From assembly GCA_020633795.1 (NCBI GenBank), contig JACKCX010000007.1, positions 1 to 62,847 of the forward strand: a stretch of 62,847 nt of DNA, given 5' to 3'. The translations under genes were made by a program, and so were the position numbers. The stretch comes from Erysipelotrichaceae bacterium. Its GTDB lineage: Bacteria; Bacillota_I; Bacilli_A; RFN20; CAG-826. The notes under the pieces were generated by a model. That model was not told where the DNA came from, searched no databases, and saw nothing but the letters and a program-made list of their open reading frames with translations. Positions 1 to 62,847 of the stretch are shown in pieces (position 1 is the stretch's first letter; each line of letters begins with the position of its first letter).

Positions 1-12
1 GGAAATATTATT

Positions 13-963
13 ATGCCGCCAGTTGGAATTGCTATTTTAGTCATTTGTATTGTCGTATTTATCATCTTGATTGTTTTGATCTCTTGCATCAAAATTATCC
101 GTCAAACCGAAAAAGGCGTGGTCGAAAGATTAGGCGCTTATCGCAAGACATGGAATACTGGTATTCACATGCTTATCCCTTTTATCGATAAACTATCACA
201 CCGTATCTCCATGAAAGAACAAGTGAAGGATTTCGATCCTCAACCAGTCATTACGAAAGATAACGTCACGATGCAAATCGACACCGTTGTCTTCTTCCAA
301 GTCACCGATCCTAAGCTTTATGCTTACGGAGTGGAAAATCCCATGAACGCCATTGAAAACTTAAGTGCGACAACTCTCCGTAATATTATCGGTGAACTCG
401 ATTTGGATGCCACCTTAACTTCGCGTGATATCATCAACGCTAAGATGAGAAACATCCTCGATGAAGCCACTGATGCGTGGGGCATTAAAGTCAATCGTGT
501 CGAAGTGAAAAACATTTTGCCACCTAAGGACATTCGCGATGCCATGGAACGCCAGATGCGCGCTGAACGTGAAAAACGTGAAAAAGTCTTGCTTGCCGAA
601 GGTCAAAAACAATCAGCTATTTTAATTGCTCAGGGTAATAAAGAGAGCATGATTCTCAATGCTGAAGCGGAAAAAGAAGCGAAGATTCGTCGCGCCGAAG
701 GTGATGCTGCTTCTATCGTTAAAGTCAAAGAGGCTGAATCAGAAGGTATTAAGATGATTCGTAATGCCGAAGCGGCTGGTCTTAAGGCTTTAAAAGAAGC
801 CAAAGCCGACGAAGCTGTCTTAACCCTTCGCAGCTATGAAGCTCTTGGCAAAGTTGCCGATGGTAAAGCCACCAAGATCATCGTCCCCAGCGATTTACAA
901 AATGTCGCGACCTTAGCGACGACTATCTCGGAAGTTATCAAAGACAAGAAAGACGAAGAGTAA
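13..963 (+). CDS. SPFH/band-7 (stomatin-like) membrane protein
   Basis: Predicted membrane-anchored scaffold of the stomatin/prohibitin/HflK superfamily, which forms oligomeric assemblies in membrane microdomains and often works with membrane proteases. Residues 4-26 are one hydrophobic N-terminal segment. A band-7 domain follows (about 27-190, including EKGVVERLGAYRKTWNTGIH and the ITKDNVTMQIDTVVFFQVTD type of core). Residues 175-265 are an Ala/Glu/Lys-rich coiled coil typical of the family. Length (316 aa) is normal for the stand-alone paraslipin/QmcA type. The partner NfeD gene would be expected upstream, outside the window. The only upstream bases visible (GGAAAT) may be part of the ribosome binding site. 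The family is clear; the cellular role is not. Confidence 0.9.
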   Translation: MPPVGIAILVICIVVFIILIVLISCIKIIRQTEKGVVERLGAYRKTWNTGIHMLIPFIDKLSHRISMKEQVKDFDPQPVITKDNVTMQIDTVVFFQVTDPKLYAYGVENPMNAIENLSATTLRNIIGELDLDATLTSRDIINAKMRNILDEATDAWGIKVNRVEVKNILPPKDIRDAMERQMRAEREKREKVLLAEGQKQSAILIAQGNKESMILNAEAEKEAKIRRAEGDAASIVKVKEAESEGIKMIRNAEAAGLKALKEAKADEAVLTLRSYEALGKVADGKATKIIVPSDLQNVATLATTISEVIKDKKDEE

Positions 964-980
964 TTAATCTTCATCTATAT

Positions 981-1007
981 AAGTCAGGTTTCGACCTGAC
1001 TTTTTTA
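981..1007 (+). terminator. Intrinsic terminator, UUCG loop
   Basis: A perfect 9-bp stem AAGTCAGGT/ACCTGACTT closes a TTCG tetraloop and runs into a T tract, 17 nt after the SPFH gene. Confidence 0.9.
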
Positions 1008-1090
1008 TTTGTAAGAACACTAATAATTAAATAATTATTTTTTGCTCTTTTTCCTTGTGAAAGACATTAATACTCGCTACCATATTAGAC

Positions 1091-1723
1091 ATGAAACAAT
1101 ACGATTTATATTTATTTGATTTTGATGGCACGCTCGTCGATAGCCTTGAATCTCTCGTCTATGTCTTTGCTCATTCTTTCCAGGATATTGGCATTTCAGT
1201 CAGCCGAGAGGAAGTCTTAGCTTTTTCGCGTCAACCGATTGAAGACTCCTATAAGGCGAAGGGAGCCAAATTGGAAGATGTCGATTATTTCGTCAAACAA
1301 CTCAACCTTTATCTCAATTCACGTGAGGCTGTCGAATTGACGGCTTTATTCCCTGATACAATTCCCTTTATCCGCTACATCATCGACAATCACATTCCTT
1401 GTGGGATTGTGACGAGCAATAATGTTCCGCATGTTAAAGAAGTTCTCGCCTTTTTTCACATCCCTTTAGATACTTTTATTGTTTATACTGGAAATCAAGA
1501 AGCCAAAGAATTCAAGCCTTCACCCGAACCTCTTCTCAAGGGTTTGAAGATGGCGGGTTTTAAAGGCCATAATCATCGCGTTGCTTATATCGGTGATGCT
1601 CTTAATGATACTATCGCTGCCAATAATGCCAAGGTTCAAGCTATTCTCATCGATCGAGTTAATGCCTTTGAAGATGACCAAGAATACATTCGCATTTCTT
1701 CCTTGATGGATCTCTTTAAATAA
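1091..1723 (+). CDS. HAD-superfamily hydrolase (phosphoglycolate phosphatase-like)
   Basis: Cytosolic phosphatase of the haloacid-dehalogenase superfamily, Gph/PpaX-like by length (210 aa) and motifs. Motif I is DFDGTLVDS with the nucleophile Asp10 and acid/base Asp12. Motif II is the Ser/Thr in IVTSNN. Motif III is the Lys in EFKPSPEP. Motif IV is YIGDALNDTIAA. The helical cap lies between motifs I and II. The substrate cannot be read from sequence; phosphoglycolate, pyrophosphate or a sugar phosphate are all possible. No good Shine-Dalgarno precedes the ATG. A 7-bp hairpin at 1748-1767 follows without a T tract and may end the transcript weakly. Confidence 0.88.
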   Translation: MKQYDLYLFDFDGTLVDSLESLVYVFAHSFQDIGISVSREEVLAFSRQPIEDSYKAKGAKLEDVDYFVKQLNLYLNSREAVELTALFPDTIPFIRYIIDNHIPCGIVTSNNVPHVKEVLAFFHIPLDTFIVYTGNQEAKEFKPSPEPLLKGLKMAGFKGHNHRVAYIGDALNDTIAANNAKVQAILIDRVNAFEDDQEYIRISSLMDLFK

Positions 1724-1841
1724 GCGCGTCAATCAATGTCATTCTCTGATGAAAAAGATCTTTCATCAAACCGCATAATCGATAACAGGAAATTTATGTA
1801 CTCTTAAAAGAGTAAAGTCTTTATTTTCCTATGAATTATGC

Positions 1842-1847
1842 TATACT
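1842..1847 (+). promoter_or_regulatory. Extended -10 box of the Sel1 gene
   Basis: TGC-TATACT is an extended -10 element. Only 9 nt separate it from the ATG at 1857, so the transcript should begin at or next to the start codon. Confidence 0.6.
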
Positions 1848-1856
1848 TTTATCAAT

Positions 1857-2693
1857 ATGAATAAAGAAGAAATTGAAGCTTTAAAAGTTCGTGCTTTAGA
1901 GATTGGCGATGTGCATGCTACTCTAGAATTAGCGGACTATTATTTAGAGATTGATAAACCTGATTTAGCTTATCAAGTTATCTATCGTGCCGCGGTTAAG
2001 CAGTATCCAAGCGCACAGCGACGACTTGGTTATTTTTATGAAAAAGGGATTGGTGTACCAATTGATTACAATAAAGCTTTTCAACTCTATTCTTCTGCGG
2101 CTCAAAGAGGCGATTTAAAGGCAAAGCACAATCTCGGTTTACTCTACGCTCTTGGACTTGGATGTTCCAAGGATGAAGAACGAGGTTTTGCCTTCGTCAA
2201 AGAAGCCGCTGACAATCAAGATGTCAAAGCTTTATTAACATTGGCAAGATTTTATGAAAAAGGAATTGGCACCCTTAAAAATGATGAACTCTATTTTGCT
2301 TGTTTGCATAAGGCTAAGAATCTCGGCGATAAAACTATCTATCATCTTTTAGGATATAGTGCTTATGTCGGTCTCGGAACTAAACAAGATTATCATCGAG
2401 CCTTTGATTATTTCATGGCGGGTAGTGAAATGCATGATGATCAATGCGATTACTACCTCGGTTTAATGTATTCCAAAGGACATGGGGTGGAACGCGATGA
2501 TTCAAAAGCTTCGTATTGGTATCAAAAAGGGGCAAATAACGGGGATGGACGAGCGATGTATAATCTCGCTTTATTCTATGAAAATGGCATCTATCTCCCT
2601 CGCAATTTAGAAAAGGCTCGTTTCTGGTATCAATGCTCAGCCCAAAAAGGCATTGAAAAAGCGCAAGAGAAAATAAAATCATTCCTTAAATAA
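1857..2693 (+). CDS. Sel1-like (TPR-type) repeat protein
   Basis: Protein of 278 aa built almost wholly of Sel1-like repeats, alpha-helical hairpins of about 36 residues used for protein-protein contacts. From residue 35 on, at least six units can be followed by recurring motifs such as LGYFYEKGIGVPIDYNKA, LGLLYALGLGCSKDEERG and LGLMYSKGHGVERDDSKA. There is no signal peptide or membrane segment, so it is probably cytosolic. It has its own promoter with a -10 box 9 nt before the ATG and no Shine-Dalgarno. No catalytic domain is present; an adaptor role is inferred and the partner is unknown. Confidence 0.85.
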   Translation: MNKEEIEALKVRALEIGDVHATLELADYYLEIDKPDLAYQVIYRAAVKQYPSAQRRLGYFYEKGIGVPIDYNKAFQLYSSAAQRGDLKAKHNLGLLYALGLGCSKDEERGFAFVKEAADNQDVKALLTLARFYEKGIGTLKNDELYFACLHKAKNLGDKTIYHLLGYSAYVGLGTKQDYHRAFDYFMAGSEMHDDQCDYYLGLMYSKGHGVERDDSKASYWYQKGANNGDGRAMYNLALFYENGIYLPRNLEKARFWYQCSAQKGIEKAQEKIKSFLK

Positions 2694-2803
2694 ACCATTG
2701 GTCATTCTTCAATTTAAAATTTTTATCATCAATTCAAAACAAAGTTTTTCTGACAATTAATAAAAAAATACAAAGCGACAAAAAAGATATTTTCTAACGC
2801 TTC

Positions 2804-2825
2804 ACACAATGGTATTGTGTATAAT
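2804..2825 (+). promoter_or_regulatory. Operator-like inverted repeat abutting a -10 box
   Basis: ACACAAT-GGT-ATTGTGT (2804-2820) is a perfect 7-bp inverted repeat whose last base is the first base of the TATAAT at 2820-2825. A DNA-binding protein bound there would block the promoter of the membrane LRR/licD pair. The ATG at 2837 is 11 nt after the -10 box. Confidence 0.5.
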
Positions 2826-2836
2826 AAGGTAGAAAT

Positions 2837-3949
2837 ATGAAAAAGAAAATTAGAGAAGTCAATGGCGTTAAAGTCATTCGTCGTTATAGTGCTGGAGCTT
2901 TTTTCATGGCTCTTTTTTGCTTAGTCCTCGTCGCCATTCCCGTCGCTTTAATCTTTATCCCTTGGTTTAAAATTACCGTCACTGAAGGTAGTGATGTGAC
3001 CGTTATCAGTTTGACTGCTGTGGAATTGATCAGCAAAGTTTTTCTTGGTCAAATTACCGGAACAGGTTCGGAGTTCATGAGTTTTTATGCGCAATTAGCT
3101 TCTGATGCTAACCAAACATATATTCCAACTATCGCCTTAGGATTAGCCTATGGCATTCCCGTTCTTTATGGAATCATCGCGCTTTTTGCTTTATTCTTCC
3201 TCATCTTTGCTTTGGAATTAATCTTCCGAGGACGGATGAATCATTTTAAAGCCCCTTATGTTTTATCATGGTTTTATTTTATCTTTGTCGCCTTGTTTGG
3301 ACTAATTGGCATCGGATTAGATTATGGCACACAGTTTATTTATAGTCTCGTCGGCAGTTCAATCACTTATACAATTGTGACTTTATCTTGGTATAACTAC
3401 ATTTTTGTCGGAGCTTCACTCCTTGGCATTATCTGCTTAGGCATCACATATAGTGGTGCTTTTCGAGATAAGATTTTTATTGGCGATATCAGCGATATGC
3501 GCCACGCCAATTATCAAGTGGAAAATCCGACCATCAATCAAAATGGCACCAATATCCTCGTACCTCAACAACCGCTTAAAGAGGATGTGATTAAAAAAGT
3601 TCAAAATGTTCCCGCGATGGGGTTACCTCCGACTTTAAAGAGTATTGGTGGTCACGCGTTTAGTGAGAATTTAAACTTAGTCGTCGCTGTCGTTCCTTTA
3701 GGAATTAAGACTTTAGGTCATGGAGCATTTGCCAATTGTGGGCATTTAAAAGTTGTTTCTTTACCGACCAGCATTCGAGCGATTGGCAGTAATTGTTTCT
3801 TTAACTGCACCAATCTTGAAAGATTAAATTACGCTGGTAACAAGGAGCAGTGGCGGCATGTTAAAAGAGGCGCTAACTGGCTTGCTAAAGCTGGAGTGAC
3901 CACCGTTATTTGCGTCGATGGACCAATCGTGGTAAACCCTTATCATTAA
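2837..3949 (+). CDS. Multi-pass membrane protein with C-terminal BspA-type LRR domain
   Basis: Four hydrophobic segments are visible (about 20-44, 103-131, 140-162 and 186-207). They are followed by a soluble C-terminal region with BspA-like (LRR_5) leucine-rich repeats at about 262-335, for example LPPTLKSIGGHAFSENLNL and LPTSIRAIGSNCFFNCTNL. It then ends with the tail commonly seen after such repeats (NYAGNKEQWRHVKRG). BspA repeats are usually surface adhesion or ligand-binding modules; here they are attached to a membrane bundle instead of a signal peptide. The licD-family gene starts 1 nt after this stop, so the two are almost certainly co-transcribed. Function unknown. Confidence 0.75.
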   Translation: MKKKIREVNGVKVIRRYSAGAFFMALFCLVLVAIPVALIFIPWFKITVTEGSDVTVISLTAVELISKVFLGQITGTGSEFMSFYAQLASDANQTYIPTIALGLAYGIPVLYGIIALFALFFLIFALELIFRGRMNHFKAPYVLSWFYFIFVALFGLIGIGLDYGTQFIYSLVGSSITYTIVTLSWYNYIFVGASLLGIICLGITYSGAFRDKIFIGDISDMRHANYQVENPTINQNGTNILVPQQPLKEDVIKKVQNVPAMGLPPTLKSIGGHAFSENLNLVVAVVPLGIKTLGHGAFANCGHLKVVSLPTSIRAIGSNCFFNCTNLERLNYAGNKEQWRHVKRGANWLAKAGVTTVICVDGPIVVNPYH

Positions 3950-3950
3950 A

Positions 3951-4883
3951 ATGACTAAAATAAACGAACAAAAAAAGAATAACCTCGAAAATCCCGGCTA
4001 TGCCGAGGATTTTCATATTTATCCCATTGGCAAAGATTTAGATGGGGCAAAAAAGAATACCCGCGATTTGCAAAAGCTATTATTAGAAATGACCCTCGTT
4101 TTTGATCAATTGTGTCGCCAAAATAATATTCCTTACGCTCTGGCCTTTGGCTCAGCGCTCGGCATGGTTAATTATGGCGGCTTTATCCCTTGGGATGACG
4201 ATGTTGACATCGCGATTAAATATGAAGATTTGCCTCGCCTCATCGAAGTCTTAAAGAATCAATTACCACCTGAGTATTACTTTGATTGTTACGAGACTGA
4301 TTCGCGATATAATGTCTTTATTCCGACGATGAAAATTCGTCATAAAAATTCCTATGTGATGGAAAAGAACCACTTCACTTTGCCGAACTGGTGCGATGGA
4401 GATGGTGTTTTTATTGATGTCGTTGTTTTTATGGGTGTTCCCTCCACTCGGCAAGAGCATCGTCAAGTCCTTCGCTATGCTAAGCGCAAGATTATTCCCT
4501 ATTTTATTAACGACGCTATTTTTCATCGACCCTTATTCAAACTTAAAACTCAACTTAAAGATTATGAAAAATTCATCGCCAATAAATATCAAGATAGTCC
4601 GCGAGTAGCGCAAACAGTGATCATTCCTTTTCAAGATTGGGGAAGTGAAGTTAAAGCTCTCTCTTATCCGCGCGAAGTTATTTTTCCTTTTAAAGAATAT
4701 GATTTTCAAGGTCATCGCCTCTATTCCTTTAATAATGTGCGCGAATTCTGTCGTTTAAAATTTGGGGAAAAATGCTTTAATGTCTACGATGGCAAGAAGT
4801 GGATTTCCCGCTACCCATTTCGCAAGCGCAAAGCTAAGCATTTCAAGAAATTTTCCTTAACACATCCTCGCCTTAAAAAATAA
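3951..4883 (+). CDS. LicD-family nucleotidyltransferase-fold enzyme
   Basis: 310-aa LicD-family protein. Members transfer phosphocholine or similar phospho-groups from a CDP-activated donor to cell-surface sugars. The hallmark FGSALGMVNYGGFIPWDDDV lies at about residues 66-85 and holds the GS and the WDDDxD metal-binding acidic cluster of the nucleotidyltransferase fold. A conserved helical region follows, and the tail is very basic (KKWISRYPFRKRKAKHFKKF). There is no signal peptide, so it acts on the cytoplasmic side. It starts 1 nt after the BspA-LRR membrane protein. Surface-polymer decoration is inferred from the family; the acceptor is unknown. Confidence 0.85.
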   Translation: MTKINEQKKNNLENPGYAEDFHIYPIGKDLDGAKKNTRDLQKLLLEMTLVFDQLCRQNNIPYALAFGSALGMVNYGGFIPWDDDVDIAIKYEDLPRLIEVLKNQLPPEYYFDCYETDSRYNVFIPTMKIRHKNSYVMEKNHFTLPNWCDGDGVFIDVVVFMGVPSTRQEHRQVLRYAKRKIIPYFINDAIFHRPLFKLKTQLKDYEKFIANKYQDSPRVAQTVIIPFQDWGSEVKALSYPREVIFPFKEYDFQGHRLYSFNNVREFCRLKFGEKCFNVYDGKKWISRYPFRKRKAKHFKKFSLTHPRLKK

Positions 4884-4888
4884 TTAAT

Positions 4889-4914
4889 AACCATCTGATT
4901 GCGATGGTTTTTTA
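4889..4914 (+). terminator. Intrinsic terminator after licD
   Basis: AACCATC/GATGGTT, a 7-bp stem with a 7-nt loop, followed by a T-rich tract. Confidence 0.8.
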
Positions 4915-4973
4915 TTATCAAAAAAAGCAAAAATTTATTATTTTCTTACTCTTACTATTTATAGTAAAATAAT

Positions 4974-5000
4974 TTAGCACACTACTTGACAGAGTGCTAA
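4974..5000 (+). promoter_or_regulatory. CIRCE operator 1 of the Hsp20 gene
   Basis: TTAGCACAC-N9-GAGTGCTAA differs from the consensus HrcA operator (TTAGCACTC-N9-GAGTGCTAA) by one base. Its 9-nt spacer contains the promoter -35 box TTGACA (4986-4991). Confidence 0.93.
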
Positions 5001-5013
5001 AATGGGTTATAAT
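4986..5013 (+). promoter_or_regulatory. SigA-type promoter of the Hsp20 gene
   Basis: TTGACA (4986-4991), 16-nt spacer, TATAAT (5008-5013). CIRCE operators cover the -35 region and the early transcribed region. Confidence 0.9.
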
Positions 5014-5021
5014 ATAATTGC

Positions 5022-5048
5022 TTAGCAGTCAAAGAGTTAGAGTGCTAA
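5022..5048 (+). promoter_or_regulatory. CIRCE operator 2 of the Hsp20 gene
   Basis: TTAGCAGTC-N9-GAGTGCTAA, a second HrcA site 21 nt after the first and just downstream of the -10 box. Confidence 0.92.
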
Positions 5049-5074
5049 ACGAACGAACATAAGGAGGATTAATT

Positions 5075-5509
5075 ATGAATAAAAATTATGCCGTTTCAAC
5101 TCACAATAATGACTCATTTGATCTTTGGGATCCATTCTTTCAGGACTTCTTTGATTTCCCTCGTGAAATTCGCCGCAACGATTTGATGAAGGCTGATGTG
5201 CGAGAAGACGAAAAACAATATCACATTGATGTCGATCTTCCCAGTATCAAGAAAGATAATATCAAAATCGAATTGAATGATGGATATCTCACCATTCATG
5301 CCGAAGAGTATCATCAAGATGATGAGAAGAAGAATGGTAAATACATTCGTCGGGAAAGATTTACGGGTAAATTCTCTCGTAGCTTCTATGTCGGAGAAGA
5401 TGTCCAAGAAAATGACATCACCGCGAATTTAGCGGATGGTGTTTTGACTCTCAATATCAATAAAGTCGAGCCGAAAAAAGAAGAGAAGAAATATATTTCG
5501 ATTAACTAA
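5075..5509 (+). CDS. Small heat-shock protein, Hsp20/alpha-crystallin family
   Basis: 144-aa ATP-independent holdase chaperone. It has a short N-terminal arm (FDLWDPFFQDFFDFP), then an alpha-crystallin domain at about 38-140 (MKADVREDEKQYHIDVDLPS through ADGVLTLNINKVEPK, with the GVLTL motif), and a short tail. AAGGAGG precedes the ATG at good spacing. It is a single-gene transcript with a SigA promoter flanked by two CIRCE operators and a strong terminator, so HrcA repression, relieved on heat shock, is the expected control. HrcA itself is encoded at 52754-53803 behind a similar operator pair. Confidence 0.95.
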   Translation: MNKNYAVSTHNNDSFDLWDPFFQDFFDFPREIRRNDLMKADVREDEKQYHIDVDLPSIKKDNIKIELNDGYLTIHAEEYHQDDEKKNGKYIRRERFTGKFSRSFYVGEDVQENDITANLADGVLTLNINKVEPKKEEKKYISIN

Positions 5510-5535
5510 TAATTGTTAAGAAGATATATTTAACG

Positions 5536-5561
5536 AAGTGGGCTCTGCCCACTTTTCTTTA
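5536..5561 (+). terminator. Intrinsic terminator after Hsp20
   Basis: A perfect 8-bp stem AAGTGGGC/GCCCACTT with a TCT loop, followed by TTTCTTT. Confidence 0.88.
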
Positions 5562-5643
5562 TCCTCTCATCTTTTCATGATAAAATATTAAAAATTGAAA
5601 AAAATGATATCCTCAATTTGTCATTATTAATAGTGGGAGGAAA

Positions 5644-6147
5644 ATGCTAGTTAGTGTCGATACAGTCGATCGCTTAAAAAATAACGATAATCAAGCTTTT
5701 GAAGAAATCTATCAAACTTATTACCGCTTGATTTTTTGTTTATCTTTTTCTTTACTTAAAGATCGTTATTTAGCCGAAGATGTGACCCAAGATGTCTTTA
5801 TTAAAATGATGGAAAATATCACTTCATTAAAAAGAACGAGTCAATTTCACGCCTACCTCTTAGCTATTGCTAAGAATACGACTTTAAATGAACTAAAGAA
5901 AAGACGTGATGTGCCGAGCGATCAACTAGAACAATATACCCAGCAAAATGATGAACATCCTTTCTTTTTAGAAGAGATGCATCATTATCTAACGAAGGAA
6001 GAAAATGAAGTAGTCATCTATAAGATTATCTATGATTTCACTTTTCAAGAAATCAGCCACCTCTTTTCTTTCTCTTTATCTTCCACTTATCGATTCTATC
6101 GATCAGCGCTTAAAAAAATTAAGCGCCACTATGAGGAGAGTTTATGA
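5644..6147 (+). CDS. ECF-type RNA polymerase sigma factor
   Basis: 167-aa sigma-70-family protein with only regions 2 and 4. Region 2 covers about residues 17-70 (FEEIYQTYYRLIF, LAEDVTQDVFIKMMENI, the -10 recognition segment). Region 4 covers about 115-165, with the helix-turn-helix FTFQEISHLFSFSLSSTYRF for -35 recognition. Its start has a strong GGGAGG site. Its TGA stop overlaps the ATG of the next gene (ATGA), which implies translational coupling with the membrane serpin. In ECF systems a co-transcribed membrane protein is usually the anti-sigma factor, so the serpin is the candidate regulator. The target regulon is unknown; self-activation is likely but no ECF promoter was recognised. Confidence 0.9.
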   Translation: MLVSVDTVDRLKNNDNQAFEEIYQTYYRLIFCLSFSLLKDRYLAEDVTQDVFIKMMENITSLKRTSQFHAYLLAIAKNTTLNELKKRRDVPSDQLEQYTQQNDEHPFFLEEMHHYLTKEENEVVIYKIIYDFTFQEISHLFSFSLSSTYRFYRSALKKIKRHYEESL

Positions 6148-7607
6148 ATTATCGACAAAAATTTAAGGATGAAACCATCCAAAAAATCACTGATTCACCA
6201 GAGTCTATTCCGCCTTTTACTTCATCGATTTCAATGTGCGTCGAAAGACCTAAAAAGAAAATGCCACTATGGAAAAAAACCACGATCATCGTCAGTAGTG
6301 CGGTGTTAGGTAGCCTTGTTTTAGTGACTGCCATTCCTGCTCTTATCGTCTGCTTTATCGGCTTTCACAATATTTCTTCATATCGTTCTTTAGATCGCAA
6401 TTTTGCGATGAATGAACTTGATAGTAGCTATCAACCTTTAAATGACATTATTTATCCATCCTCGGCTAAACAATATGTCAGCGTGGATAGTCAATATACT
6501 GATGCAGTCAATACTTTTGCGAATAACATTTATCAAAATCTTAATAATGACGAAATTAATTTCTCTTTTGCGCCGATGAGTTTATACGCTAATCTAAGCA
6601 TTCTTTCATTAGGGAGTACGGACGCGAGTGTGATGAGTCAATTTGATACTTTATTAGCTCTTTCAGAAGCAGAGCGAACCGCTAATTATCCCTCCTTTTA
6701 CCAAAATGATTACTATGCGACCGATAGTGGGACAACTCAGTTTTATAATGGTCTATTTCAAAGCGAATTATTCGGAACCATCAATGAAGATTTTATCGCT
6801 CAATTAGCCGCTTATTATTGCGAGGCTTATTCCATTGATTTTCAAAATCAAAGCGATATCGCCAAGATGGTCTCATGGGCTAATGAGCGAATGAATAAAG
6901 ATGACTTTCTTGCTGCTGACAATTTACCAATTAGTGATAATACCGCCTTATATTTACTCACAACGTTAACTTTTGATAACAAATGGCTTACTGAATATTC
7001 TAAATCTGAGTCTTATCAAGACGCCTTTTATATCACTAGTAGTGAGGAAGTAGAGACCACCTATATGCGTCATATCTATGTCGGAAATTATTACGATTAT
7101 GACACTTACTTTAGTTTCTATGATCAATATAAAAATGGCATGAAAATTAAATATATTGTCCCAAAATCAACAAGTGATAATATTTTTAATCTGACCGATG
7201 GAGTGGATATTTTTACTGATGATAGCGATGTTCTTCATAGCGATGAGGCGATTCGTTGTGCCGTCCCTAAATTTTCCACTTCTTCCTCTCTCGACTTTGT
7301 CGATGCTTTGACTCAATTGGGATATGGCAGTTTATTCGATTCCAATATTGATTCTTTTGGATCAATTTATGAAGATGATTGTGTTGTGCCCATTTATCTC
7401 TCGACTTGCCAACAAAAAAATCAAGTCGCCTTTACCGAAGATGGAACAAGTATCACTTCAGTCACCTGGAGTGGACTTGCTGCTGGTAGTGCTGCTCCCA
7501 TTGAAGGGGGAATTGATGTGCAACTCAATCAGCCCTTTATCTATATCATCTATGATAATAATGATTTACCTCTTTATGTCGGCAATGTGACCAATCCCAC
7601 TCTATAA
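6144..7607 (+). CDS. Membrane-anchored serpin, candidate anti-sigma factor
   Basis: 487-aa single-pass protein. Residues 1-45 are hydrophilic and predicted cytosolic (ending RPKKKMPLWKK). Residues 46-74 are one transmembrane segment. From about 110 to the end is a full serpin domain facing outward. Serpin signatures are FSFAPMSLYANLSILSLGS near the start of the domain and QPFIYIIYDNNDLPLYVG near the end, matching the PFxFxIxDxxTxxxLFxG signature. The reactive loop hinge is EDGTSITSVT (432-441), where inhibitory serpins have EEGTxAAAxT; Ile at P12 is unusual. It overlaps the ECF sigma gene by 4 nt. Known: serpins trap serine or cysteine proteases irreversibly. Inferred: protease attack on the loop could be sensed across the membrane to release the sigma factor. 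Confidence 0.85.
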   Translation: MNYRQKFKDETIQKITDSPESIPPFTSSISMCVERPKKKMPLWKKTTIIVSSAVLGSLVLVTAIPALIVCFIGFHNISSYRSLDRNFAMNELDSSYQPLNDIIYPSSAKQYVSVDSQYTDAVNTFANNIYQNLNNDEINFSFAPMSLYANLSILSLGSTDASVMSQFDTLLALSEAERTANYPSFYQNDYYATDSGTTQFYNGLFQSELFGTINEDFIAQLAAYYCEAYSIDFQNQSDIAKMVSWANERMNKDDFLAADNLPISDNTALYLLTTLTFDNKWLTEYSKSESYQDAFYITSSEEVETTYMRHIYVGNYYDYDTYFSFYDQYKNGMKIKYIVPKSTSDNIFNLTDGVDIFTDDSDVLHSDEAIRCAVPKFSTSSSLDFVDALTQLGYGSLFDSNIDSFGSIYEDDCVVPIYLSTCQQKNQVAFTEDGTSITSVTWSGLAAGSAAPIEGGIDVQLNQPFIYIIYDNNDLPLYVGNVTNPTL

Positions 7608-7641
7608 ATAGTTGATTATTTGGCCTTTTTATAAAATAAAG

Positions 7642-7669
7642 TGGACATTTGATTAATTAATGATATAGT
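7642..7669 (+). promoter_or_regulatory. Promoter of the rimP-nusA-infB-rbfA operon
   Basis: TGGACA (7642-7647), 16-nt spacer, TATAGT (7664-7669). The leader that follows carries a small CGCT-TTCG-AGCG hairpin (7677-7688) and then an attenuator-like stem. Confidence 0.65.
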
Positions 7670-7702
7670 AATTATGCGCTTTCGAGCGTGATAACTCTGC
7701 AC

Positions 7703-7735
7703 AAGAGTGACCTTGACAGGCCACTCTTTGTTTTT
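7703..7735 (+). promoter_or_regulatory. Terminator-like hairpin (attenuator) in the rimP leader
   Basis: AAGAGTG/CACTCTT forms a 7-bp stem extended by CC/GG around a TTGACA loop, followed by TGTTTTT. It lies between the promoter and the rimP ribosome binding site (AAGGG, 7736-7740), where conditional termination would set expression of the NusA operon. Confidence 0.6.
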
Positions 7736-7747
7736 AAGGGACAGGAT

Positions 7748-8206
7748 ATGGAACAAGAATTACTCAGAAAAGCAGTCAGTGAAAAATGTTTGGAATTAGG
7801 CTTTGAACTAGTTGATTTTTCTCTTCACTTTGCCAAGGATTCAACTCATTTATCTCTCGTGGTTGACCGCGTTCAACCCATCGACATGGACACGATCGTT
7901 TCTTTGACGCATCAATTAAGCGATTATTTAGATGTTATCAGTCCAATTGATGTTCCCTATACCTTGGATATTTCTTCCTTAGGAGTGGAAAAACCTCTAA
8001 AAATAGAAAATCTTAAAGATTATCTTAATAGTTATGTTAATGTTCATTTATTCCATCCAATTAAGGGAGAAAATATCTATGAGGGTGTCCTAGTAAACCT
8101 CGATGAAAATCACATCACCTTATCTTATAAAGTGAAAACTAGAACTATGGTAGTTGATATTGCGAAAGCAAATATATCACATATACGATTAGCAATTAAA
8201 TTTTAA
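7748..8206 (+). CDS. rimP: Ribosome maturation factor RimP
   Basis: 152-aa factor for 30S subunit maturation. The N-terminal alpha/beta domain (LGFELVDFSLHFAKDSTHLS, then SDYLDVISPIDVPYTLDISS) is followed by a C-terminal SH3-like barrel (NVHLFHPIKGENIYEGVLVN). The in-frame upstream GTG at 7688 was rejected as start because it lies inside the leader hairpins, adds a non-conserved stretch and lacks a binding site. The ATG at 7748 has AAGGG 7 nt upstream. First gene of rimP-nusA-infB-rbfA, the conserved bacterial order. Confidence 0.9.
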   Translation: MEQELLRKAVSEKCLELGFELVDFSLHFAKDSTHLSLVVDRVQPIDMDTIVSLTHQLSDYLDVISPIDVPYTLDISSLGVEKPLKIENLKDYLNSYVNVHLFHPIKGENIYEGVLVNLDENHITLSYKVKTRTMVVDIAKANISHIRLAIKF

Positions 8207-8223
8207 TAAGGAGTTATAAAATT

Positions 8224-9936
8224 ATGGCTATCAACGCAAAAGAATTCCGTGAAGCTCTCAACCAGATTGAGATCAATCGTGGAATCAGCAAGGACGTTAT
8301 CGTCCAATCCCTCAAAGAAGCGATGATCAAAGGTTATCGCAAAGAATTAGGAGGCGACGACGCTCTTGTCGAAGTCAATATTGATCCTGAAGAAGGCATT
8401 ATTGAAATGTTCCAAATCAAAAATATCGTGGCGGAAGTCCAAGACGATTTTTTAGAGGTGGATGAAAAAGAAGCGAAAGCGGTTTGCAAAGACGGACAAT
8501 CTTTTATTAAAGATGAAAAACTATATATTCCCGCTTCCATCGACGAATTACGTAAAGCGACGGCGATGAGCATTAAATCAATTCTCCGTCAAAAATTCGC
8601 GGAAGCTGAGAAAGATGTTCTCTTTGAAGCCTTCAAAGATAAGATCAATACGATGATTACTGGTCGCGTCGAAAAGATTGATGAGCGCGGGGCTTCCATC
8701 AACATTGGAAGAACGAGCGTCTATCTCCCTCGCAAGCAGATGATTGGCGATGAACATTTCCAAGCTGGTGACCAAATTCGTTTATTCGTTAGTGACGTAG
8801 CTTCTGATATCAAAGGAGCTCATATTGTTGTCTCCCGAAGCAACGAAGGATTCTTACGTTGCCTCTTCAATGAAGAAATTCGCGAAATCTATGATGGCAC
8901 GATCGTCATAAAAGGGATCGCTCGTGAAGCAGGTGAGAGAAGCAAAGTTGCCGTCTATAGTCAAAATCCCGATGTTGATCCAGCCGGAGCGTGTATTGGT
9001 CAAAATGGTTCACGTATTCAAAAAATCGTCTCTCAATTAGGCAATGGTTCAACAAAAGAAAAGATTGATATCATCGCTTTTAGTGAAAATTCTGGTCTCT
9101 TTATTATGGAATCATTAAAGCCCGCTCATGTGGCTGGCATCATTTATGATGAAGAAGCCAAAACTGCCACCGCCATCGTCAAAGATGACTCCTTATCTTT
9201 AGCGATTGGTCGCCGCGGTGTCAATGTTCGTTTAGCGGTTCGCTTAACGGGCTACAACATCGATATTAAGACGGAAACCGATGCGATTAGCAATGGTTTA
9301 GTCTATCAATCATTTGAACAATTACAAGCCGAAGAAGTCGAGCATCAAAAACAATTGATCGCCGAAATGAAAGCCGCTCAAGCTCAAGTAGTCGCATCGT
9401 CTGAAGATGTTCTTCCTGGTTTACCAGAAGGCTATGTTGCTCCTCAAGCTCGTGTTTATAAGGATGAAGAAGAAAATAATGATCTGAATGAAGCCTTAGA
9501 ACTCGAAAGCGAAAAGGAAGAGACAAATGTCGTTGCTCCTCAAATGGAAGAAGTAAAAGAAGAGCAACCAGTCGCTGTTCAAGAAACGGTGGTCGCTCCA
9601 ACTCCTGTCAAGGAAGAAGTGGCTCCTGAAGTGGTGGAAGAAGTGCGAACTGTTAAAACAACGACCACTCTTTCTGATTTAGAAAAGACTTTAGAGGCTT
9701 CCGATAAAAAAGCTGGTAGTTATAAGAAGAATTGGCGGAAAAATAGTAAGAAAGATAATGAAGAAGAAGATTCCGAAAAACTTTCTAGCACTGTTGATCC
9801 TTCCCAAAGAATGTCCATCTATACCGAAGAAGAACTTAAAGCGATGGAAGAAGAAGAAAAAGAAAATCGCGATTCATCAGAAGAAGATGTCGATTATGAC
9901 GAATATGATGAATATTACGATGACAATGGTAATTAA
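8224..9936 (+). CDS. nusA: Transcription termination/antitermination factor NusA
   Basis: 570-aa RNA polymerase-binding factor acting in pausing, termination and antitermination. Domains in order: N-terminal RNAP-binding domain (about 1-125), S1 (about 140-195, MITGRVEKIDERGASINIG), KH1 (about 230-290, with CIGQNGSRIQKI) and KH2 (about 300-350, LAIGRRGVNVRLAVRLTG). Bacilli NusA normally stops near residue 370. Here another 200 residues follow: low-complexity and Glu/Val/Lys-rich, ending in an acidic run (DVDYDEYDEYYDD). AAGGAG precedes the ATG. The next gene is infB directly; ylxR and ylxQ, which usually sit between them, are absent. Confidence 0.95.
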   Translation: MAINAKEFREALNQIEINRGISKDVIVQSLKEAMIKGYRKELGGDDALVEVNIDPEEGIIEMFQIKNIVAEVQDDFLEVDEKEAKAVCKDGQSFIKDEKLYIPASIDELRKATAMSIKSILRQKFAEAEKDVLFEAFKDKINTMITGRVEKIDERGASINIGRTSVYLPRKQMIGDEHFQAGDQIRLFVSDVASDIKGAHIVVSRSNEGFLRCLFNEEIREIYDGTIVIKGIAREAGERSKVAVYSQNPDVDPAGACIGQNGSRIQKIVSQLGNGSTKEKIDIIAFSENSGLFIMESLKPAHVAGIIYDEEAKTATAIVKDDSLSLAIGRRGVNVRLAVRLTGYNIDIKTETDAISNGLVYQSFEQLQAEEVEHQKQLIAEMKAAQAQVVASSEDVLPGLPEGYVAPQARVYKDEEENNDLNEALELESEKEETNVVAPQMEEVKEEQPVAVQETVVAPTPVKEEVAPEVVEEVRTVKTTTTLSDLEKTLEASDKKAGSYKKNWRKNSKKDNEEEDSEKLSSTVDPSQRMSIYTEEELKAMEEEEKENRDSSEEDVDYDEYDEYYDDNGN

Positions 9937-9965
9937 TGACAATTACAGACGATATATTAATTAAA

Positions 9966-9985
9966 ATGATAAGTTTACTTATCAT
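9966..9985. other. Perfect hairpin between nusA and infB
   Basis: ATGATAAG-TTTA-CTTATCAT, an 8-bp palindromic stem with no T tract. It could be an RNA processing or stability element within the operon, or a protein site. Confidence 0.5.
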
Positions 9986-10005
9986 AAAAGAAAGAAGGTG
10001 TTGAT

Positions 10006-11856
10006 ATGGCAAAAAAGAAAAAAACGTTTTATCGAAAGGACAATCGTCCTAATCGGGAGGCTAATGTTTCCACTAAGGTTCGCCTTGATAAAGTGAAAAC
10101 TAAAGTCAATGGAGGTGTTTTTATCTATACTGGCGCCATCAGCGCCGCCGAATTGGCCAAGAGTCTCGATGTCGCTGTTTCAGACATTATTAAGTTCTTA
10201 TTCCTTCAAGGTAAGATGATTACAATCAATACCATTTTAGACGATGAATTAATCGGTCTTGTCTGTTTGCAATTTGGCTTTGATTTTCAAAAAAAAGTCA
10301 TGGTGGCAGCGGAAAATTTTGAAGACATTGAAATTAATGATGACCCCAGCAAATTAAAACCTCGTCCTCCTGTGGTCACAATCATGGGACATGTTGATCA
10401 CGGCAAAACAACCTTAATCGACGCGATTCGAAATAGCAAGCTAGTCGATAGTGAAGTCGGAGGCATATCTCAAGAGATAGGAGCTTATCAAAAGGAAATT
10501 CATGGTCAAAAGATTACGTTTATTGACACTCCTGGACATGAGGCTTTTACGGCGATGCGCTCTCGTGGAGCAAGTGTGACCGATATCGTCGTTTTAGTGG
10601 TCGCTGCTGATGATGGCGTCATGCCTCAAACAGTGGAAGCTATCGACCACGCGAAAGCGGCCGGTGTCCCTATTATTGTCGCTATTAATAAAATTGATAA
10701 AGTTGGCGCTGATCCTGAGAAAGTGAAAAATGAGTTAATGGCTCATAATGTTCTTTTAGAGGAGTTTGGTGGCGATGTGATCGCCGTTGCCATCTCAGCG
10801 AAAAAGAAAACTAATATTGAAGGATTGTTAGAAGCCATTCTTCTCGTCTCGGAAATGAAAGAATTAAAAGCTAATCCTGATCGTTATGCGATGGGAACGG
10901 TTTTAGAGGCTAAACTTGATAAAAACGAAGGTCCAAAAGCTACTCTTTTGATTCAAAATGGAACCTTAAGAGAAGGTGACTATCTCGTCGCCGGTGCTTC
11001 TTATGGTAAAGTCCGTCGCATGACTAATGAATATCGCAAGATCTTATTAGAAGCCGCTCCAAGCACTCCTGTCGCAATTATCGGATTGAGCGAAGTACCT
11101 CTTGCTGGCGACCATTTTATGGCTTTTGGTGAAGAGAGCGAAGCTCGTGAAATTGCTCTGAAAAGAAAGAGAGTCCGCGAAGCCAAGGAACGTAGTTCCA
11201 GTGGCGGAGCTTCTCTTGACGATTTGTATAATCGTATTCATGAGGGTGAAGTGCAAAGTCTCAATATCATCATCAAAGCTGATTCAACTGGCAGCGCGGA
11301 AGCAGTGAAGAGTTCGTTAGAAAAACTCTCAAATGAAAATGTCAAAATCAATATTGTTCGTGCGACAAGTGGAGCGATCACGGAAAGTGATGTCCTATTA
11401 GCTAGCGCTTCTAATGCGATTATTTATGGTTTTAATGTTCGACCTAGTGCGATTACACGAGCCAAAGCTACCGAAGAAAAAGTTGAGATTCGCTTACATC
11501 GTATCATCTATGCTTTAATTGAAGAAATTCAAGCAGCGATGAAAGGCATGCTCGCCCCCACAATGGTAGAAAAAGTCACTGGTCAAGCCGAAATTCGTCG
11601 TCTCTTTAAAGTTAGTAAAATCGGAACAATCGCGGGATGTATGGTGGTGGATGGCTTTATCAAAGCCAATTCACAAATTCGATTAATTCGTGATGGTATC
11701 GTGACTTATGAAGGAAAAATTGCTTCTTTACAACGTGAAAAAGATCAAACTAAAGAAGTTAAGAATGGCTATGAATGTGGTATTCTAATTGAAAATTATA
11801 ACGATATCAAAGAAGGCGACATCATCGAAGGTTACGAGATGGTGGAAGAAAAATAA
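10006..11856 (+). CDS. infB: Translation initiation factor IF-2
   Basis: 616-aa GTPase that places initiator fMet-tRNA on the 30S subunit. An IF2_N domain lies at about 37-95. The G domain carries [12 protein letters not shown] (G1, about 127), DTPGHEAF (G3) and NKID (G4). Domains II-IV follow, ending in the C-terminal fMet-tRNA-binding barrel. The N-terminal extension before the G domain is short, so the protein is about 100 aa shorter than Bacillus IF-2. The ribosome binding site is in AAAGAAGGTG. rbfA begins 1 nt after its stop. Confidence 0.97.
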
Positions 11857-11857
11857 C

Positions 11858-12193
11858 ATGGCCAATAAACAAGAGCGAATTGCCGCTGTCATTCGCAAAA
11901 ATATTGCTGATATCATTCAATTCGAACTTCATAATCCCAAATTAGGTTTTGTTACCATTCCTGAAGTGCGCGTCACCAAAGATATCTCCTATGCCAAAGT
12001 ATACGTCTCTTTCATTAAAAAAGAAGAAGTTAAAGAAGGGATGGAAGTCTTAGAACACTCCAAGGGTTTCATTCGTTCATCACTCGCAAAAAAGATGGAC
12101 ACGCGACGCGTTCCGAGCCTAATCTTTATTCTCGATGAAGGCTTTCAAAGAGAAGAAAAAATTACCGAGCTTCTGAACAAAGATAAAAAATAG
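11858..12193 (+). CDS. rbfA: Ribosome-binding factor A
   Basis: 111-aa KH-fold factor that binds the 16S rRNA 5' helix and helps late 30S maturation and cold adaptation. Typical motifs are RIAAVIRKNIADIIQFEL near the N-terminus and VYVSFIKKEEVKEGMEVLEH in the centre. The ATG at 11858 is preferred over an in-frame ATG at 11789, because the family begins MANKQERIAAVI and infB ends at 11856. GGTGGAAG inside the infB end can serve as ribosome binding site. Last gene of the rimP operon, followed by a terminator. Confidence 0.93.
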   Translation: MANKQERIAAVIRKNIADIIQFELHNPKLGFVTIPEVRVTKDISYAKVYVSFIKKEEVKEGMEVLEHSKGFIRSSLAKKMDTRRVPSLIFILDEGFQREEKITELLNKDKK

Positions 12194-12216
12194 ACCTGTT
12201 TAACAGGTCTTTTTCA
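12192..12216. terminator. Bidirectional intrinsic terminator
   Basis: AGACCTGT/ACAGGTCT, an 8-bp stem with a TTA loop and T tracts on both strands, shared by the convergent rbfA and TtcA-GNAT genes. Confidence 0.88.
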
Positions 12217-13387
12217 TTTTTATATGAGGAATATTCGCTTCAATAAAGGTGGAACCTTCACTTTGGAAGCCAAGTTGTTCATAGAAAGATTGCAAATATA
12301 ATTGAGCGTGAAAATAGATGGTGCAAGGATTGAATCGTGTTTCTAGATAGTCGCTGAGATAGGAAAAAACAGCACGTCCATAACCATGTCGGCGATATTC
12401 TTTTAATATCGCAAAGCGTCCTAAACAATAACCTTCTTCAGTTTCGCGATAGCGAATAACACCAATGGGTCGATCAAAAAGACAAATTAAAAAATAATGG
12501 GAAGTCTTCTCTTCGGCTGGGATGTATTCTTCATGATAGGAAATTTTTTGTTCGAGAATAAAAACCTCATGGCGAATATAAGTCATTTCCAGAGCGTCTT
12601 GAGCGGAGATAACTGGCCGTAAATTAAGCCCTTCTTGATTAACCTGAAGCGCAATTTGTTCACCCCATAGATCTTCTTGCTCAAAATTCGTCAGCATGGT
12701 GAGAAAGTTCTCTTTAGCGGGGGGAAAATTTTGATAGATATGGTGGAGCAAATCTTTGATATCTTCGCGCGAAGTCATTTTGTCAGCGGGGCAAGTAGAA
12801 GGCAGAACCGGAAGACTTTCTTCTTTGATTAAAGTCTTAATGTCCTTTTCTCGCACAAAAATAAGCGGTCTTATGAATTCAATATGACTTTTCTCCAGAT
12901 ACATTTTAGGGGCAAAGGTTCCAATTTTTGCTCCATATATTTCATTCATAAACAATGTTTCAACTGCGTCATCAGCATGATGGGCAAAGGCCACTTTGTT
13001 ATAACCTAATTGATGAGCGACATTATTGATAGCGGCTTTTTTCATCCGCGAACAAATGGAACAAGGAAGATGTTTAGCGCCCTTTTGTTGCTTCTCTAAA
13101 ATAGGGAAAACCGTTTTATTATCACTAACGATTAAAGAGAGACCCAGCGACTGACAAAAAGATTGGAGAGGTTGAGGATCAAAATGAGGGAATCCAAGAT
13201 CTAAAATAACGGGTTGAATAGTAAAATCAGTATGAGAAAACTTTTTATATAAACTTAATGCATAGGTTAAAACAACACTATCTTTACCACCCGACAAACC
13301 GATGACGATGCGATCACCATGTTGGATGAGGTTGAAGGTTTTATCCGCTCGTCGTAAGCAAGCTAGAACAGTTCGAATTGCTTTCAT
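12200..13387 (-). CDS. TtcA-family tRNA thiolase fused to a GNAT acetyltransferase
   Basis: 395-aa two-domain protein. Residues 1-240 are a PP-loop ATPase of the TtcA/TilS superfamily: P-loop SGGKDS (32-37), CSIC (near 108-111), then AFAHHADDAVETLFMNE and a third Cys in LPSTCPAD. That is the cysteine pattern of Fe-S dependent tRNA 2-thiolases (TtcA). Residues about 245-395 are a GNAT N-acetyltransferase with the acetyl-CoA loop RRHGYGRA and an ElaA-like ending (FIEANIPHIKM). The start at 13387 begins the conserved MKAIRT segment and sits 9 nt after a TATAAT; the longer frame to 13486 would run into truB. The gene is divergent from truB. The fusion is unusual and any link between the two activities is inferred. 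Confidence 0.85.
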   Translation of the reverse strand: MKAIRTVLACLRRADKTFNLIQHGDRIVIGLSGGKDSVVLTYALSLYKKFSHTDFTIQPVILDLGFPHFDPQPLQSFCQSLGLSLIVSDNKTVFPILEKQQKGAKHLPCSICSRMKKAAINNVAHQLGYNKVAFAHHADDAVETLFMNEIYGAKIGTFAPKMYLEKSHIEFIRPLIFVREKDIKTLIKEESLPVLPSTCPADKMTSREDIKDLLHHIYQNFPPAKENFLTMLTNFEQEDLWGEQIALQVNQEGLNLRPVISAQDALEMTYIRHEVFILEQKISYHEEYIPAEEKTSHYFLICLFDRPIGVIRYRETEEGYCLGRFAILKEYRRHGYGRAVFSYLSDYLETRFNPCTIYFHAQLYLQSFYEQLGFQSEGSTFIEANIPHIKMKKTC

Positions 13388-13396
13388 ATTCGACTT

Positions 13397-13402
13397 ATTA
13401 TA
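13397..13402 (-). promoter_or_regulatory. -10 box of the TtcA-GNAT gene
   Basis: TATAAT on the minus strand ends 9 nt before the ATG at 13387, leaving no room for a Shine-Dalgarno. The 40-bp intergenic region also has to drive truB (TATATA at 13406-13411). Confidence 0.6.
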
Positions 13403-13427
13403 TTTTATATAAGTAGAAATTAAAAGT

Positions 13428-14288
13428 ATGAATGGGTTTTTGTTTATCGATAAGCCAAAGGATTGGACTAGTCGCGATGTGTGCAATCGCCTTCAGCATC
13501 TTTTTCATGAAAAAAAAGTGGGACATACAGGAACACTAGATCCGTTTGCGACGGGTTTATTGATTGTCTGCTTTGGCAATGCGACGAAAACAATTCCTCT
13601 TTTGGAAGACGCGGATAAAGAATATTTAGCTGAATTGACATTAGGGACAAAAACATCGACTGGCGATCTCACTGGTGAAGTGATTGAAACACGAGAAGTC
13701 GGTGATGTTTCAGGGCAAAAAATAAAAGAAGTTTTCTCTTCTCTAGTTGGCGAGATGGATCAAATTCCTCCCATGACAAGCGCTGTTCATGTCAATGGTC
13801 GCAAACTCTATACCTATCACTATCAAGGGCAAGAAGTTGAACGAAAACCACGCAAAATTACTATAAAAAGTTGCGAATTGCTGTCTTTTTCCCAAAATAC
13901 TATCATCTTTAAATGTCGTGTTTCGAAGGGAACATATCTTCGCACGCTTGGTGAGACGATAGCGGAAAAGTTAGAAACGGTTGGTTATCTTTCTAATTTG
14001 CGACGTTTGAAAATTGCTGATTTTGATGTCCGTGATAGTTCAACTTTAGAGAATGTTAAATCAGAATCACTGCTCTCTTTAGCGGATGTCTTAACGCGTT
14101 ATGTTCCCTTTATTGTCGTCGATGATCATCAAGCTCAAAAAGTTAAAAACGGTATGCCAATTACCATTGAGAATATTTTACAAAAATATGATAAAATAAT
14201 GGTGATGAATGAGAAACGTGAATGCTTGGCAATCTACACTCGCCTTAACGGTTCGCTTTTTAAATGTCAGCGAGGTCTCTTTTCATGA
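13428..14288 (+). CDS. truB: tRNA pseudouridine(55) synthase
   Basis: 286-aa enzyme making pseudouridine 55 in the T-loop of tRNAs. It begins [18 protein letters not shown], and the catalytic motif [13 protein letters not shown] contains the nucleophile Asp38. [16 protein letters not shown] is the second family motif. A short C-terminal PUA-like region follows. Its TGA overlaps the ribF start (ATGATGA), so the two are coupled. The N-terminal ATG lies about 16 nt after a possible TATATA -10 box, without a clear ribosome binding site. Confidence 0.95.
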
Positions 14289-15187
14289 TGAAAATTATCG
14301 AGTTTAAATATGGTCAGCCACTTCATGTCGAGGAAAAGATCATTCTTTGTCTCGGCTTTTTTGATGGAGTGCATCGCGGTCATCAAGCTCTAATTCAAAA
14401 AGCAATCAGTGAAGGTTATAAAGTTGGCATTTTGACATTTGATAATTCACCCGCTGTCGTCTTAGGGAAAATTCCTTTTAATGAAGCCTTAACTTCTCCT
14501 GCTGACAAAGCGGACTTATTCGAAGATCTCGGAGTGGATTATCTCTTTTTAATGCATTTTGATCTGGAAGCATCACATCGTACTAAAGATGAATTTATTA
14601 GAGAGATCCTCACTCCTTTGCGACCTTATAAAATTTATTGTGGTGAAGATTATCATTTTGGAGTTCGCGGTGAAGGCAATCCGACTTATCTCAAGAATTT
14701 TTTTCCTGTCGAGGTTTTTCCTTTGCAATTGCAGAATGGAGAAAAAATCTCTTCTCGCGATATTGTCTTTGATATTCAACATGGACAAATGGAGGAAGCT
14801 GCTTCCTTACTCGGACGTCCATATCGCTTATCGGGACTTGTCATTCAAGGAAAACATAATGGGAAATCCATCTCTTTTCCCACGGCCAATCTAAAACTCG
14901 ATTATTACTATGTCTATCCCCAACTTGGGGTCTATATGGGTTATGCCTATCCTCATGGAGTGAGATATAAATGCATTATCAATGTTGGCACTCATCCGAC
15001 GATTATGCCTTTATTGGAACCAATTATTGAGGTGCACATTATCGATTATGATGAAAATCTTTACGGCACCCATATTTTTATCGATTTTATTCAATTCATT
15101 CGCTCCGAAATTCATTTTGAGTCTTTAGATAAATTAAAAGCTCAATTGCATAAAGACCTCGAAAAAGCGAAAAAGTATTTGCGTTAA
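14285..15187 (+). CDS. ribF: Bifunctional riboflavin kinase/FMN adenylyltransferase
   Basis: 300-aa enzyme converting riboflavin to FMN and FAD. The N-terminal FAD synthetase domain shows the nucleotidyltransferase motif LGFFDGVHRGHQALIQKA. The C-terminal flavokinase domain shows RLSGLVIQGKHNGKSISF and PTANLKLD. Two overlapping ATGs (14285 and 14288) follow GAGG; the first was chosen. An in-frame ATG at 14264 lies deep inside truB and was rejected. rpsO follows behind its own leader. Confidence 0.94.
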   Translation: MMKIIEFKYGQPLHVEEKIILCLGFFDGVHRGHQALIQKAISEGYKVGILTFDNSPAVVLGKIPFNEALTSPADKADLFEDLGVDYLFLMHFDLEASHRTKDEFIREILTPLRPYKIYCGEDYHFGVRGEGNPTYLKNFFPVEVFPLQLQNGEKISSRDIVFDIQHGQMEEAASLLGRPYRLSGLVIQGKHNGKSISFPTANLKLDYYYVYPQLGVYMGYAYPHGVRYKCIINVGTHPTIMPLLEPIIEVHIIDYDENLYGTHIFIDFIQFIRSEIHFESLDKLKAQLHKDLEKAKKYLR

Positions 15188-15201
15188 TCTCCTAACGAAT
15201 A

Positions 15202-15289
15202 TATTATATTCACAGCGACTTTCGCGCAGCCTATCGATTCCTCAACGATAAGCCGGGCCTAAGTTAAGAAAAATGTTAGGAGGATTCCC
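15202..15289 (+). promoter_or_regulatory. rpsO promoter -10 and structured S15 leader
   Basis: TATTAT (15202-15207) lies 17 nt after TTGCGT (15179-15184). The leader contains TATCG...CGATA (15232-15249) and CCTAA (15258-15262) facing TTAGG (15276-15280), which overlaps the TTAGGAGG ribosome binding site. Known: S15 represses its own mRNA through a 5' leader fold in several bacteria. Inferred: the same occurs here. Confidence 0.5.
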
Positions 15290-15559
15290 ATGGCCTTAAC
15301 CAAGGAAAGAAAAGCAGAACTCGTCAAAAAGTTTGGCAAAAATGAAAAGGATACTGGCTCTGTCCAAGTCCAAGTTGCCATTCTCACTGAACAAATTCTC
15401 GCTCTAACCGCTCACTTGAAAGCGAACAAAAAGGACGCTCATGGTAAGCGAAGCTTGATGATTCTTGTCGGACAACGTCGTAGTTTATTAGACTACCTCA
15501 TTACCACCGATCGAGATGCCTATTTAAAGCTTATTGTTGAACTCGGATTACGTAAGTAA
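15290..15559 (+). CDS. rpsO: 30S ribosomal protein S15
   Basis: 89 aa, the usual S15 length. The four-helix protein binds the 16S rRNA three-way junction (MALTKERKAELVKKFGKNEK at the N-terminus; GKRSLMILVGQRRSLLDYL and the C-terminal ELGLRK). TTAGGAGG precedes the ATG. rpsO followed by pnp is the classical bacterial arrangement; here an intrinsic terminator-like hairpin separates them. Confidence 0.98.
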   Translation: MALTKERKAELVKKFGKNEKDTGSVQVQVAILTEQILALTAHLKANKKDAHGKRSLMILVGQRRSLLDYLITTDRDAYLKLIVELGLRK

Positions 15560-15573
15560 TAAGAGAAATGAAG

Positions 15574-15599
15574 AAATCGCCAATTGGCGATTTTCTTTT
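15574..15599 (+). terminator. Intrinsic terminator between rpsO and pnp
   Basis: AAATCGCC-AATT-GGCGATTT followed by TCTTTTA. A second 7-bp hairpin (TAAACAC/GTGTTTA, 15605-15624) follows in the pnp leader and may be an RNase site for pnp autocontrol. Confidence 0.75.
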
Positions 15600-15678
15600 A
15601 TCAATAAACACTTGTATGTGTTTATATACTTTGATAAAATCAATGCGAAATCATTTTAAATGTAAAAGAGGTAAAAAG

Positions 15679-17886
15679 ATGAAAAGAGTATTCGAATTAG
15701 AATTCGAAGGAAAGAAATTCGTCGTTGAAGCTGGTGAAATCGCCAAGCAAGCCGACGGAGCCGTCCTCGTCAGATTAAACGAGACCGCTGTTCTTTCCAC
15801 CGCATGTTGCTCTGATAGCCCCAAAGAAGGAGATTTCTTCCCCTTGACAGTCGGCTATGAAGAAAAGCAATATGCTGTCGGTAAAATTCCTGGTTCCTTC
15901 CTACGAAGAGAAGGACGATCTGGCGAACACGCCACTTTAACTGCTCGATTAATTGATCGACCCATTCGACCAATGTTCTCTGAGGGTTTTAGAAACGAAG
16001 TACAAATTGTTAACACTGTCATGTCCGTGGATCAAGATTGCACCCCTGAAATGTCAGCGATGTTAGGATCTTCCTTAGCATTAGGAATTTCCAACATTCC
16101 CTTTGATGGACCAATCGCTGGTGTCTATGTCGGACGTGTCGATGGAAAATTAATTATTAATCCCACTGTCGAAGAAAAAGCCAAGAGCGATATTAATGTC
16201 GCTGTCGCTGGTACTAAAGAAGCCATCAATATGGTGGAAGCTGGTGCCGATCAAGTCAGTGAGGATGATATGCTCGAAGCTTTGATGTTTGGCCATGAGG
16301 CGGTCAAAAAATTATGCATCTGGCAAGAAGAAATCATTAAAGAAATCGGCGTTCCAAAAAGAGAGATTGAACTCTATCAATGCGATCCTCAAGTGGAAGC
16401 TGATGTCACCGCTCGAGCCAAAGATCGCTTAGTCAAAGCTATCTCTATCTTTGATAAGTTAGAAAGACAAGATGCCATTGCGGCGGTTGAAGATGAAATT
16501 CTTGAAGATTATGACTCACGCTCTTACCCAGATGAGGCTACTCATAAAAAGACCTATCACATGGTCAGCGAAACTTTAGAAAGCCTTGTCGCTCAAGAAG
16601 TCCGCCGGTTAATTACGGAAGAAAAGATTCGTCCCGACGGTCGTCGTGTCGATGAAATTCGTCCTTTAGACGCTCAAGTCGACCTTCTTCCTCGTGCTCA
16701 TGGTTCAGCGATGTTCACTCGTGGACAAACACAAGTTATCTCCATTACGACTTTAGGTGCCAAAAGCGATGAACAAATCATCGACAATTTGACAGAAGAA
16801 GAAACTCGTCATTGGATGCATCACTATAATTTTCCACCATATAGCGTTGGCGAAGTGGGAAGAATGGGCAGCCCAGGTCGAAGAGAAATTGGCCATGGCG
16901 CGCTCGGCGAAAGAGCCTTAAGTTATGTTATTCCTTCCGAACAGGAATTCCCTTATACCATTCGTACTGTGGCGGAAGTTGTGGAATCTAATGGTTCTTC
17001 TTCTCAAGCTAGTATTTGTGCCTCCTGTATGTCTTTGATGGCGGCTGGTGTCCCTCTTAAAGCAATGGTCAGCGGCATCGCCATGGGCCTCATTACTTCT
17101 GGTCCTCTCGATGGCAAACATCCCTATACAATTTTGACCGATATTCAAGGTCTTGAAGATCACTTTGGTGATATGGACTTTAAAGTCGCGGGTACCGAAA
17201 AAGGTGTCACGGCTTTGCAGATGGATATCAAAATCAAGGGTGTTACTAAAGAAATTCTCCGCGAAGCTCTCGCTCAAGCTCATGGAGCACGAGCTATCAT
17301 TCGTGAAGCGATGTCAAAAGCCATTAGCGAGCCACGTCCAGATGTCGGCAAATACGCTCCCAAAATGGACACATTCACCATTGAAGAAGACAAGATTCGC
17401 GAAGTTATTGGCACCGGTGGCAAAGTCATCAACGACATCATCGCTCAATGTGATAATGTCAAAATTGACATTGAAGATAGTGGCCAAGTCACTATTTACC
17501 ACATGAATCGTGACACAATCAATAAAGCCAAACAAATGATTCTTGATATTGTCAAAGAAGCTAAAGTCGGCGAAGTTTATGAAGGCGAAGTCGTCCGTGT
17601 TGAAGATTATGGCGCTTTCGTTCATCTCTTCGGCAATGTCGATGGTTTATGTCATGTTTCTCGCCTAGGCTGGGGTTTTGTGGAAAAAGCCAGCGATGTC
17701 GTCAAAATTGGCGATAAGATCAAAGTTCAAGTCATCGAAATTGATGACAAGGGCAAGGTCAAAGTTTCTCATCGTGAATTTTTGGAAAAACCCGCTGATT
17801 ATGTCGAAAGACCAGAACGCAGTCGCACGGAACATCAATTCCGTCCGGATCATTCGTTTAAAGGTCCGCGCAAATTCAAAAAATAA
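15679..17886 (+). CDS. pnp: Polyribonucleotide nucleotidyltransferase (PNPase)
   Basis: 735-aa trimeric 3'-5' phosphorolytic exoribonuclease. It has two RNase PH domains joined by a helical linker; the second carries GRREIGHGALGERAL and TILTDIQGLEDHFGDMDFK. KH (IREVIGTGGKVIND, about 572) and S1 (VYEGEVVRVEDYGAFVHLFG, about 633-700) domains follow. The ATG at 15679 follows AAGAGGT and matches the family start MKRVFELEFEGKKFVVEAGE. An in-frame ATG at 15568 would translate the upstream hairpins and was rejected. A terminator follows the stop. Confidence 0.97.
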   Translation: MKRVFELEFEGKKFVVEAGEIAKQADGAVLVRLNETAVLSTACCSDSPKEGDFFPLTVGYEEKQYAVGKIPGSFLRREGRSGEHATLTARLIDRPIRPMFSEGFRNEVQIVNTVMSVDQDCTPEMSAMLGSSLALGISNIPFDGPIAGVYVGRVDGKLIINPTVEEKAKSDINVAVAGTKEAINMVEAGADQVSEDDMLEALMFGHEAVKKLCIWQEEIIKEIGVPKREIELYQCDPQVEADVTARAKDRLVKAISIFDKLERQDAIAAVEDEILEDYDSRSYPDEATHKKTYHMVSETLESLVAQEVRRLITEEKIRPDGRRVDEIRPLDAQVDLLPRAHGSAMFTRGQTQVISITTLGAKSDEQIIDNLTEEETRHWMHHYNFPPYSVGEVGRMGSPGRREIGHGALGERALSYVIPSEQEFPYTIRTVAEVVESNGSSSQASICASCMSLMAAGVPLKAMVSGIAMGLITSGPLDGKHPYTILTDIQGLEDHFGDMDFKVAGTEKGVTALQMDIKIKGVTKEILREALAQAHGARAIIREAMSKAISEPRPDVGKYAPKMDTFTIEEDKIREVIGTGGKVINDIIAQCDNVKIDIEDSGQVTIYHMNRDTINKAKQMILDIVKEAKVGEVYEGEVVRVEDYGAFVHLFGNVDGLCHVSRLGWGFVEKASDVVKIGDKIKVQVIEIDDKGKVKVSHREFLEKPADYVERPERSRTEHQFRPDHSFKGPRKFKK

Positions 17887-17898
17887 TTAACATAGACT

Positions 17899-17923
17899 GA
17901 CCCTTGAAAAAGGGTCTTTTCTT
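17899..17923 (+). terminator. Intrinsic terminator after pnp
   Basis: GACCCTT-GAAA-AAGGGTC followed by a T-rich tract. Confidence 0.88.
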
Positions 17924-18025
17924 TGGCCAAATAAAGACATTTTCACTTTTATTCTTTAAATAAATATGTATACTATAAATAGCGACCAAAACATAGTCAA
18001 TTGATGAAGGAGGCTCTTTTAAATC

Positions 18026-19711
18026 GTGGATACCATTAAAATATGTGCTCTCGGCGGATTAGATGAAAATGGCCGAGATTGCTATGTGATTGAAATTAAC
18101 AATGACCTCTTTGTCGTGGAAGCGGGAAGTTCTCTTCCTGATAAAACGATTCCAGGTGTTGATTTTCTTTTGCCCAACGCTGAATATATTATTCAAAACA
18201 AAAATCGCTTAAAGGCTTATATCATTACGCATGGTCATGATGAGAGCATGTCTGGCCTTAAATATTTTTATAATCGCGCTCCCGCCCCTGTTTATTGCAC
18301 TGAAACAACGCAAAAATGTATGCTCGGTCAAGCGGGAATTCTCAAAGTTAAGACGAATTTTGATTTTCATATCGTCCCACCTTCAAGCACCGTTAATATC
18401 GCTGGACATGTCATTCATTTTTTCCAAACTTGTCATAACGTTTCGCTGTCGATGGGTGTCGCTTTTGAAACTGATCGCGGCAACATCGTCTATACGAGCG
18501 ATTTTATTGTCGATTATTCCTTAAATGAGCCTGGTTATATTTTTGATTTACCAGCTCTTGGACGCATTTCCGAAAAAAATACTTTGCTCTTAATGTCACC
18601 GAGTAAAGGAGCAGCTGGAGCGGGATATTGCGCTCCTAAACACCGCATTGTCTATCTCATTGAAAAGTATTTCAAAGATTGTCAGCAGCGGATGTTTATC
18701 TCTTGCTTTTGGCAAAATCTCTATCGTATTCGCGGGCTTTTAATGCTGTGCAAAAAATATCATAAAAAACTTTATTTCTATGATGATTATACCCGTCAAG
18801 TCATGAAATTTGTCGCCCCGAGCGACGATGAACTTTTGAAGGCTATTGATGTCGTTAAAGAAGAAGATCTCTTAAGAGTCAAAGAACAAGATCTCGTTAT
18901 TTTGATGCTCGGTCATGGCAGTGAAATCTACACTAAAATCGCTGATTTAGCCGCTCGTTCTAATGATGATAAACGCCTAGTGATTGGACCGGCTGATATT
19001 TTCATTTCCGCCGCCTTGCCAACTCCTACTCAAGAAGTGGTGGCTACTCATTCTTTGGATAGCCTTTATCGAACGGGCTGTGAAGTGGTGTGGCTCAATA
19101 ACAAGGTCCTCTTCCCGATGCACGCTCATCAAGATGATTTAAAAGTCTTCTTATCGTTATTAAAGCCGAATTATTATCTCCCTGTCCGCGGTAGTTTTGT
19201 CAATTTGATGACGAACGCTAAACTCGCCTTGTCGATGGGTATCGGCCTTAATCATAGCAATGTTTTTATTCTCGATAATGGTATGCAACTCGTCTTTGAC
19301 GAGACTAACCGTCCACATATGATTCCGAATGAAACAAATCACATCAATGTCGCTCCTGTTCTCGTGGATGGCATGGGCATTAGCAAAGTGGGAGCTGAAC
19401 TAATTGAAGAACGTCGACAATTAGGCTTCGATGGTGCGGTCGTCGTCGCGGCCACCGTCAATCTCAAAGAGAAGAAGATCGTCGCTGGTCCCGATTGTCA
19501 AATGCGCGGCTTTGTCTATGTTAAAGAAGCCGAGCCTCTTCTTAAATCAATTTCCAATATTTATGTGGAAGAAGTAAACACAGCTTTAGCCACTTCTAAT
19601 TTTGATTTCGCTAAAGTGGAAGACACAATTAGAGAAAGAGCTCGCCGTTTTATTCGCCGAGAAAATGGCCGAGAACCGATGATTTTACCAATTATTATTG
19701 AAACAAAATAA
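18026..19711 (+). CDS. RNase J-family protein with degenerate active site (J2-like)
   Basis: 561-aa metallo-beta-lactamase/beta-CASP protein of the RNase J family, which degrades and matures RNA. Several catalytic residues are altered. The HxHxDH motif reads HGHDES (69-74), losing the Asp and last His. TGDFK has become TSDFI. PVHGE has become PVRGS (Arg388). One His of the later motif survives in MHAHQDD (366-371). This is the type of loss known from Bacillus RNase J2, the weakly active partner of J1. Its position after rpsO-pnp and before ftsK/spoIIIE matches the Bacillus rnjB locus. The start is GTG with AAGGAGG upstream. A catalytic J1 must be sought elsewhere. Confidence 0.88.
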   Translation: MDTIKICALGGLDENGRDCYVIEINNDLFVVEAGSSLPDKTIPGVDFLLPNAEYIIQNKNRLKAYIITHGHDESMSGLKYFYNRAPAPVYCTETTQKCMLGQAGILKVKTNFDFHIVPPSSTVNIAGHVIHFFQTCHNVSLSMGVAFETDRGNIVYTSDFIVDYSLNEPGYIFDLPALGRISEKNTLLLMSPSKGAAGAGYCAPKHRIVYLIEKYFKDCQQRMFISCFWQNLYRIRGLLMLCKKYHKKLYFYDDYTRQVMKFVAPSDDELLKAIDVVKEEDLLRVKEQDLVILMLGHGSEIYTKIADLAARSNDDKRLVIGPADIFISAALPTPTQEVVATHSLDSLYRTGCEVVWLNNKVLFPMHAHQDDLKVFLSLLKPNYYLPVRGSFVNLMTNAKLALSMGIGLNHSNVFILDNGMQLVFDETNRPHMIPNETNHINVAPVLVDGMGISKVGAELIEERRQLGFDGAVVVAATVNLKEKKIVAGPDCQMRGFVYVKEAEPLLKSISNIYVEEVNTALATSNFDFAKVEDTIRERARRFIRRENGREPMILPIIIETK

Positions 19712-19713
19712 GG

Positions 19714-19735
19714 AAAGCACTTCGGTGCTTTTTTG
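19714..19735 (+). terminator. Intrinsic terminator, cUUCGg loop
   Basis: AAAGCAC-TTCG-GTGCTTT followed by TTTG: a short stem closed by the highly stable C(UUCG)G tetraloop. Confidence 0.88.
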
Positions 19736-19770
19736 TTAAATATTCGTGGACTACTGCGCGAGCACATTTG

Positions 19771-19776
19771 TATAAT
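19771..19776 (+). promoter_or_regulatory. -10 box of ftsK
   Basis: TATAAT with TGGACT (19747-19752) 18 nt upstream. The ATG is only 8 nt after the -10 box, so the mRNA is likely leaderless. Confidence 0.65.
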
Positions 19777-19784
19777 GTACATGT

Positions 19785-22457
19785 ATGAGCAAAAATAAAA
19801 ATCCCAAACCCGTCTCATCGCGATATCTCACTTTTTTTGGTGGTGTTTTCTTTTGTCTTCTCTCTGTCTCGATGATCATCAACATTGGCGATGTTAACCG
19901 CGCTTTGACGATTGGACCTAATTTCCTTTTCGGAGTGAGCTCTTTCATCATTTATATTTTTCTTTATATTCTTGGTGTTTCTTTTCTCTTTAGAGAAAAA
20001 GGTATCAAAATACGCTTTTCATTTACTTTTTTTGGGGTGCTTGTTTTCTTCCTTGGCTCCCTAATTTTGACTTCTTTAATTTTCAATGTTCGGCGGGCAG
20101 AAGGAGTGGATGTTAACACTTTTATTACCATGTTTCAAAACATGGTTTCCAATGACAAAATTGGATACTTCAATTATGATCAATTAAATCTCTTTACCAA
20201 TATTTCGTACTTGTCCGGGACTGAAACCTTGTCCTATGGATTTGGTGGTGGATTGGCCGGTAATGCTTTAACCGCTGTTATCATTACCTATTTAGGGACA
20301 ACTTGGGCATGGATTATCGCTATTTTTCTTTCGGTTTCTGGCGTGGCTTTATACGCCATTCCATTTATCAAAAAAGCGGTGATTAAAAGCCGTAAACAAG
20401 CGAAAGAAAATGAAGAGAGAAAAATTCAACAAGTCACCTCGAATCTCACGAGTATTGAATCATCCGCTAAAACGATGATTACCAAGGATGACTATGTTGG
20501 TGTGGTCAATAGCGTCAGCTTAGTTAAATCGGCTGGCCAATATGACTTTCATATTGCAAAAGATAAAGAAACCCACTCTCCTCTCTCCCCAAGTCTCAAA
20601 CCAGCTTTTGGAGGGAAAATTAACGCGGATAGCAACCCCTCTATTTTAAATAATTATCCTAACGATGGTGGCTTTGTTAAAGCCCGTTTTGCTCGCCCTG
20701 ATTTAGCCGAGCAAACTCCTGAAGAAAAAGAAGCTGAAATTGAAGTAATGAGCGGTGAAGCCGCCCTATTAGAAGCCAATGCCAAACAAACTCATGCTGA
20801 ACAATTAATGCTCGACTTTGATAGTAAGCCTGTCATCAATCGTGAACTCGCGCAATCAAAACCAGTTTTTGTCGAGCGAAAAGTCGTTTCAAACAATTCA
20901 CAAATAAACGAACAACAAATTTCACCTTCTTCTAATGAAGAACCGATGATAAAAAAACCTTTGAAATGGATTGCACCATCTCATGAATTGCTCGATACAT
21001 TGGAAACCACTGAAGCTTTAGAGACCAATCAAAAAGTGGCTAATGAGCGAAGTCAATTAATCGATCAAGCCCTTTCCGACTTTAATATTGGCGCTAATGT
21101 CATCGACTATACAATCGGTCCCTCCGTCACCCGCTTTAACATACGCTATGAAAGTAATGTTTCTTCCCGTTCCATCAATAATTTAGTTGATGATTTATCT
21201 CGTCGTCTCGGAGGAGTAGCGGCCCGTTTTGAGCCAGTCGTCGAAGGACAAATATATTCTGGATTAGAAATTCCTAATGCGACAATCACTCCTGTCGGTT
21301 TCAAAGAAGTCTATGAAAAACTCCCCGATGTTAAAAAACACCCTTTAGCTATTGCCTTTGGCAAAAATATTTCTGGCGATGTTATCTCTGCTGATTTCGA
21401 TGAGTTCCCCCATATCTTAGTAGCGGGTACTTCTGGAAGTGGCAAATCTATTTTTATTCACTCTTTAATTACCACTCTAATCATGCGCAATTCTCCTGAA
21501 CAACTTCGCATGGCAATCATCGATCCTAAGCGCGTCGAAATGGTTCGATATCGCGATATGCCTCATCTGCTCTGCCCCATCGTCAGCGATTCTAGTCAAG
21601 CTTCACTCTTTTTGAACAAACTTGTCGAAGAGATGAACGAACGCTACGCGATGTTTGAAGAAGCGGGAGGCTGCACATCAGTGGCAGAATATAATGAATA
21701 TGCTGATGAATGCCATAAATCCAAAATCCCTTATATTATTGTCATCATTGATGAGTATGGTGATTTAGTTACCACCCATAAAGAAGTGGCTCAGCCCATT
21801 CTTTTACTCGGTCAAAAAGCTCGAGCGTGTGGCATTCATCTTCTCATCTCCACTCAATCCCCCACGACAAGTGTTATCACTGGAACCATCAAGAGCAATT
21901 TAGCCACTCACGTCGCTCTAGCAACAGCTAATGTGACACAATCGATTACCATCCTCGGTGAAGGAGGAGCCGAAAAGCTCTTAGGAAAAGGTGATATGCT
22001 CGTTCAATCTCCACTTGTTAGCCGGGTTGGATTAGTTCGTTTGCAGTGCTGTTTTATTCAAAGAAAAGAAATTCTCCGTGTCGTCGGTTATCTTAAGGAA
22101 CATTATCCCACTAATTACAGTGAGCGTTTTCTCAACTTAGAACAAGAAGCCGCTCAAGCGGGACAAAACGCTATCGCTAATGGCAGTGTCAATGCCTCTT
22201 TAGATCCCGCTGAAGAAGCTAAATATCAAGGTATTAAAGAATGGGTGATGGGACAACAATATATGTCAATGTCACGTATTCAAGGTGAATGTGCGGTTGG
22301 TTTTAATCGCGCTCGTCGCTTCTTCACTCGTCTACAGCAAGAAGGAATTGTCGCTAATGAAGTGGAAGGCAATAAAGGTTGCCGCGTCATCGTCCACGAT
22401 TCGGCGAGTCGAGAAGAAAGCCTTCCATCAAGTGATGATTATAGTTCGATTGGATAG
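19785..22457 (+). CDS. ftsK: DNA translocase FtsK/SpoIIIE
   Basis: 890-aa septal DNA pump that clears chromosome DNA during division. The N-terminal quarter has about four to five membrane segments. A long charged linker (about 205-420) follows. The motor has Walker A GTSGSGKS (about 547) and Walker B IIVIIDEYGDLV (about 653). The C-terminal winged-helix gamma domain, which reads the polarity sequences, is at about 805-880 (SMSRIQGECAVGFNRARRF). The RNase J2-like gene before it recalls the Bacillus rnjB-spoIIIE region. No sporulation genes are seen, so a vegetative FtsK/SftA role is as likely as SpoIIIE. It has a leaderless-type start. Confidence 0.94.
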   Translation: MSKNKNPKPVSSRYLTFFGGVFFCLLSVSMIINIGDVNRALTIGPNFLFGVSSFIIYIFLYILGVSFLFREKGIKIRFSFTFFGVLVFFLGSLILTSLIFNVRRAEGVDVNTFITMFQNMVSNDKIGYFNYDQLNLFTNISYLSGTETLSYGFGGGLAGNALTAVIITYLGTTWAWIIAIFLSVSGVALYAIPFIKKAVIKSRKQAKENEERKIQQVTSNLTSIESSAKTMITKDDYVGVVNSVSLVKSAGQYDFHIAKDKETHSPLSPSLKPAFGGKINADSNPSILNNYPNDGGFVKARFARPDLAEQTPEEKEAEIEVMSGEAALLEANAKQTHAEQLMLDFDSKPVINRELAQSKPVFVERKVVSNNSQINEQQISPSSNEEPMIKKPLKWIAPSHELLDTLETTEALETNQKVANERSQLIDQALSDFNIGANVIDYTIGPSVTRFNIRYESNVSSRSINNLVDDLSRRLGGVAARFEPVVEGQIYSGLEIPNATITPVGFKEVYEKLPDVKKHPLAIAFGKNISGDVISADFDEFPHILVAGTSGSGKSIFIHSLITTLIMRNSPEQLRMAIIDPKRVEMVRYRDMPHLLCPIVSDSSQASLFLNKLVEEMNERYAMFEEAGGCTSVAEYNEYADECHKSKIPYIIVIIDEYGDLVTTHKEVAQPILLLGQKARACGIHLLISTQSPTTSVITGTIKSNLATHVALATANVTQSITILGEGGAEKLLGKGDMLVQSPLVSRVGLVRLQCCFIQRKEILRVVGYLKEHYPTNYSERFLNLEQEAAQAGQNAIANGSVNASLDPAEEAKYQGIKEWVMGQQYMSMSRIQGECAVGFNRARRFFTRLQQEGIVANEVEGNKGCRVIVHDSASREESLPSSDDYSSIG

Positions 22458-22463
22458 ATACTT

Positions 22464-24593
22464 ATGAATTATTTTGTTAAAGCACAACTCATTTCTCTAC
22501 GAAGAATTACTCTTCTTATCTTTACGGAAGTGATTATTCCTGATCATGTTGTTTTTCAACTATATATTGAAGACCAAAAAAAGGAGACCCTCAAAATTAT
22601 TCGTCATACGAGTAATCTTCGTGTCAATTTTTACGAATTAGAGATGAGCGAGGATTATCCTTTCGGAACGAAATGTTATCTTCATATTCCTCAATTCCCT
22701 CTTCAAATTATTGATAATAGTCGCGCGATTGACTTTAATGAAGCTGATCAATTATTCTCTTGTCCAGAAGCTAAACTCGGTAATTTTTATTCCCCGGAAG
22801 CCACTTCTTTTCAAGTGTGGGCACCATTAGCGACATCCGTTGTTTTGAAAATTAGTCGTGATGGTAATAACTTTGAAAGTTTTGATCTAAAGCGTGGTGA
22901 TAAAGGTGTTTATGCTCTTTCGATTCCTGGTGACTATGAAAATGCTAGTTATTATTATCTCGTCGAAAATAATGGTGTCATCCGCCAAGCTCGCGATCCA
23001 TATGCTCGAGGTACAACTTTAGATAGTCGTTACTCGGCTGTTGTCGATTTGAAAAAGGTTCAAGCGATAAAAAAGATCGTTCCTTCTTATCCTGTTCATA
23101 ATCTACTCGATTGCATTATTTACGAGACCAATGTTCGTGATTTTACTGAGGATAAGCATACAAATATTAAAGATAAAGGAAAATATGGTGGTTTTATTGA
23201 AGAAAAACGCGTGACAGATAAAAAGAATCCTGCCGGTCTTGATTACTTGAAGTATCTTGGCATTACTCATGTTCAACTGAATCCGATTCTTGATTTTCAC
23301 GGTGTTCCTGATCAAGCGAGTGAGAAAGCCTATAATTGGGGTTACGATCCAATCAGCTTTTTTGCGATTGAAGGAAGTTACTCAATTGCTCCTGAAAAAC
23401 CTCTCTCGCGACTAATTGAATTTAAGAACATGGTGGAGAAGCTCCATGCAAACAATATTCGGACAGTTGTCGACGTCGTCTATAATCATGTCTATGAATA
23501 TTTTGAGAGCAATTTAGAAAAATTAGTTCCTGGTTATTTCTTTAGAAGAAAGAAAAACGGTCTTTTATGTCAATCATCCGGTTGTGGAAATGATTTTGCC
23601 AGCGAACGACCGATGGCAAGAAAAATTATCGTCGAGAGCGCCTTAAATTTTATCGAGTTATATGATATTGATGGTTTCCGTTTTGATTTGATGGGTTTAT
23701 TAGATATTAAAACGATGAAAACATTGCAAAACGAATGTCTGAAGATAAAACCTGATCTTGTCTTCTATGGTGAAGGCTGGAATATGGATGCCAATATGCC
23801 CATGGAAGAGAAGGCGTGCTCCGATAATGCTTCTTTACTTCCAGATTACGGCTTTTTTAATGAAATGTTCCGCGATGTGATTAAAGGAGCGACTTTCCAT
23901 GATAAAATCACCGAAAAAGGTTATATCAATGGTGATACTAGTTACCGTTTCGGCGCTAATTTTGTCATTCATGGTTCAGTCATTAATCATTCTTACGAAC
24001 CAAAATATGTCTATGCTCATCAATCGATTAATTACGTTGAGTGCCATGATAATAACACTTTATTTGACAAATTAACATTTTCAAATAGCGAAGAGGACGA
24101 GACCACTTTATATAAGCGCGTTCGTCTCGCTAACGCTTTAGTCGTTCTTTCTTTTGGCGTTCCATTCATTCATATGGGACAAGAAATTGGCCAGACTAAA
24201 TTTGGGCTTGATAACACCTACAACAAAGTCAGCGTTAATAAGATGAATTGGGAACAAGTTGATCTCAATTTTAACATGGTGACATATTTAAAAATGATTA
24301 TCGATTTGCGGAAAAACGCTCTTCCTTATCTGCGGTTGGACGAAAGAAAAGATATCGAGCAAGTTTTTGAAACCATTCCATGTGATAACGGATTGCTTTG
24401 TCTTTATTCGGATAAACAAGATTATTTGAAGAATTATCGCAAATTATTAATCCTTATTAATCCCACTAACGCCAATCAACGATTTGATGTTGATGAATAC
24501 TATGCTTCTCTCACTTTAACTGGAGAAGATAAAGTTTACGTGAAGAACGCCCTCATCCCTCCAATTTCCATCAATATTTTGTATCTTAAATAA
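22464..24593 (+). CDS. Type I pullulanase (GH13 alpha-1,6-debranching enzyme)
   Basis: 709-aa intracellular glycoside hydrolase that cleaves alpha-1,6 branches of glycogen, pullulan or starch dextrins; there is no signal peptide. An N-terminal region and a CBM48-like domain (about 110-200, FQVWAPLATSVVLKI) come before the GH13 barrel. YNWGYDPISFFAIEGSYS (about 289) is the pullulanase signature. VVDVVYNHVYE is conserved region I. DGFRFDLMG carries the nucleophile Asp (about 406), YGEGWN the acid Glu (about 436), and VECHDNN region IV. It starts 6 nt after ftsK, without a clear ribosome binding site. Confidence 0.92.
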   Translation: MNYFVKAQLISLRRITLLIFTEVIIPDHVVFQLYIEDQKKETLKIIRHTSNLRVNFYELEMSEDYPFGTKCYLHIPQFPLQIIDNSRAIDFNEADQLFSCPEAKLGNFYSPEATSFQVWAPLATSVVLKISRDGNNFESFDLKRGDKGVYALSIPGDYENASYYYLVENNGVIRQARDPYARGTTLDSRYSAVVDLKKVQAIKKIVPSYPVHNLLDCIIYETNVRDFTEDKHTNIKDKGKYGGFIEEKRVTDKKNPAGLDYLKYLGITHVQLNPILDFHGVPDQASEKAYNWGYDPISFFAIEGSYSIAPEKPLSRLIEFKNMVEKLHANNIRTVVDVVYNHVYEYFESNLEKLVPGYFFRRKKNGLLCQSSGCGNDFASERPMARKIIVESALNFIELYDIDGFRFDLMGLLDIKTMKTLQNECLKIKPDLVFYGEGWNMDANMPMEEKACSDNASLLPDYGFFNEMFRDVIKGATFHDKITEKGYINGDTSYRFGANFVIHGSVINHSYEPKYVYAHQSINYVECHDNNTLFDKLTFSNSEEDETTLYKRVRLANALVVLSFGVPFIHMGQEIGQTKFGLDNTYNKVSVNKMNWEQVDLNFNMVTYLKMIIDLRKNALPYLRLDERKDIEQVFETIPCDNGLLCLYSDKQDYLKNYRKLLILINPTNANQRFDVDEYYASLTLTGEDKVYVKNALIPPISINILYLK

Positions 24594-24648
24594 ATTTGCG
24601 ACTTTTTATCTTATTTCATCCTTATAATCTTCTTTAAGGGGAGATTTT

Positions 24649-24912
24649 ATGATTAGTAGTGTTGTTTTAACCGGATATCTTCAAGATGTCCTAAATGAGC
24701 GATTTCGTCTTGTCAAAACCAGCAACAATGATACTTTTAAACCTGACGAAGATATCGTTTCACTAATTCCAGTTCTATATTGGACGCGCGATAATAAAAA
24801 TCCATTAATTAATTCCAAAAAGGGAACATATATTGTTATTCGTGGTCACATTGAAAGCGATTCCGCTATCGGTTTATACATCCTTGCTGAAACCATCCAA
24901 TTGTCTAAATAG
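24649..24912 (+). CDS. Small SSB-like OB-fold protein
   Basis: 87 aa. It begins MISSVVLTGYLQD, like the first strand of single-strand DNA-binding proteins. The rest follows the same strand order (DIVSLIPVLYWTRDN, then KKGTYIVIRGHIES, then GLYILAETIQLSK), as in SSB or PriB OB-folds, but without the acidic C-terminal tail of a true SSB. A possible TATAAT (24623-24628) and a strong AAGGGGAG binding site precede it. The OB-fold assignment is by pattern only. Single-stranded nucleic acid binding is inferred. Confidence 0.55.
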   Translation: MISSVVLTGYLQDVLNERFRLVKTSNNDTFKPDEDIVSLIPVLYWTRDNKNPLINSKKGTYIVIRGHIESDSAIGLYILAETIQLSK

Positions 24913-24922
24913 AAAAAAAGAA

Positions 24923-24928
24923 TATAAT
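24923..24928 (+). promoter_or_regulatory. -10 box of the plsC-like gene
   Basis: TATAAT with TTGTCT (24901-24906) 16 nt upstream. Exactly 6 nt lie between the box and the ATG at 24935, so transcription should start on the start codon. Confidence 0.68.
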
Positions 24929-24934
24929 ATTCTT

Positions 24935-25720
24935 ATGCGTCATTATATAAAAGCTATCTTTTTCCAGGGGATTCCCATTCTATGGGCTTATTTCACTTGG
25001 ATGATTCGCTATGCTAAACATCCCGACCGCTATCCTATTAGTCTACGCTATCGAAGATTAGCGAAACTAGTTCGTCATGTGGCAAAATCATTAAATGTGG
25101 AATTTCATGTGGAAGGCCAAGAAAATATTCTAGAAGAACCATTTTATCTCGTCAGCAATCATCTCTCTTCTTTTGATCCTCTCGCTTTTGTATGCGTTAT
25201 CGATCAACCGACGAGTTTTGTGGCCAAAATTGAATCGGAAAAAATGCCGTTTGTCGGTTTATGCGTTAAAATATTAAATGGTTTATTTATTGATCGTGAT
25301 GATATTAAGCAATCGTTAAAAACGATGATGAAACTAACGGATAATTTAAATGACCGCTCGCGAAATTGGGTCATTTTTCCCGAAGGGAAGCGCAATACTG
25401 ATCAAATGGCGTTATGCAGTGAATTTCATCATGGAACATTTAAAGCCGCCATCCGTTCTAATACCCCGATTGTTCCCGCCGCCATTTACGGGACGCCAAG
25501 AGTTTTACATCTCAATCCAGAATATAAGAAGTATCCTATCTTTATCCAATTTTTAAAACCTATTAGACCAGAAGAATACGCCAATCTTTCGACAAAAGAT
25601 ATCGCCGCTAATGTTCAAGAACAAATTCAAAGAGCGGTCTCTTTTCATCTACGAGAGATTGATCATGCCTATCTCTCTAAAAAATACCCCAAAAAATATC
25701 GTTTCAATCACAACGATTAA
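24935..25720 (+). CDS. plsC: 1-acylglycerol-3-phosphate O-acyltransferase (PlsC family)
   Basis: 261-aa acyltransferase that makes phosphatidic acid from lysophosphatidic acid at the membrane. Block I is NHLSSFDPLAF (HX4D catalytic dyad), block III is FPEGKRNTDQ, and block IV is PIVPAAIYGTPR. One hydrophobic N-terminal stretch (FFQGIPILWAYFTWM) probably anchors it. The start at 24935 is 6 nt after a TATAAT; an in-frame ATG at 24833 lies inside the SSB-like gene and was rejected. It converges on the rRNA methyltransferase gene with only 3 bp between stops. Confidence 0.9.
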   Translation: MRHYIKAIFFQGIPILWAYFTWMIRYAKHPDRYPISLRYRRLAKLVRHVAKSLNVEFHVEGQENILEEPFYLVSNHLSSFDPLAFVCVIDQPTSFVAKIESEKMPFVGLCVKILNGLFIDRDDIKQSLKTMMKLTDNLNDRSRNWVIFPEGKRNTDQMALCSEFHHGTFKAAIRSNTPIVPAAIYGTPRVLHLNPEYKKYPIFIQFLKPIRPEEYANLSTKDIAANVQEQIQRAVSFHLREIDHAYLSKKYPKKYRFNHND

Positions 25721-25723
25721 ATT

Positions 25724-26989
25724 TTATTTTCGCCAATATTTAGGGTAGCGGTTTTTAATGATTCGCCCATCGCTTTTAGCAATGTCAACGGATAGAGAAT
25801 GATATTTTAACAAGACAAAGCCTTTTTCCATGGGAAGAGACAAACTATCACCATGACGATAGTTTATCAAAGATTGTTCATCAATTTCTTTTTCTAAAGA
25901 AAAAGAAGATAAATAACGAGCGTAGTGAACATCATATTTAATGATATTGTTTTTGATTTCGCCAATTTTCACTCCGTAACGAATCACAGAAAGAGATGAA
26001 ATATCAAATTTTTCGCTGATCCCAAACAAAAAATCACCGTATTTTAAAACGAGAGGACATGAAGGTATCACTTGATCTTTATAGAGAATTATTTTCTCTT
26101 TTTGCTGATTGTGATAAAGAGTATTAGGCTTGTTAATATGGCAAATGTAATGACCTTCGCCAGGAAATAAGTAGGGCAATAAATGTATGCCAATTTTAGA
26201 GGGTGATTGATAAAAACCAGGTCGCATGGGAATGGGACAGAGATTCGCGGAAGTATTTTCTAATAGATAAGTGATAATCTCTTCATCTTCTTCATAAGAG
26301 AAAGAACAAGTTGAATATGATAAAACGCCCCCAGGTTTGAGCATTTGGTATGCCATGAGAATTAATTCTTTTTGGAGTGCTTGATTTTTAAGAACTTTGG
26401 CATAAGTCCAGTCTTCCTTCAAACGGTTGTCTTTCCGAAACATGCCGCTTCCGGAACATGGAGCATCGAGGATGATTTTATCAAAAACATTTTCATACCT
26501 ATGGTATATTTTAGAAAAATCATTAGAAATGATTAGGATATTACCGAGCCCCAATCGCTCGACATTCTCCTTAATTGTCATCGCTCGATTATGAGCGATA
26601 TCATTGGCGACAATCAAACCTTTTCCGTCCATTAAAAAGGAAGCTTGAACAGTTTTTCCTCCTGGGGCGGCACAGAGATCTAAAACGAGATCATCAGTGT
26701 GAAAATCAAGAAGAGAAGAAACAACCATAGCAGAAGGTTCTTGCAAATAAAAGGCTCCTAATTCATGTTCCACCGTCTTACCTAATTCATATTCACTCTT
26801 ATCATATAAATAAGCGTGTGGAACAAGAGGATGTGGGATAACGTGAGGAAAGAGTTGAATAAATGTCTCATCATTCATTTTTCGCGGATTAAGCAAGGCG
26901 GCATGACGATCGTTCTCAGTGAGAGAATTCATCAATCGATCAATTTCGTCCTTCTTTAGGTATTTGAGGAGATGACTTTTAAAATCCAT
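25724..26989 (-). CDS. RsmF/NOL1-NOP2-sun family rRNA m5C methyltransferase
   Basis: 421-aa SAM-dependent RNA cytosine-5 methyltransferase. SAM motif I is LDLCAAPGGKT (103-113). The two catalytic cysteines lie in DAPCSGSGMFRK (Cys178) and YSTCSFSYEEDE (Cys228). The C-terminal about 130 residues (with the VLLKYHSLSVDIAK ending) form the RNA-binding extension of RsmF/YebU-type enzymes. The exact target base in 16S rRNA is not readable. A TAATAT -10 box lies 6 nt before its ATG on the minus strand. Transcribed divergently from pdp. Confidence 0.9.
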   Translation of the reverse strand: MDFKSHLLKYLKKDEIDRLMNSLTENDRHAALLNPRKMNDETFIQLFPHVIPHPLVPHAYLYDKSEYELGKTVEHELGAFYLQEPSAMVVSSLLDFHTDDLVLDLCAAPGGKTVQASFLMDGKGLIVANDIAHNRAMTIKENVERLGLGNILIISNDFSKIYHRYENVFDKIILDAPCSGSGMFRKDNRLKEDWTYAKVLKNQALQKELILMAYQMLKPGGVLSYSTCSFSYEEDEEIITYLLENTSANLCPIPMRPGFYQSPSKIGIHLLPYLFPGEGHYICHINKPNTLYHNQQKEKIILYKDQVIPSCPLVLKYGDFLFGISEKFDISSLSVIRYGVKIGEIKNNIIKYDVHYARYLSSFSLEKEIDEQSLINYRHGDSLSLPMEKGFVLLKYHSLSVDIAKSDGRIIKNRYPKYWRK

Positions 26990-26995
26990 GTCCTT

Positions 26996-27001
26996 ATATT
27001 A
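26996..27001 (-). promoter_or_regulatory. -10 box of the rsmF-like gene
   Basis: TAATAT on the minus strand, 6 nt before the ATG at 26989. AAGGA lies within those 6 nt, too close to act as a binding site. Confidence 0.5.
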
Positions 27002-27071
27002 CAATAATCCAATGACAAAAAGTACTCTTAATACATTTCATGTGTTAAGATATTAACGAGGTATTTTTATT

Positions 27072-28382
27072 ATGAGAATGGTAGATTTAATTATTAAGAA
27101 ACGCGATGGTCACGAATTGACCGATGAAGAGATCCGCTTTTGGATCGATGGCTATGTCAAGGGAGAGATTCCTGATTATCAAAGTAGCGCCATGCAGATG
27201 GCGATTTTATTCAAAGGCATGACTCATCGTGAAGTATCAACATTGACTGATGCGATGGAACATTCAGGCGAAACTCTCGATTTGTCGATGTTAAAAGGTG
27301 TCAAAGTTGATAAGCATAGTACTGGTGGTGTCGGAGATAAAACGACTTTAGTCTTAGGACCAATGGTGGCTTCTTGCGGCGCGACTTTAGCTAAATTAAG
27401 TGGTCGTGGTTTAGGACATACTGGGGGAACACTGGATAAACTTGAATCAATTCCAGGTCTAACAATTGCTATTTCTGGTCAAAGATTCATCGATCAAGTC
27501 AACAGTATCGGTATCGCTGTGGCGGGTCAAACCAAATCTTTAGTCCCCGCTGATAAAAAAATGTATGCTCTTCGCGATGTGACAGGAACAGTCGAATCTA
27601 TTCCTCTTATCGCCGCCTCGGTTATGTCAAAAAAACTCGCTAGTGGAAGTGACGCTATTTTATTAGATGTCACAGTCGGCGAAGGAGCGTTTATGAAAAA
27701 TATGAAAGATGCTCGCGAACTTGCCACTATTATGGTGCAAATCGGCAATCATCTTGGACGTGATACACGGGCTGTTTTATCTGATATGAGTGAGCCATTA
27801 GGATTGGCAGTGGGCAATTCTTTAGAAGTTAAAGAAGCTATCGCCGCTCTTCATGGTCACGGACCAGAAGATTTAATGGAATTATGTTATACCGCTGGTT
27901 CCATTATGCTCGTTCAAGCTCATTGCGCCGAAAATAAAGAAGTGGCTCGTCAGAAACTTGTCGATTCTATTAATAGCGGTCGAGCTTTTGAAAAATTCTG
28001 TCAAATGGTCGAAGCTCAAGGAGGAGACTTGAACTATATCCTACATCCTGAACTCTTCGAAGTGAGCAAAAACATTCTAGATGTCACAAGTGACAAAGAA
28101 GGCTATGTTCAATCGATTGATGCTTTAGAAATTGGCGAGAGTTCGATGAGACTGGGTGGTGGACGCGCTACTCTCGATGATGTTATCGATATGTCAGCCG
28201 GCATCGTCTTAAATAAAAAAGTTGGTGATTTTGTGAAAAAAGGTGAAAAACTTTGCACCGTTTATACCAACAAAACAACTGTCGATTATCAGCCTGTTCT
28301 CAGCGACATCAAGAAGTCTTTTGTCGTTAGTGAAAAACCTATTGAACACATTCATGTGATTCGTGAAATTATTGAATTATAA
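27072..28382 (+). CDS. pdp: Pyrimidine-nucleoside phosphorylase
   Basis: 436-aa enzyme splitting uridine, thymidine and deoxyuridine to base and (deoxy)ribose-1-phosphate. The start MRMVDLIIKKRDGHELTDEE and the glycine-rich KHSTGGVGDKTTLVLGPMVA segment (phosphate binding) are characteristic, as is the LSGRGLGHTGGTLDKLES run. Length is normal. ACGAGG precedes the ATG. It heads a tight group pdp-rarA-dtd-mnmA with gaps of 4, 2 and -4 nt. The cytidine deaminase at 59252 would feed the same salvage route. Confidence 0.95.
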   Translation: MRMVDLIIKKRDGHELTDEEIRFWIDGYVKGEIPDYQSSAMQMAILFKGMTHREVSTLTDAMEHSGETLDLSMLKGVKVDKHSTGGVGDKTTLVLGPMVASCGATLAKLSGRGLGHTGGTLDKLESIPGLTIAISGQRFIDQVNSIGIAVAGQTKSLVPADKKMYALRDVTGTVESIPLIAASVMSKKLASGSDAILLDVTVGEGAFMKNMKDARELATIMVQIGNHLGRDTRAVLSDMSEPLGLAVGNSLEVKEAIAALHGHGPEDLMELCYTAGSIMLVQAHCAENKEVARQKLVDSINSGRAFEKFCQMVEAQGGDLNYILHPELFEVSKNILDVTSDKEGYVQSIDALEIGESSMRLGGGRATLDDVIDMSAGIVLNKKVGDFVKKGEKLCTVYTNKTTVDYQPVLSDIKKSFVVSEKPIEHIHVIREIIEL

Positions 28383-28386
28383 AATT

Positions 28387-29628
28387 ATGCAACAACCTCT
28401 CGCTGATCAACTTCGTCCATCAAACCTTGATGAAATGATCGGTCAAACTGATCTTTTAAGTAAAGGTAGTGTCTTTCGGAAGGTAATTGATAAGAATCAT
28501 ATTCCGAACATGATTTTCTATGGTCCGCCTGGAACAGGAAAAACGACAGTGGCGAATATTATTGCCAAAAACACTAATCTATCTTTTTATCGTTTGAATG
28601 GAACGACAGCCTCCACGGAAGACATCAAAAAAATTATTAATGATATACATTCTCTTTTTACCACGAATGGTATTTTGCTATATCTTGATGAAATTCAGTA
28701 CCTCAATAAAAAGCAACAGCAATCTCTCTTAGAGTTTGTCGAATCAGGGGATATTACTCTCATTGCTTCTACTACTGAAAATCCTTACTTTTATATCTAT
28801 CCCGCTCTTCTATCCCGTTGTACGGTTTTTGAATTTAAAGCCATTCCTGCTTCAGAAATAAAGAAAGGTCTTCAAAGAGCGATGCAATTTTTGAAGATTG
28901 AAATGGAAGATGAAGCTCTTTCAATGCTCGCGACTTCAGCAAATGGTGATATGCGCAAAGCTCTTAACAATATTGATTTTTTAGAGCAATCATTAAAAGG
29001 GACAAAAAGATTAATAACTAAGCAAATCGTCGATAATTTTCTTGATAAAGGTAATATTTCCTATGATCGCGGTGAAGACAAACATTTTGACAATCTCAGC
29101 GCTCTGATGAAATCTTTGCGAGGAAGCGATCCGGATGCCTCGGTCTTTTATTTGGCGAAAATGTTAGAAGCTGGTGATCTCATCGCGGCTTGTCGAAGAT
29201 TATTATGTTCAGCCAGTGAAGATGTCGGAATGGCTTATCCTCAAATAATCTCTATTGTTAAATCAGCTGTTGATACGGCTCTTCAACTCGGGATGCCAGA
29301 AGCTCGTTTGCCTCTGAGCAATGCGGCGATTTTAATCGCTACTTCCCCTAAAAGCAATAGTGCTTGTTTAGCTATTGATTCCGCTATTCATGATATTCAT
29401 CAAGGCAAAGGAATTGATGTTCCTCGCTCTTTGCAAAACACTCATTTTGATGGTGAAGAAGCAAAATCAAAAGGTCAAAATTATCGTTATCCTCATGATT
29501 ATTCTCATCACTGGGTCAAACAACAATACTTGCCTAATGATATTAAACAATCTAAGTATTACCTCTACCAAGATAATAAATATGAACAAACTCTTAAAGA
29601 CTATTGGTCTAAAATTAAAAAGGAATAA
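28387..29628 (+). CDS. rarA: Replication-associated recombination protein A (RarA/MgsA)
   Basis: 413-aa clamp-loader-like AAA+ ATPase acting at stalled replication forks. Walker A is GPPGTGKTTVANIIA (about 46). Walker B and sensor region read YLDEIQYLNKKQQQSLL, where most RarA proteins have DEIHRFNK. A C-terminal tetramerisation domain follows (SEDVGMAYPQIISIVKSAVD, SHHWVKQQYLP). The ATG at 28387 matches the family start MQQPLADQLRPSNLDEMIGQ; an earlier in-frame ATG at 28363 lies within pdp and was rejected. Confidence 0.93.
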   Translation: MQQPLADQLRPSNLDEMIGQTDLLSKGSVFRKVIDKNHIPNMIFYGPPGTGKTTVANIIAKNTNLSFYRLNGTTASTEDIKKIINDIHSLFTTNGILLYLDEIQYLNKKQQQSLLEFVESGDITLIASTTENPYFYIYPALLSRCTVFEFKAIPASEIKKGLQRAMQFLKIEMEDEALSMLATSANGDMRKALNNIDFLEQSLKGTKRLITKQIVDNFLDKGNISYDRGEDKHFDNLSALMKSLRGSDPDASVFYLAKMLEAGDLIAACRRLLCSASEDVGMAYPQIISIVKSAVDTALQLGMPEARLPLSNAAILIATSPKSNSACLAIDSAIHDIHQGKGIDVPRSLQNTHFDGEEAKSKGQNYRYPHDYSHHWVKQQYLPNDIKQSKYYLYQDNKYEQTLKDYWSKIKKE

Positions 29629-29630
29629 TT

Positions 29631-30083
29631 ATGCGTATCGTTTTAACAACTGTCAATGAAGCACGAGTGGAAATAAACCAAAAAATAGTCGCTCAAATCA
29701 AGCGCGGTTTTTTACTTTTGGTCGGCTTTACAGATGGCGATAATCGTGAAACAGTTGAAAAAATGACTGATAAGCTTCTATCGTTGCGCGTTTTTCCTGA
29801 TGAACACGATTTAATTAATATTTCGCTAGCCGATATTGGCGGCGAAATTCTATCGGTTAGCCAATTTACTTTGTATGGCGATGTTACCAAAGGTCGACGC
29901 CCATCTTTTATTAATGCCTTGCGTCCGAATGAAGCAGAACCTCTTTATGATTATTTCAATCAATTGGTGGAAGAAAAATATGGTCGTCTTTCAACTGGCG
30001 TTTTTGGCGCGATGATGAAAGTCTATTCTGTCAACGATGGTCCATTTACCCTACTGCTTGATAGTAAGGAGCTCTTCCAATGA
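29631..30083 (+). CDS. dtd: D-aminoacyl-tRNA deacylase
   Basis: 150-aa proofreading enzyme that removes D-amino acids (and Gly from tRNA-Ala) from mischarged tRNA. Conserved motifs SVSQFTLYGDVTKGRRPSF (DTD-type SQFT) and the C-terminal NDGPFTLLLDS are present. The usual cross-subunit GP dipeptide is kept. The stop overlaps the mnmA start by 4 nt (ATGA). Confidence 0.96.
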   Translation: MRIVLTTVNEARVEINQKIVAQIKRGFLLLVGFTDGDNRETVEKMTDKLLSLRVFPDEHDLINISLADIGGEILSVSQFTLYGDVTKGRRPSFINALRPNEAEPLYDYFNQLVEEKYGRLSTGVFGAMMKVYSVNDGPFTLLLDSKELFQ

Positions 30084-31213
30084 AAGTTCTAATTGGCTTA
30101 TCAGGTGGTGTTGATAGTGCGGTGGCTGTCTATCTTTTACAACAACAAGGTTATGAAGTAACTGGTTGTTTTATGCGTAACTGGGATGCTCTTGCCAATA
30201 ATGATCAGCTAGGAAATCCAACGATCAACAATACTCAATGTCCACAAGAAAAGGATTACGAAGATGCTTTAGAAGTGGCGCGCAAATTGGGAATCAAGCT
30301 TCTGCGTATCGATTTTGTCAAAGAATATTGGGATAATGTCTTTTCTTATCTCATTTCCGAATATAAAAACGGTCGGACTCCTAACCCTGATATTTTCTGC
30401 AATAAATACATTAAATTTGGCCCATTTCTTGATTTTGCTCAAAAAAATGGCTTTGATATGATCGCCATGGGCCATTACGCTAAACGTCTAGATAAAGATG
30501 GGAAAACCTATTTGCTAAAATCCTTTGATAAAAACAAAGATCAAACCTATTTCCTTAGTCAAATTAGTCAAAGACAAGTTTCCAGTTGTCTCTTTCCTCT
30601 CGGAGATATTGACAAAAATGAAGTTCGACGTCTCGCTCATCAACTTGATTTAGAATCGGTGATGGACAAAAAGGACAGCACAGGAATCTGTTTTATTGGC
30701 GAGAGACACTTTCGTGAATTTTTGCAAAATTATATCCCCGCTCAAAAAGGCAATATCATTGATATTGAATCAAAACGCATCATCGGACATCATGAAGGAG
30801 CGATGTACTACACAATCGGGCAGCGACGTGGCTTAGGAATCGGTGGAATAAGTGGCGAACAAGCCCTGGGATGGTTTGTGGTTAATAAAGATGTCATAAA
30901 TAATATTATTTATGTGGCGCGAGGAGAAGAGAATGACTATCTCTTAAGCGATTCTTGCACCGTGACTAATCTTAATTTTATTACCGATAAACCTGTTGAG
31001 GGCAAACATCTATCCGCTAAATTTCGCTATCGTCAAAAAGATCAAGGAGTCACACTTCATTATGTTGATGACAATCGCTTAATACTTAATTTTGATCAAC
31101 CCAATAAAGCTGTTACCATTGGACAAGCGGCCGTTTTATATGATGGCGATGTCTGCATAGGTGGTGGATTGATTGAACATATTTATAAGCATGGAAGACA
31201 AATAGATATCTAG
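30080..31213 (+). CDS. mnmA: tRNA-specific 2-thiouridylase MnmA
   Basis: 377-aa PP-loop enzyme that thiolates U34 of Lys, Glu and Gln tRNAs. The P-loop is GLSGGVDSAV. The two catalytic cysteines are Cys107 in NPDIFCNKYIKF and Cys204 in STGICFIGERHF. The central and C-terminal beta-barrels (YTIGQRRGLGIGG, LSAKFRYRQKDQG) are complete. It is coupled to dtd by a 4-nt overlap. An imperfectly placed hairpin (TTATCA/TGATAA, 31217-31236) follows, then the alaS T-box. Confidence 0.95.
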   Translation: MKVLIGLSGGVDSAVAVYLLQQQGYEVTGCFMRNWDALANNDQLGNPTINNTQCPQEKDYEDALEVARKLGIKLLRIDFVKEYWDNVFSYLISEYKNGRTPNPDIFCNKYIKFGPFLDFAQKNGFDMIAMGHYAKRLDKDGKTYLLKSFDKNKDQTYFLSQISQRQVSSCLFPLGDIDKNEVRRLAHQLDLESVMDKKDSTGICFIGERHFREFLQNYIPAQKGNIIDIESKRIIGHHEGAMYYTIGQRRGLGIGGISGEQALGWFVVNKDVINNIIYVARGEENDYLLSDSCTVTNLNFITDKPVEGKHLSAKFRYRQKDQGVTLHYVDDNRLILNFDQPNKAVTIGQAAVLYDGDVCIGGGLIEHIYKHGRQIDI

Positions 31214-31250
31214 TTTTTATCATATTTATGTGATAAATTACATATATAGC

Positions 31251-31450
31251 AAGAAAAGAAGTCTATTCTTTTTAAAAAGAGAGTATCCGGATGGTGTGAG
31301 GATATATAAAAAGATAGATGGGCCACTTCTGAAGATGCGGGCAATGCCGCCAGTCTACTACTGTTTAGTAATCAATTAAGTGCATCACGCAATAGCGTGT
31401 GAATAAGGATGGTAACGCGGTTAATAATCGTTCCTTAAGGAACGTTTTCT
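31251..31450 (+). promoter_or_regulatory. T-box riboswitch, alanine specificity (GCC)
   Basis: The stem I base is AGAAGT (31257-31262) with ACTTCT (31325-31330). The trinucleotide directly 5' of the 3' strand is GCC (31322-31324), an alanine codon in the specifier position, followed by A. The T-box sequence AAGGATGGTAACGCGG ends at 31420, and its TGGT (31410-31413) can pair with the tRNA-Ala acceptor end. The terminator is CGTTCC-TTAA-GGAACG (31429-31444) plus TTTTCTT. Uncharged tRNA-Ala should prevent termination and switch on alaS. Confidence 0.93.
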
Positions 31451-31471
31451 TATCTTATGGAGGAAATAACG

Positions 31472-34081
31472 ATGAAAAACATGACAGCTAATGAAATTCG
31501 TCAGATGTGGTTAGACTTCTTTAAAAGCAAAGGTCACCATATCGAACCAGGTAGTTCGCTCATTCCAAAGAACGATCCGACTTTATTATGGATTAATGCT
31601 GGAGTGGCCGCTTTAAAGAAATATTTTGATGGGAGCGAAATTCCTCCCAGTCGCCGTATTGCCAATGCTCAAAAATCAATTCGCACGAACGATATTGAGC
31701 ATGTCGGTCATACTGCACGTCATCATACATTCTTTGAAATGCTCGGCAATTTTTCCATTGGTGATTATTTCCGTAAAGAAGCAATCAGTTTTGCCAGCGA
31801 ACTATTGTTTGACCCTAAATGGTATGGTTTTTCTAAAGAAAAAATTTATATAACTTATCATCCTAGCGACTTAGAAACGAAAAAAGAATGGCTCAGTCAT
31901 GGTGTAAGTGAAGATCATCTCATTCCCATTAGTGAAAATTTCTGGGAAATTGGCGCGGGACCTTGTGGACCAGATACGGAGATGTTTTATGATCGTGGAG
32001 AAAAATACGATCCTCAACAATTGGGATTAAAGTTATTAGAAGAAGATATTGAAAATGATCGTTATGTTGAGATTTGGAACATCGTCTTCTCTCAATACAA
32101 TTCCGAGCCTGGCAAATCACGAAGTGAATATAAAGAGTTGCCAAGTAAAAATATCGATACAGGGGCGGGATTAGAGAGATTTGCCTGTGTTATTCAAGGC
32201 ACTGATTCCAACTTTGAAACTGATTTATTCTGGCCAATTATTCAGAAAGTGGAAGCGATGTCTCATCACCAATACGAAGAGAATAAATTAGCTTTCCGCG
32301 TTATTGCTGATCATATTAGAGCTATTACTTTTGCTTTAGCGGATGGTGCGATGTTTTCTAACGAAGGCCGTGGTTACGTCTTAAGACGTCTGCTTCGTCG
32401 AGGAGACCGATACGGTCGTGTTTTAGGCATTGATCATCCTTTCTTATATGACTTAATTGCCACGGTGGTAACGATTATGGATCAATATTATCCTTATCTC
32501 CATCAGAAACAAGAATTCATCGAAAAAATGGTTAAAGCGGAAGAAGAGAAGTTTCTTAAAACCTTAGCGAATGGTGAAGCTCTTCTCCTTAAAGATATTA
32601 AAGATGCCAAGACTCTTTCGGCTAATGATATGTTTCTTCTCTATGATACCTTTGGTTTCCCTAAAGAATTAACCATTGAAATCTGCGAAGAACACGGTGT
32701 CAAAGTTGATTTGGAAGGTTTTGAAAAACTGATGGAAGCACAAAAAGAGAGAGCGAGAAACGCTCGTGGCGATTTACAGAGCATGAATAAACAGTCCGTC
32801 GATTTATTAAACTGTAATTTACCATCTCAATTTATCTATGATAACGCTCCTTTAAAAGCCCGTGTTATCGCCTTATTTAATGATGGAGTCAAGGTTGATT
32901 CCTTAACTTCAAGTGGTGAAGTGATGCTTGATCAAACGAACTTTTATGCCGAAAGTGGCGGTCAGATTAGCGATGTGGGAACCTTAGAAAACGAGAAGAC
33001 TGTTTTAAATGTTACTTCCGTCAATAAAGCTCCGCATTTACAATATCTGCATCATGTCGATGTTTTATATGGTGAGGTTAAAATTGGAGATGAATTAATC
33101 ACTAAAATTGACGAACAAAAGCGTTTGAAGATTATGCGCAACCATTCATCTGTGCATCTTTTGCAAAAAGCTTTGACTGAAGTGCTCGGAGATCATATTG
33201 CTCAACATGGTTCTTATGTGAGTGATGAATACTCGAGATTTGATTTTAATCATTTTGAAAAGATCAGTGCTGAGCAACTTAATGAAGTGGAAAGAAAAGT
33301 GAATGCATGGATTAGTGAAGCTATTCCTTGTGAAACTAAAATTCTTCCGATTGACGAAGCGAAAAAACTTGGCGCTAAAGCCTTGTTTAATGATAAATAT
33401 GGTGATGTCGTTCGCGTGGTATGTTTCGGTGATGTCAGCAAAGAATTCTGTGGAGGCACTCATGTTAAAAATACTGAAAATATCGGTATTTTTGTCATTG
33501 AATCTGAAGAGTCTATCGCTGCGGGTATTCGCCGCATTCAAGCTCGAACATCCGATGGTGCTTATCAATTAATTAAACGTCGTGAAATGATTTTAAATCG
33601 CGTCGAAAAACAAGTGGATGTCACCTCTTATAGCGATATTACTTCTCGTCTATCAAATATGAAAAATGAATTTGATGAGAGTCGTAAGACAATTAATTCT
33701 TTGTCCGATAAATTAGCTCAACTACAAAGCAAATATCTCCAAGAAAAATTTATTATCAACAACAATCTCAAGATTTTAATCACTTCTTTAAAATTGACAA
33801 AAAGAGTCGATTTAATGTCATTAATTGATCATCTTAAACAGACGATTGATAATTATCTTATCGTGCTAGTTGGCGAAGAAAACGAGACATTACCTATCGT
33901 GGTAGCCTGCTCTGATTTAGCTATTAGAGAAGGTTATAAAGCTGGGGATTTAGTCAAACAGATTTCCGCGGTTCTTGGTGGTAGTGGCGGTGGACGAAAT
34001 GAGCTCGCCAGTGGAGCGGGTAGGGCCTCGGATAAAATTGATGAGGCTTTAACTTTTGCTAAGAAAATAATTTTGAAATGA
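31472..34081 (+). CDS. alaS: Alanyl-tRNA synthetase
   Basis: 869 aa, full length for bacterial AlaRS. The class II catalytic core begins MKNMTANEIRQMWLDFFKSK and includes RTNDIEHVGHTARHHTFFEM. An editing domain carries HxxxH (NHSSVHLLQKAL) and the CxxxH of EFCGGTHV. A C-terminal coiled coil and DHHA1-type C-Ala domain (GSGGGRNELASGAG) follow. The ATG at 31472 has GGAGG at correct spacing; an in-frame ATG at 31457 overlaps that binding site and was rejected. Control is by the alanine T-box upstream. It is coupled to ruvX by a 4-nt overlap. Confidence 0.97.
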   Translation: MKNMTANEIRQMWLDFFKSKGHHIEPGSSLIPKNDPTLLWINAGVAALKKYFDGSEIPPSRRIANAQKSIRTNDIEHVGHTARHHTFFEMLGNFSIGDYFRKEAISFASELLFDPKWYGFSKEKIYITYHPSDLETKKEWLSHGVSEDHLIPISENFWEIGAGPCGPDTEMFYDRGEKYDPQQLGLKLLEEDIENDRYVEIWNIVFSQYNSEPGKSRSEYKELPSKNIDTGAGLERFACVIQGTDSNFETDLFWPIIQKVEAMSHHQYEENKLAFRVIADHIRAITFALADGAMFSNEGRGYVLRRLLRRGDRYGRVLGIDHPFLYDLIATVVTIMDQYYPYLHQKQEFIEKMVKAEEEKFLKTLANGEALLLKDIKDAKTLSANDMFLLYDTFGFPKELTIEICEEHGVKVDLEGFEKLMEAQKERARNARGDLQSMNKQSVDLLNCNLPSQFIYDNAPLKARVIALFNDGVKVDSLTSSGEVMLDQTNFYAESGGQISDVGTLENEKTVLNVTSVNKAPHLQYLHHVDVLYGEVKIGDELITKIDEQKRLKIMRNHSSVHLLQKALTEVLGDHIAQHGSYVSDEYSRFDFNHFEKISAEQLNEVERKVNAWISEAIPCETKILPIDEAKKLGAKALFNDKYGDVVRVVCFGDVSKEFCGGTHVKNTENIGIFVIESEESIAAGIRRIQARTSDGAYQLIKRREMILNRVEKQVDVTSYSDITSRLSNMKNEFDESRKTINSLSDKLAQLQSKYLQEKFIINNNLKILITSLKLTKRVDLMSLIDHLKQTIDNYLIVLVGEENETLPIVVACSDLAIREGYKAGDLVKQISAVLGGSGGGRNELASGAGRASDKIDEALTFAKKIILK

Positions 34082-34515
34082 TGAAAAAAGTTTTAGGTTT
34101 AGATTTAGGTACCAACACACTCGGAATCGCTATAAGCGATAGTCTTGGTTTTGTTCATGGAGTGGAAACTTTTCGTTTTCCTAAAAATCAATTTATCGTA
34201 GCGCGTCAGCATGTTTTACAACTTCTCGATGAAAGAGAAATTGATGAAATTGCTATTGGTTTGCCGCTTCATTTAAGTGGCAATATGAGTGAGATGGGAG
34301 AATCATGTCTCCGTTTTCGCGATGATCTTTTAAAAGCTAATCCTTCCCTCAATATTGAAATGGTGGATGAGAGATTATCGACTGTTTCCGCTCATAACTC
34401 CATTAATGAACGAGGCATGAATCATCAACAGAGAAAAGAAAACGTCGATAAAATCGCAGCCTGTGTTATTCTAGATACATATATTAGAAAAAAGGAATTT
34501 AACCATGGAAAATAA
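34078..34515 (+). CDS. ruvX: RuvX/YqgF Holliday-junction resolvase-like protein
   Basis: 145-aa RNase H-fold protein of the YqgF family, tied to 16S rRNA 5' processing and resolvase activity. VLGLDLGTNTLGIAISD holds the first catalytic Asp, IAIGLPLHLSGNMSEMG the central motif, and VDERLSTVSAH the later acidic pair. In Bacillota the order alaS-yrzL-ruvX-yrzB is standard; here yrzL is missing. The start overlaps alaS (ATGATG) and the end overlaps the next gene by 11 nt. Confidence 0.93.
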   Translation: MMKKVLGLDLGTNTLGIAISDSLGFVHGVETFRFPKNQFIVARQHVLQLLDEREIDEIAIGLPLHLSGNMSEMGESCLRFRDDLLKANPSLNIEMVDERLSTVSAHNSINERGMNHQQRKENVDKIAACVILDTYIRKKEFNHGK

Positions 34516-34765
34516 AGAAGAGCGTCAAATTATTATTACCGATAGCGAAGGAAAAGAACATCGTATGGAAATTCTTTTCACTTACGATCATCCTGAACGA
34601 AAAACATCTTATGTCTTTTTCTATGATCCTGAGCAACCTGAGGAAGTTATCGCTATGCGATATAATGAACAAGGTGAGCTGATGGAAATTGAAGATGATG
34701 AAGAATATGAAGAAGTTGAAGAAGTATTCAACGCTTTCAACGAAGATCCAAATATTAAGAAATAA
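34505..34765 (+). CDS. DUF1292 (YrzB-family) protein
   Basis: 86-aa acidic protein of the DUF1292 family (EERQIIITDSEGKEHRMEIL, SYVFFYDPEQPEEVIAMRY, then a Glu-rich stretch ending EVFNAFNEDPN). Function is unknown. It is conserved next to ruvX in Bacillota, and the order here matches. The start lies within the ruvX end; the binding site is AAAGGAA-like. Confidence 0.88.
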   Translation: MENKEERQIIITDSEGKEHRMEILFTYDHPERKTSYVFFYDPEQPEEVIAMRYNEQGELMEIEDDEEYEEVEEVFNAFNEDPNIKK

Positions 34766-34770
34766 CTAAA

Positions 34771-35355
34771 CTATAAAATCCAAAAGACAACTAGTCCTAA
34801 TACTGCACTTATGCCTAACAAAGCAATGGGGTTGGGACTTTTCTTTTTCACTTTTCGATAGCCGATATAAAAACCCAATAGCATGATAAAGATTGTCAAT
34901 GACTGACGATAAGTGGCGGTGGGGACATATAAACTCCCTGTCGCACTAGCTTGAAAGACAAGCTTGAAAAGAAATGACATCGCGGTGGCAAAAATTAAAC
35001 CGACAATCACCGGTCGAACCCCAATCAAAGCCCCTTTGACATAGCGATTATGTAAAAACTTATTCATGATAGCAGCGACGATAAGAATGATAATGAAAGA
35101 CGGCATAATCACGCCTAATGTCGCGCAGATAGCGCCGAAAACGCCGGCTGTTTGACTACCGACAAAGGTCGCGATATTAATGGCGAAAGGTCCAGGTGTC
35201 GATTGGCTGACGGCCACAAAATTAGATAAAACAGTATCGCTAATCCATCCGCGGGTGACAACCTGTTCTGAGATCATCGAAATCATCCCATAACCACCTC
35301 CAAAGGTAAAGAGGCCGATTAAAAAGAAAACATAGAATAATTCAAAGAAAATCAT
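34771..35355 (-). CDS. Chromate transporter, half-size subunit
   Basis: 194-aa CHR-family membrane protein. In this short form one CHR domain makes half a transporter, and two unequal halves are encoded in tandem. It has the family motif TFGGGYGMISMISEQVV followed by SQSTPGPFAINIATFVG, and about six hydrophobic segments. Its start overlaps the preceding half-gene by 4 nt. The stop is only 6 nt from the convergent DUF1292 gene. The family exports chromate or takes up related oxyanions; the substrate here is not proven. Confidence 0.9.
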   Translation of the reverse strand: MIFFELFYVFFLIGLFTFGGGYGMISMISEQVVTRGWISDTVLSNFVAVSQSTPGPFAINIATFVGSQTAGVFGAICATLGVIMPSFIIILIVAAIMNKFLHNRYVKGALIGVRPVIVGLIFATAMSFLFKLVFQASATGSLYVPTATYRQSLTIFIMLLGFYIGYRKVKKKSPNPIALLGISAVLGLVVFWIL

Positions 35356-35957
35356 TGCTTTTGTTCTCCTTTTGTCAGCGAAGTAGTCACGAGTCCAATA
35401 ATGATGCCGACGATAATTAAAATAATCGATAGAGAAATCTTAAAAGAGCCAATGCTGAGATCTAAATTAAAGAAGAAAGAAGCCGAAATAGTTAAAAAAG
35501 TAATTAAAAACATCGCGATGGTTAAAGGAGTCAATTTCATCATTTTCTTTAATCTGATTGTCGCGTCAATCAAAAGAATGACCACTCCCGCTCGAATGCC
35601 TAAAAAAGTGGCACTAACAATCTCCCACGATAAAAAAGTTTGATAAAAAAATGAAATTAATAAAATGATGAAAAATGAAGGAGTAACAAGACCGAGTGTC
35701 GCAAAAAAACTTCCCCAAAAACCCGCGAGACGATAACCAACAAATGTGGCAGTATTAACGGAGACAGGACCAGGCGTCGATTGGCTGATAGAGAGAATAT
35801 CAAACATTTCCGATTGATCGATCCATTTTTGCTTTTCAACGACCTCTTTTTCAATAATTGGTATCATCGCATATCCGCCACCAAAAGTTAAAATTCCTAT
35901 TTTTAAGAAGGTGAGGAAGAGATTTAATAAGCGATGTGATTCTTTACTCTTTGACAT
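35352..35957 (-). CDS. Chromate transporter, half-size subunit
   Basis: 201-aa partner of the adjacent half transporter. Motifs are ILTFGGGYAMIPIIEKEVVE, then SQSTPGPVSVNTATFVGYR, with about six membrane segments. It is first in the minus-strand pair, with overlapping TATAAT boxes directly upstream. The two halves are expected to insert with opposite topology and form one functional unit. Confidence 0.9.
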   Translation of the reverse strand: MSKSKESHRLLNLFLTFLKIGILTFGGGYAMIPIIEKEVVEKQKWIDQSEMFDILSISQSTPGPVSVNTATFVGYRLAGFWGSFFATLGLVTPSFFIILLISFFYQTFLSWEIVSATFLGIRAGVVILLIDATIRLKKMMKLTPLTIAMFLITFLTISASFFFNLDLSIGSFKISLSIILIIVGIIIGLVTTSLTKGEQKQ

Positions 35958-35964
35958 GGATTAT

Positions 35965-35970
35965 ATTATA
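35965..35970 (-). promoter_or_regulatory. -10 box of the chromate transporter pair
   Basis: TATAAT on the minus strand, 7 nt before the ATG at 35957. A second TATAAT (35960-35965) is only 2 nt from the ATG. The start is leaderless-type, with no Shine-Dalgarno. Confidence 0.6.
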
Positions 35971-36065
35971 TATAAAGCTAGCGATTAAATAAACTATGGA
36001 AATTGTTTTTCCTCCTTGATATAATAACGCTTGCTTAATTAATTATAATTAAAGAGGATAGATAC

Positions 36066-36557
36066 ATGACAGAAAGATTAAAAATTACCAAGGCCGGCTA
36101 TCAAAAATTACAAGACGAACTCCGCACATTAATTGATGTGACGAGAGATGAAGTGAAAGCTCAATTAGCAGAAGCGCGCGCACAAGGCGACTTAAGTGAA
36201 AACGCTGATTACGATGCGGCGAGAAACAAACAAGCCGAAGTTGAAGCTCGCATTAAACAAATCGAAGACATTTTAGAAACAGCTGAAATCATCGAAGAAG
36301 TTAAACACACTAATCGTGTGGCCTTAGGTTCAACAGTGACAATTAAAATTGTTGGCAGTGATGACGAACAACGCTACAAAATTTTGGGAACAATTGAAAG
36401 TGATCCATTTAGTGGTATTATCTCCAACATTTGTCCTCTCGGCGAAGCTATCATCGGCAAATCCTTAGGCGATGTTGTCGAAGTTAAAGGAGCTAAGCCT
36501 TATAAGATTGAGATTGTTAAAATTGAATCAAGCGAAAACGCTAAAGAATCTAAATAA
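36066..36557 (+). CDS. greA: Transcription elongation factor GreA
   Basis: 163-aa factor that stimulates RNA polymerase to cleave backtracked transcripts. The N-terminal coiled coil has the catalytic acidic tip (ARAQGDLSENADYDAAR), and the C-terminal FKBP-like domain reads SDPFSGIISNICPLGEAIIG. AAAGAGG lies before the ATG. Single gene; its terminator hairpin also contains the comEA ribosome binding site. Confidence 0.96.
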   Translation: MTERLKITKAGYQKLQDELRTLIDVTRDEVKAQLAEARAQGDLSENADYDAARNKQAEVEARIKQIEDILETAEIIEEVKHTNRVALGSTVTIKIVGSDDEQRYKILGTIESDPFSGIISNICPLGEAIIGKSLGDVVEVKGAKPYKIEIVKIESSENAKESK

Positions 36558-36595
36558 CAATTTGTTGATTTATTTCTCATTTTAAAACAATTAAG

Positions 36596-36622
36596 ACCTC
36601 CTAGATTTATAGGAGGTTTTTA
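36596..36622 (+). terminator. greA terminator that also hides the comEA ribosome binding site
   Basis: ACCTCCTA (36596-36603) pairs perfectly with TAGGAGGT (36610-36617) and is followed by TTTTTAT. The 3' arm is the AGGAGGT of comEA, whose ATG is at 36624. Any read-through mRNA would have its binding site paired. Confidence 0.8.
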
Positions 36623-36623
36623 T

Positions 36624-37151
36624 ATGGTAAAAATCATTATCGGAGTTATAATCGTCGCTTTCATTGTCATCGGAGGTTTTATGCTACTTGATCCAAACAT
36701 GAAATCTTCCAATACGAATGAAACAACAGAAACCAGCGATGCCAATTCCTATACTATCGAAGGTGAAATCAGTATAGCAGGGACTTATAAAATTACTGGT
36801 GTTGTTGCCATGTCAGATTTGATTGAAGCAGCGGGAGGAGTGACAAATAACGCAGATGAAAATGCTTATTTTGAAACAACTGAATTAACGATTGGCGATA
36901 CTTATTATATCGCGCCAAAATATGACACTTCTGATGTTTGCAGTAATACGCCGATTTCAAAAGTCAATGTCAATAGCGATAGCGCTGATGAATTAACGGC
37001 CATCAGTGGTATCACCACAACCATTGCTAATTCAATCGTCTCATATCGCATTGAAATTGGAACTTATCAAACTCTTGAAGAGTTGATGGATGTTTACGGA
37101 ATTGGCAATGCGACATATCGCAAGATTAGAAACTATATCACTTTACAATAG
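36624..37151 (+). CDS. comEA: ComEA-like DNA-binding competence protein
   Basis: 175 aa. Residues 3-22 form one N-terminal membrane anchor. A Ser/Thr/Asn-rich stalk follows, then an SLBB-like region (ISIAGTYKITGVVAMSDLIE). The C-terminal helix-hairpin-helix pair (VNVNSDSADELTAISGITTT, then LEELMDVYGIGNATYRKI) binds double-stranded DNA outside the membrane. It is first of the comEA-comEC uptake pair; comEB, usual between them, is missing. Its ribosome binding site sits in the 3' arm of the greA terminator. Confidence 0.93.
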   Translation: MVKIIIGVIIVAFIVIGGFMLLDPNMKSSNTNETTETSDANSYTIEGEISIAGTYKITGVVAMSDLIEAAGGVTNNADENAYFETTELTIGDTYYIAPKYDTSDVCSNTPISKVNVNSDSADELTAISGITTTIANSIVSYRIEIGTYQTLEELMDVYGIGNATYRKIRNYITLQ

Positions 37152-39163
37152 TGGTCATCCTTCTCATTTTTCTTTGCTTTTGGCTTGGACTATCGCTTCG
37201 CTATAATTGGATTATTCTAGCTATCCTTGGTCTTTTTCTTCTTATTTTTATTTTGAAAAGGCACGGCAGGAAAGTTTTTACTATTTCTAGTATTTTTATA
37301 TTGCTTGGTTGTGGAGTAAGCTTTATTTCTTTTGATTGGTCTAAGAGCCAATATCATGGCGTTGTCTTTGAAGCAAAAGAAAACTACTTTCTCTTTTTAA
37401 GCGGTGGAGAAAGACTTTATTGTTATCAAAAAAATCATCCGTACGAAATCGGAGATTATCTGACGATTAAGGGCGATAAAAATGATCTCAATTTTTCACA
37501 AATTGAATCAGCTTTTGATTTTGAAAGTTATTTAGAAAAAAAGGGAGTTACATATAGGCTTTATGCTGATTACATCAGCGTTAATTTTCGTAATCCTCTT
37601 AGAATTCGCTCTTATCAAAATTGGTTTCTTTCCCATTTTGATGAGCAGAGCAAAAGCCTCGTTCAAGCTATCTTATTTTCTCATCAAGATGATTCGGAAA
37701 TTATTCAAAGTATAAAAGATTTACACCTCTTTCGTCTTGTCTCGACGAGTGGTCTTTATCTCGCGGCGTTTATCGCATTTTTAGAATTCATATTATCGTT
37801 CAAACTCAAAGAAAAATGGACTAAATTATTCGCGCTCATCATCTTATGTTTTTATGGTCTCTTTACCTTCCCTCGTTTTTCCGTTTTAAGAATTTTATTT
37901 ATGAATATTTTTTGGTGGATTAATAATTATCGATGGCAGGGAAAATTGAAATCTCATGATATTTTAGGACTTCTTGGACTCATGTTTCTTTTTATCGATT
38001 ACCATTTAGCGTATCAAGACGCCTTTATCCTCGGCTTTTCAATTCCTATTTTTTATTCTTTTATTCGAACAATTACAAGAAAATTTAAGAAACCAAAGCG
38101 GACAATTTTAGAGATGCTTTTTATTGCTCTTTTCTTCATTCCGTTTGAATTAAAATATTATCATTCTCTATCTTTGTTTTCTGCCTTGTTTCAGATAATA
38201 TTGAGTCCAGTATTTATTCTTTTTGGATGTAGTGCACTTCTTTCTTTTTATGGTCTTCCTATTTATAGAGTCATTGAATTATGTGCCAAACTAATCACGA
38301 TCATAATAAAACCAGTCTCGTATCTAGGAATAGAGATCTACAGCGGTGAACTGAATCAATGGACTTGTGTTTTGTATTATCTTTTGTACGGAATATTTAT
38401 CTATTATTATTCCATCGGCTTTCGCCCTATCTATCATAAGATAGAATTCTTGATGGTCAGTGTTTTAATTATTCATTTTATTCCCTCTCGAAATTTTATA
38501 AGCCAGCAAGTGTCTTTTATCAATGTTGGTCAAGGGGACGCTTGTTTAATTAGAGAGCAAAACCGAACCATTTTAATCGATACGGGCGGTTCACTATATC
38601 AAGATATAGCTACAGAATGTTTAATTCCTTTTTTTCGAAAGCAAAAAATATATCATCTCGACTATGTTATTACAACTCATGATGATTATGATCACTGTGG
38701 AGCGCTCCCCTCATTAATCGCTAATTTCCGCGTGGGTAAATATATTGAGGAGGCGAGTGACTTTCCTTTGACCTATGGAAATATAACGATTAATAATTAC
38801 AATCAGCACATCGTTTCATCAAATGAGGAAAATGAAAATTCATTAGTCTTAGGATTTCATCTGTTGAAGAAAGATTTTCTTATCATGGGGGATGCACCAA
38901 TCGCGGTCGAGAAAGTCATCATGAGTGAATACGCTAATATTCCTTGTGATATCTTAAAAGTTGGACATCATGGTTCAAATACCTCAAGTAGTGAGGCTTT
39001 TATTCAATATCTTCATCCTCAAGAAGCTGTAATTTCAGTCGGTTTCAATTATTACGGACATCCTCATGATTCAGTCATTCAAACTCTCGAAAAATATCAC
39101 ATTGAAATCAAAAGGACCGATCAAATGGGGACGATTGATTATTTTAACTACATTTTTATGTAG
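37151..39163 (+). CDS. comEC: ComEC/Rec2 DNA-uptake channel
   Basis: 670-aa membrane protein that passes single-stranded DNA into the cell. N-terminal membrane helices and an OB-like outer domain come first, then the multi-helix Competence domain (about 180-440). A C-terminal metallo-beta-lactamase-like domain carries ITTHDDYDHCGALP and LKVGHHGSNTSSS, so the proposed nuclease site looks intact. The GTG start overlaps the last base of the comEA stop. Natural transformation also needs a type IV-like pilus and ComFA, not in this window. Confidence 0.92.
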   Translation: MVILLIFLCFWLGLSLRYNWIILAILGLFLLIFILKRHGRKVFTISSIFILLGCGVSFISFDWSKSQYHGVVFEAKENYFLFLSGGERLYCYQKNHPYEIGDYLTIKGDKNDLNFSQIESAFDFESYLEKKGVTYRLYADYISVNFRNPLRIRSYQNWFLSHFDEQSKSLVQAILFSHQDDSEIIQSIKDLHLFRLVSTSGLYLAAFIAFLEFILSFKLKEKWTKLFALIILCFYGLFTFPRFSVLRILFMNIFWWINNYRWQGKLKSHDILGLLGLMFLFIDYHLAYQDAFILGFSIPIFYSFIRTITRKFKKPKRTILEMLFIALFFIPFELKYYHSLSLFSALFQIILSPVFILFGCSALLSFYGLPIYRVIELCAKLITIIIKPVSYLGIEIYSGELNQWTCVLYYLLYGIFIYYYSIGFRPIYHKIEFLMVSVLIIHFIPSRNFISQQVSFINVGQGDACLIREQNRTILIDTGGSLYQDIATECLIPFFRKQKIYHLDYVITTHDDYDHCGALPSLIANFRVGKYIEEASDFPLTYGNITINNYNQHIVSSNEENENSLVLGFHLLKKDFLIMGDAPIAVEKVIMSEYANIPCDILKVGHHGSNTSSSEAFIQYLHPQEAVISVGFNYYGHPHDSVIQTLEKYHIEIKRTDQMGTIDYFNYIFM

Positions 39164-39171
39164 TTTTTTGC

Positions 39172-39177
39172 GATAAT
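39172..39177 (+). promoter_or_regulatory. Possible -10 box of holA
   Basis: GATAAT, 6 nt before the holA ATG, in the 20-nt gap after comEC. No clear -35 is seen. Confidence 0.4.
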
Positions 39178-39183
39178 AACAAT

Positions 39184-40155
39184 ATGGTTTACTTAATTTT
39201 TGGCAATCAAACGCCGACAATCAAAAATAGACTCAATTCTATCATCAAAGAGAAGCTTCCAGAGAAAGATGACATCAATTTTGTTCAATACGATGGCAGC
39301 TTAACTCTCATTCAGGAATGCATTGATGATGCGAATAGTTTACCGCTTGGTTATGAACATAAAGTCGTTGTTGTTCATTCATGTTATTTTTTATTAAAGC
39401 CCAAACCTAGAAATAAAATAGAATCCGATCAAAACTATGAGGCTTTAAAACATTTTATTGAAAACCCTTCTTCGGAATGCGATGTTATTCTCGTTGTAAA
39501 TTCTTCTGATGTTGATAAGAAAGGTGATATTTTTACCTCTATTCAGAAAAAAGGCAAAACTTTTGAGATTCTTGACCCAACACCTGATCAATGGAAATCC
39601 TATGTTCATCATTATTGTCGAGAAATTAAAAACATTCGAATTGATAATGATGCTTTGATGGAATTGGGCGATCGCACTTCAGGAGATGTGGCTCTTTTTC
39701 AAAATAGCCTTAATAAACTGGAATTATACACAGATCATATTACTTATGATGATGTTGTTTTAATGGTGACAAGACCTCTAGAGGAAAATGCTTTTTTAAT
39801 TTTTAATTACCTTTTACAAGGCAAAAATTCCACCGCAGTGGGCTTATACCGCGATTTAAAAACCGCTAATGTTGAACCCGTCACTTTGATTAGCATGCTT
39901 TCTAATCAATTTCGTCTATTGAATCAAATCTCCTTTTTGGCTAAAAATGGGCAATCTAAAGATGAAATCGCTTCCCAATTAAGGATTAATCCCATCCGTG
40001 CTCAAATCTTGCTTCGCTCTGTCAATTCTATGAATCAAGAGCGTCTTAATCAAACGTTAGAAGATCTCTTTAATCTTGATCTTGAAATAAAAAGCGGTCT
40101 TGTTGACCGCTATTATGCATTTGAATTGTTTTTAATTAATTTTAAATGTCGATAA
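39184..40155 (+). CDS. holA: DNA polymerase III delta subunit
   Basis: 323-aa clamp-loader wrench subunit. The N-terminal domain begins MVYLIFGNQTPTIKNRLNSI, with a later KLELYTDHITYDDV segment typical of delta. The C-terminal collar domain holds NFLLINFKC-like ends (FELFLINFKCR). The order comEC-holA with convergent rpsT is the standard Bacillota arrangement and supports the call. Confidence 0.92.
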   Translation: MVYLIFGNQTPTIKNRLNSIIKEKLPEKDDINFVQYDGSLTLIQECIDDANSLPLGYEHKVVVVHSCYFLLKPKPRNKIESDQNYEALKHFIENPSSECDVILVVNSSDVDKKGDIFTSIQKKGKTFEILDPTPDQWKSYVHHYCREIKNIRIDNDALMELGDRTSGDVALFQNSLNKLELYTDHITYDDVVLMVTRPLEENAFLIFNYLLQGKNSTAVGLYRDLKTANVEPVTLISMLSNQFRLLNQISFLAKNGQSKDEIASQLRINPIRAQILLRSVNSMNQERLNQTLEDLFNLDLEIKSGLVDRYYAFELFLINFKCR

Positions 40156-40161
40156 ATACAC

Positions 40162-40425
40162 TTATTTAATTGAATTAATTAAACGTTGTAATTCACCTTT
40201 TTGACGAGCCGCTGTGTTTTGGTGTTGAATACCATCGCTAACCGATTTATCAATGAGACGGAAAGCTTCATTTAATAAGCCTTCAGCTTTAACTAAATCT
40301 TTGGCTTCTACGGCAGCTTTAACTTTTTTAACTGCTGTTCTCATCGCTGATTTAGCTGATGCATTTCTCACTCGAGCTTTTTCATTTGTCTCGACTCGTT
40401 TAATTTGTGATTTTATGTTTGCCAT
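40162..40425 (-). CDS. rpsT: 30S ribosomal protein S20
   Basis: 87-aa three-helix protein binding 16S rRNA. It begins MANIKSQIKRVETNEKARVR and ends ELQRLINSIK. The start at 40425 has GAGGAAC upstream. The in-frame extension to 40482 has no family similarity and was rejected. Convergent with holA, 6 nt apart. Confidence 0.97.
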   Translation of the reverse strand: MANIKSQIKRVETNEKARVRNASAKSAMRTAVKKVKAAVEAKDLVKAEGLLNEAFRLIDKSVSDGIQHQNTAARQKGELQRLINSIK

Positions 40426-42214
40426 AAATGTTCCTCTTTCAATATCGTTAGATATGTTATCAAATGTCAGGAAATAATGCAAATTATTTATGCGCTTATT
40501 TATGATTTACTTTTGCTAAGAACCGCGACTTCATAGACAAAATCATTAACACAGGCCATGACGCCAAGCTTATCTTCTGGGAAAGTGATATCGAATTTAT
40601 CTTGAACTTCTTTGACTAATTCAACGTAATTCATCGAGTCGCCGCCGAGATCATCAATCCAATTGGCTTCATCATCAATTTTAAAAGATGCCAGGATGAG
40701 AACTTTAGAGAAAATTTCTCTCACAGGGACAAGAATTTCTTTAATTGTTTCTTCATCGAATCCATCAAATGTTTTTACATCTTTTTTTGCATTAATTGAA
40801 ATGAAATCAGATGAGCCATTTTCCAAAGCTTTCTTAACAAGGAAACGTTTTACTTTTATGTCATTGGCTAAAGGCAATTTATTTTTTGACAGATAAATAT
40901 CAGAAATTTTGGCATGGTGGGGGAGATTCAAAGAACAAACTCTTATTTCTTCTTTAATCGTCTCTAATTGTTGATCAGTAACTTGATTGTCTAAATCTAA
41001 GACGAGAACAATTTTTTCTTCGTGATTGTTTTTGTTACCCACCCCTAAAACACAGAGATGACTAACATGAGGAACAGATTTAAAAGCTTCCTCTAATTCA
41101 TCAGGGAAAATATTCTCTCCATCAGCATTGATGATAATATCTTTAATTCTTCCTTTAAGATAATAGCGGCCATCTTCCTTTTGCTCAGCGATATCACCGG
41201 TTTGGAAGTAACCTTCATCATTTAATTTTGTTCCCTGCTCTTTTCCCCCGATTATCTCACGAATGTGAAGAGCGGGTGATTTAACGAGCAATTCGCTATT
41301 TTTGGCTATTTTATATTCGACATCGTGCAATGGCTTTCCAATGCTACATTTTAACCTTTCATTAACATCACTAGATAATTCAACTGAGGTGACGCCAATC
41401 TCGGTCATTCCATAACCATTGCAGAGAGGATAACCAAGACCATTAATTGTATTCATAGTTTCAGTCGATAGAAAACCTCCACCGGAAATACAGAATTTAA
41501 CTTTGGAACCAAGAAGCATTTTCTGAATGGTTTTACGTGTAATATCCCAGCCAGCTTTTCCTGCTTCTGCTTTTGAAATTTGACCGAGATTATATTCCAT
41601 CATCTTGGTGAAAATTCTCTTCTTGTCTTCTTCCAATAAATCGACCTTACGTCTGATTCCAAGAGCGAGACTATCCCAAAAGAGGGGGACGCTATAAACA
41701 TGAGTAACACCAGTTTTTTGACAGATTTTTTGTATTTCACTGGGGATGATAGCGCTGGGGAAAACGATTGTTTTACCATAGTAACTATACCAGAGAAAAC
41801 GGCGACAAAACCGAAGATATGATGAAAGGAATCATCGCTAATATCTTGATTTTTCCAAGACTTTTGGATACATAATCGCCTTGGTTTCTTTTGGCATATC
41901 TAAAGAACAGCATAATTGATGGGAGATGGCTCGACCATTATAGACCATTAATTTGACATCGCCAGTCGTTCCGCTTGAACAAAAATAATTTCATCATCCC
42001 AGAGAGGATCATAGTGTTCGTGAGGCTTGACATCAAGAACATCGCTCGTCGAAATTTTGACGACATCATAAGAATAAATATCATCTGTAATAATAGCAGT
42101 GGCTTTGCTTTGTAAGAATGTTTTGTGTTCCTTCTTTGCTAAGCTTGGCATCAATCAAAAGGCTTATATCGCCATTAAAATAGCCCAAAAAGTTCACCCA
42201 ATGGTGGTTATTAG

Positions 42215-42222
42215 TTATTTTT
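42215..42222. repeat. Target-site duplication, left copy
   Basis: TTATTTTT directly flanks the left end of the IS; an identical copy is at 43723-43730. Confidence 0.88.
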
Positions 42223-42245
42223 GGTTCTGTGAAATTAAATGTGCT
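42223..42245 (+). repeat. Left terminal inverted repeat of the IS
   Basis: Begins GGTTCTGTGAAATTAAATG and ends TGCT; pairs with 43700-43722. Confidence 0.88.
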
Positions 42246-42295
42246 CTATTTTAGACCAAGCACACAATATTTAACAGTTTTAACTTTAATGAAAG

Positions 42296-42344
42296 AAAAG
42301 GCCTCTATAATTTAGGTGTTGAATTTATTTACAGGAGGCCTTTT
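42296..42344 (+). promoter_or_regulatory. Hairpin hiding the transposase ribosome binding site
   Basis: AAAAGGCCTC (42296-42305) and GAGGCCTTTT (42335-42344) are perfect 10-bp complements. The 3' arm overlaps AGGAGG (42333-42338). A TATAAT (42306-42311) lies at the start of the loop, so an mRNA begun there lacks the 5' arm, while read-through RNA from outside would be shut. Confidence 0.7.
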
Positions 42345-42348
42345 CATA

Positions 42349-43618
42349 TGGATTTTAACACCTTTACTACGTTTGGGAATAAGCCCAGATAATTTTATTA
42401 ACAAGGATAATGAGCCAATTCAACTTCTAATGGTTTTATTTATGATTTAGAACAATCAAAAGATGACAGAACTTGCCTCATTGCCACTCATCAAATGTAA
42501 GAATAATGGGTTACTACTACACCGAAACAAATTGTTCAGAATCAGAAAACATCACTGATATTTTACGAATCAAAGAGTTAGATTCCGCTGCAAAGAATGG
42601 CAAAACTTTCTCACCTAGTATTAAAGGAATTGAAAGATACGCAACAGTAAGCAGACAAGTAAAGCAATTTATTTTAAACGATTTTACTAAGTCGTTAACT
42701 TTCGCTGATATAGCTAAAAGATACGGTTTAACAAAACAAAGAATCATACAAATTTTTGATGAGAAAGTTAAATACGTACCAAGAAGACTAATGCCTAAAA
42801 TCTATGCATTGATGAAATAAAGTTTTCTGAAGAACTAGATCAAAACTACTGCTGTGTTATATATGATTTTGAAAGAAGAAATTGTAGACATCATTCGAAA
42901 TAGAAGAATGCCTTATCTAAGAGAATACTTTTCTTCTATTCCTTTAAAGAAAGACAAAATACTAAAGTATTTATATCTGATATGTATGATGCTTATTCCA
43001 CAATATGCAGTCAGTTCTTTCCATCCGCGACACACATCATTGATAAGTTCCATATCATTACGCAACTATCCAGGGCTGTGAATAGTTTAAGAGTTCTAGC
43101 AATGAATTCTATAAAGGAAAATAAAGATGATGAACCATATTCAATTTTATGAAAAGCAACTGAAACTATATCTCTGCAGACAAGAAGATATACCTGATAA
43201 AAGATATACTTATATGAAAACTGGAGAAGTGTTTCATTATGATGAATTACTGTTCTCTTCTATCAAATTAAACGATAAGTTATGGACTGGTTATCTCGCT
43301 TTTCAAGAATTACTACATCATTCTTATTATTCATCTTACGAAGAAACCCTAAACTTTATTGATTTCCTATCACAAAAGCTTAGAAATTCAAAATCAGAGC
43401 TACTTAACAAGGTTGGAGATACTTACCATAGATGGCGATATGAAATAGCAAACGCATTTACTAGGGATGCAAAACAAAATAGATATAGCAATGCAATTGC
43501 TGAATGCATTAATAATCTGCTAAAAACAATTATCAAATCAGCATATGGATACCATAATTTTGAACGTTTTAGAAAACGCGCAATGATGATAATAACTTAC
43601 TCAAAAAATGACATATGA
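42349..43618 (+). pseudogene. ISL3-type transposase, multiply frameshifted
   Basis: The frame opens MDFNTFTTFGNKPR then stops. The rest must be read across several frames. A zinc-finger start (PHCHSSNVRIMGYYYT), then the helix-turn-helix region SLTFADIAKRYGLTKQRIIQ, then LCIDEIKF (first Asp of DDE). ISDMYDAYSTIC (second Asp) and HIIDKFHIITQLSRAVNSLR come next. The longest intact piece is 43127-43618, with YSNAIAECINNLLKTIIKSA (Glu) and YGYHNFERFRKR. These are hallmarks of DDE_Tnp_ISL3. Cannot move by itself. Confidence 0.9.
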
Positions 43619-43699
43619 AAAGGGCACGATTTTACTCGTACCCTATGAGCACAGTTTATTTCACAGTTTTGCTACCTTGTACTTAGAAAAGCACAATTA

Positions 43700-43722
43700 A
43701 GCACAGTTTATTTCACTGAGCC
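43700..43722 (-). repeat. Right terminal inverted repeat of the IS
   Basis: Read on the minus strand it begins GGCTCAGTGAAATAAACTG and ends TGCT, matching the left repeat at 19 of 23 positions. Confidence 0.88.
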
Positions 43723-43730
43723 TTATTTTT
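43723..43730. repeat. Target-site duplication, right copy
   Basis: TTATTTTT, identical to 42215-42222. Confidence 0.88.
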
Positions 43731-44031
43731 AAGCCGACAGGCTGATGCTTTGGCTGATCTTTTAAAAGATAATTAAGAATGTCAGAATATGATATGACAT
43801 TAACCTTCATTTTCTTATAGGTGTAATGCTTCAATTGTCCTTTTATGTTGTAATATTCCACTGCTGTTTGCTTAGCATTTCTTGTCATTATCAATGAAAA
43901 AATGTCACTCATTCTTTGGGAAGTTTCCATGACGAGAGAAGCCGTTTTTATGAAATCGTTGACTTTGTTATATTCAGGATACATAGGTTATCCTCCTCAA
44001 ACCATTTTTAAAAATCATAGTGGAAAAATAA

Positions 44032-44475
44032 TTATTTGTCGAGTAGGCTATGAAATTCTACTTCGACATGTTGCTCATCAATATTGAGAATTGCGAATGA
44101 TAAGTCATAATGATCCCGCGGAAAAGAAATCGCTCCAGGATTAAGAATAATGAGGCCGTCCTCCTCGCCGTAATATCGGCGGTGTGTATGGCCATAGATA
44201 AATATTTTAATTTGATACTTATGAATGATTGCATAAGGAATTCGCGGCATATGTTGCATCAAAATTTTTCCATAGGGAGTGGAAAGTATTCTTCGCTCAA
44301 ACATCTCAAAACCGATATCGCCATTGCCTTTAACGGTTTCAAAAGGGAAAAGGGCCAATTCTTCGCTTTCACTATCTCCCGCATGAAGATATAAATCGCA
44401 GTGAGGATATTTCTTAACTATTTCTTCTAAAGCTTGATTATTGCCATGGCTATCAGAACAGACGAGAATTTTCAT
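44032..44475 (-). CDS. YfcE/MJ0936-family metallophosphoesterase
   Basis: 147-aa calcineurin-like phosphodiesterase. Metal-binding motifs in order: CSDSHGN near the start, LHAGDSES, KGNGD, QHMPR, and YGHTHRRYY, followed by LNPGAISFPRD. This is the complete YfcE pattern. The natural substrate is not known for the family (cyclic or nucleotide phosphodiesters in vitro). The start at 44475 gives the family start MKILVCSDSHG; a GTG two codons earlier is possible. The broken acyl-AMP ligase gene begins 47 nt after its stop. Confidence 0.9.
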   Translation of the reverse strand: MKILVCSDSHGNNQALEEIVKKYPHCDLYLHAGDSESEELALFPFETVKGNGDIGFEMFERRILSTPYGKILMQHMPRIPYAIIHKYQIKIFIYGHTHRRYYGEEDGLIILNPGAISFPRDHYDLSFAILNIDEQHVEVEFHSLLDK

Positions 44476-44522
44476 AGACACATTTTAATGTATTTTGTAA
44501 ACAAAATGAATTATTATTATTA

Positions 44523-45464
44523 ATGATGAAAAAAGAAGAATTACGTTTGATATTTATGGGAACTCCTCATATGAGTGCCTATGTTTTTGAAGAGATGATT
44601 AAAGATGGCTATCATTTTGTGGCTCTTATCGCTCAACCTGACCGACCCAGTGGCCGAAAAGGTGAGATGATTAAAGTCCCCACTAAAATAGTGGCTGAAC
44701 AATATCACATTCCGGTTTTTCAACCAGTAAAAATTCGCCAAGATTATGAATTTGTTAAATCTTTGAATCCTGATCTCATCATCACGCTTGCTTATGGGCA
44801 AATCGTTCCTCAAGGATTATTAGATATCCCATCACACGGCTGTTTAAATCTCCATGGTTCACTCTTGCCAAAATATCGTGGGGCCGCTCCTATTCAATAC
44901 GCTCTTATCGAAAACGAAAAGAAAACGGGAATGTCATTAATGCAGATGATATATAAAATGGATGCTGGTCAAGTATTTGCCACCAAAGAAGTAGCAATTG
45001 AAAACAGCGATAATGCCTCATCTTTATTTAAGAAGATGGGTGTTGCTGCCAAAGAACTAATCTTAGAGACTTTACCCTTATACATCAATGGTCAACTAAA
45101 GGGAACGAATCAAGAGGAATCTCTCGTCACTTTTGCCCCTTCGATCAAGCCAGAACAAGAAAAACTAAATCTCGAATTAACAGCCCCACAAATTCTCGGA
45201 TGGATTCGCGGATTAAGCGATCGTCCTGGAGCCTATTTTCTTTTAGATAACCAAAAGATTAAAATCTTTAAAGCTGAATTAGTTAATCTTCCTCTTCACG
45301 GTGAGATAGGAGAAATTATTCAAGCTGATAAAAACGGATTAGTTGTCCAATTGAAAGATGGTCAGATTTCTCTACTTGAACTTCAAAAAGAAGGCAAGAA
45401 GCGACTCGACTATCGTTCCTTCATAAATGGCAATCAACATCTTATCGGTTTAATGATGAAGTAA
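44523..45464 (+). CDS. fmt: Methionyl-tRNA formyltransferase
   Basis: 313-aa enzyme that formylates initiator Met-tRNA with 10-formyl-THF. Conserved motifs: RLIFMGTPHMSAYVFEEM, QPDRPSGRKGE, LNLHGSLLPKYRGAAPIQ with catalytic Asn and His, and MDAGQVFATKE with the catalytic Asp. The C-terminal tRNA-binding OB domain is complete. Two ATGs in tandem (44523, 44526) follow a TATTAT-rich stretch without a Shine-Dalgarno. Confidence 0.95.
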   Translation: MMKKEELRLIFMGTPHMSAYVFEEMIKDGYHFVALIAQPDRPSGRKGEMIKVPTKIVAEQYHIPVFQPVKIRQDYEFVKSLNPDLIITLAYGQIVPQGLLDIPSHGCLNLHGSLLPKYRGAAPIQYALIENEKKTGMSLMQMIYKMDAGQVFATKEVAIENSDNASSLFKKMGVAAKELILETLPLYINGQLKGTNQEESLVTFAPSIKPEQEKLNLELTAPQILGWIRGLSDRPGAYFLLDNQKIKIFKAELVNLPLHGEIGEIIQADKNGLVVQLKDGQISLLELQKEGKKRLDYRSFINGNQHLIGLMMK

Positions 45465-45488
45465 AGACTAGTAAATTCTAGTCTTTTT
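45464..45488 (+). terminator. Intrinsic terminator after fmt
   Basis: AAGACTAG/CTAGTCTT, an 8-bp stem with a TAAATT loop, then TTT. It begins within the fmt stop codon. Confidence 0.85.
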
Positions 45489-45491
45489 ATT

Positions 45492-45497
45492 TACTAT
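45492..45497 (+). promoter_or_regulatory. Possible -10 box of the helicase gene
   Basis: TACTAT, 6 nt before the ATG at 45504 and right after the fmt terminator. No Shine-Dalgarno; no clear -35. Confidence 0.45.
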
Positions 45498-45503
45498 ATT
45501 TAT

Positions 45504-47843
45504 ATGACTAAAGCATTGGTTTTATCCGTTCATCAACTTGTTGATTTTCTTTTGCGAACAGGCGATATTGATAATCGCGTTTTCAATCGTAGTTCCATGC
45601 AAGAGGGAAGTCGCGTTCATGCTAATTTTCAAGAAAAGCAAGGAAAAGATTACATCAGCGAATATCCTCTTAGTCAACGCTTCGTTATTGATGATGTTGA
45701 AATTACTTTGCAAGGACGAGCTGATGGTATCATTAAACGTAATGAAAGCGAATATATTGTCGATGAAATAAAATCGACAGTCATTGATCTTTCCACTTTT
45801 AAAAAAGATAATTTTGATTGGCATCTTGGCCAAGCAAAATGTTATGCCTTGATGTTTATGGAAGAGAGAAAACTATCATCTATCGGTGTTCGTCTGACTT
45901 ATATCCGCCAAGGTAAAGAAAAAGAAAAACTCATCGATAATTATACATTTATCAAGGAAGAACTTGAACAATTTGTCTATCAACTTTTGTACGATTATCT
46001 CTCCTTTTTTAATCTTGTTTTCCGCCATAATGAAGAAAGAAACAATTCCATATCAACTCTAACATTTCCATTTGGAAAATATCGCCATGGCCAAAGAGAA
46101 TTAGCTAAATATGCCTATGGTATTACTAAAAATGGTGGTCGATTTTACTGCGAAGCTCCAACAGGCATTGGCAAGACAATGTCAACCCTCTTTCCTTTCA
46201 TCAAAGCATTAGCGGACGATGACAAGAGCAAGATTTTTTATCTCACTGCTAAGACTTCCGGAAAAGAAGCTGCCTATGATGCTGCTCACATTCTTAAAGA
46301 GCACCATTTGATCCTTAACGATATTCTCATCACAGCCAAGGATAAAATATGTTTTTGTCGCGATAAATCATGCAATCCCGACGAATGTCCTTTTGCTCGT
46401 GGATACTACAATAAAATTCAAGGTGTTCTCAAAGAAGCTCTTCTTCACCATTCGACATTTAATTATGAAACGATTGTCTCTCTCGCTCAGACAAATCAAA
46501 TGTGCCCTTTTGAATTGGAGTTAGATTTATCTCTTTTTTGTGACTTAATCATTTGCGATTATAATTATTTATTCGATCCTATTTCATATATGAAGCGTTA
46601 TTTTGATGAGGACTCAAGCCATTTTTTAGCCTTAGTTGATGAGGCGCACAACCTCGTTGACCGCTCGCGAGAAATGTATAGTGCTTCCATTGGGTCAGCC
46701 AACTTTTTTAAAGCGCGTAAATCTCTTCGCAAAATTAAGCACGCTCGCTTAAAGAGAATGATGAGCAAAGTAGGAAAAATGTTTGATGAAATCAATGAAA
46801 ATTTTGATGAAAAAGAAACGATTGTCGAAGATTTTTCACCAGAACAATATAAAACTCTCAATTCTTTTGTTAATCTTATGCAAGATCTTAACAAGAACGA
46901 ATATCAAATCATCACCAAAGAACTATTAGATTTTTATCTCGAGGTCAATCGCTTTCTTAAGATTGGCGAATTTTATAATGATCGATATATTGCTTATATC
47001 AAAAAAGATCAATATGGGCTAGAACTTCATTATTATTGTCTCGATGCTTCAAACTTTCTTAGTGCGATTACCAAGCGCATTAAAGGGAGCGTGTTCTTCT
47101 CCGCGACTTTATCACCGATGGATTATTTTGTCGATACTTTAGGCGGAAATAAGGAAAGCGATCCAACTCTTATTCTTCCTTCTCCTTTTCCAGCCCATAA
47201 TTTCAAATTGATGGTCGCCCCAAAAGTATCGGTCAAATATAAAAATCGCGAATCGTCTTACGAAGAAGTGGCGGAATACATTAAAGCCTTTGCTTCTAAC
47301 AAAATTGGCAATTATTTTATTTATTCTCCGAGTTATGAATACATGGATCGACTCCTTGATTTTATCAAAATTGATAAGGCGATTATCTTTAAACAAAATC
47401 GCGACATGAGCGAACAAGAGAAAGAAGAATTTCTCCTTCATTTCCAAAATAATCCTCTTCAAACAACCCTCGGCTTTTTAGTTATTGGTGGAGCTTTTAG
47501 CGAAGGGATTAATTTGGTCGATGATCGCCTTATTGGGGCTATTGTAATTGGTATCGGTATGCCACGCCTTAATTTTGAAAGCGATCAAATTGCTCACTAT
47601 TTCAAAGAGCAAGATAAACCCGGACATGATTATGCCTATTTAAATCCTGGGATGAATAAAATCATGCAAGCCGTGGGAAGAGTCATACGAAGTGAAGAAG
47701 ATCGAGGAGCGGTTTTACTCATTGATGAGCGTTATATGTATCATCAATATCAAGAACTATTTCGTGTGGAATGGAGCAATTATGTCGTCGTTTTAACTCC
47801 TCAAGAAGTAAAAGACCAATTAAGTCGTTTTTTTAAAGGATAA
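45504..47843 (+). CDS. XPD/DinG-type Fe-S helicase with N-terminal RecB-like nuclease domain
   Basis: 779 aa. Residues about 30-120 form a PD-(D/E)xK nuclease of RecB type: His39, GRADG (Asp74), VDEIKST (Glu88-x-Lys90) and HLGQAKCYA (Gln110, Tyr114). From about 190 on is a superfamily 2 XPD/Rad3-like helicase. Walker A is EAPTGIGKT (about 217). Four cysteines in KICFCRDKSCNPDECPF (about 282-297) suit a 4Fe-4S cluster. The DEAH box is LVDEAHN (about 377). SATLSPMDYF, GAFSEGINLVDD and QAVGRVIRSEEDRG are motifs III, V and VI. Role inferred: DNA repair or processing of branched or R-loop DNA. Confidence 0.88.
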   Translation: MTKALVLSVHQLVDFLLRTGDIDNRVFNRSSMQEGSRVHANFQEKQGKDYISEYPLSQRFVIDDVEITLQGRADGIIKRNESEYIVDEIKSTVIDLSTFKKDNFDWHLGQAKCYALMFMEERKLSSIGVRLTYIRQGKEKEKLIDNYTFIKEELEQFVYQLLYDYLSFFNLVFRHNEERNNSISTLTFPFGKYRHGQRELAKYAYGITKNGGRFYCEAPTGIGKTMSTLFPFIKALADDDKSKIFYLTAKTSGKEAAYDAAHILKEHHLILNDILITAKDKICFCRDKSCNPDECPFARGYYNKIQGVLKEALLHHSTFNYETIVSLAQTNQMCPFELELDLSLFCDLIICDYNYLFDPISYMKRYFDEDSSHFLALVDEAHNLVDRSREMYSASIGSANFFKARKSLRKIKHARLKRMMSKVGKMFDEINENFDEKETIVEDFSPEQYKTLNSFVNLMQDLNKNEYQIITKELLDFYLEVNRFLKIGEFYNDRYIAYIKKDQYGLELHYYCLDASNFLSAITKRIKGSVFFSATLSPMDYFVDTLGGNKESDPTLILPSPFPAHNFKLMVAPKVSVKYKNRESSYEEVAEYIKAFASNKIGNYFIYSPSYEYMDRLLDFIKIDKAIIFKQNRDMSEQEKEEFLLHFQNNPLQTTLGFLVIGGAFSEGINLVDDRLIGAIVIGIGMPRLNFESDQIAHYFKEQDKPGHDYAYLNPGMNKIMQAVGRVIRSEEDRGAVLLIDERYMYHQYQELFRVEWSNYVVVLTPQEVKDQLSRFFKG

Positions 47844-47851
47844 CTTCATGT

Positions 47852-47857
47852 TATAAT
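47852..47857 (+). promoter_or_regulatory. -10 box of lepA
   Basis: TATAAT, 13 nt before the lepA ATG, so the leader would be only about 6 nt and lacks a Shine-Dalgarno. Confidence 0.5.
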
Positions 47858-47870
47858 AACGCGGATATTT

Positions 47871-49685
47871 ATGGATTTCAGTCAAAAGAAAATACGCAAC
47901 TTCTCAATCATCGCTCATATCGATCACGGAAAAAGTACTCTCGCTGATCGTATTTTAGAGTCGACTGGAGCTATTCAACCTCGCGAGATGAAAGAACAAA
48001 TTCTCGATTCAATGGATCTCGAAAGAGAAAGAGGCATTACCATTAAACTCAACGCTGTCACTTTATCCTATAAGGCTGATGACGGTGAAACATATGTTTT
48101 TAATCTCATCGATACTCCTGGGCATGTTGATTTTACTTATGAAGTTTCTCGTTCGCTAGCGGCTTGTGAAGGCGCTATATTAGTGGTGGACGCCACTCAA
48201 GGAGTCGAAGCTCAAACCTTAGCTAATGCTTATTTAGCGGTCGATAATGATTTGACTATTCTTCCCATTATCAACAAAGTTGATTTGCCAAGTGCTCGCC
48301 CTGATTTATGCAAAAGCGAAATTGAAGATCGCATCGGAATTGATTGCCAAAATATCGTTGAAGTGTCAGCAAAAACTGGCTATCACATCCACGAACTTTT
48401 AGAAGACATTGTCAAGAATGTTCCCGCTCCATCAGGAGATGAAAGCGCGCCCTTAAAAGCATTAATTTTTGATAGTTATTACGATTCGTATCGCGGAGTG
48501 GTGATTTTAATTCGCGTTAAGGATGGAACGGTAAAAATAGGCGATAATATTTCCTTAATGCAAGCCAAAACCACTTACCAAGTCACGGAATTAGGCATTC
48601 GCACCCCTAATGAAATCAAAGTAAGCTCCTTAACCGCTGGTCAAGTTGGTTATCTATGCGCTCAAATAAAAGACATTAAAGATGTTCATCCTGGTGACAC
48701 TGTCACATTAACTAATCGTCCCGCAAAAGAAGCCTTGCCTGGCTATCGTTTAATTAATCCAATGGTTTATTGTGGACTCTATCCCGTCTATTCTGATGAT
48801 TATCAAGAATTAAAAGACGCTCTCGATAAATTATCTTTGAGCGATGCTTCCTTACAATATACGGCTGAATCTAGCCAAGCCCTTGGCTTTGGCTTTCGCT
48901 GTGGATTTTTAGGCTTATTGCATATGGATATTATTCAGGAGCGCTTAGAAAGAGAATATAATCTCAATTTAATTTTAACAGCGCCAAGTGTTATCTACCA
49001 CGTCTTCCTCACCGATGGTACGGTGATTAACCTTGATAATCCAAGCCGCTTACCTGACAATTCGAAGATTGATCATATCGAGGAACCCTTTGTACGCGCC
49101 TCCATTATGACACCGAAAGAATATGTCGGTTCCATTATGGAATTATGTCAACAGCGACGCGGAATCTATGAAAATTTAGAATATTTTGACGATACGCGAA
49201 TGATTTTGACCTATCAATTACCTCTCTCAGAAATTATTTACAACTTCTTTGATAAATTGAAAAGTTATACTAAAGGCTATGCTTCTCTTGATTATGATTT
49301 CTCAACCTATCGCTGTAGCGATCTAGTGAAACTCGATGTCCTATTAAACGGAACGATTGTCGATGCTTTAAGCAGCATTATCTATCGAGCTGATGGTTAT
49401 AATCGTGGATTGGCCGTTATTCGTAAAATTAAGGATGTCATACCACGACAACAGTTTGAAATTCCCATCCAAGCCGCCATCGGAGGAAAAGTTATCGCTC
49501 GTTGTGATGTTAAAGCTGTACGAAAAGATGTGCTTGCCAAATGTTACGGAGGAGATATTTCCCGTAAAAAGAAACTTTTAGAAAAACAAAAAGAAGGCAA
49601 AAAGCGCATGAAGAAAATCGGTTCAGTCGAAGTGCCACAAGAAGCTTTTATGTCAATTCTCGAAATTGACGATGATCATAAGTAG
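47871..49685 (+). CDS. lepA: Elongation factor 4 (LepA)
   Basis: 604-aa ribosome-bound translational GTPase. G1 is [15 protein letters not shown]3 is DTPGHVDF, and G4 is NKVDLP. EF-G-like domains II, III and V follow, and the LepA-specific C-terminal domain carries [20 protein letters not shown]. lepA precedes hemW-hrcA-grpE-dnaK-dnaJ as in Bacillus, but here two extra genes sit between lepA and hemW. Confidence 0.97.
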
Positions 49686-49779
49686 TATCTCGTTAGTAAT
49701 AAATTAGTAGTTTTTTTGGTTTCTTCTTGCCTAATATTTCGCGACATTTATATAATAAAAGCGTAAAGAGGTAGTTTTT

Positions 49780-51261
49780 ATGGCCAACAATGATTTAGCG
49801 ATTCGTTTTACCGAAAATAAATACGCGACCAAAATGGAAGTCAGCCGTGAATTAAAAATGTCACTCATCGACAACATTTGGTCCAACATTCTTTCCTATC
49901 GCAGCAACTTTAATCAATATCTTTCAATTAAAAGCATTGATAAGAATCCCTTTTTAATTTGTTATTGCCCAACGATTTCAACCGCGGTTAATGCCGTCGA
50001 TGCTAAACTCATTCGTCTAATGCGCGAATATATGCGCATGGATGCCTCGACTGGCGATTTACGTCAATTTGAGGACGCTTGTTTAGTGAAATCGCTCTCC
50101 GCTTTAGCGAAAGAATATGATCTTGATGCCACTGAGCCATATCTCCGCTCTCTCATTCAAGGAGATGTACGAGAAATTTCTTCGACACATCGCGTGTTAT
50201 TACATTATGCTCATTGTTTAAAAATGATTAAGGAAAAAGCCAATCAACCGATCGATATTGATTTTCTAGCCGAATTATATGCCAAATTAACTGGCAATCC
50301 CGAATTGACGAGTTTTTACCGCACAACTGATGATAAGAATCCAGAAAACCGCGTCATCATTGACCGTATCTATACTTGCGCTCCAGTCATTTCGATTGAC
50401 TCGATGATGACCGAGTTATTCTCTTTCATTGAAAATGCTAAGTTTAGTGGCTTGGTGAAAAGCATTGCCACTTATTATTACATCAATTACATTCGTCCAT
50501 TTCCCACTTATAGCGATGAAATCGCTCTCTTGATGGCAAAAGCCGTATTAGCTCATTGCGATCTTTCCGATTTCGGCGCCATCATCCCTCTTGAATCTCT
50601 CTTAAGCGAGAGCCAAGATGTCATCGCCAAAATCTTTGTGGAAGTGCAAAAAACTTACGATCTTACCTATTTCTTGAATTACGCCCTATCTTTCATCGAT
50701 CTTCAGTGTGATAAGGTTCTTGATTATCTTGCTAATCGCGAAGTTGAAGCTTTAAAAAAAGACTATTATCAAGAAGAGATAGCTAAACCAGAACCCAAAA
50801 TCGAAGAAACAAAAACACTCATTGATGAGACGATTACTCTTACTCCAGAATTCATTGAATCAAAACCAATTATTCAACCGATCATTAAGGAAGAGCCAAT
50901 CAAAAAAGAAATCATTGCTCCTATCATTAAATCAAAACCTCAGCCAGTTCCCGAAATCGTGGAAGTTCCTGTTGAAAAAATCGCGGTCAATTATATTCCT
51001 CCTGTCATCGACGAAAAACAAGCTTGTCGTCTAGAAGAGCATCTTCTTGAATTAGATCCCGCCATGAAACGCAACGAAGCGCATTTCTATGCTCGACATT
51101 GCACATTAGGAAAGAAATATACTATCGCCCAATGCAAAAAATCACTTGGTTGTGCTTATGAAACAGCGCGAACAAGTATGGACCATCTCGTTACTTTAGG
51201 GTATTATCGTAAGGACATGGTTAAAAACAAAAACGTTTATACGCCTGTTCCACGTAATTAG
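49780..51261 (+). CDS. Degenerate Fic-like protein with C-terminal helix-turn-helix
   Basis: 493 aa in three parts. Residues about 80-320 resemble a Fic/DOC fold. TSFYRTTDDKNPENRVI is like the Fic flap (YRT...V.I), followed by YTCAPVISIDSMMTELFSFI. At 230-260, YYYINYIRPFPTYSDE aligns with the Fic helix, where active enzymes have HPFxDGNGR. Only PF remains: His is Arg239 and the Gly-Asn-Gly-Arg positions are Tyr-Ser-Asp-Glu, so AMP transfer is not expected. Residues about 335-425 are a Pro/Glu/Lys/Ile-rich linker. Residues about 437-493 look like a winged helix-turn-helix (IAQCKKSLGCAYETARTSMD, HLVTLGYYRKD). AAAGAGG precedes the ATG. A DNA-binding regulator is inferred. Confidence 0.65.
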   Translation: MANNDLAIRFTENKYATKMEVSRELKMSLIDNIWSNILSYRSNFNQYLSIKSIDKNPFLICYCPTISTAVNAVDAKLIRLMREYMRMDASTGDLRQFEDACLVKSLSALAKEYDLDATEPYLRSLIQGDVREISSTHRVLLHYAHCLKMIKEKANQPIDIDFLAELYAKLTGNPELTSFYRTTDDKNPENRVIIDRIYTCAPVISIDSMMTELFSFIENAKFSGLVKSIATYYYINYIRPFPTYSDEIALLMAKAVLAHCDLSDFGAIIPLESLLSESQDVIAKIFVEVQKTYDLTYFLNYALSFIDLQCDKVLDYLANREVEALKKDYYQEEIAKPEPKIEETKTLIDETITLTPEFIESKPIIQPIIKEEPIKKEIIAPIIKSKPQPVPEIVEVPVEKIAVNYIPPVIDEKQACRLEEHLLELDPAMKRNEAHFYARHCTLGKKYTIAQCKKSLGCAYETARTSMDHLVTLGYYRKDMVKNKNVYTPVPRN

Positions 51262-51275
51262 GAGGTCACAAACAT

Positions 51276-51497
51276 ATGGAAACACTCATTATCTTTTTAA
51301 TCGTTATCGGTGCGGCCGCTTTAATTGCCATCATCGCTTTTTTAATTCATCGCTTAATGCATCCCAAACTCAAAGATGAGAAAAAGGATGAAGCGGAATG
51401 CGCTCAAGAAGAACTCGACCGCGTTCTCGTTCCGATCGATGATAAAAAAACCGCTGAAGAAATCAGCAATTATCATGATAAGGAAGATGAAAAATAA
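51276..51497 (+). CDS. Small single-pass membrane protein
   Basis: 73 aa, with a good GGAGG site. Residues 3-27 are one hydrophobic segment (LIIFLIVIGAAALIAIIAFL). The rest is charged and predicted cytosolic (KDEKKDEAECAQEELDRV). No family recognised. It lies between the Fic-like/HTH gene (14 nt gap) and hemW (11 nt overlap), so it is co-transcribed with both. Confidence 0.7.
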   Translation: METLIIFLIVIGAAALIAIIAFLIHRLMHPKLKDEKKDEAECAQEELDRVLVPIDDKKTAEEISNYHDKEDEK

Positions 51498-52590
51498 ACC
51501 TTTATCCCTCTATATCCACATTCCTTTTTGTGAGCACATTTGTTCTTACTGCGACTTTCCTAAGTTGCAGTATTTTACTGAATTAGCAGAAAAATATCTC
51601 CTTCATCTAAAGATGGAGTTAGATTCATTAAAAATCACTCATCAATTGGAAACGATTTATATCGGAGGAGGAACTCCAACTGCTTTAGAAGATCGTTTAT
51701 TTGAAAGACTTCTTCAAATCGTGGCCCCTTATGCTGCAAATATTAAAGAATATACTCTAGAAGCTAATCCCGAATCTCTTTCCTCAAAGAAGATTAAATT
51801 GATGGAAAAATACGGTGTGACACGCCTCTCTCTTGGTGTTGAATCAACCGATGATCAAATTTTAAAAGCCATCAATCGCCATCACACATTCGCAGATGTC
51901 AAAAGAGTGATCAAAGAAATAAAAACTACCACTCATTTAACGGTGAATGTCGATTTGATATTAGGTCTCCCTCACTCTAGCAAAAAACATTTTGAAACTG
52001 ATTTAAAGAATATCATCAGCTTAAATGTTGAACATATCTCATGCTATTCGTTGACTGTTCATCCTCATACCATTTTCTTTTTAGAACATATCGCCGAGCC
52101 AAATGATGATTTTTCTCGCGAATTATATGATCTCGCGGATAAAATGCTTTATCAAGCTGGCTATCTTCATTACGAAGTAAGCAATTGGGCTCGATCAGGT
52201 TTCTGGAGCTTGCATAATATGACATATTGGCAAGATGAAGAATATTATGGCGTCGGATTAGGAGCCAGTGGATTTATCAATAAATATCGCTATACCAACA
52301 CCAAGAGTATTACCGAATATAATCAAGGTCATTATCTCGCTAGTCAAGAACTCATCTCATATGAAGACGATAAAATATATTTCATCATGTTGACCTTAAG
52401 AACGATTAAAGGTCTCTCATTCGCTGAATATCGTCGCCGCTTTGGGGATGATTTCCTCACTCTTCACCAAGAAAGTATCACTCGTTTTGTCGCGGAAGGT
52501 CTATTGATGATAAAAGAAGATACACTCGCGCCCACATATCAAGGTATGATGGTTCTTGACCAAATCATCGTTCAATTTATCAGCGAATAA
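51487..52590 (+). CDS. hemW: HemW-like radical SAM heme chaperone
   Basis: 367-aa radical SAM protein of the HemN/HemW group. The cluster motif is PFCEHICSYCDF (Cys15, Cys19, Cys22; CX3CX2C). IYIGGGTPTALE and YTLEANPESLSSKK are the next conserved blocks, and a C-terminal HemN-like domain follows (WARSGFWSLHNMTYWQDEEY). True coproporphyrinogen oxidases are longer at the N-terminus, so HemW, which moves heme to target proteins, is the better name. Position before hrcA is standard in Bacillota. The start at 51487 overlaps the previous gene; an ATG at 51475 is an alternative. Confidence 0.88.
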   Translation: MKNKPLSLYIHIPFCEHICSYCDFPKLQYFTELAEKYLLHLKMELDSLKITHQLETIYIGGGTPTALEDRLFERLLQIVAPYAANIKEYTLEANPESLSSKKIKLMEKYGVTRLSLGVESTDDQILKAINRHHTFADVKRVIKEIKTTTHLTVNVDLILGLPHSSKKHFETDLKNIISLNVEHISCYSLTVHPHTIFFLEHIAEPNDDFSRELYDLADKMLYQAGYLHYEVSNWARSGFWSLHNMTYWQDEEYYGVGLGASGFINKYRYTNTKSITEYNQGHYLASQELISYEDDKIYFIMLTLRTIKGLSFAEYRRRFGDDFLTLHQESITRFVAEGLLMIKEDTLAPTYQGMMVLDQIIVQFISE

Positions 52591-52616
52591 TTTTTCTTTT
52601 TTGACTAATATATTGT

Positions 52617-52637
52617 GACCTCAAGGGTCTTTTTTTA
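52617..52637 (+). terminator. Weak intrinsic terminator after hemW
   Basis: GACC-TCAAG-GGTC, only 4 bp, but followed by eight T residues. Confidence 0.5.
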
Positions 52638-52664
52638 AATTAAAGACTATGTCTTTGAAAATAT

Positions 52665-52691
52665 TTAGCACTTAGTACTTGACTCTGCTAA
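52665..52691 (+). promoter_or_regulatory. CIRCE-like operator 1 of hrcA
   Basis: TTAGCACTT-N9-CTCTGCTAA. The left arm is near consensus and the right arm weaker. The -35 box TTGACT (52679-52684) lies inside it. Confidence 0.78.
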
Positions 52692-52706
52692 CAAAATCCA
52701 TATAAT
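52679..52706 (+). promoter_or_regulatory. Promoter of the hrcA-grpE-dnaK-dnaJ operon
   Basis: TTGACT (52679-52684), 16-nt spacer, TATAAT (52701-52706). It has the same layout as the Hsp20 promoter. Confidence 0.85.
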
Positions 52707-52710
52707 AAGA

Positions 52711-52737
52711 TTAGCACTTTGGATAAATGAGTGCCAA
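52711..52737 (+). promoter_or_regulatory. CIRCE operator 2 of hrcA
   Basis: TTAGCACTT-N9-GAGTGCCAA, two mismatches to consensus, directly after the -10 box. Confidence 0.88.
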
Positions 52738-52753
52738 AAAAGGAGTTAACGAG

Positions 52754-53803
52754 ATGGCTTTGAATAGAAGTGACACAATCTTAAAACACATCGTTGAGTA
52801 TTTTATTAAACATGCTCAACCAGTGGGCAGTCAAACTTTGATTGATGAGTATCATCTCTCTTATTCTTCGGCGACCATTCGCAATGAAATGTTTGCCCTT
52901 GAGAAACAAGGATTAATCGAAAAAACCCATTCTTCAAGCGGTCGAGTTCCCAGCGCACAAGGATATCGCTACTATTGCGATCATCTCCGTGATAAAAGCG
53001 TCGACGATGAATTAAAATACTCCTTGCAAAGTATTCTCGATGAAAAGATTCATTCCATTGAAGAAGTTCTGAAATCAAGTTGTGAAATTCTCTCGCAAAT
53101 GACTTCTCTTGTTTCGGTGGTCATGGGTCCTGATGAAAAAGAAGAGCGGCTGGCCAATGTTCAACTTGTGCAGATTAGTCCCAATACCATTACCGCCGTC
53201 TTCGTCACCAATCGTGGCTATGTGGAGAATAAAACCTTCATTATTGAAAAAGGCGTTAATCCTTCGGAGATTGTCTCTTGTGTCACCTTGTTAAACGATC
53301 GCTTAAAAGACACACCGATTTATCAATTAGTCGATAAAATCAAAGCTTTAAAGCCGATTCTCAACGATTATATCGTCAGTCATGATCTCGTTTATCAAGC
53401 TCTATTAGAAACATTCTTAAGATTTGCGAGCGATCGCTTATCTCTTTATGGCCGAGAAGAATTATTCAATAATCCCGAATTTAAAAATGATACAGATAAA
53501 CTTCATCGCATGTTCCGATTATTAAATGACAACTCGCTCCTCAAAGAGATGGAAGAAGATACAAAAAGTGATAGCGAAGAACCTATTGTTAAAATTGGTG
53601 AAGTCGATGGCAATCCTGATGTTTCAACCATTACCGCCAAAGTTAAACTCGGCAGTGAAGGTGAAACTTCCATTACCTTGCTCGGACCGACTCGCATGGA
53701 TTATGACAAAGCGTTAAGCGCCCTGGAATATCTCACGGAAGAGTTAAACAAATACTTCGCTAAATTAGATGACAAAGGAGGAAAAAATGGTGGAGATGCC
53801 TAA
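52754..53803 (+). CDS. hrcA: Heat-inducible transcription repressor HrcA
   Basis: 349-aa repressor that binds CIRCE and is kept active by GroE. The N-terminal winged helix is recognisable (SDTILKHIVEYFIKHAQPVG, SYSSATIRNEMFALEKQGLI, then SGRVPSAQGYRYYCD), followed by the inserted dimerisation and GAF-like domains. The ATG at 52754 is chosen because AAAGGAG precedes it; an in-frame ATG at 52727 lies inside the second CIRCE. First gene of the heat-shock operon and self-regulated. It overlaps grpE by 17 nt. The same protein should control Hsp20 at 5075. Confidence 0.96.
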   Translation: MALNRSDTILKHIVEYFIKHAQPVGSQTLIDEYHLSYSSATIRNEMFALEKQGLIEKTHSSSGRVPSAQGYRYYCDHLRDKSVDDELKYSLQSILDEKIHSIEEVLKSSCEILSQMTSLVSVVMGPDEKEERLANVQLVQISPNTITAVFVTNRGYVENKTFIIEKGVNPSEIVSCVTLLNDRLKDTPIYQLVDKIKALKPILNDYIVSHDLVYQALLETFLRFASDRLSLYGREELFNNPEFKNDTDKLHRMFRLLNDNSLLKEMEEDTKSDSEEPIVKIGEVDGNPDVSTITAKVKLGSEGETSITLLGPTRMDYDKALSALEYLTEELNKYFAKLDDKGGKNGGDA

Positions 53804-54392
53804 TGATAAGGAAGTTCAAGAAAAGGAACTTTCCAAAGACGACAACAAAGAAAAAGAAATCAAAAGTCGCAAAGAATTTAAAAACGAAATTAACAAGTTA
53901 AAAAGTGATGCTGAGCATTGGAAGAACGAATATTATCGAGCCTATGCCGATACAAAAAACTTAAGAACTAGTCTTGAAAAAGATCAGTCAAGAGCGATTA
54001 AATATCGCGCTGAGGGTTTCATTGATGCATTGCTTCCCATCCTTGATAGTTTCTACCTCGCTTTACAAAACGAACCAACTGATCCAGCTCTAAAAAATTA
54101 TTTGACTGGATTCCAATATATCTACCGCAATCTGGTCGCGGTGCTAGAAAGCGAGGGGGTGAGTGAAATCTCGCCTCAAGTTGGTGATAAGTTCAACCCT
54201 GACACAATGAACGCCGCGGATGTGGTGGAAAGTGATGGGGAAGAAGGCCTTGTCTCTCGCGTTTACGCTAAAGGTTACAAACTCCATGACCGAATTGTTC
54301 GACATGCGATGGTCTCAGTAACCAGTAAACCAAAAGTCAAAGAAGAAAAACCCGAGCCAGAAAATAAAACCGAAGACAAATTCGATGCATAA
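53787..54392 (+). CDS. grpE: Nucleotide exchange factor GrpE
   Basis: 201-aa DnaK co-chaperone. A charged N-terminal coiled coil ([20 protein letters not shown]) leads to the beta-domain that opens the DnaK nucleotide cleft ([20 protein letters not shown], then [17 protein letters not shown]). AAAGGAGG sits before the ATG at 53787; an in-frame start at 53769 would place that site inside the gene. The start overlaps hrcA; dnaK follows after 13 nt. Confidence 0.96.
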
Positions 54393-54405
54393 GGAGGAAA
54401 AAATT

Positions 54406-56253
54406 ATGGCAAAAGAAATTATTCTAGGTATCGATTTAGGTACAACGAACTCCGTCGTGAGTTATTTACAAGCTGATGGCACTGTCAAAGTCATCCCCAA
54501 TCCAGAAGGCACTAATACTACTCCTTCTGTCGTAGCCTTTAAAGCTAATGGAGAAGAGATTGTTGGCAATGCTGCCAAACGTCAAGCCGTTACAAATCCT
54601 GATACAGTCAGCTCAATTAAAAGAAAAATGGGTACAGCGGAGAAAATTCATATCAATTGTATTAATAAGGATTTTACTCCTCAAGAAATCTCCGCAAAAA
54701 TTCTTGCTTACATGAAAAAATATGCCGAAGCCAATATCGGGCACAAAGTTGACAAGGCAGTTATTACTGTCCCTGCCTACTTCAATGATGCTCAACGACA
54801 AGCGACCAAAGATGCCGGCCAAATTGCGGGTCTCGATGTCGTCCGTATCATCAACGAACCAACCGCCGCCGCTCTAGCTTATGGCCTTGATACACAAAAA
54901 TCCGAAAAGATTCTCGTTTTTGATCTAGGTGGCGGAACCTTTGATGTTTCCATCCTTGATATTGGTGACGGAACCTTCGAAGTTGTTTCAACCGCTGGTG
55001 ATAATCATCTCGGTGGCGATGACTGGGATCAAGTCATCGGTGACTGGATCAAAGCTCAAATTAAAATTCAATCTGGTGTTGATATTACCGATAAAGGTTC
55101 ATTACAGAGAATCAAAGAAGCAGCTGAAAAAGCTAAAATCGAACTCTCTGCTTCCATGGAAACTGTTGTTTCACTACCATTTATCAGCATGAAATCGACC
55201 GGACCAGTCAACTTTGAAATCACGCTCACAAGAGCCAAATTCCAAGATTTAACCAGACATTTACTCAATCGATGTGAAGAGCCAGTTCGACGCGCTCTTG
55301 CGGATGCTAAATTAACGGCCAATGATCTCGATCAAATTCTTCTTATCGGCGGTTCAATCAGAATGCCTGCCGTTCAAGAATTAGTGAAAAGAATCACTGG
55401 CAAACAAATTAATTTATCCGTAAATCCTGACGAAGCCGTCTCAGTTGGCGCTGCCTATCAAGGTGGTGTCGTTAGTGGCGATGTCAAAGATGTCGTCTTA
55501 CTCGATGTCACTCCATTAACCTTAGGTATTGAAACTTTAGGTGGTGTGATGACTCCTTTAATTAGTCGTAATACGACTATTCCAACCACAAAGAGTCAAA
55601 TTTTCTCAACTGCCGCTGACAATCAACCCGCTGTGGATATCATGGTCTATCAAGGTGAACGCCCAATGGCTCATGATAATAAATTGCTCGGCCATTTCCA
55701 ATTGACCGGCATTAAACCCGCTCGTCGAGGACAACCTCGTATTGAAGTGACATTCTCCATTGATGTCAATGGTATTGTCAAAGTCAACGCTAAGGATCTC
55801 GACACCCAAAAAGAGCAAAACATCACGATTTCTGGCAGTAATGGTTTGAGCAAAGATGATATCGATCGTATGGTCCACGAAGCAGAAGAAAACGCTGATG
55901 CGGATAGCAAACGTAAAGAAGAAACGGAACTCAAAAATAAAGCGGAAGGTCTCATTAACGACATTGATCTTGCTATGCAAGAAAAAGGTGATAAGATGGA
56001 CGCTGCTCAAAAAGAGCAAACGCAAAAATTGCGCGATGAATTAAAGACAGCATTAGACACTAATGATATTGAAACTTTAAAGAAACGCATCAATGAACTT
56101 GAACAAGCGGCTGCTTATATGCAACAAGCTCAAGCCGGTGGGGCAACTGGCGCTAGCGACGGAGCTAGTCAATCTGAACAAGCTAATCCTGGCAGTTCAA
56201 GCGACGATGTGGTCGATGCTGATTTCACTAGCAAAGACGAGCACAAAGCATAA
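54406..56253 (+). CDS. dnaK: Chaperone DnaK (Hsp70)
   Basis: 615-aa ATP-dependent chaperone. The ATPase domain begins [18 protein letters not shown], with [19 protein letters not shown] and [15 protein letters not shown]. The linker is [12 protein letters not shown] and the substrate-binding domain and lid follow. The tail is rich in Gln, Gly and Ala and ends [23 protein letters not shown] sits before the ATG at 54406. LIGGSIRMP has Ile where most bacteria have Thr (GGSTRMP), a small oddity. Confidence 0.98.
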
Positions 56254-56273
56254 TCTTGCTTAATCAATCATGT

Positions 56274-56307
56274 TCACCAGTAAGGCAATTTGCTTTACTG
56301 GTGATTT
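56274..56307 (+). other. Long hairpin between dnaK and dnaJ
   Basis: TCACCAGTAAGGCA (56274-56287) pairs with TGCTTTACTGGTGA (56291-56304): 14 bp with one G-T wobble and an ATT loop, followed by TTTATA. It may be a partial terminator or an RNA stabiliser that sets the DnaK:DnaJ ratio. Confidence 0.65.
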
Positions 56308-56325
56308 ATAAATAGGAGGATGACT

Positions 56326-57465
56326 ATGGCGGAAAAAAGAGATTATTACGACGTTCTTGGCGTCAAAAAAAATGCCACCAAAGATGAAATTAAGAGCGCT
56401 TATCGTAAATTAGCAAAAAAATATCATCCAGATAACAAAGAAACTGGAAGTGAAACAAAATTCAAAGAAGTCCAAGCGGCCTATGACATCCTTTACGATG
56501 ATCAAAAACGGTCGGCTTACGATCAATTTGGTCACGCTGCTTTTGAACAAGCAGGAGCGGGAAATCCGGGTAGCGCCAATCCCTTTCAACAAGGATTTGG
56601 AGCGAATGGCGAAGGATTTGATTTTGGTGATATCTTTAATTCTTTCTTTGGCGGTGGTACTTCTCGTCGACAAACCAACACCACCGGTCCACGACGTGGC
56701 AACGATGTTGTCATGCGGGTCAAAGTTGACTTTATGGACGCTGTTATGGGGCGCGATATTAAAATATCTATCAATGTCGATGAACAATGTAGTGCTTGTC
56801 ACGGAACAGGAGCACGAACACCTAGCGATATTAAAACTTGTCCAACATGTGGAGGACGAGGCTATATTCGCGCTCAGCGAAGAACTCTTTTCGGAACAAT
56901 GGAATCTCAAGAAGTCTGCCCCAATTGTGGTGGAACAGGAAAGATTATCACCGATAAATGTCCAGAATGTGGAGGTAAAGGCTACATTCGCAAGAAAAAA
57001 GATGTCACTGTCCATATCCTAGCTGGCATTAATGAAGGCCAACAAATTCGTGTTTCAGGTCTTGGAGAACGAGGTGCTAATGGTGGACCTAATGGTGATC
57101 TTTATGTCGAAGTTGTCATTAATTCACATCCATTATTTAAACGCGATGGTAATGATATCCATATTGAAGTTCCTCTTGATTTTGCCGATGCTGCTCTTGG
57201 CACAACTCTCGATATTCCAACCGTCTACGGAGATGTGACGCTCAATATTCCCGCTGGCACTCAACCAGGACAAATTTTACGGATGAAAGGTCAAGGCATT
57301 AAAGATTTACGCAGTGGTAAACCGGGTAATCAATATGTTCATCTTCTTGTCAAGGTGCCGACTTCTCTCACCAAAGAACAGAAGAATATTCTCGAATCAT
57401 TTAAAGCAGCCAGCGATTCAAAGGATTCCTTCTTCACCAAATTTAAAAAAGCATTTAAAAATTAA
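56326..57465 (+). CDS. dnaJ: Chaperone DnaJ (Hsp40)
   Basis: 379-aa type I DnaJ. The J domain is at 5-70 with KKYHPDNK holding HPD. A Gly/Phe-rich region follows. Four CxxCxGxG zinc repeats come next (CSACHGTGA, CPTCGGRG, CPNCGGTG, CPECGGKG), then the two C-terminal substrate-binding domains. The ATG at 56326 follows AGGAGG with the right spacing; the ATG at 56320 is too close to that site. Last gene of the HrcA-controlled operon. Confidence 0.97.
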   Translation: MAEKRDYYDVLGVKKNATKDEIKSAYRKLAKKYHPDNKETGSETKFKEVQAAYDILYDDQKRSAYDQFGHAAFEQAGAGNPGSANPFQQGFGANGEGFDFGDIFNSFFGGGTSRRQTNTTGPRRGNDVVMRVKVDFMDAVMGRDIKISINVDEQCSACHGTGARTPSDIKTCPTCGGRGYIRAQRRTLFGTMESQEVCPNCGGTGKIITDKCPECGGKGYIRKKKDVTVHILAGINEGQQIRVSGLGERGANGGPNGDLYVEVVINSHPLFKRDGNDIHIEVPLDFADAALGTTLDIPTVYGDVTLNIPAGTQPGQILRMKGQGIKDLRSGKPGNQYVHLLVKVPTSLTKEQKNILESFKAASDSKDSFFTKFKKAFKN

Positions 57466-57488
57466 AGACTCAAATGAGTCTTTTTTTA
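57465..57488 (+). terminator. Intrinsic terminator of the heat-shock operon
   Basis: AAGACTC-AAAT-GAGTCTT, then TTTTT. Confidence 0.88.
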
Positions 57489-57526
57489 ATATTCATAATT
57501 ATTTGAAAAAAATATGTCTATATCGT

Positions 57527-57544
57527 CTCCTACTTAAATAGGAG
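57527..57544 (+). promoter_or_regulatory. Hairpin covering the C39 gene ribosome binding site
   Basis: CTCCTA (57527-57532) pairs with TAGGAG (57539-57544), which is part of the AGGAGG binding site before the ATG at 57550. Confidence 0.6.
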
Positions 57545-57549
57545 GCTTT

Positions 57550-58752
57550 ATGTATTTCATTCCTCAAATTAATCAAAATGATTGCGGAATCGCATGCCTT
57601 AAAATGCTGCTAGCCGATATTAATCAAGATTCGAATTATCTCTATTTACCTTTTCAAGAAAATAATCGACCTATTTCTTATCAAAAAATCATTCATATGG
57701 CGGAAAAATATCAATTGATTTTGAAAGGTTTTGCTGTCGAAGAGGAAGAAGAAATTATCAATAATCATAATTATCCTTTAATTGTCACAATTAGATCTCA
57801 TCAGAATGTTGGACATGCTGTAATCGTCAAAAATATTCGCCATCATTATGTACAAATTGTTGATCCTGACCAAGGAAGGTATTCTCTTTCGTTGAAACGT
57901 TTCTTTTCTCTTTGGGATAAAACTGGTTTGCTAATCGAAAAATATGAAAAAATGACTTGTCCTTATCTTTATGAAGAGAAGAAGCAAACTCACGATTTAT
58001 TAATCGCCTCTTTATGCCAAATTATGTCGACACTTAGTTTGATTTTCGGAATCTTTTTTATTGATGGAACTTGTAGTATTTATATTTCAATTTCTTTGAT
58101 TATCGCTTTTATCTTTTTTGAGCTAATGCTGAGACATGTTCTTTTCAAAGCGATGAAAAACATCGACAATTCTTTTATTGATGATCTTCATCTCCAAAAT
58201 AAAGACTATCGAGAATTTCATCTCCGCTTTGAAAACTATAAAAAAACTGTTTTATTAACACCACTTAATTTTCTTTTTATTTTTTTGATATGTGGTTTTC
58301 TAATTTTCATCATGGTTTTAAATGATATTCACAATATTTTAATGATTGTTGCTCCAATCTGTTTGACACTGGTGGAAATATTTTATTTTCAACCTTTTGC
58401 TAAAGCCAAAGAAGAGGAAATCTCTCTTGCAGAAAAAGAGCTTTATCAAACAAAAAATATTGATGATTACAAAGAAAAAGAATTTTATATTCATGATAAA
58501 ACATATCGATTGGCAAAAATTACTCTATTAAAAAAGTACTTTGTCCTCGCCACAATGATCATTGTAACTGGAGGAATTATGATCTTGAACGGAATCTTTT
58601 CAATTCCTTACATCGTTTTTTATCTTTGCTTAGAGACCGCTCTTTATAATAATTTTCACACTTTGTTCACTTATGATGAGAAAAAACGTGAATATCTTAT
58701 TGCCAAAGTGCGATTAAATAATATCATTCATCAAGATGATGAAATAATCTAG
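57550..58752 (+). CDS. C39 peptidase fused to six membrane segments, without ABC ATPase
   Basis: 400 aa. Residues 1-130 are a C39 (double-glycine) peptidase: Gln6 of the oxyanion hole, Cys12 in NDCGIACLKML, His89 in NVGHAVIV and Asp105 in VDPDQGRYSL are all present. About six hydrophobic segments follow (150-172, 175-196, 238-257, 260-281, 330-349, 351-370), as in the membrane part of peptidase-containing bacteriocin exporters. The protein ends there; no Walker motifs occur, in it or in the next genes. No double-glycine precursor peptide was seen nearby. Maturation or secretion of a peptide is inferred from the family. It is the single gene between the dnaJ terminator and ybeY. Confidence 0.8.
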   Translation: MYFIPQINQNDCGIACLKMLLADINQDSNYLYLPFQENNRPISYQKIIHMAEKYQLILKGFAVEEEEEIINNHNYPLIVTIRSHQNVGHAVIVKNIRHHYVQIVDPDQGRYSLSLKRFFSLWDKTGLLIEKYEKMTCPYLYEEKKQTHDLLIASLCQIMSTLSLIFGIFFIDGTCSIYISISLIIAFIFFELMLRHVLFKAMKNIDNSFIDDLHLQNKDYREFHLRFENYKKTVLLTPLNFLFIFLICGFLIFIMVLNDIHNILMIVAPICLTLVEIFYFQPFAKAKEEEISLAEKELYQTKNIDDYKEKEFYIHDKTYRLAKITLLKKYFVLATMIIVTGGIMILNGIFSIPYIVFYLCLETALYNNFHTLFTYDEKKREYLIAKVRLNNIIHQDDEII

Positions 58753-58777
58753 CAACTTTCGATAGAGCGTGCTATCA

Positions 58778-58783
58778 TATAGT
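58778..58783 (+). promoter_or_regulatory. -10 box of ybeY
   Basis: TATAGT, 8 nt before the ATG at 58792, with no Shine-Dalgarno. Confidence 0.5.
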
Positions 58784-58791
58784 CCCTCAAA

Positions 58792-59250
58792 ATGGAACTA
58801 GATTTTCAAACAGCATTCCCTGATTTATCTTCTTATGAAGAAGTCTATACTCATCTCATGGAAAAGACGTTCCATGACCTTGAATTAACATGCGAACCCG
58901 TGGTCAGCGTTTCTTTAGTGGATAATCAATTCATTCATCAAATGAATCGCGATTATCGACACATTGATCGCCCTACCGATGTTATTTCATTCGCTTTCCT
59001 CGATGGAATAAAAAATCGCGAAAAAATTTTAAAAAATCCCGGTCAGTTATGCAGTTTAGGGGATATCTATATTTCGGTGGATAAAGCAAAAGAACAGGCT
59101 GTTGAATATGGCCATTCATTAAAAAGAGAATTAGAATTTCTCTTCATTCATGGTTTATTACATTTAATTGGCTATGATCATATGACACCAGAAGATGAAA
59201 AAATCATGTTTGATTTACAAGACCAAATCTTAGGAAAAAGGAGTTCATAA
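58792..59250 (+). CDS. ybeY: Endoribonuclease YbeY
   Basis: 152-aa zinc endoribonuclease for 16S rRNA 3' maturation and ribosome quality control. The zinc motif IHGLLHLIGYDHMTPED (HxxxHxxxxxH) and RPTDVISFAF are diagnostic. It starts the ybeY-cdd-era-recO group, a common Bacillota cluster; cdd follows after 1 nt. Confidence 0.96.
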   Translation: MELDFQTAFPDLSSYEEVYTHLMEKTFHDLELTCEPVVSVSLVDNQFIHQMNRDYRHIDRPTDVISFAFLDGIKNREKILKNPGQLCSLGDIYISVDKAKEQAVEYGHSLKRELEFLFIHGLLHLIGYDHMTPEDEKIMFDLQDQILGKRSS

Positions 59251-59251
59251 A

Positions 59252-59656
59252 ATGAAAAAAGAAGAATTAGTTGCTAAAGCTAAAGAGGCGAGATTACTAT
59301 CCTACTCACCTTACTCAAAATTTGCAGTTGGAGCGGCGTTAGAATGCAAAGATGGAACCGTTTTTGTCGGTGCTAATGTCGAAAATTCATCTTACCCATT
59401 ATGCATGTGTGCTGAACGAAATGCGATTTATAACGCTTATATGCATGGCTATAAAAAAGACGATTTTGTGGCATTTGCTCTCTGCGCTGACACCGATGAA
59501 CCAACATCGCCGTGTGGAGCTTGTCGTCAAGTTATCAGCGAGCTTTACCCTGAAGCGGCTCCTATCTATATGTCAAACTTAAAAGGTGAGATTAAAGAAA
59601 CCAACGCGATGGAACTATTGCCATTTGCTTTCTCTCCGAAAGATCTCGAAAAATGA
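59252..59656 (+). CDS. cdd: Cytidine deaminase
   Basis: 134-aa zinc enzyme converting (deoxy)cytidine to (deoxy)uridine. The N-terminal SYSPYSKFAVGAALE, CAERNAIY with the catalytic Glu and one zinc Cys, and SPCGACRQVI with the other two Cys are all present. AAGGAG lies in the ybeY end. The stop overlaps the era start by 4 nt (ATGA). With pdp it gives a complete route for pyrimidine nucleoside salvage. Confidence 0.97.
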   Translation: MKKEELVAKAKEARLLSYSPYSKFAVGAALECKDGTVFVGANVENSSYPLCMCAERNAIYNAYMHGYKKDDFVAFALCADTDEPTSPCGACRQVISELYPEAAPIYMSNLKGEIKETNAMELLPFAFSPKDLEK

Positions 59657-60537
59657 AATCTGGATTTGTAGCAATTTTAGGTCGTCCTAATGTTGGTAAA
59701 TCAACTATTTTGAACGACATTTTGAATGAAAAAATTTCGATAGTAACAGATAAATCACAAACAACTCGCAATAATATTCGTGGCATTTATAATTGCCCAG
59801 AAGCGCAGATTGTTTTCGTTGATACTCCAGGAATTCATAAACCTCACCAAGTATTAGGTGAAAGAATGAATAATTATGCCTATAGTTCAGCTCATGATGT
59901 TGATGTCAATATATTGGTGATAGATGCCTCAACAAATTTTGGTAGTGGAGACCAATATTTAATTGAACATTTAGATCTTCGCAATGTTCCACTCATTATT
60001 GTTTTTAATAAAATTGATCGAGTTAAAATAACACATGTTACTGACTTAAAAAATCGTTATATAGAATTATTCCCACAGGCGACTATTATCGAAACAGTAG
60101 CGCTCGACAAATTCAATATCGATAGTCTAATTAAAAAGGTTATTGAACTTTTGCCTGAAGGTGTTCCATTTTATCCCACAGATGTTTTGACAGATAAAGA
60201 TGAAATATTCCAAATTAAAGAAATTATTCGCGAAAAGGTTTTACGAACATTAAAGGAAGAAGTTCCTCATGCGGTAGCAATATATTTACAAAATATTGAA
60301 TGGGAAGATAATCCTGTTCATATCAAGGCGGATATCATTGTGGAAAAGGATAGTCAAAAAGGAATTGTGATTGGGGCACAGGGCAAGCGCATTAAATTAA
60401 TCGGTAGTCGCGCCCGACAAGATATTGAATCTTTACTCCATAAACATGTTTTTCTGGAACTTTTTGTCAAAGTGCAAAAAGACTGGAGAAACGAAGAAAA
60501 ATCTCTCGAAACATACGGTTATAAATCGGAAAAATAA
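59653..60537 (+). CDS. era: GTPase Era
   Basis: 294-aa GTPase that binds the 3' end of 16S rRNA in 30S assembly. G1 is GRPNVGKSTILNDI, G3 is VDTPGIHKP, and G4 is NKID. The C-terminal KH domain carries GIVIGAQGKRIKLIGSRARQ. It is coupled to cdd by overlap; recO begins 2 nt after its stop. Confidence 0.97.
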   Translation: MKSGFVAILGRPNVGKSTILNDILNEKISIVTDKSQTTRNNIRGIYNCPEAQIVFVDTPGIHKPHQVLGERMNNYAYSSAHDVDVNILVIDASTNFGSGDQYLIEHLDLRNVPLIIVFNKIDRVKITHVTDLKNRYIELFPQATIIETVALDKFNIDSLIKKVIELLPEGVPFYPTDVLTDKDEIFQIKEIIREKVLRTLKEEVPHAVAIYLQNIEWEDNPVHIKADIIVEKDSQKGIVIGAQGKRIKLIGSRARQDIESLLHKHVFLELFVKVQKDWRNEEKSLETYGYKSEK

Positions 60538-60539
60538 TC

Positions 60540-61250
60540 ATGAAAATTATCGTTATATCGGTTACGCCGTATAAGGAAAACGATGCAATTGTGAACGCGA
60601 TAAGCGAAGATGGTGCGATAGCTTTTTTAGCTCGTGGTATTTTAAAACCTCAGTCTAAAAACGCTGGTTTAAATACGAATCTAGTTATTGCTGATATTGA
60701 ACTAAGCGATGGTAATAATAAGTATCCTATTTTAAAGTCGAGTTCCATTTTGTCTTCTCCTATACAATTGAATAATGATCTGTCATATTTAGGTATTTTG
60801 ATGGTGATTAACGAAGCCACAAAAACTATGTTGCAAGATGAAGAAAAAAAATTGATATATCCATCACTTATTGAAACAATTAACACTTTAAAAAAATCTA
60901 GTGATCCATGGATGGTTATGCTGATTTATCTAGGGCGAATTTTTAAATATTCTGGCTATGAATTTGAAGTCAACAAATGTGTCTTTTGTGGATCGAAAAA
61001 GGAAATAAAAACATTCTCTTTTTCAGATGGTGGTTTTGTGTGTTCACATTGCCTTGAACTAAATACCGAACGCGATTTATCAAATGATCAAATGCTTTTG
61101 TTGCGCATGATTATTAACGCTGGTAGTTTTGATGTGTCATCGCCGTATGGCTCTTTGGAAAATAAAAAGGTTATTTTTAATAAATTTCTCGAATTCATAG
61201 CCGATTCTTATGGCATTCATTTAAAATCTGCCACTCTTTTAAATCAATAA
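60540..61250 (+). CDS. recO: DNA repair protein RecO
   Basis: 236-aa recombination mediator that loads RecA with RecR. The N-terminal OB-fold (VISVTPYKENDAIVNAISED, FLARGILKPQSKNAG) precedes a helical domain and a zinc motif, CVFCG...FVCSHC. era-recO-glyS is a known Bacillota order. Confidence 0.92.
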   Translation: MKIIVISVTPYKENDAIVNAISEDGAIAFLARGILKPQSKNAGLNTNLVIADIELSDGNNKYPILKSSSILSSPIQLNNDLSYLGILMVINEATKTMLQDEEKKLIYPSLIETINTLKKSSDPWMVMLIYLGRIFKYSGYEFEVNKCVFCGSKKEIKTFSFSDGGFVCSHCLELNTERDLSNDQMLLLRMIINAGSFDVSSPYGSLENKKVIFNKFLEFIADSYGIHLKSATLLNQ

Positions 61251-61278
61251 AAAAAGATTAATATACACTCATAATAGG

Positions 61279-61308
61279 TTGACAATTCTTTGCGCATGCC
61301 CATATACT
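61279..61308 (+). promoter_or_regulatory. Promoter of glyS
   Basis: TTGACA (61279-61284), 18-nt spacer, TATACT (61303-61308). The leader is about 30 nt, too short for a T-box. Confidence 0.8.
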
Positions 61309-61343
61309 ATACGAGCACGCATTCCCAAGGAGGAAGACGCCTT

Positions 61344-62717
61344 ATGAGTAAAAACGATTTTGACAAAGTCACAAGCCACTTTATTGTCTCGGGATTTTAT
61401 TTTCAAGGATCCGAAATATATGGTGGATTATCGAATACATGGGATTATGGACCTCTCGGCTCTGAAATCAAGCGAAATATTGAACGCATGTGGTGGAAGA
61501 AGTTCGTCCAAGAATCACCAACAAACGTTGGCATTGATGCCGCCATTTTAATGAATCCAAAAGTTTGGGAAGCTACAGGGCATGTCGCAACTTTTAATGA
61601 CCCACTTATTGACTGCAAAGATTGCAAAATGCGCTTCCGTGCTGATCAGATTATCGAAGATCAATTTCCAGAAGTTGATGTAGCAGGAATGACAAACGAT
61701 CAATTAATGGATTTTATTAAAAATAATCATGTTAAATGTCCAAATTGCGGACATGAAAATTTTACTGATATCCGCCAATTTAATATGATGTTCAAAACTC
61801 ATATTGGTGTCACTGAAGATAGTAAATCAACTGTTTATCTACGGCCAGAAACTGCTCAGGGCATGTTTGTTAATTTTAAAAATATCGTTCGCTCGACAAG
61901 AAGAAAATTACCAATGGGTGTTTGCAATATCGGCAAAGCCTTTAGAAACGAAATAACTCCAGGGCAAATGACTTTTAGAACAAGAGAATTCACGCAGATG
62001 GAAATGGAATTTTTCTGTAAGCCAGGAGAAGATTTAAAATGGTTTGATTACTGGAAAAAACATTGTTTAGATTTTGTTGATGATCTCGGAATAAAGAAAG
62101 AAAATCTACGTTTCCGCGATCACGAGGCAGCTGAATTAGCTTTTTATTCCAAGGCCACAACCGATATTGAATATTTATTTCCTTTTGGATGGGGAGAAAT
62201 TTGGGGTATCGCTGATCGAACCGATTATGATTTAAAACGTCATTCGCAATTTAGTGGCGAAACTTTAGATTATCTCGATCCTGAAACTAATGAAAAATAT
62301 ATTCCTTTTTGCATTGAACCATCAGTTGGTCTTGATCGCCTCATTTTAATGACGCTATGCAATGCTTATGAAGAAGAAAAAATCGGCGATAATGATATGC
62401 GTATTGTCATGCATCTTGTTCCAAGTGTCGCTCCTTATAAAGTTGCTGTTTTACCATTAAGCAAAAAATTAGAAGAAAAAGCTCGGGAAGTCGAAAAGAT
62501 TCTCTCAACTTATATGACAACTGTCTATGATGATACTGGAAGTATCGGTAAAAGATATCGTCGCCAAGATGCTATTGGCACACCTTACTGCATTACCGTT
62601 GATTTTGACACTTTAGATGATAGCTCCGTCACAATACGAGATAGAGATACCATGCAGCAAATTCGCTTACCAATTAATGAATTGGCTAAATATCTTTCTG
62701 TGAAAGTTTTCTATTAA
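61344..62717 (+). CDS. glyS: Glycyl-tRNA synthetase, alpha2 (single-chain) type
   Basis: 457-aa class II synthetase of the eukaryote/archaea-like dimeric type, as in staphylococci and mycoplasmas, rather than the GlyQ/GlyS tetramer of Bacillus. Motif 1 region: [20 protein letters not shown]. Zinc ligands: CKDCKMRF and CPNCGHENF. Motif 2: [17 protein letters not shown]. Motif 3: [19 protein letters not shown] is 10 nt before the ATG at 61344; an in-frame start at 61290 precedes the -10 box and was rejected. Unlike alaS it has no T-box. Confidence 0.96.
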
Positions 62718-62731
62718 GGATTCAATAAGCA

Positions 62732-62847
62732 ATGGCGTTTGACGAAAGTTTAATCAATGACGTTTTGGATCATGCTGATATCGTTCAAGTGATATCATCA
62801 TTTATTCCCGTCACAAAAAAAGGCAAAAACTTTATTGCTAAATGCCC
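62732..62847 (+). CDS. dnaG: DNA primase DnaG, N-terminal fragment (cut by the window end)
   Basis: Only 38 codons are inside the window. MAFDESLINDVLDHADIVQV and the following KKGKNFIAKCP match the start of DnaG before its first zinc ligands. The start follows TAAGGA at 11 nt. glyS-dnaG (then rpoD) is a common Bacillota order. Confidence 0.85.
   Translation, partial: MAFDESLINDVLDHADIVQVISSFIPVTKKGKNFIAKC

Follow-up and report, generated by a model that had tools for sequence, protein, structure and literature searches.

By analogy, the closest working counterpart of the gene pair described here is the RsiV/sigmaV lysozyme receptor of Bacillus subtilis. As the available text of two reports describes it, an ECF sigma factor is joined there by a single-pass anti-sigma factor whose outer domain binds, inhibits and reports a host enzyme: RsiV senses and inhibits lysozyme (PMC5014341), it is cut by signal peptidase and RasP (PMC5014341, PMC6066255), and further receptor is produced from the operon (PMC5014341, PMC6066255). 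The protein in our window, by which we mean the whole 62,847-nt stretch of DNA analysed, differs in that a serpin takes the place of the lysozyme-binding ectodomain, and its expected target is a protease. Neither DUF4179 nor DUF3298, the domains of the RsiV family, was found in it, and Serpin was the only Pfam match at E values up to 0.1. Proteolytic release has been demonstrated for RsiV and is assumed by analogy for the window protein.

The sigmaI/RsgI systems of cellulolytic Clostridia are similar in having a short cytosolic head, one membrane helix and exchangeable outer sensors. The RsgI sensors named in the available portions of two reports bind polysaccharides, and no serpin sensor is mentioned there (PMC3413522, PMC12484212). 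RsgI_M, a domain that takes its name from an anti-sigma factor, is present in four pairs headed by sister ECFs, whereas the window protein has no RsgI domain and its sigma factor is ECF-like by Pfam, NCBIfam and a PDB profile. Anti-sigma factors of the CnrY type (class II) are described, in the available part of the source, as binding sigma through a very short segment of two helices (PMC7406223). The window head is of similar length; the two short CnrY-type helices bridge sigma regions 4 and 2, whereas the window head has one confident helix and no sequence match to solved structures.

Serpins have been linked to protease-responsive signalling in Bifidobacterium breve, where, according to the available text, serpin production rises on protease exposure by way of membrane signalling and a two-component system (PMC8012564). 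That two-component system regulates a separate serpin, whereas here the serpin itself is the proposed receptor and a sigma factor the output. The serpin fold is shared with tengpin (2pee, 2vh4, 2pef), the cellulosomal serpins and miropin. Secreted bacterial serpins differ, in that the 99 lipobox serpins we examined had no head and no sigma partner. The original prediction had taken a sigma/serpin pair of this form to be apparently undescribed, and none was found in the literature searched, the coverage of which excluded preprints and most subscription journals. We rate the class of sensor, a serpin, as new and the ECF/anti-sigma signalling as known.

The sigma factor gene and the overlapping serpin gene

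The sigma ORF (5644-6147) and the serpin ORF (6144-7607) lie on the + strand of the window, which has a GC content of 37.6%. They share the four bases ATGA at 6144..6147, where the stop codon of the sigma gene meets the start codon of the serpin gene, confirming the overlap that had been noted. Translational coupling of the two genes is possible on the basis of this overlap, and co-expression of the serpin gene with the adjoining ECF gene is predicted. A four-base overlap was found in 31/70 homologous ECF-serpin pairs, and an overlap of any length in 52/70. A probable ribosome-binding site, GTGGGAGG, can be read directly at 5633..5640 (+). The gene before the pair encodes Hsp20 and two ORFs follow, which we take to be rimP-like and nusA-like; none of these shows a link to the pair. 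Searches with our own profiles found no further ECF or serpin ORF in the window.

Several other features of the window were recorded. Two 27-nt inverted repeats, TTAGCACAC-N9-GAGTGCTAA at 4974-5000 and TTAGCAGTC-N9-GAGTGCTAA at 5022-5048, precede the Hsp20 gene (5075-5509), each presumably one base off the CIRCE heat-shock operator. A 370-aa protein (2837-3949) combines several stretches of hydrophobic residues with a region of BspA-type leucine-rich repeats at its C-terminus, and its gene adjoins a LicD-family gene (3951-4883). On the minus strand, a 378-aa ORF (40500-41636) carries a PP-binding domain but, of an AMP-binding domain, just the C-terminal portion, and is perhaps a broken or unusual carrier-fused ligase. 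A 493-aa ORF after lepA (49780-51261) had no Pfam match at 1e-5; we presume that its stretch RPFPTYSDEIALLMAKAV bears a faint likeness to a degenerate Fic motif.

The first gene of the pair (5644..6147, +) encodes an ECF sigma factor of 167 aa. Pfam Sigma70_r2 matched at 7.2e-13 and region 4 weakly at 0.012, below its cut-off, and the NCBIfam sigma70-ECF model scored 57.1 bits (cut-off 42.9) over residues 18-161. A profile of 47 such ECFs matched both regions of solved ECF sigma structures, for example 6in7_B at positions 3-165; the top match was SigW (5wuq, 5.9e-25), and SigH, RpoE and CnrH structures were matched as well. Sigma regions 2 and 4 are thus present without region 3, region 4 being recognized through NCBIfam and the family profile. 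In the ECF tree, the window sigma factor clusters with that of L207, likewise a serpin-paired ECF.

The second gene encodes a protein of 487 aa, for which an AlphaFold2 model was built on an alignment of 41 sequences (mean pLDDT 80.4, pTM 0.75). The model contains a helix at residues 3-16, a long helix at 42-73 and a serpin core, with pLDDT below 50 at residues 20-37, 74-93 and 443-455, the last being the reactive loop. From the model and sequence hydrophobicity, the predicted topology is that of a transmembrane anti-sigma factor: a cytosolic head (residues 1-41; 6144..6266, +), a single membrane helix (42-73; 6267..6362, +) and an outer domain, joined by a juxtamembrane stalk (74-120, of which 74-93 is of low confidence; 6363..6503, +). 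A cytosolic head of about 45 aa had been proposed; the head is present and its length is nearer 41 residues. Based on the model and the association of such heads with ECF genes, we propose it as the anti-sigma module. Searched by itself at E 1, the window head matched nothing in Pfam and gave just two weak matches in the PDB, which were judged to be chance, and the presence of a known anti-sigma domain from Pfam or PDB was rejected.

The serpin domain occupies residues 121-485 (6504..7598, +). The Pfam Serpin match (2.4e-39) spans positions 2-370 of a 370-position profile, the PDB sequence matches included alpha-1-antitrypsin and tengpin, and all 50 Foldseek matches listed against the PDB were serpins by title. 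The domain therefore has the full fold and exposed reactive loop of the serpin superfamily, and the claim of a complete serpin domain is borne out by the full-length Pfam match, the AlphaFold2 core and Foldseek, which together favour a genuine serpin fold.

Recurrence of the head, the ECF gene and the serpin

A scan of genome contigs with a serpin alignment yielded 78 loci. When 279 genomes from the order of one such locus were searched with Pfam Serpin, 120 gave matches. From the fetched neighbourhoods, 223 distinct serpin ORFs were classified and 191 were tabulated; the remaining 32 were left out for a cut N-terminus, less than 600 nt of upstream sequence or a length below 330 aa, and two of them had an ECF, namely L170 (a true pair) and L047 (a spurious one). 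Serpins were assigned to the head class when at least 25 residues preceded a strong membrane helix. An ECF gene lay directly upstream of 66/71 serpins with a head and membrane helix, versus 3/120 others (0/99 with a lipobox, 0/9 with a short N-terminus and 3/12 in the class "other"). The three ECF-adjacent members of the last class have a head with a weaker membrane score, and the five head-class exceptions without an ECF appear to have over-extended ORF starts, four of them with a lipobox further in. The association gave a Fisher p = 3e-41, a value that ignores kinship. These results upheld the prediction that ECF-serpin neighbours would be conserved in related genomes.

The association was also followed on a serpin tree of 229 rows, in which the head state changes at least 12 times. 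Among 11 independent pairs on supported branches, the ECF follows the head in 10-11 and never goes the opposite way. For this comparison, the 12 "other" rows were labelled according to their ECF state, the five over-extended ORFs were relabelled headless by inspection, and the Clostridial labels were set by hand, L350 counting as a head without ECF inside the distance limit.

A search with the Clostridial ECF-linked serpin L031 in 345 genomes of its order gave matches in 140. The best 25 of these loci, the query locus included, have an ECF upstream in 23, and the two that lack one, L340 and L352, are headless. The ECF-linked Clostridial heads share the form MKxDxLxDAIGxVDExL (23 loci). When the L054 serpin was used to search another family (196 genomes), the loci recovered were mostly lipoprotein serpins without ECF, together with head-plus-ECF arrangements at L353, L359 and L361. 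Some headless Clostridial serpins lie near a non-adjacent ECF, located upstream in L049, L053, L058, L067 and L075 and downstream in L033, L037, L039, L047 and L063; a serpin-receptor model leaves these unexplained.

The comparison was extended from the sigma factor side by searching 273 genomes of the Bacilli order with an ECF alignment, which gave matches in 217. Forty ECF loci were fetched, none previously met beside a serpin. At 38/40 of them, the downstream protein has a short head and one membrane helix; 17 of these 38 partners are serpin-like by our own profile and 21 are not, with the reservation that Pfam found no serpin in four of the serpin-like ones (L235, L239, L242 and L257). A Pfam scan of 20 partners found RsgI_M in four, Beta_propel in two and Big_3 in two. 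L260 and L261 encode an ECF followed by a head-membrane-beta-propeller protein (PF09826), an uncharacterised ectodomain on the shared topology. Eleven changes of the serpin label occur on an ECF tree of 108 rows, and well-supported branches force at least four of them; L261 carries the serpin label there through a weak profile match, its Pfam domain being Beta_propel.

A profile built from the heads of serpins in one clade matched 7/23 heads borne by other proteins (E 9e-6 or better), and in a control 0/1870 N-termini fell below E 0.1 besides one training protein. Within this clade, the comparison demonstrates homology of the heads across ectodomains. Heads are otherwise highly divergent: the same profile misses the window's own head, which is too divergent, and the Clostridial head, searched for on other ectodomains, gave three matches, all of them serpins, and showed no exchange there. 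Because sister ECFs carry head-membrane proteins with other ectodomains, RsgI_M among them, we take an anti-sigma module to be the most likely role of the head, with the serpin as one among several sensors that can be exchanged. The original prediction had cast the serpin as the sensor and the head as the sigma-binding part. The comparison fits this assignment, in that the head tracks the ECF and the ectodomains vary, with RsgI_M included.

Reactive loop and promoters

The serpin hinge and reactive loop were placed at residues 432-448 (EDGTSITSVTWSGLAAG), followed by SAAP (7437..7487, +), on the basis of alignment, loop parsing and the low pLDDT at 443-455. The P17-P1 numbering is predicted from our own alignment. 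The loop is of full length and exposed in the AlphaFold2 model. Inhibitory serpins have a P17-P9 hinge near ExGTEAAAA, according to the available text of a phylogenetic study (PMC8233489). The window hinge reads EDGTSITSVT, with EDGTSITSV as P17-P9; glycine at P15 and threonine at P14 fit the inhibitory consensus and P12-P9 depart from it, and the hinge as a whole does not follow the inhibitory pattern.

Loops were then compared across the serpins, with 63/229 rows unparsable. Small residues occupied all of P12-P10 in 8/49 Bacilli-type ECF-linked serpins, 23/27 Clostridial ECF-linked serpins and 66/90 headless serpins, and I, V, L or T was found at P12 in 30/49 of the parsed Bacilli-type ECF-linked set. 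Nine headless serpins lie behind a second promoter type; hinges in eight of them are of the kind NKGAEGAAYT or NDGVKAAAYT, the ninth being unparsed. In serpin mutants, bulky P12 residues slow loop insertion, and inhibitors become substrates. We read these patterns as suggesting that the Bacilli sensor lineage lost trapping and that the secreted serpins kept it. The earlier proposal that an attacking protease would be "trapped and reported at the same time" is weakened for the window protein because its hinge departs from the inhibitory consensus, and "cleaved and reported" seems the likelier description. In the 30-45% class, conservation of the loop versus the core was 0.28 vs 0.34 in the Bacilli head group and 0.23 vs 0.35 in headless serpins. 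A conserved loop as the sign of one fixed target was rejected, since the Bacilli head-group loop is no better conserved than the core, and therefore no target can be named.

Expectation-maximization (EM) on 100 non-redundant ECF upstream regions returned a -10-like motif, ATTGTCTTATTT, often preceded at about 14 bases by CGACAAA, CGAACGTTTT or AGCGGTTTT. Its log-likelihood was 170.8, compared to 24.3-28.8 in four mononucleotide shuffles, with EM seeds that had been chosen after the sequences had been seen. The top match in the window (8.6 bits) is the ECF-type -10-like element TTTGTCATTATT at 5617..5628 (+), which lies 27 nt ahead of the start codon of the sigma gene. This promoter is convincing in its -10 part alone, the -35 part being unclear, and the 24-nt promoter stretch is unique in the window, with no second site.

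The exact pattern CGACRAAN{11,15}TTGTYTTATT occurred at 20 sites in 23 genomes and at none in the reversed control. Eighteen of the 20 sites precede an ECF, these being the source operons by construction; the other two lie before a lipoprotein serpin cut short where its contig ends (L284) and a lipoprotein of 190 aa (L285). Allowing two mismatches gave 94 sites versus 71 in the control, which was uninformative, and a wider regulon drawn from such sites was dropped. In a second clade, the pattern ARCNNNTTTN{11,13}YGTCTTAA gave 38 sites versus 2 in the control. The 30 sites fetched precede 6 lipoprotein serpins, 6 ECFs, 10 other lipoproteins, 1 secreted or membrane protein, 3 methyltransferase-like ORFs and 1 fragment-like ORF, with nothing behind the last 3. 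Since upstream regions of serpins and ECFs had served to design the pattern, those two classes are partly a matter of construction, which does not apply to the other lipoproteins. A fixed promoter expression was found in 1/73 upstream regions of headless serpins, and nine more headless-serpin promoters were spotted by eye and used to design the second-clade pattern.

Some of the second-clade lipoproteins are related to the first-clade lipoprotein L285 at 21-42% identity, and therefore output genes are common to both clades although their promoter words differ. The lipoprotein family in question, of about 190-218 aa (L285 1551-2123; L305, L309, L317 and L318), had no convincing Pfam match and lies behind ECF-type promoters in both clades. 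A VWA-domain lipoprotein (L311 1550-2863, and L323) lies behind the same ECF-type promoter that precedes the secreted serpins.

Proposed signalling mechanism and alternatives

We consider it likely that the pair consists of an ECF sigma factor and a membrane-anchored anti-sigma factor with the serpin as its extracellular sensor, working through an RsiV-like relay. In these uncultured, gut-type bacteria, the serpin would probably be used by the cell to notice proteases, the answer being changed gene expression. At rest, the N-terminal head of about 41 residues would keep the sigma factor at the membrane. A protease would engage and cut the exposed reactive loop, and the cut serpin would pass from the stressed to the relaxed form with the loop inserted into sheet A. 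The relaxed serpin would free the sigma factor, either directly or through a stalk that becomes exposed to site-1 and site-2 proteolysis as for RsiV, and the sigma factor would then transcribe the operon that encodes it; in relatives, its targets would also include lipoproteins, secreted serpins among them. Head-sigma binding, the protease as the signal and the conformational relay are the parts of this scheme that we infer, and we favour the window protein as a cleavable reporter rather than a true protease trap. A site-2 protease (M50) was found in 25/25 genomes but also in 14/14 controls, and its presence was uninformative.

A different cue could act on the same architecture. The protein may be an anti-sigma factor whose serpin-fold ectodomain senses a small ligand, a peptide or an envelope state, just as some non-inhibitory serpins serve as hormone carriers or chaperones. 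The Bacilli hinges, with their few small P12-P10 residues (8/49) and frequent I, V, L or T at P12 (30/49), would suit such a role, as would the sister ectodomains L235, L239, L242 and L257, which are too divergent for Pfam Serpin. We nevertheless regard it as unlikely, given that the hinge is kept in 23/27 Clostridial ECF-linked serpins, that the window loop is of full length and exposed in the model, and that the same promoter type precedes secreted serpins. Those secreted serpins, under ECF-type promoters in relatives, bear on another possibility, that the serpin acts chiefly to inhibit proteases from its anchored position on the cell and is controlled by the neighbouring sigma factor, with the head only an anchor and some other protein the anti-sigma factor. 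A plain effector would also be expressed from an autoregulated promoter. Anchoring, however, needs no head: the lipobox serpins are anchored and headless and 0/99 are ECF-adjacent, which makes the head unlikely to be a mere anchor. RsgI_M and beta-propeller ectodomains on the same head-membrane topology behind sister ECFs, and the decay of the hinge, speak further against a pure inhibitor, and we hold this reading to be quite improbable.

The pairing itself appears from these comparisons to be beyond chance because the arrangement recurs and co-changes on the tree. With 70 pairs among the fetched loci, 52 of them overlapping, chance neighbours without a functional link can be given almost no weight, and chance adjacency was rejected on the recurrence and the tree test. 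No natural ECF-serpin fusion was present among the ORFs fetched.

Returning to the serpin as a protease-sensing anti-sigma factor, a broader proposal can be made, for which we judge the chances to be about even. Serpin-type anti-sigma factors may form a widespread receptor family in gut-type Bacilli and Clostridia, in which cutting of the loop would free the ECF sigma factor and the regulon would deploy secreted inhibitory serpins and lipoproteins. The Bacilli receptor would then be a cleavable reporter whose hinge has decayed and which no longer traps, and the secreted serpins would retain the inhibitory hinge, the sensor and effector roles being split between the two.

If the proposed mechanism is true, bacteria would have made a transmembrane receptor out of the stressed-to-relaxed transition of a serpin, one that senses proteases directly, is coupled to transcription and does for proteases what RsiV does for lysozyme. 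A role would also be found for the membrane-anchored serpins of bacteria, which were recorded in a large phylogenetic study whose available text describes no trend of placement with location and function (PMC8233489). Such a receptor, with its specificity set by the loop, would amount to a modular protease biosensor, and would help in studying the response of gut commensals to the proteases of hosts and competitors.
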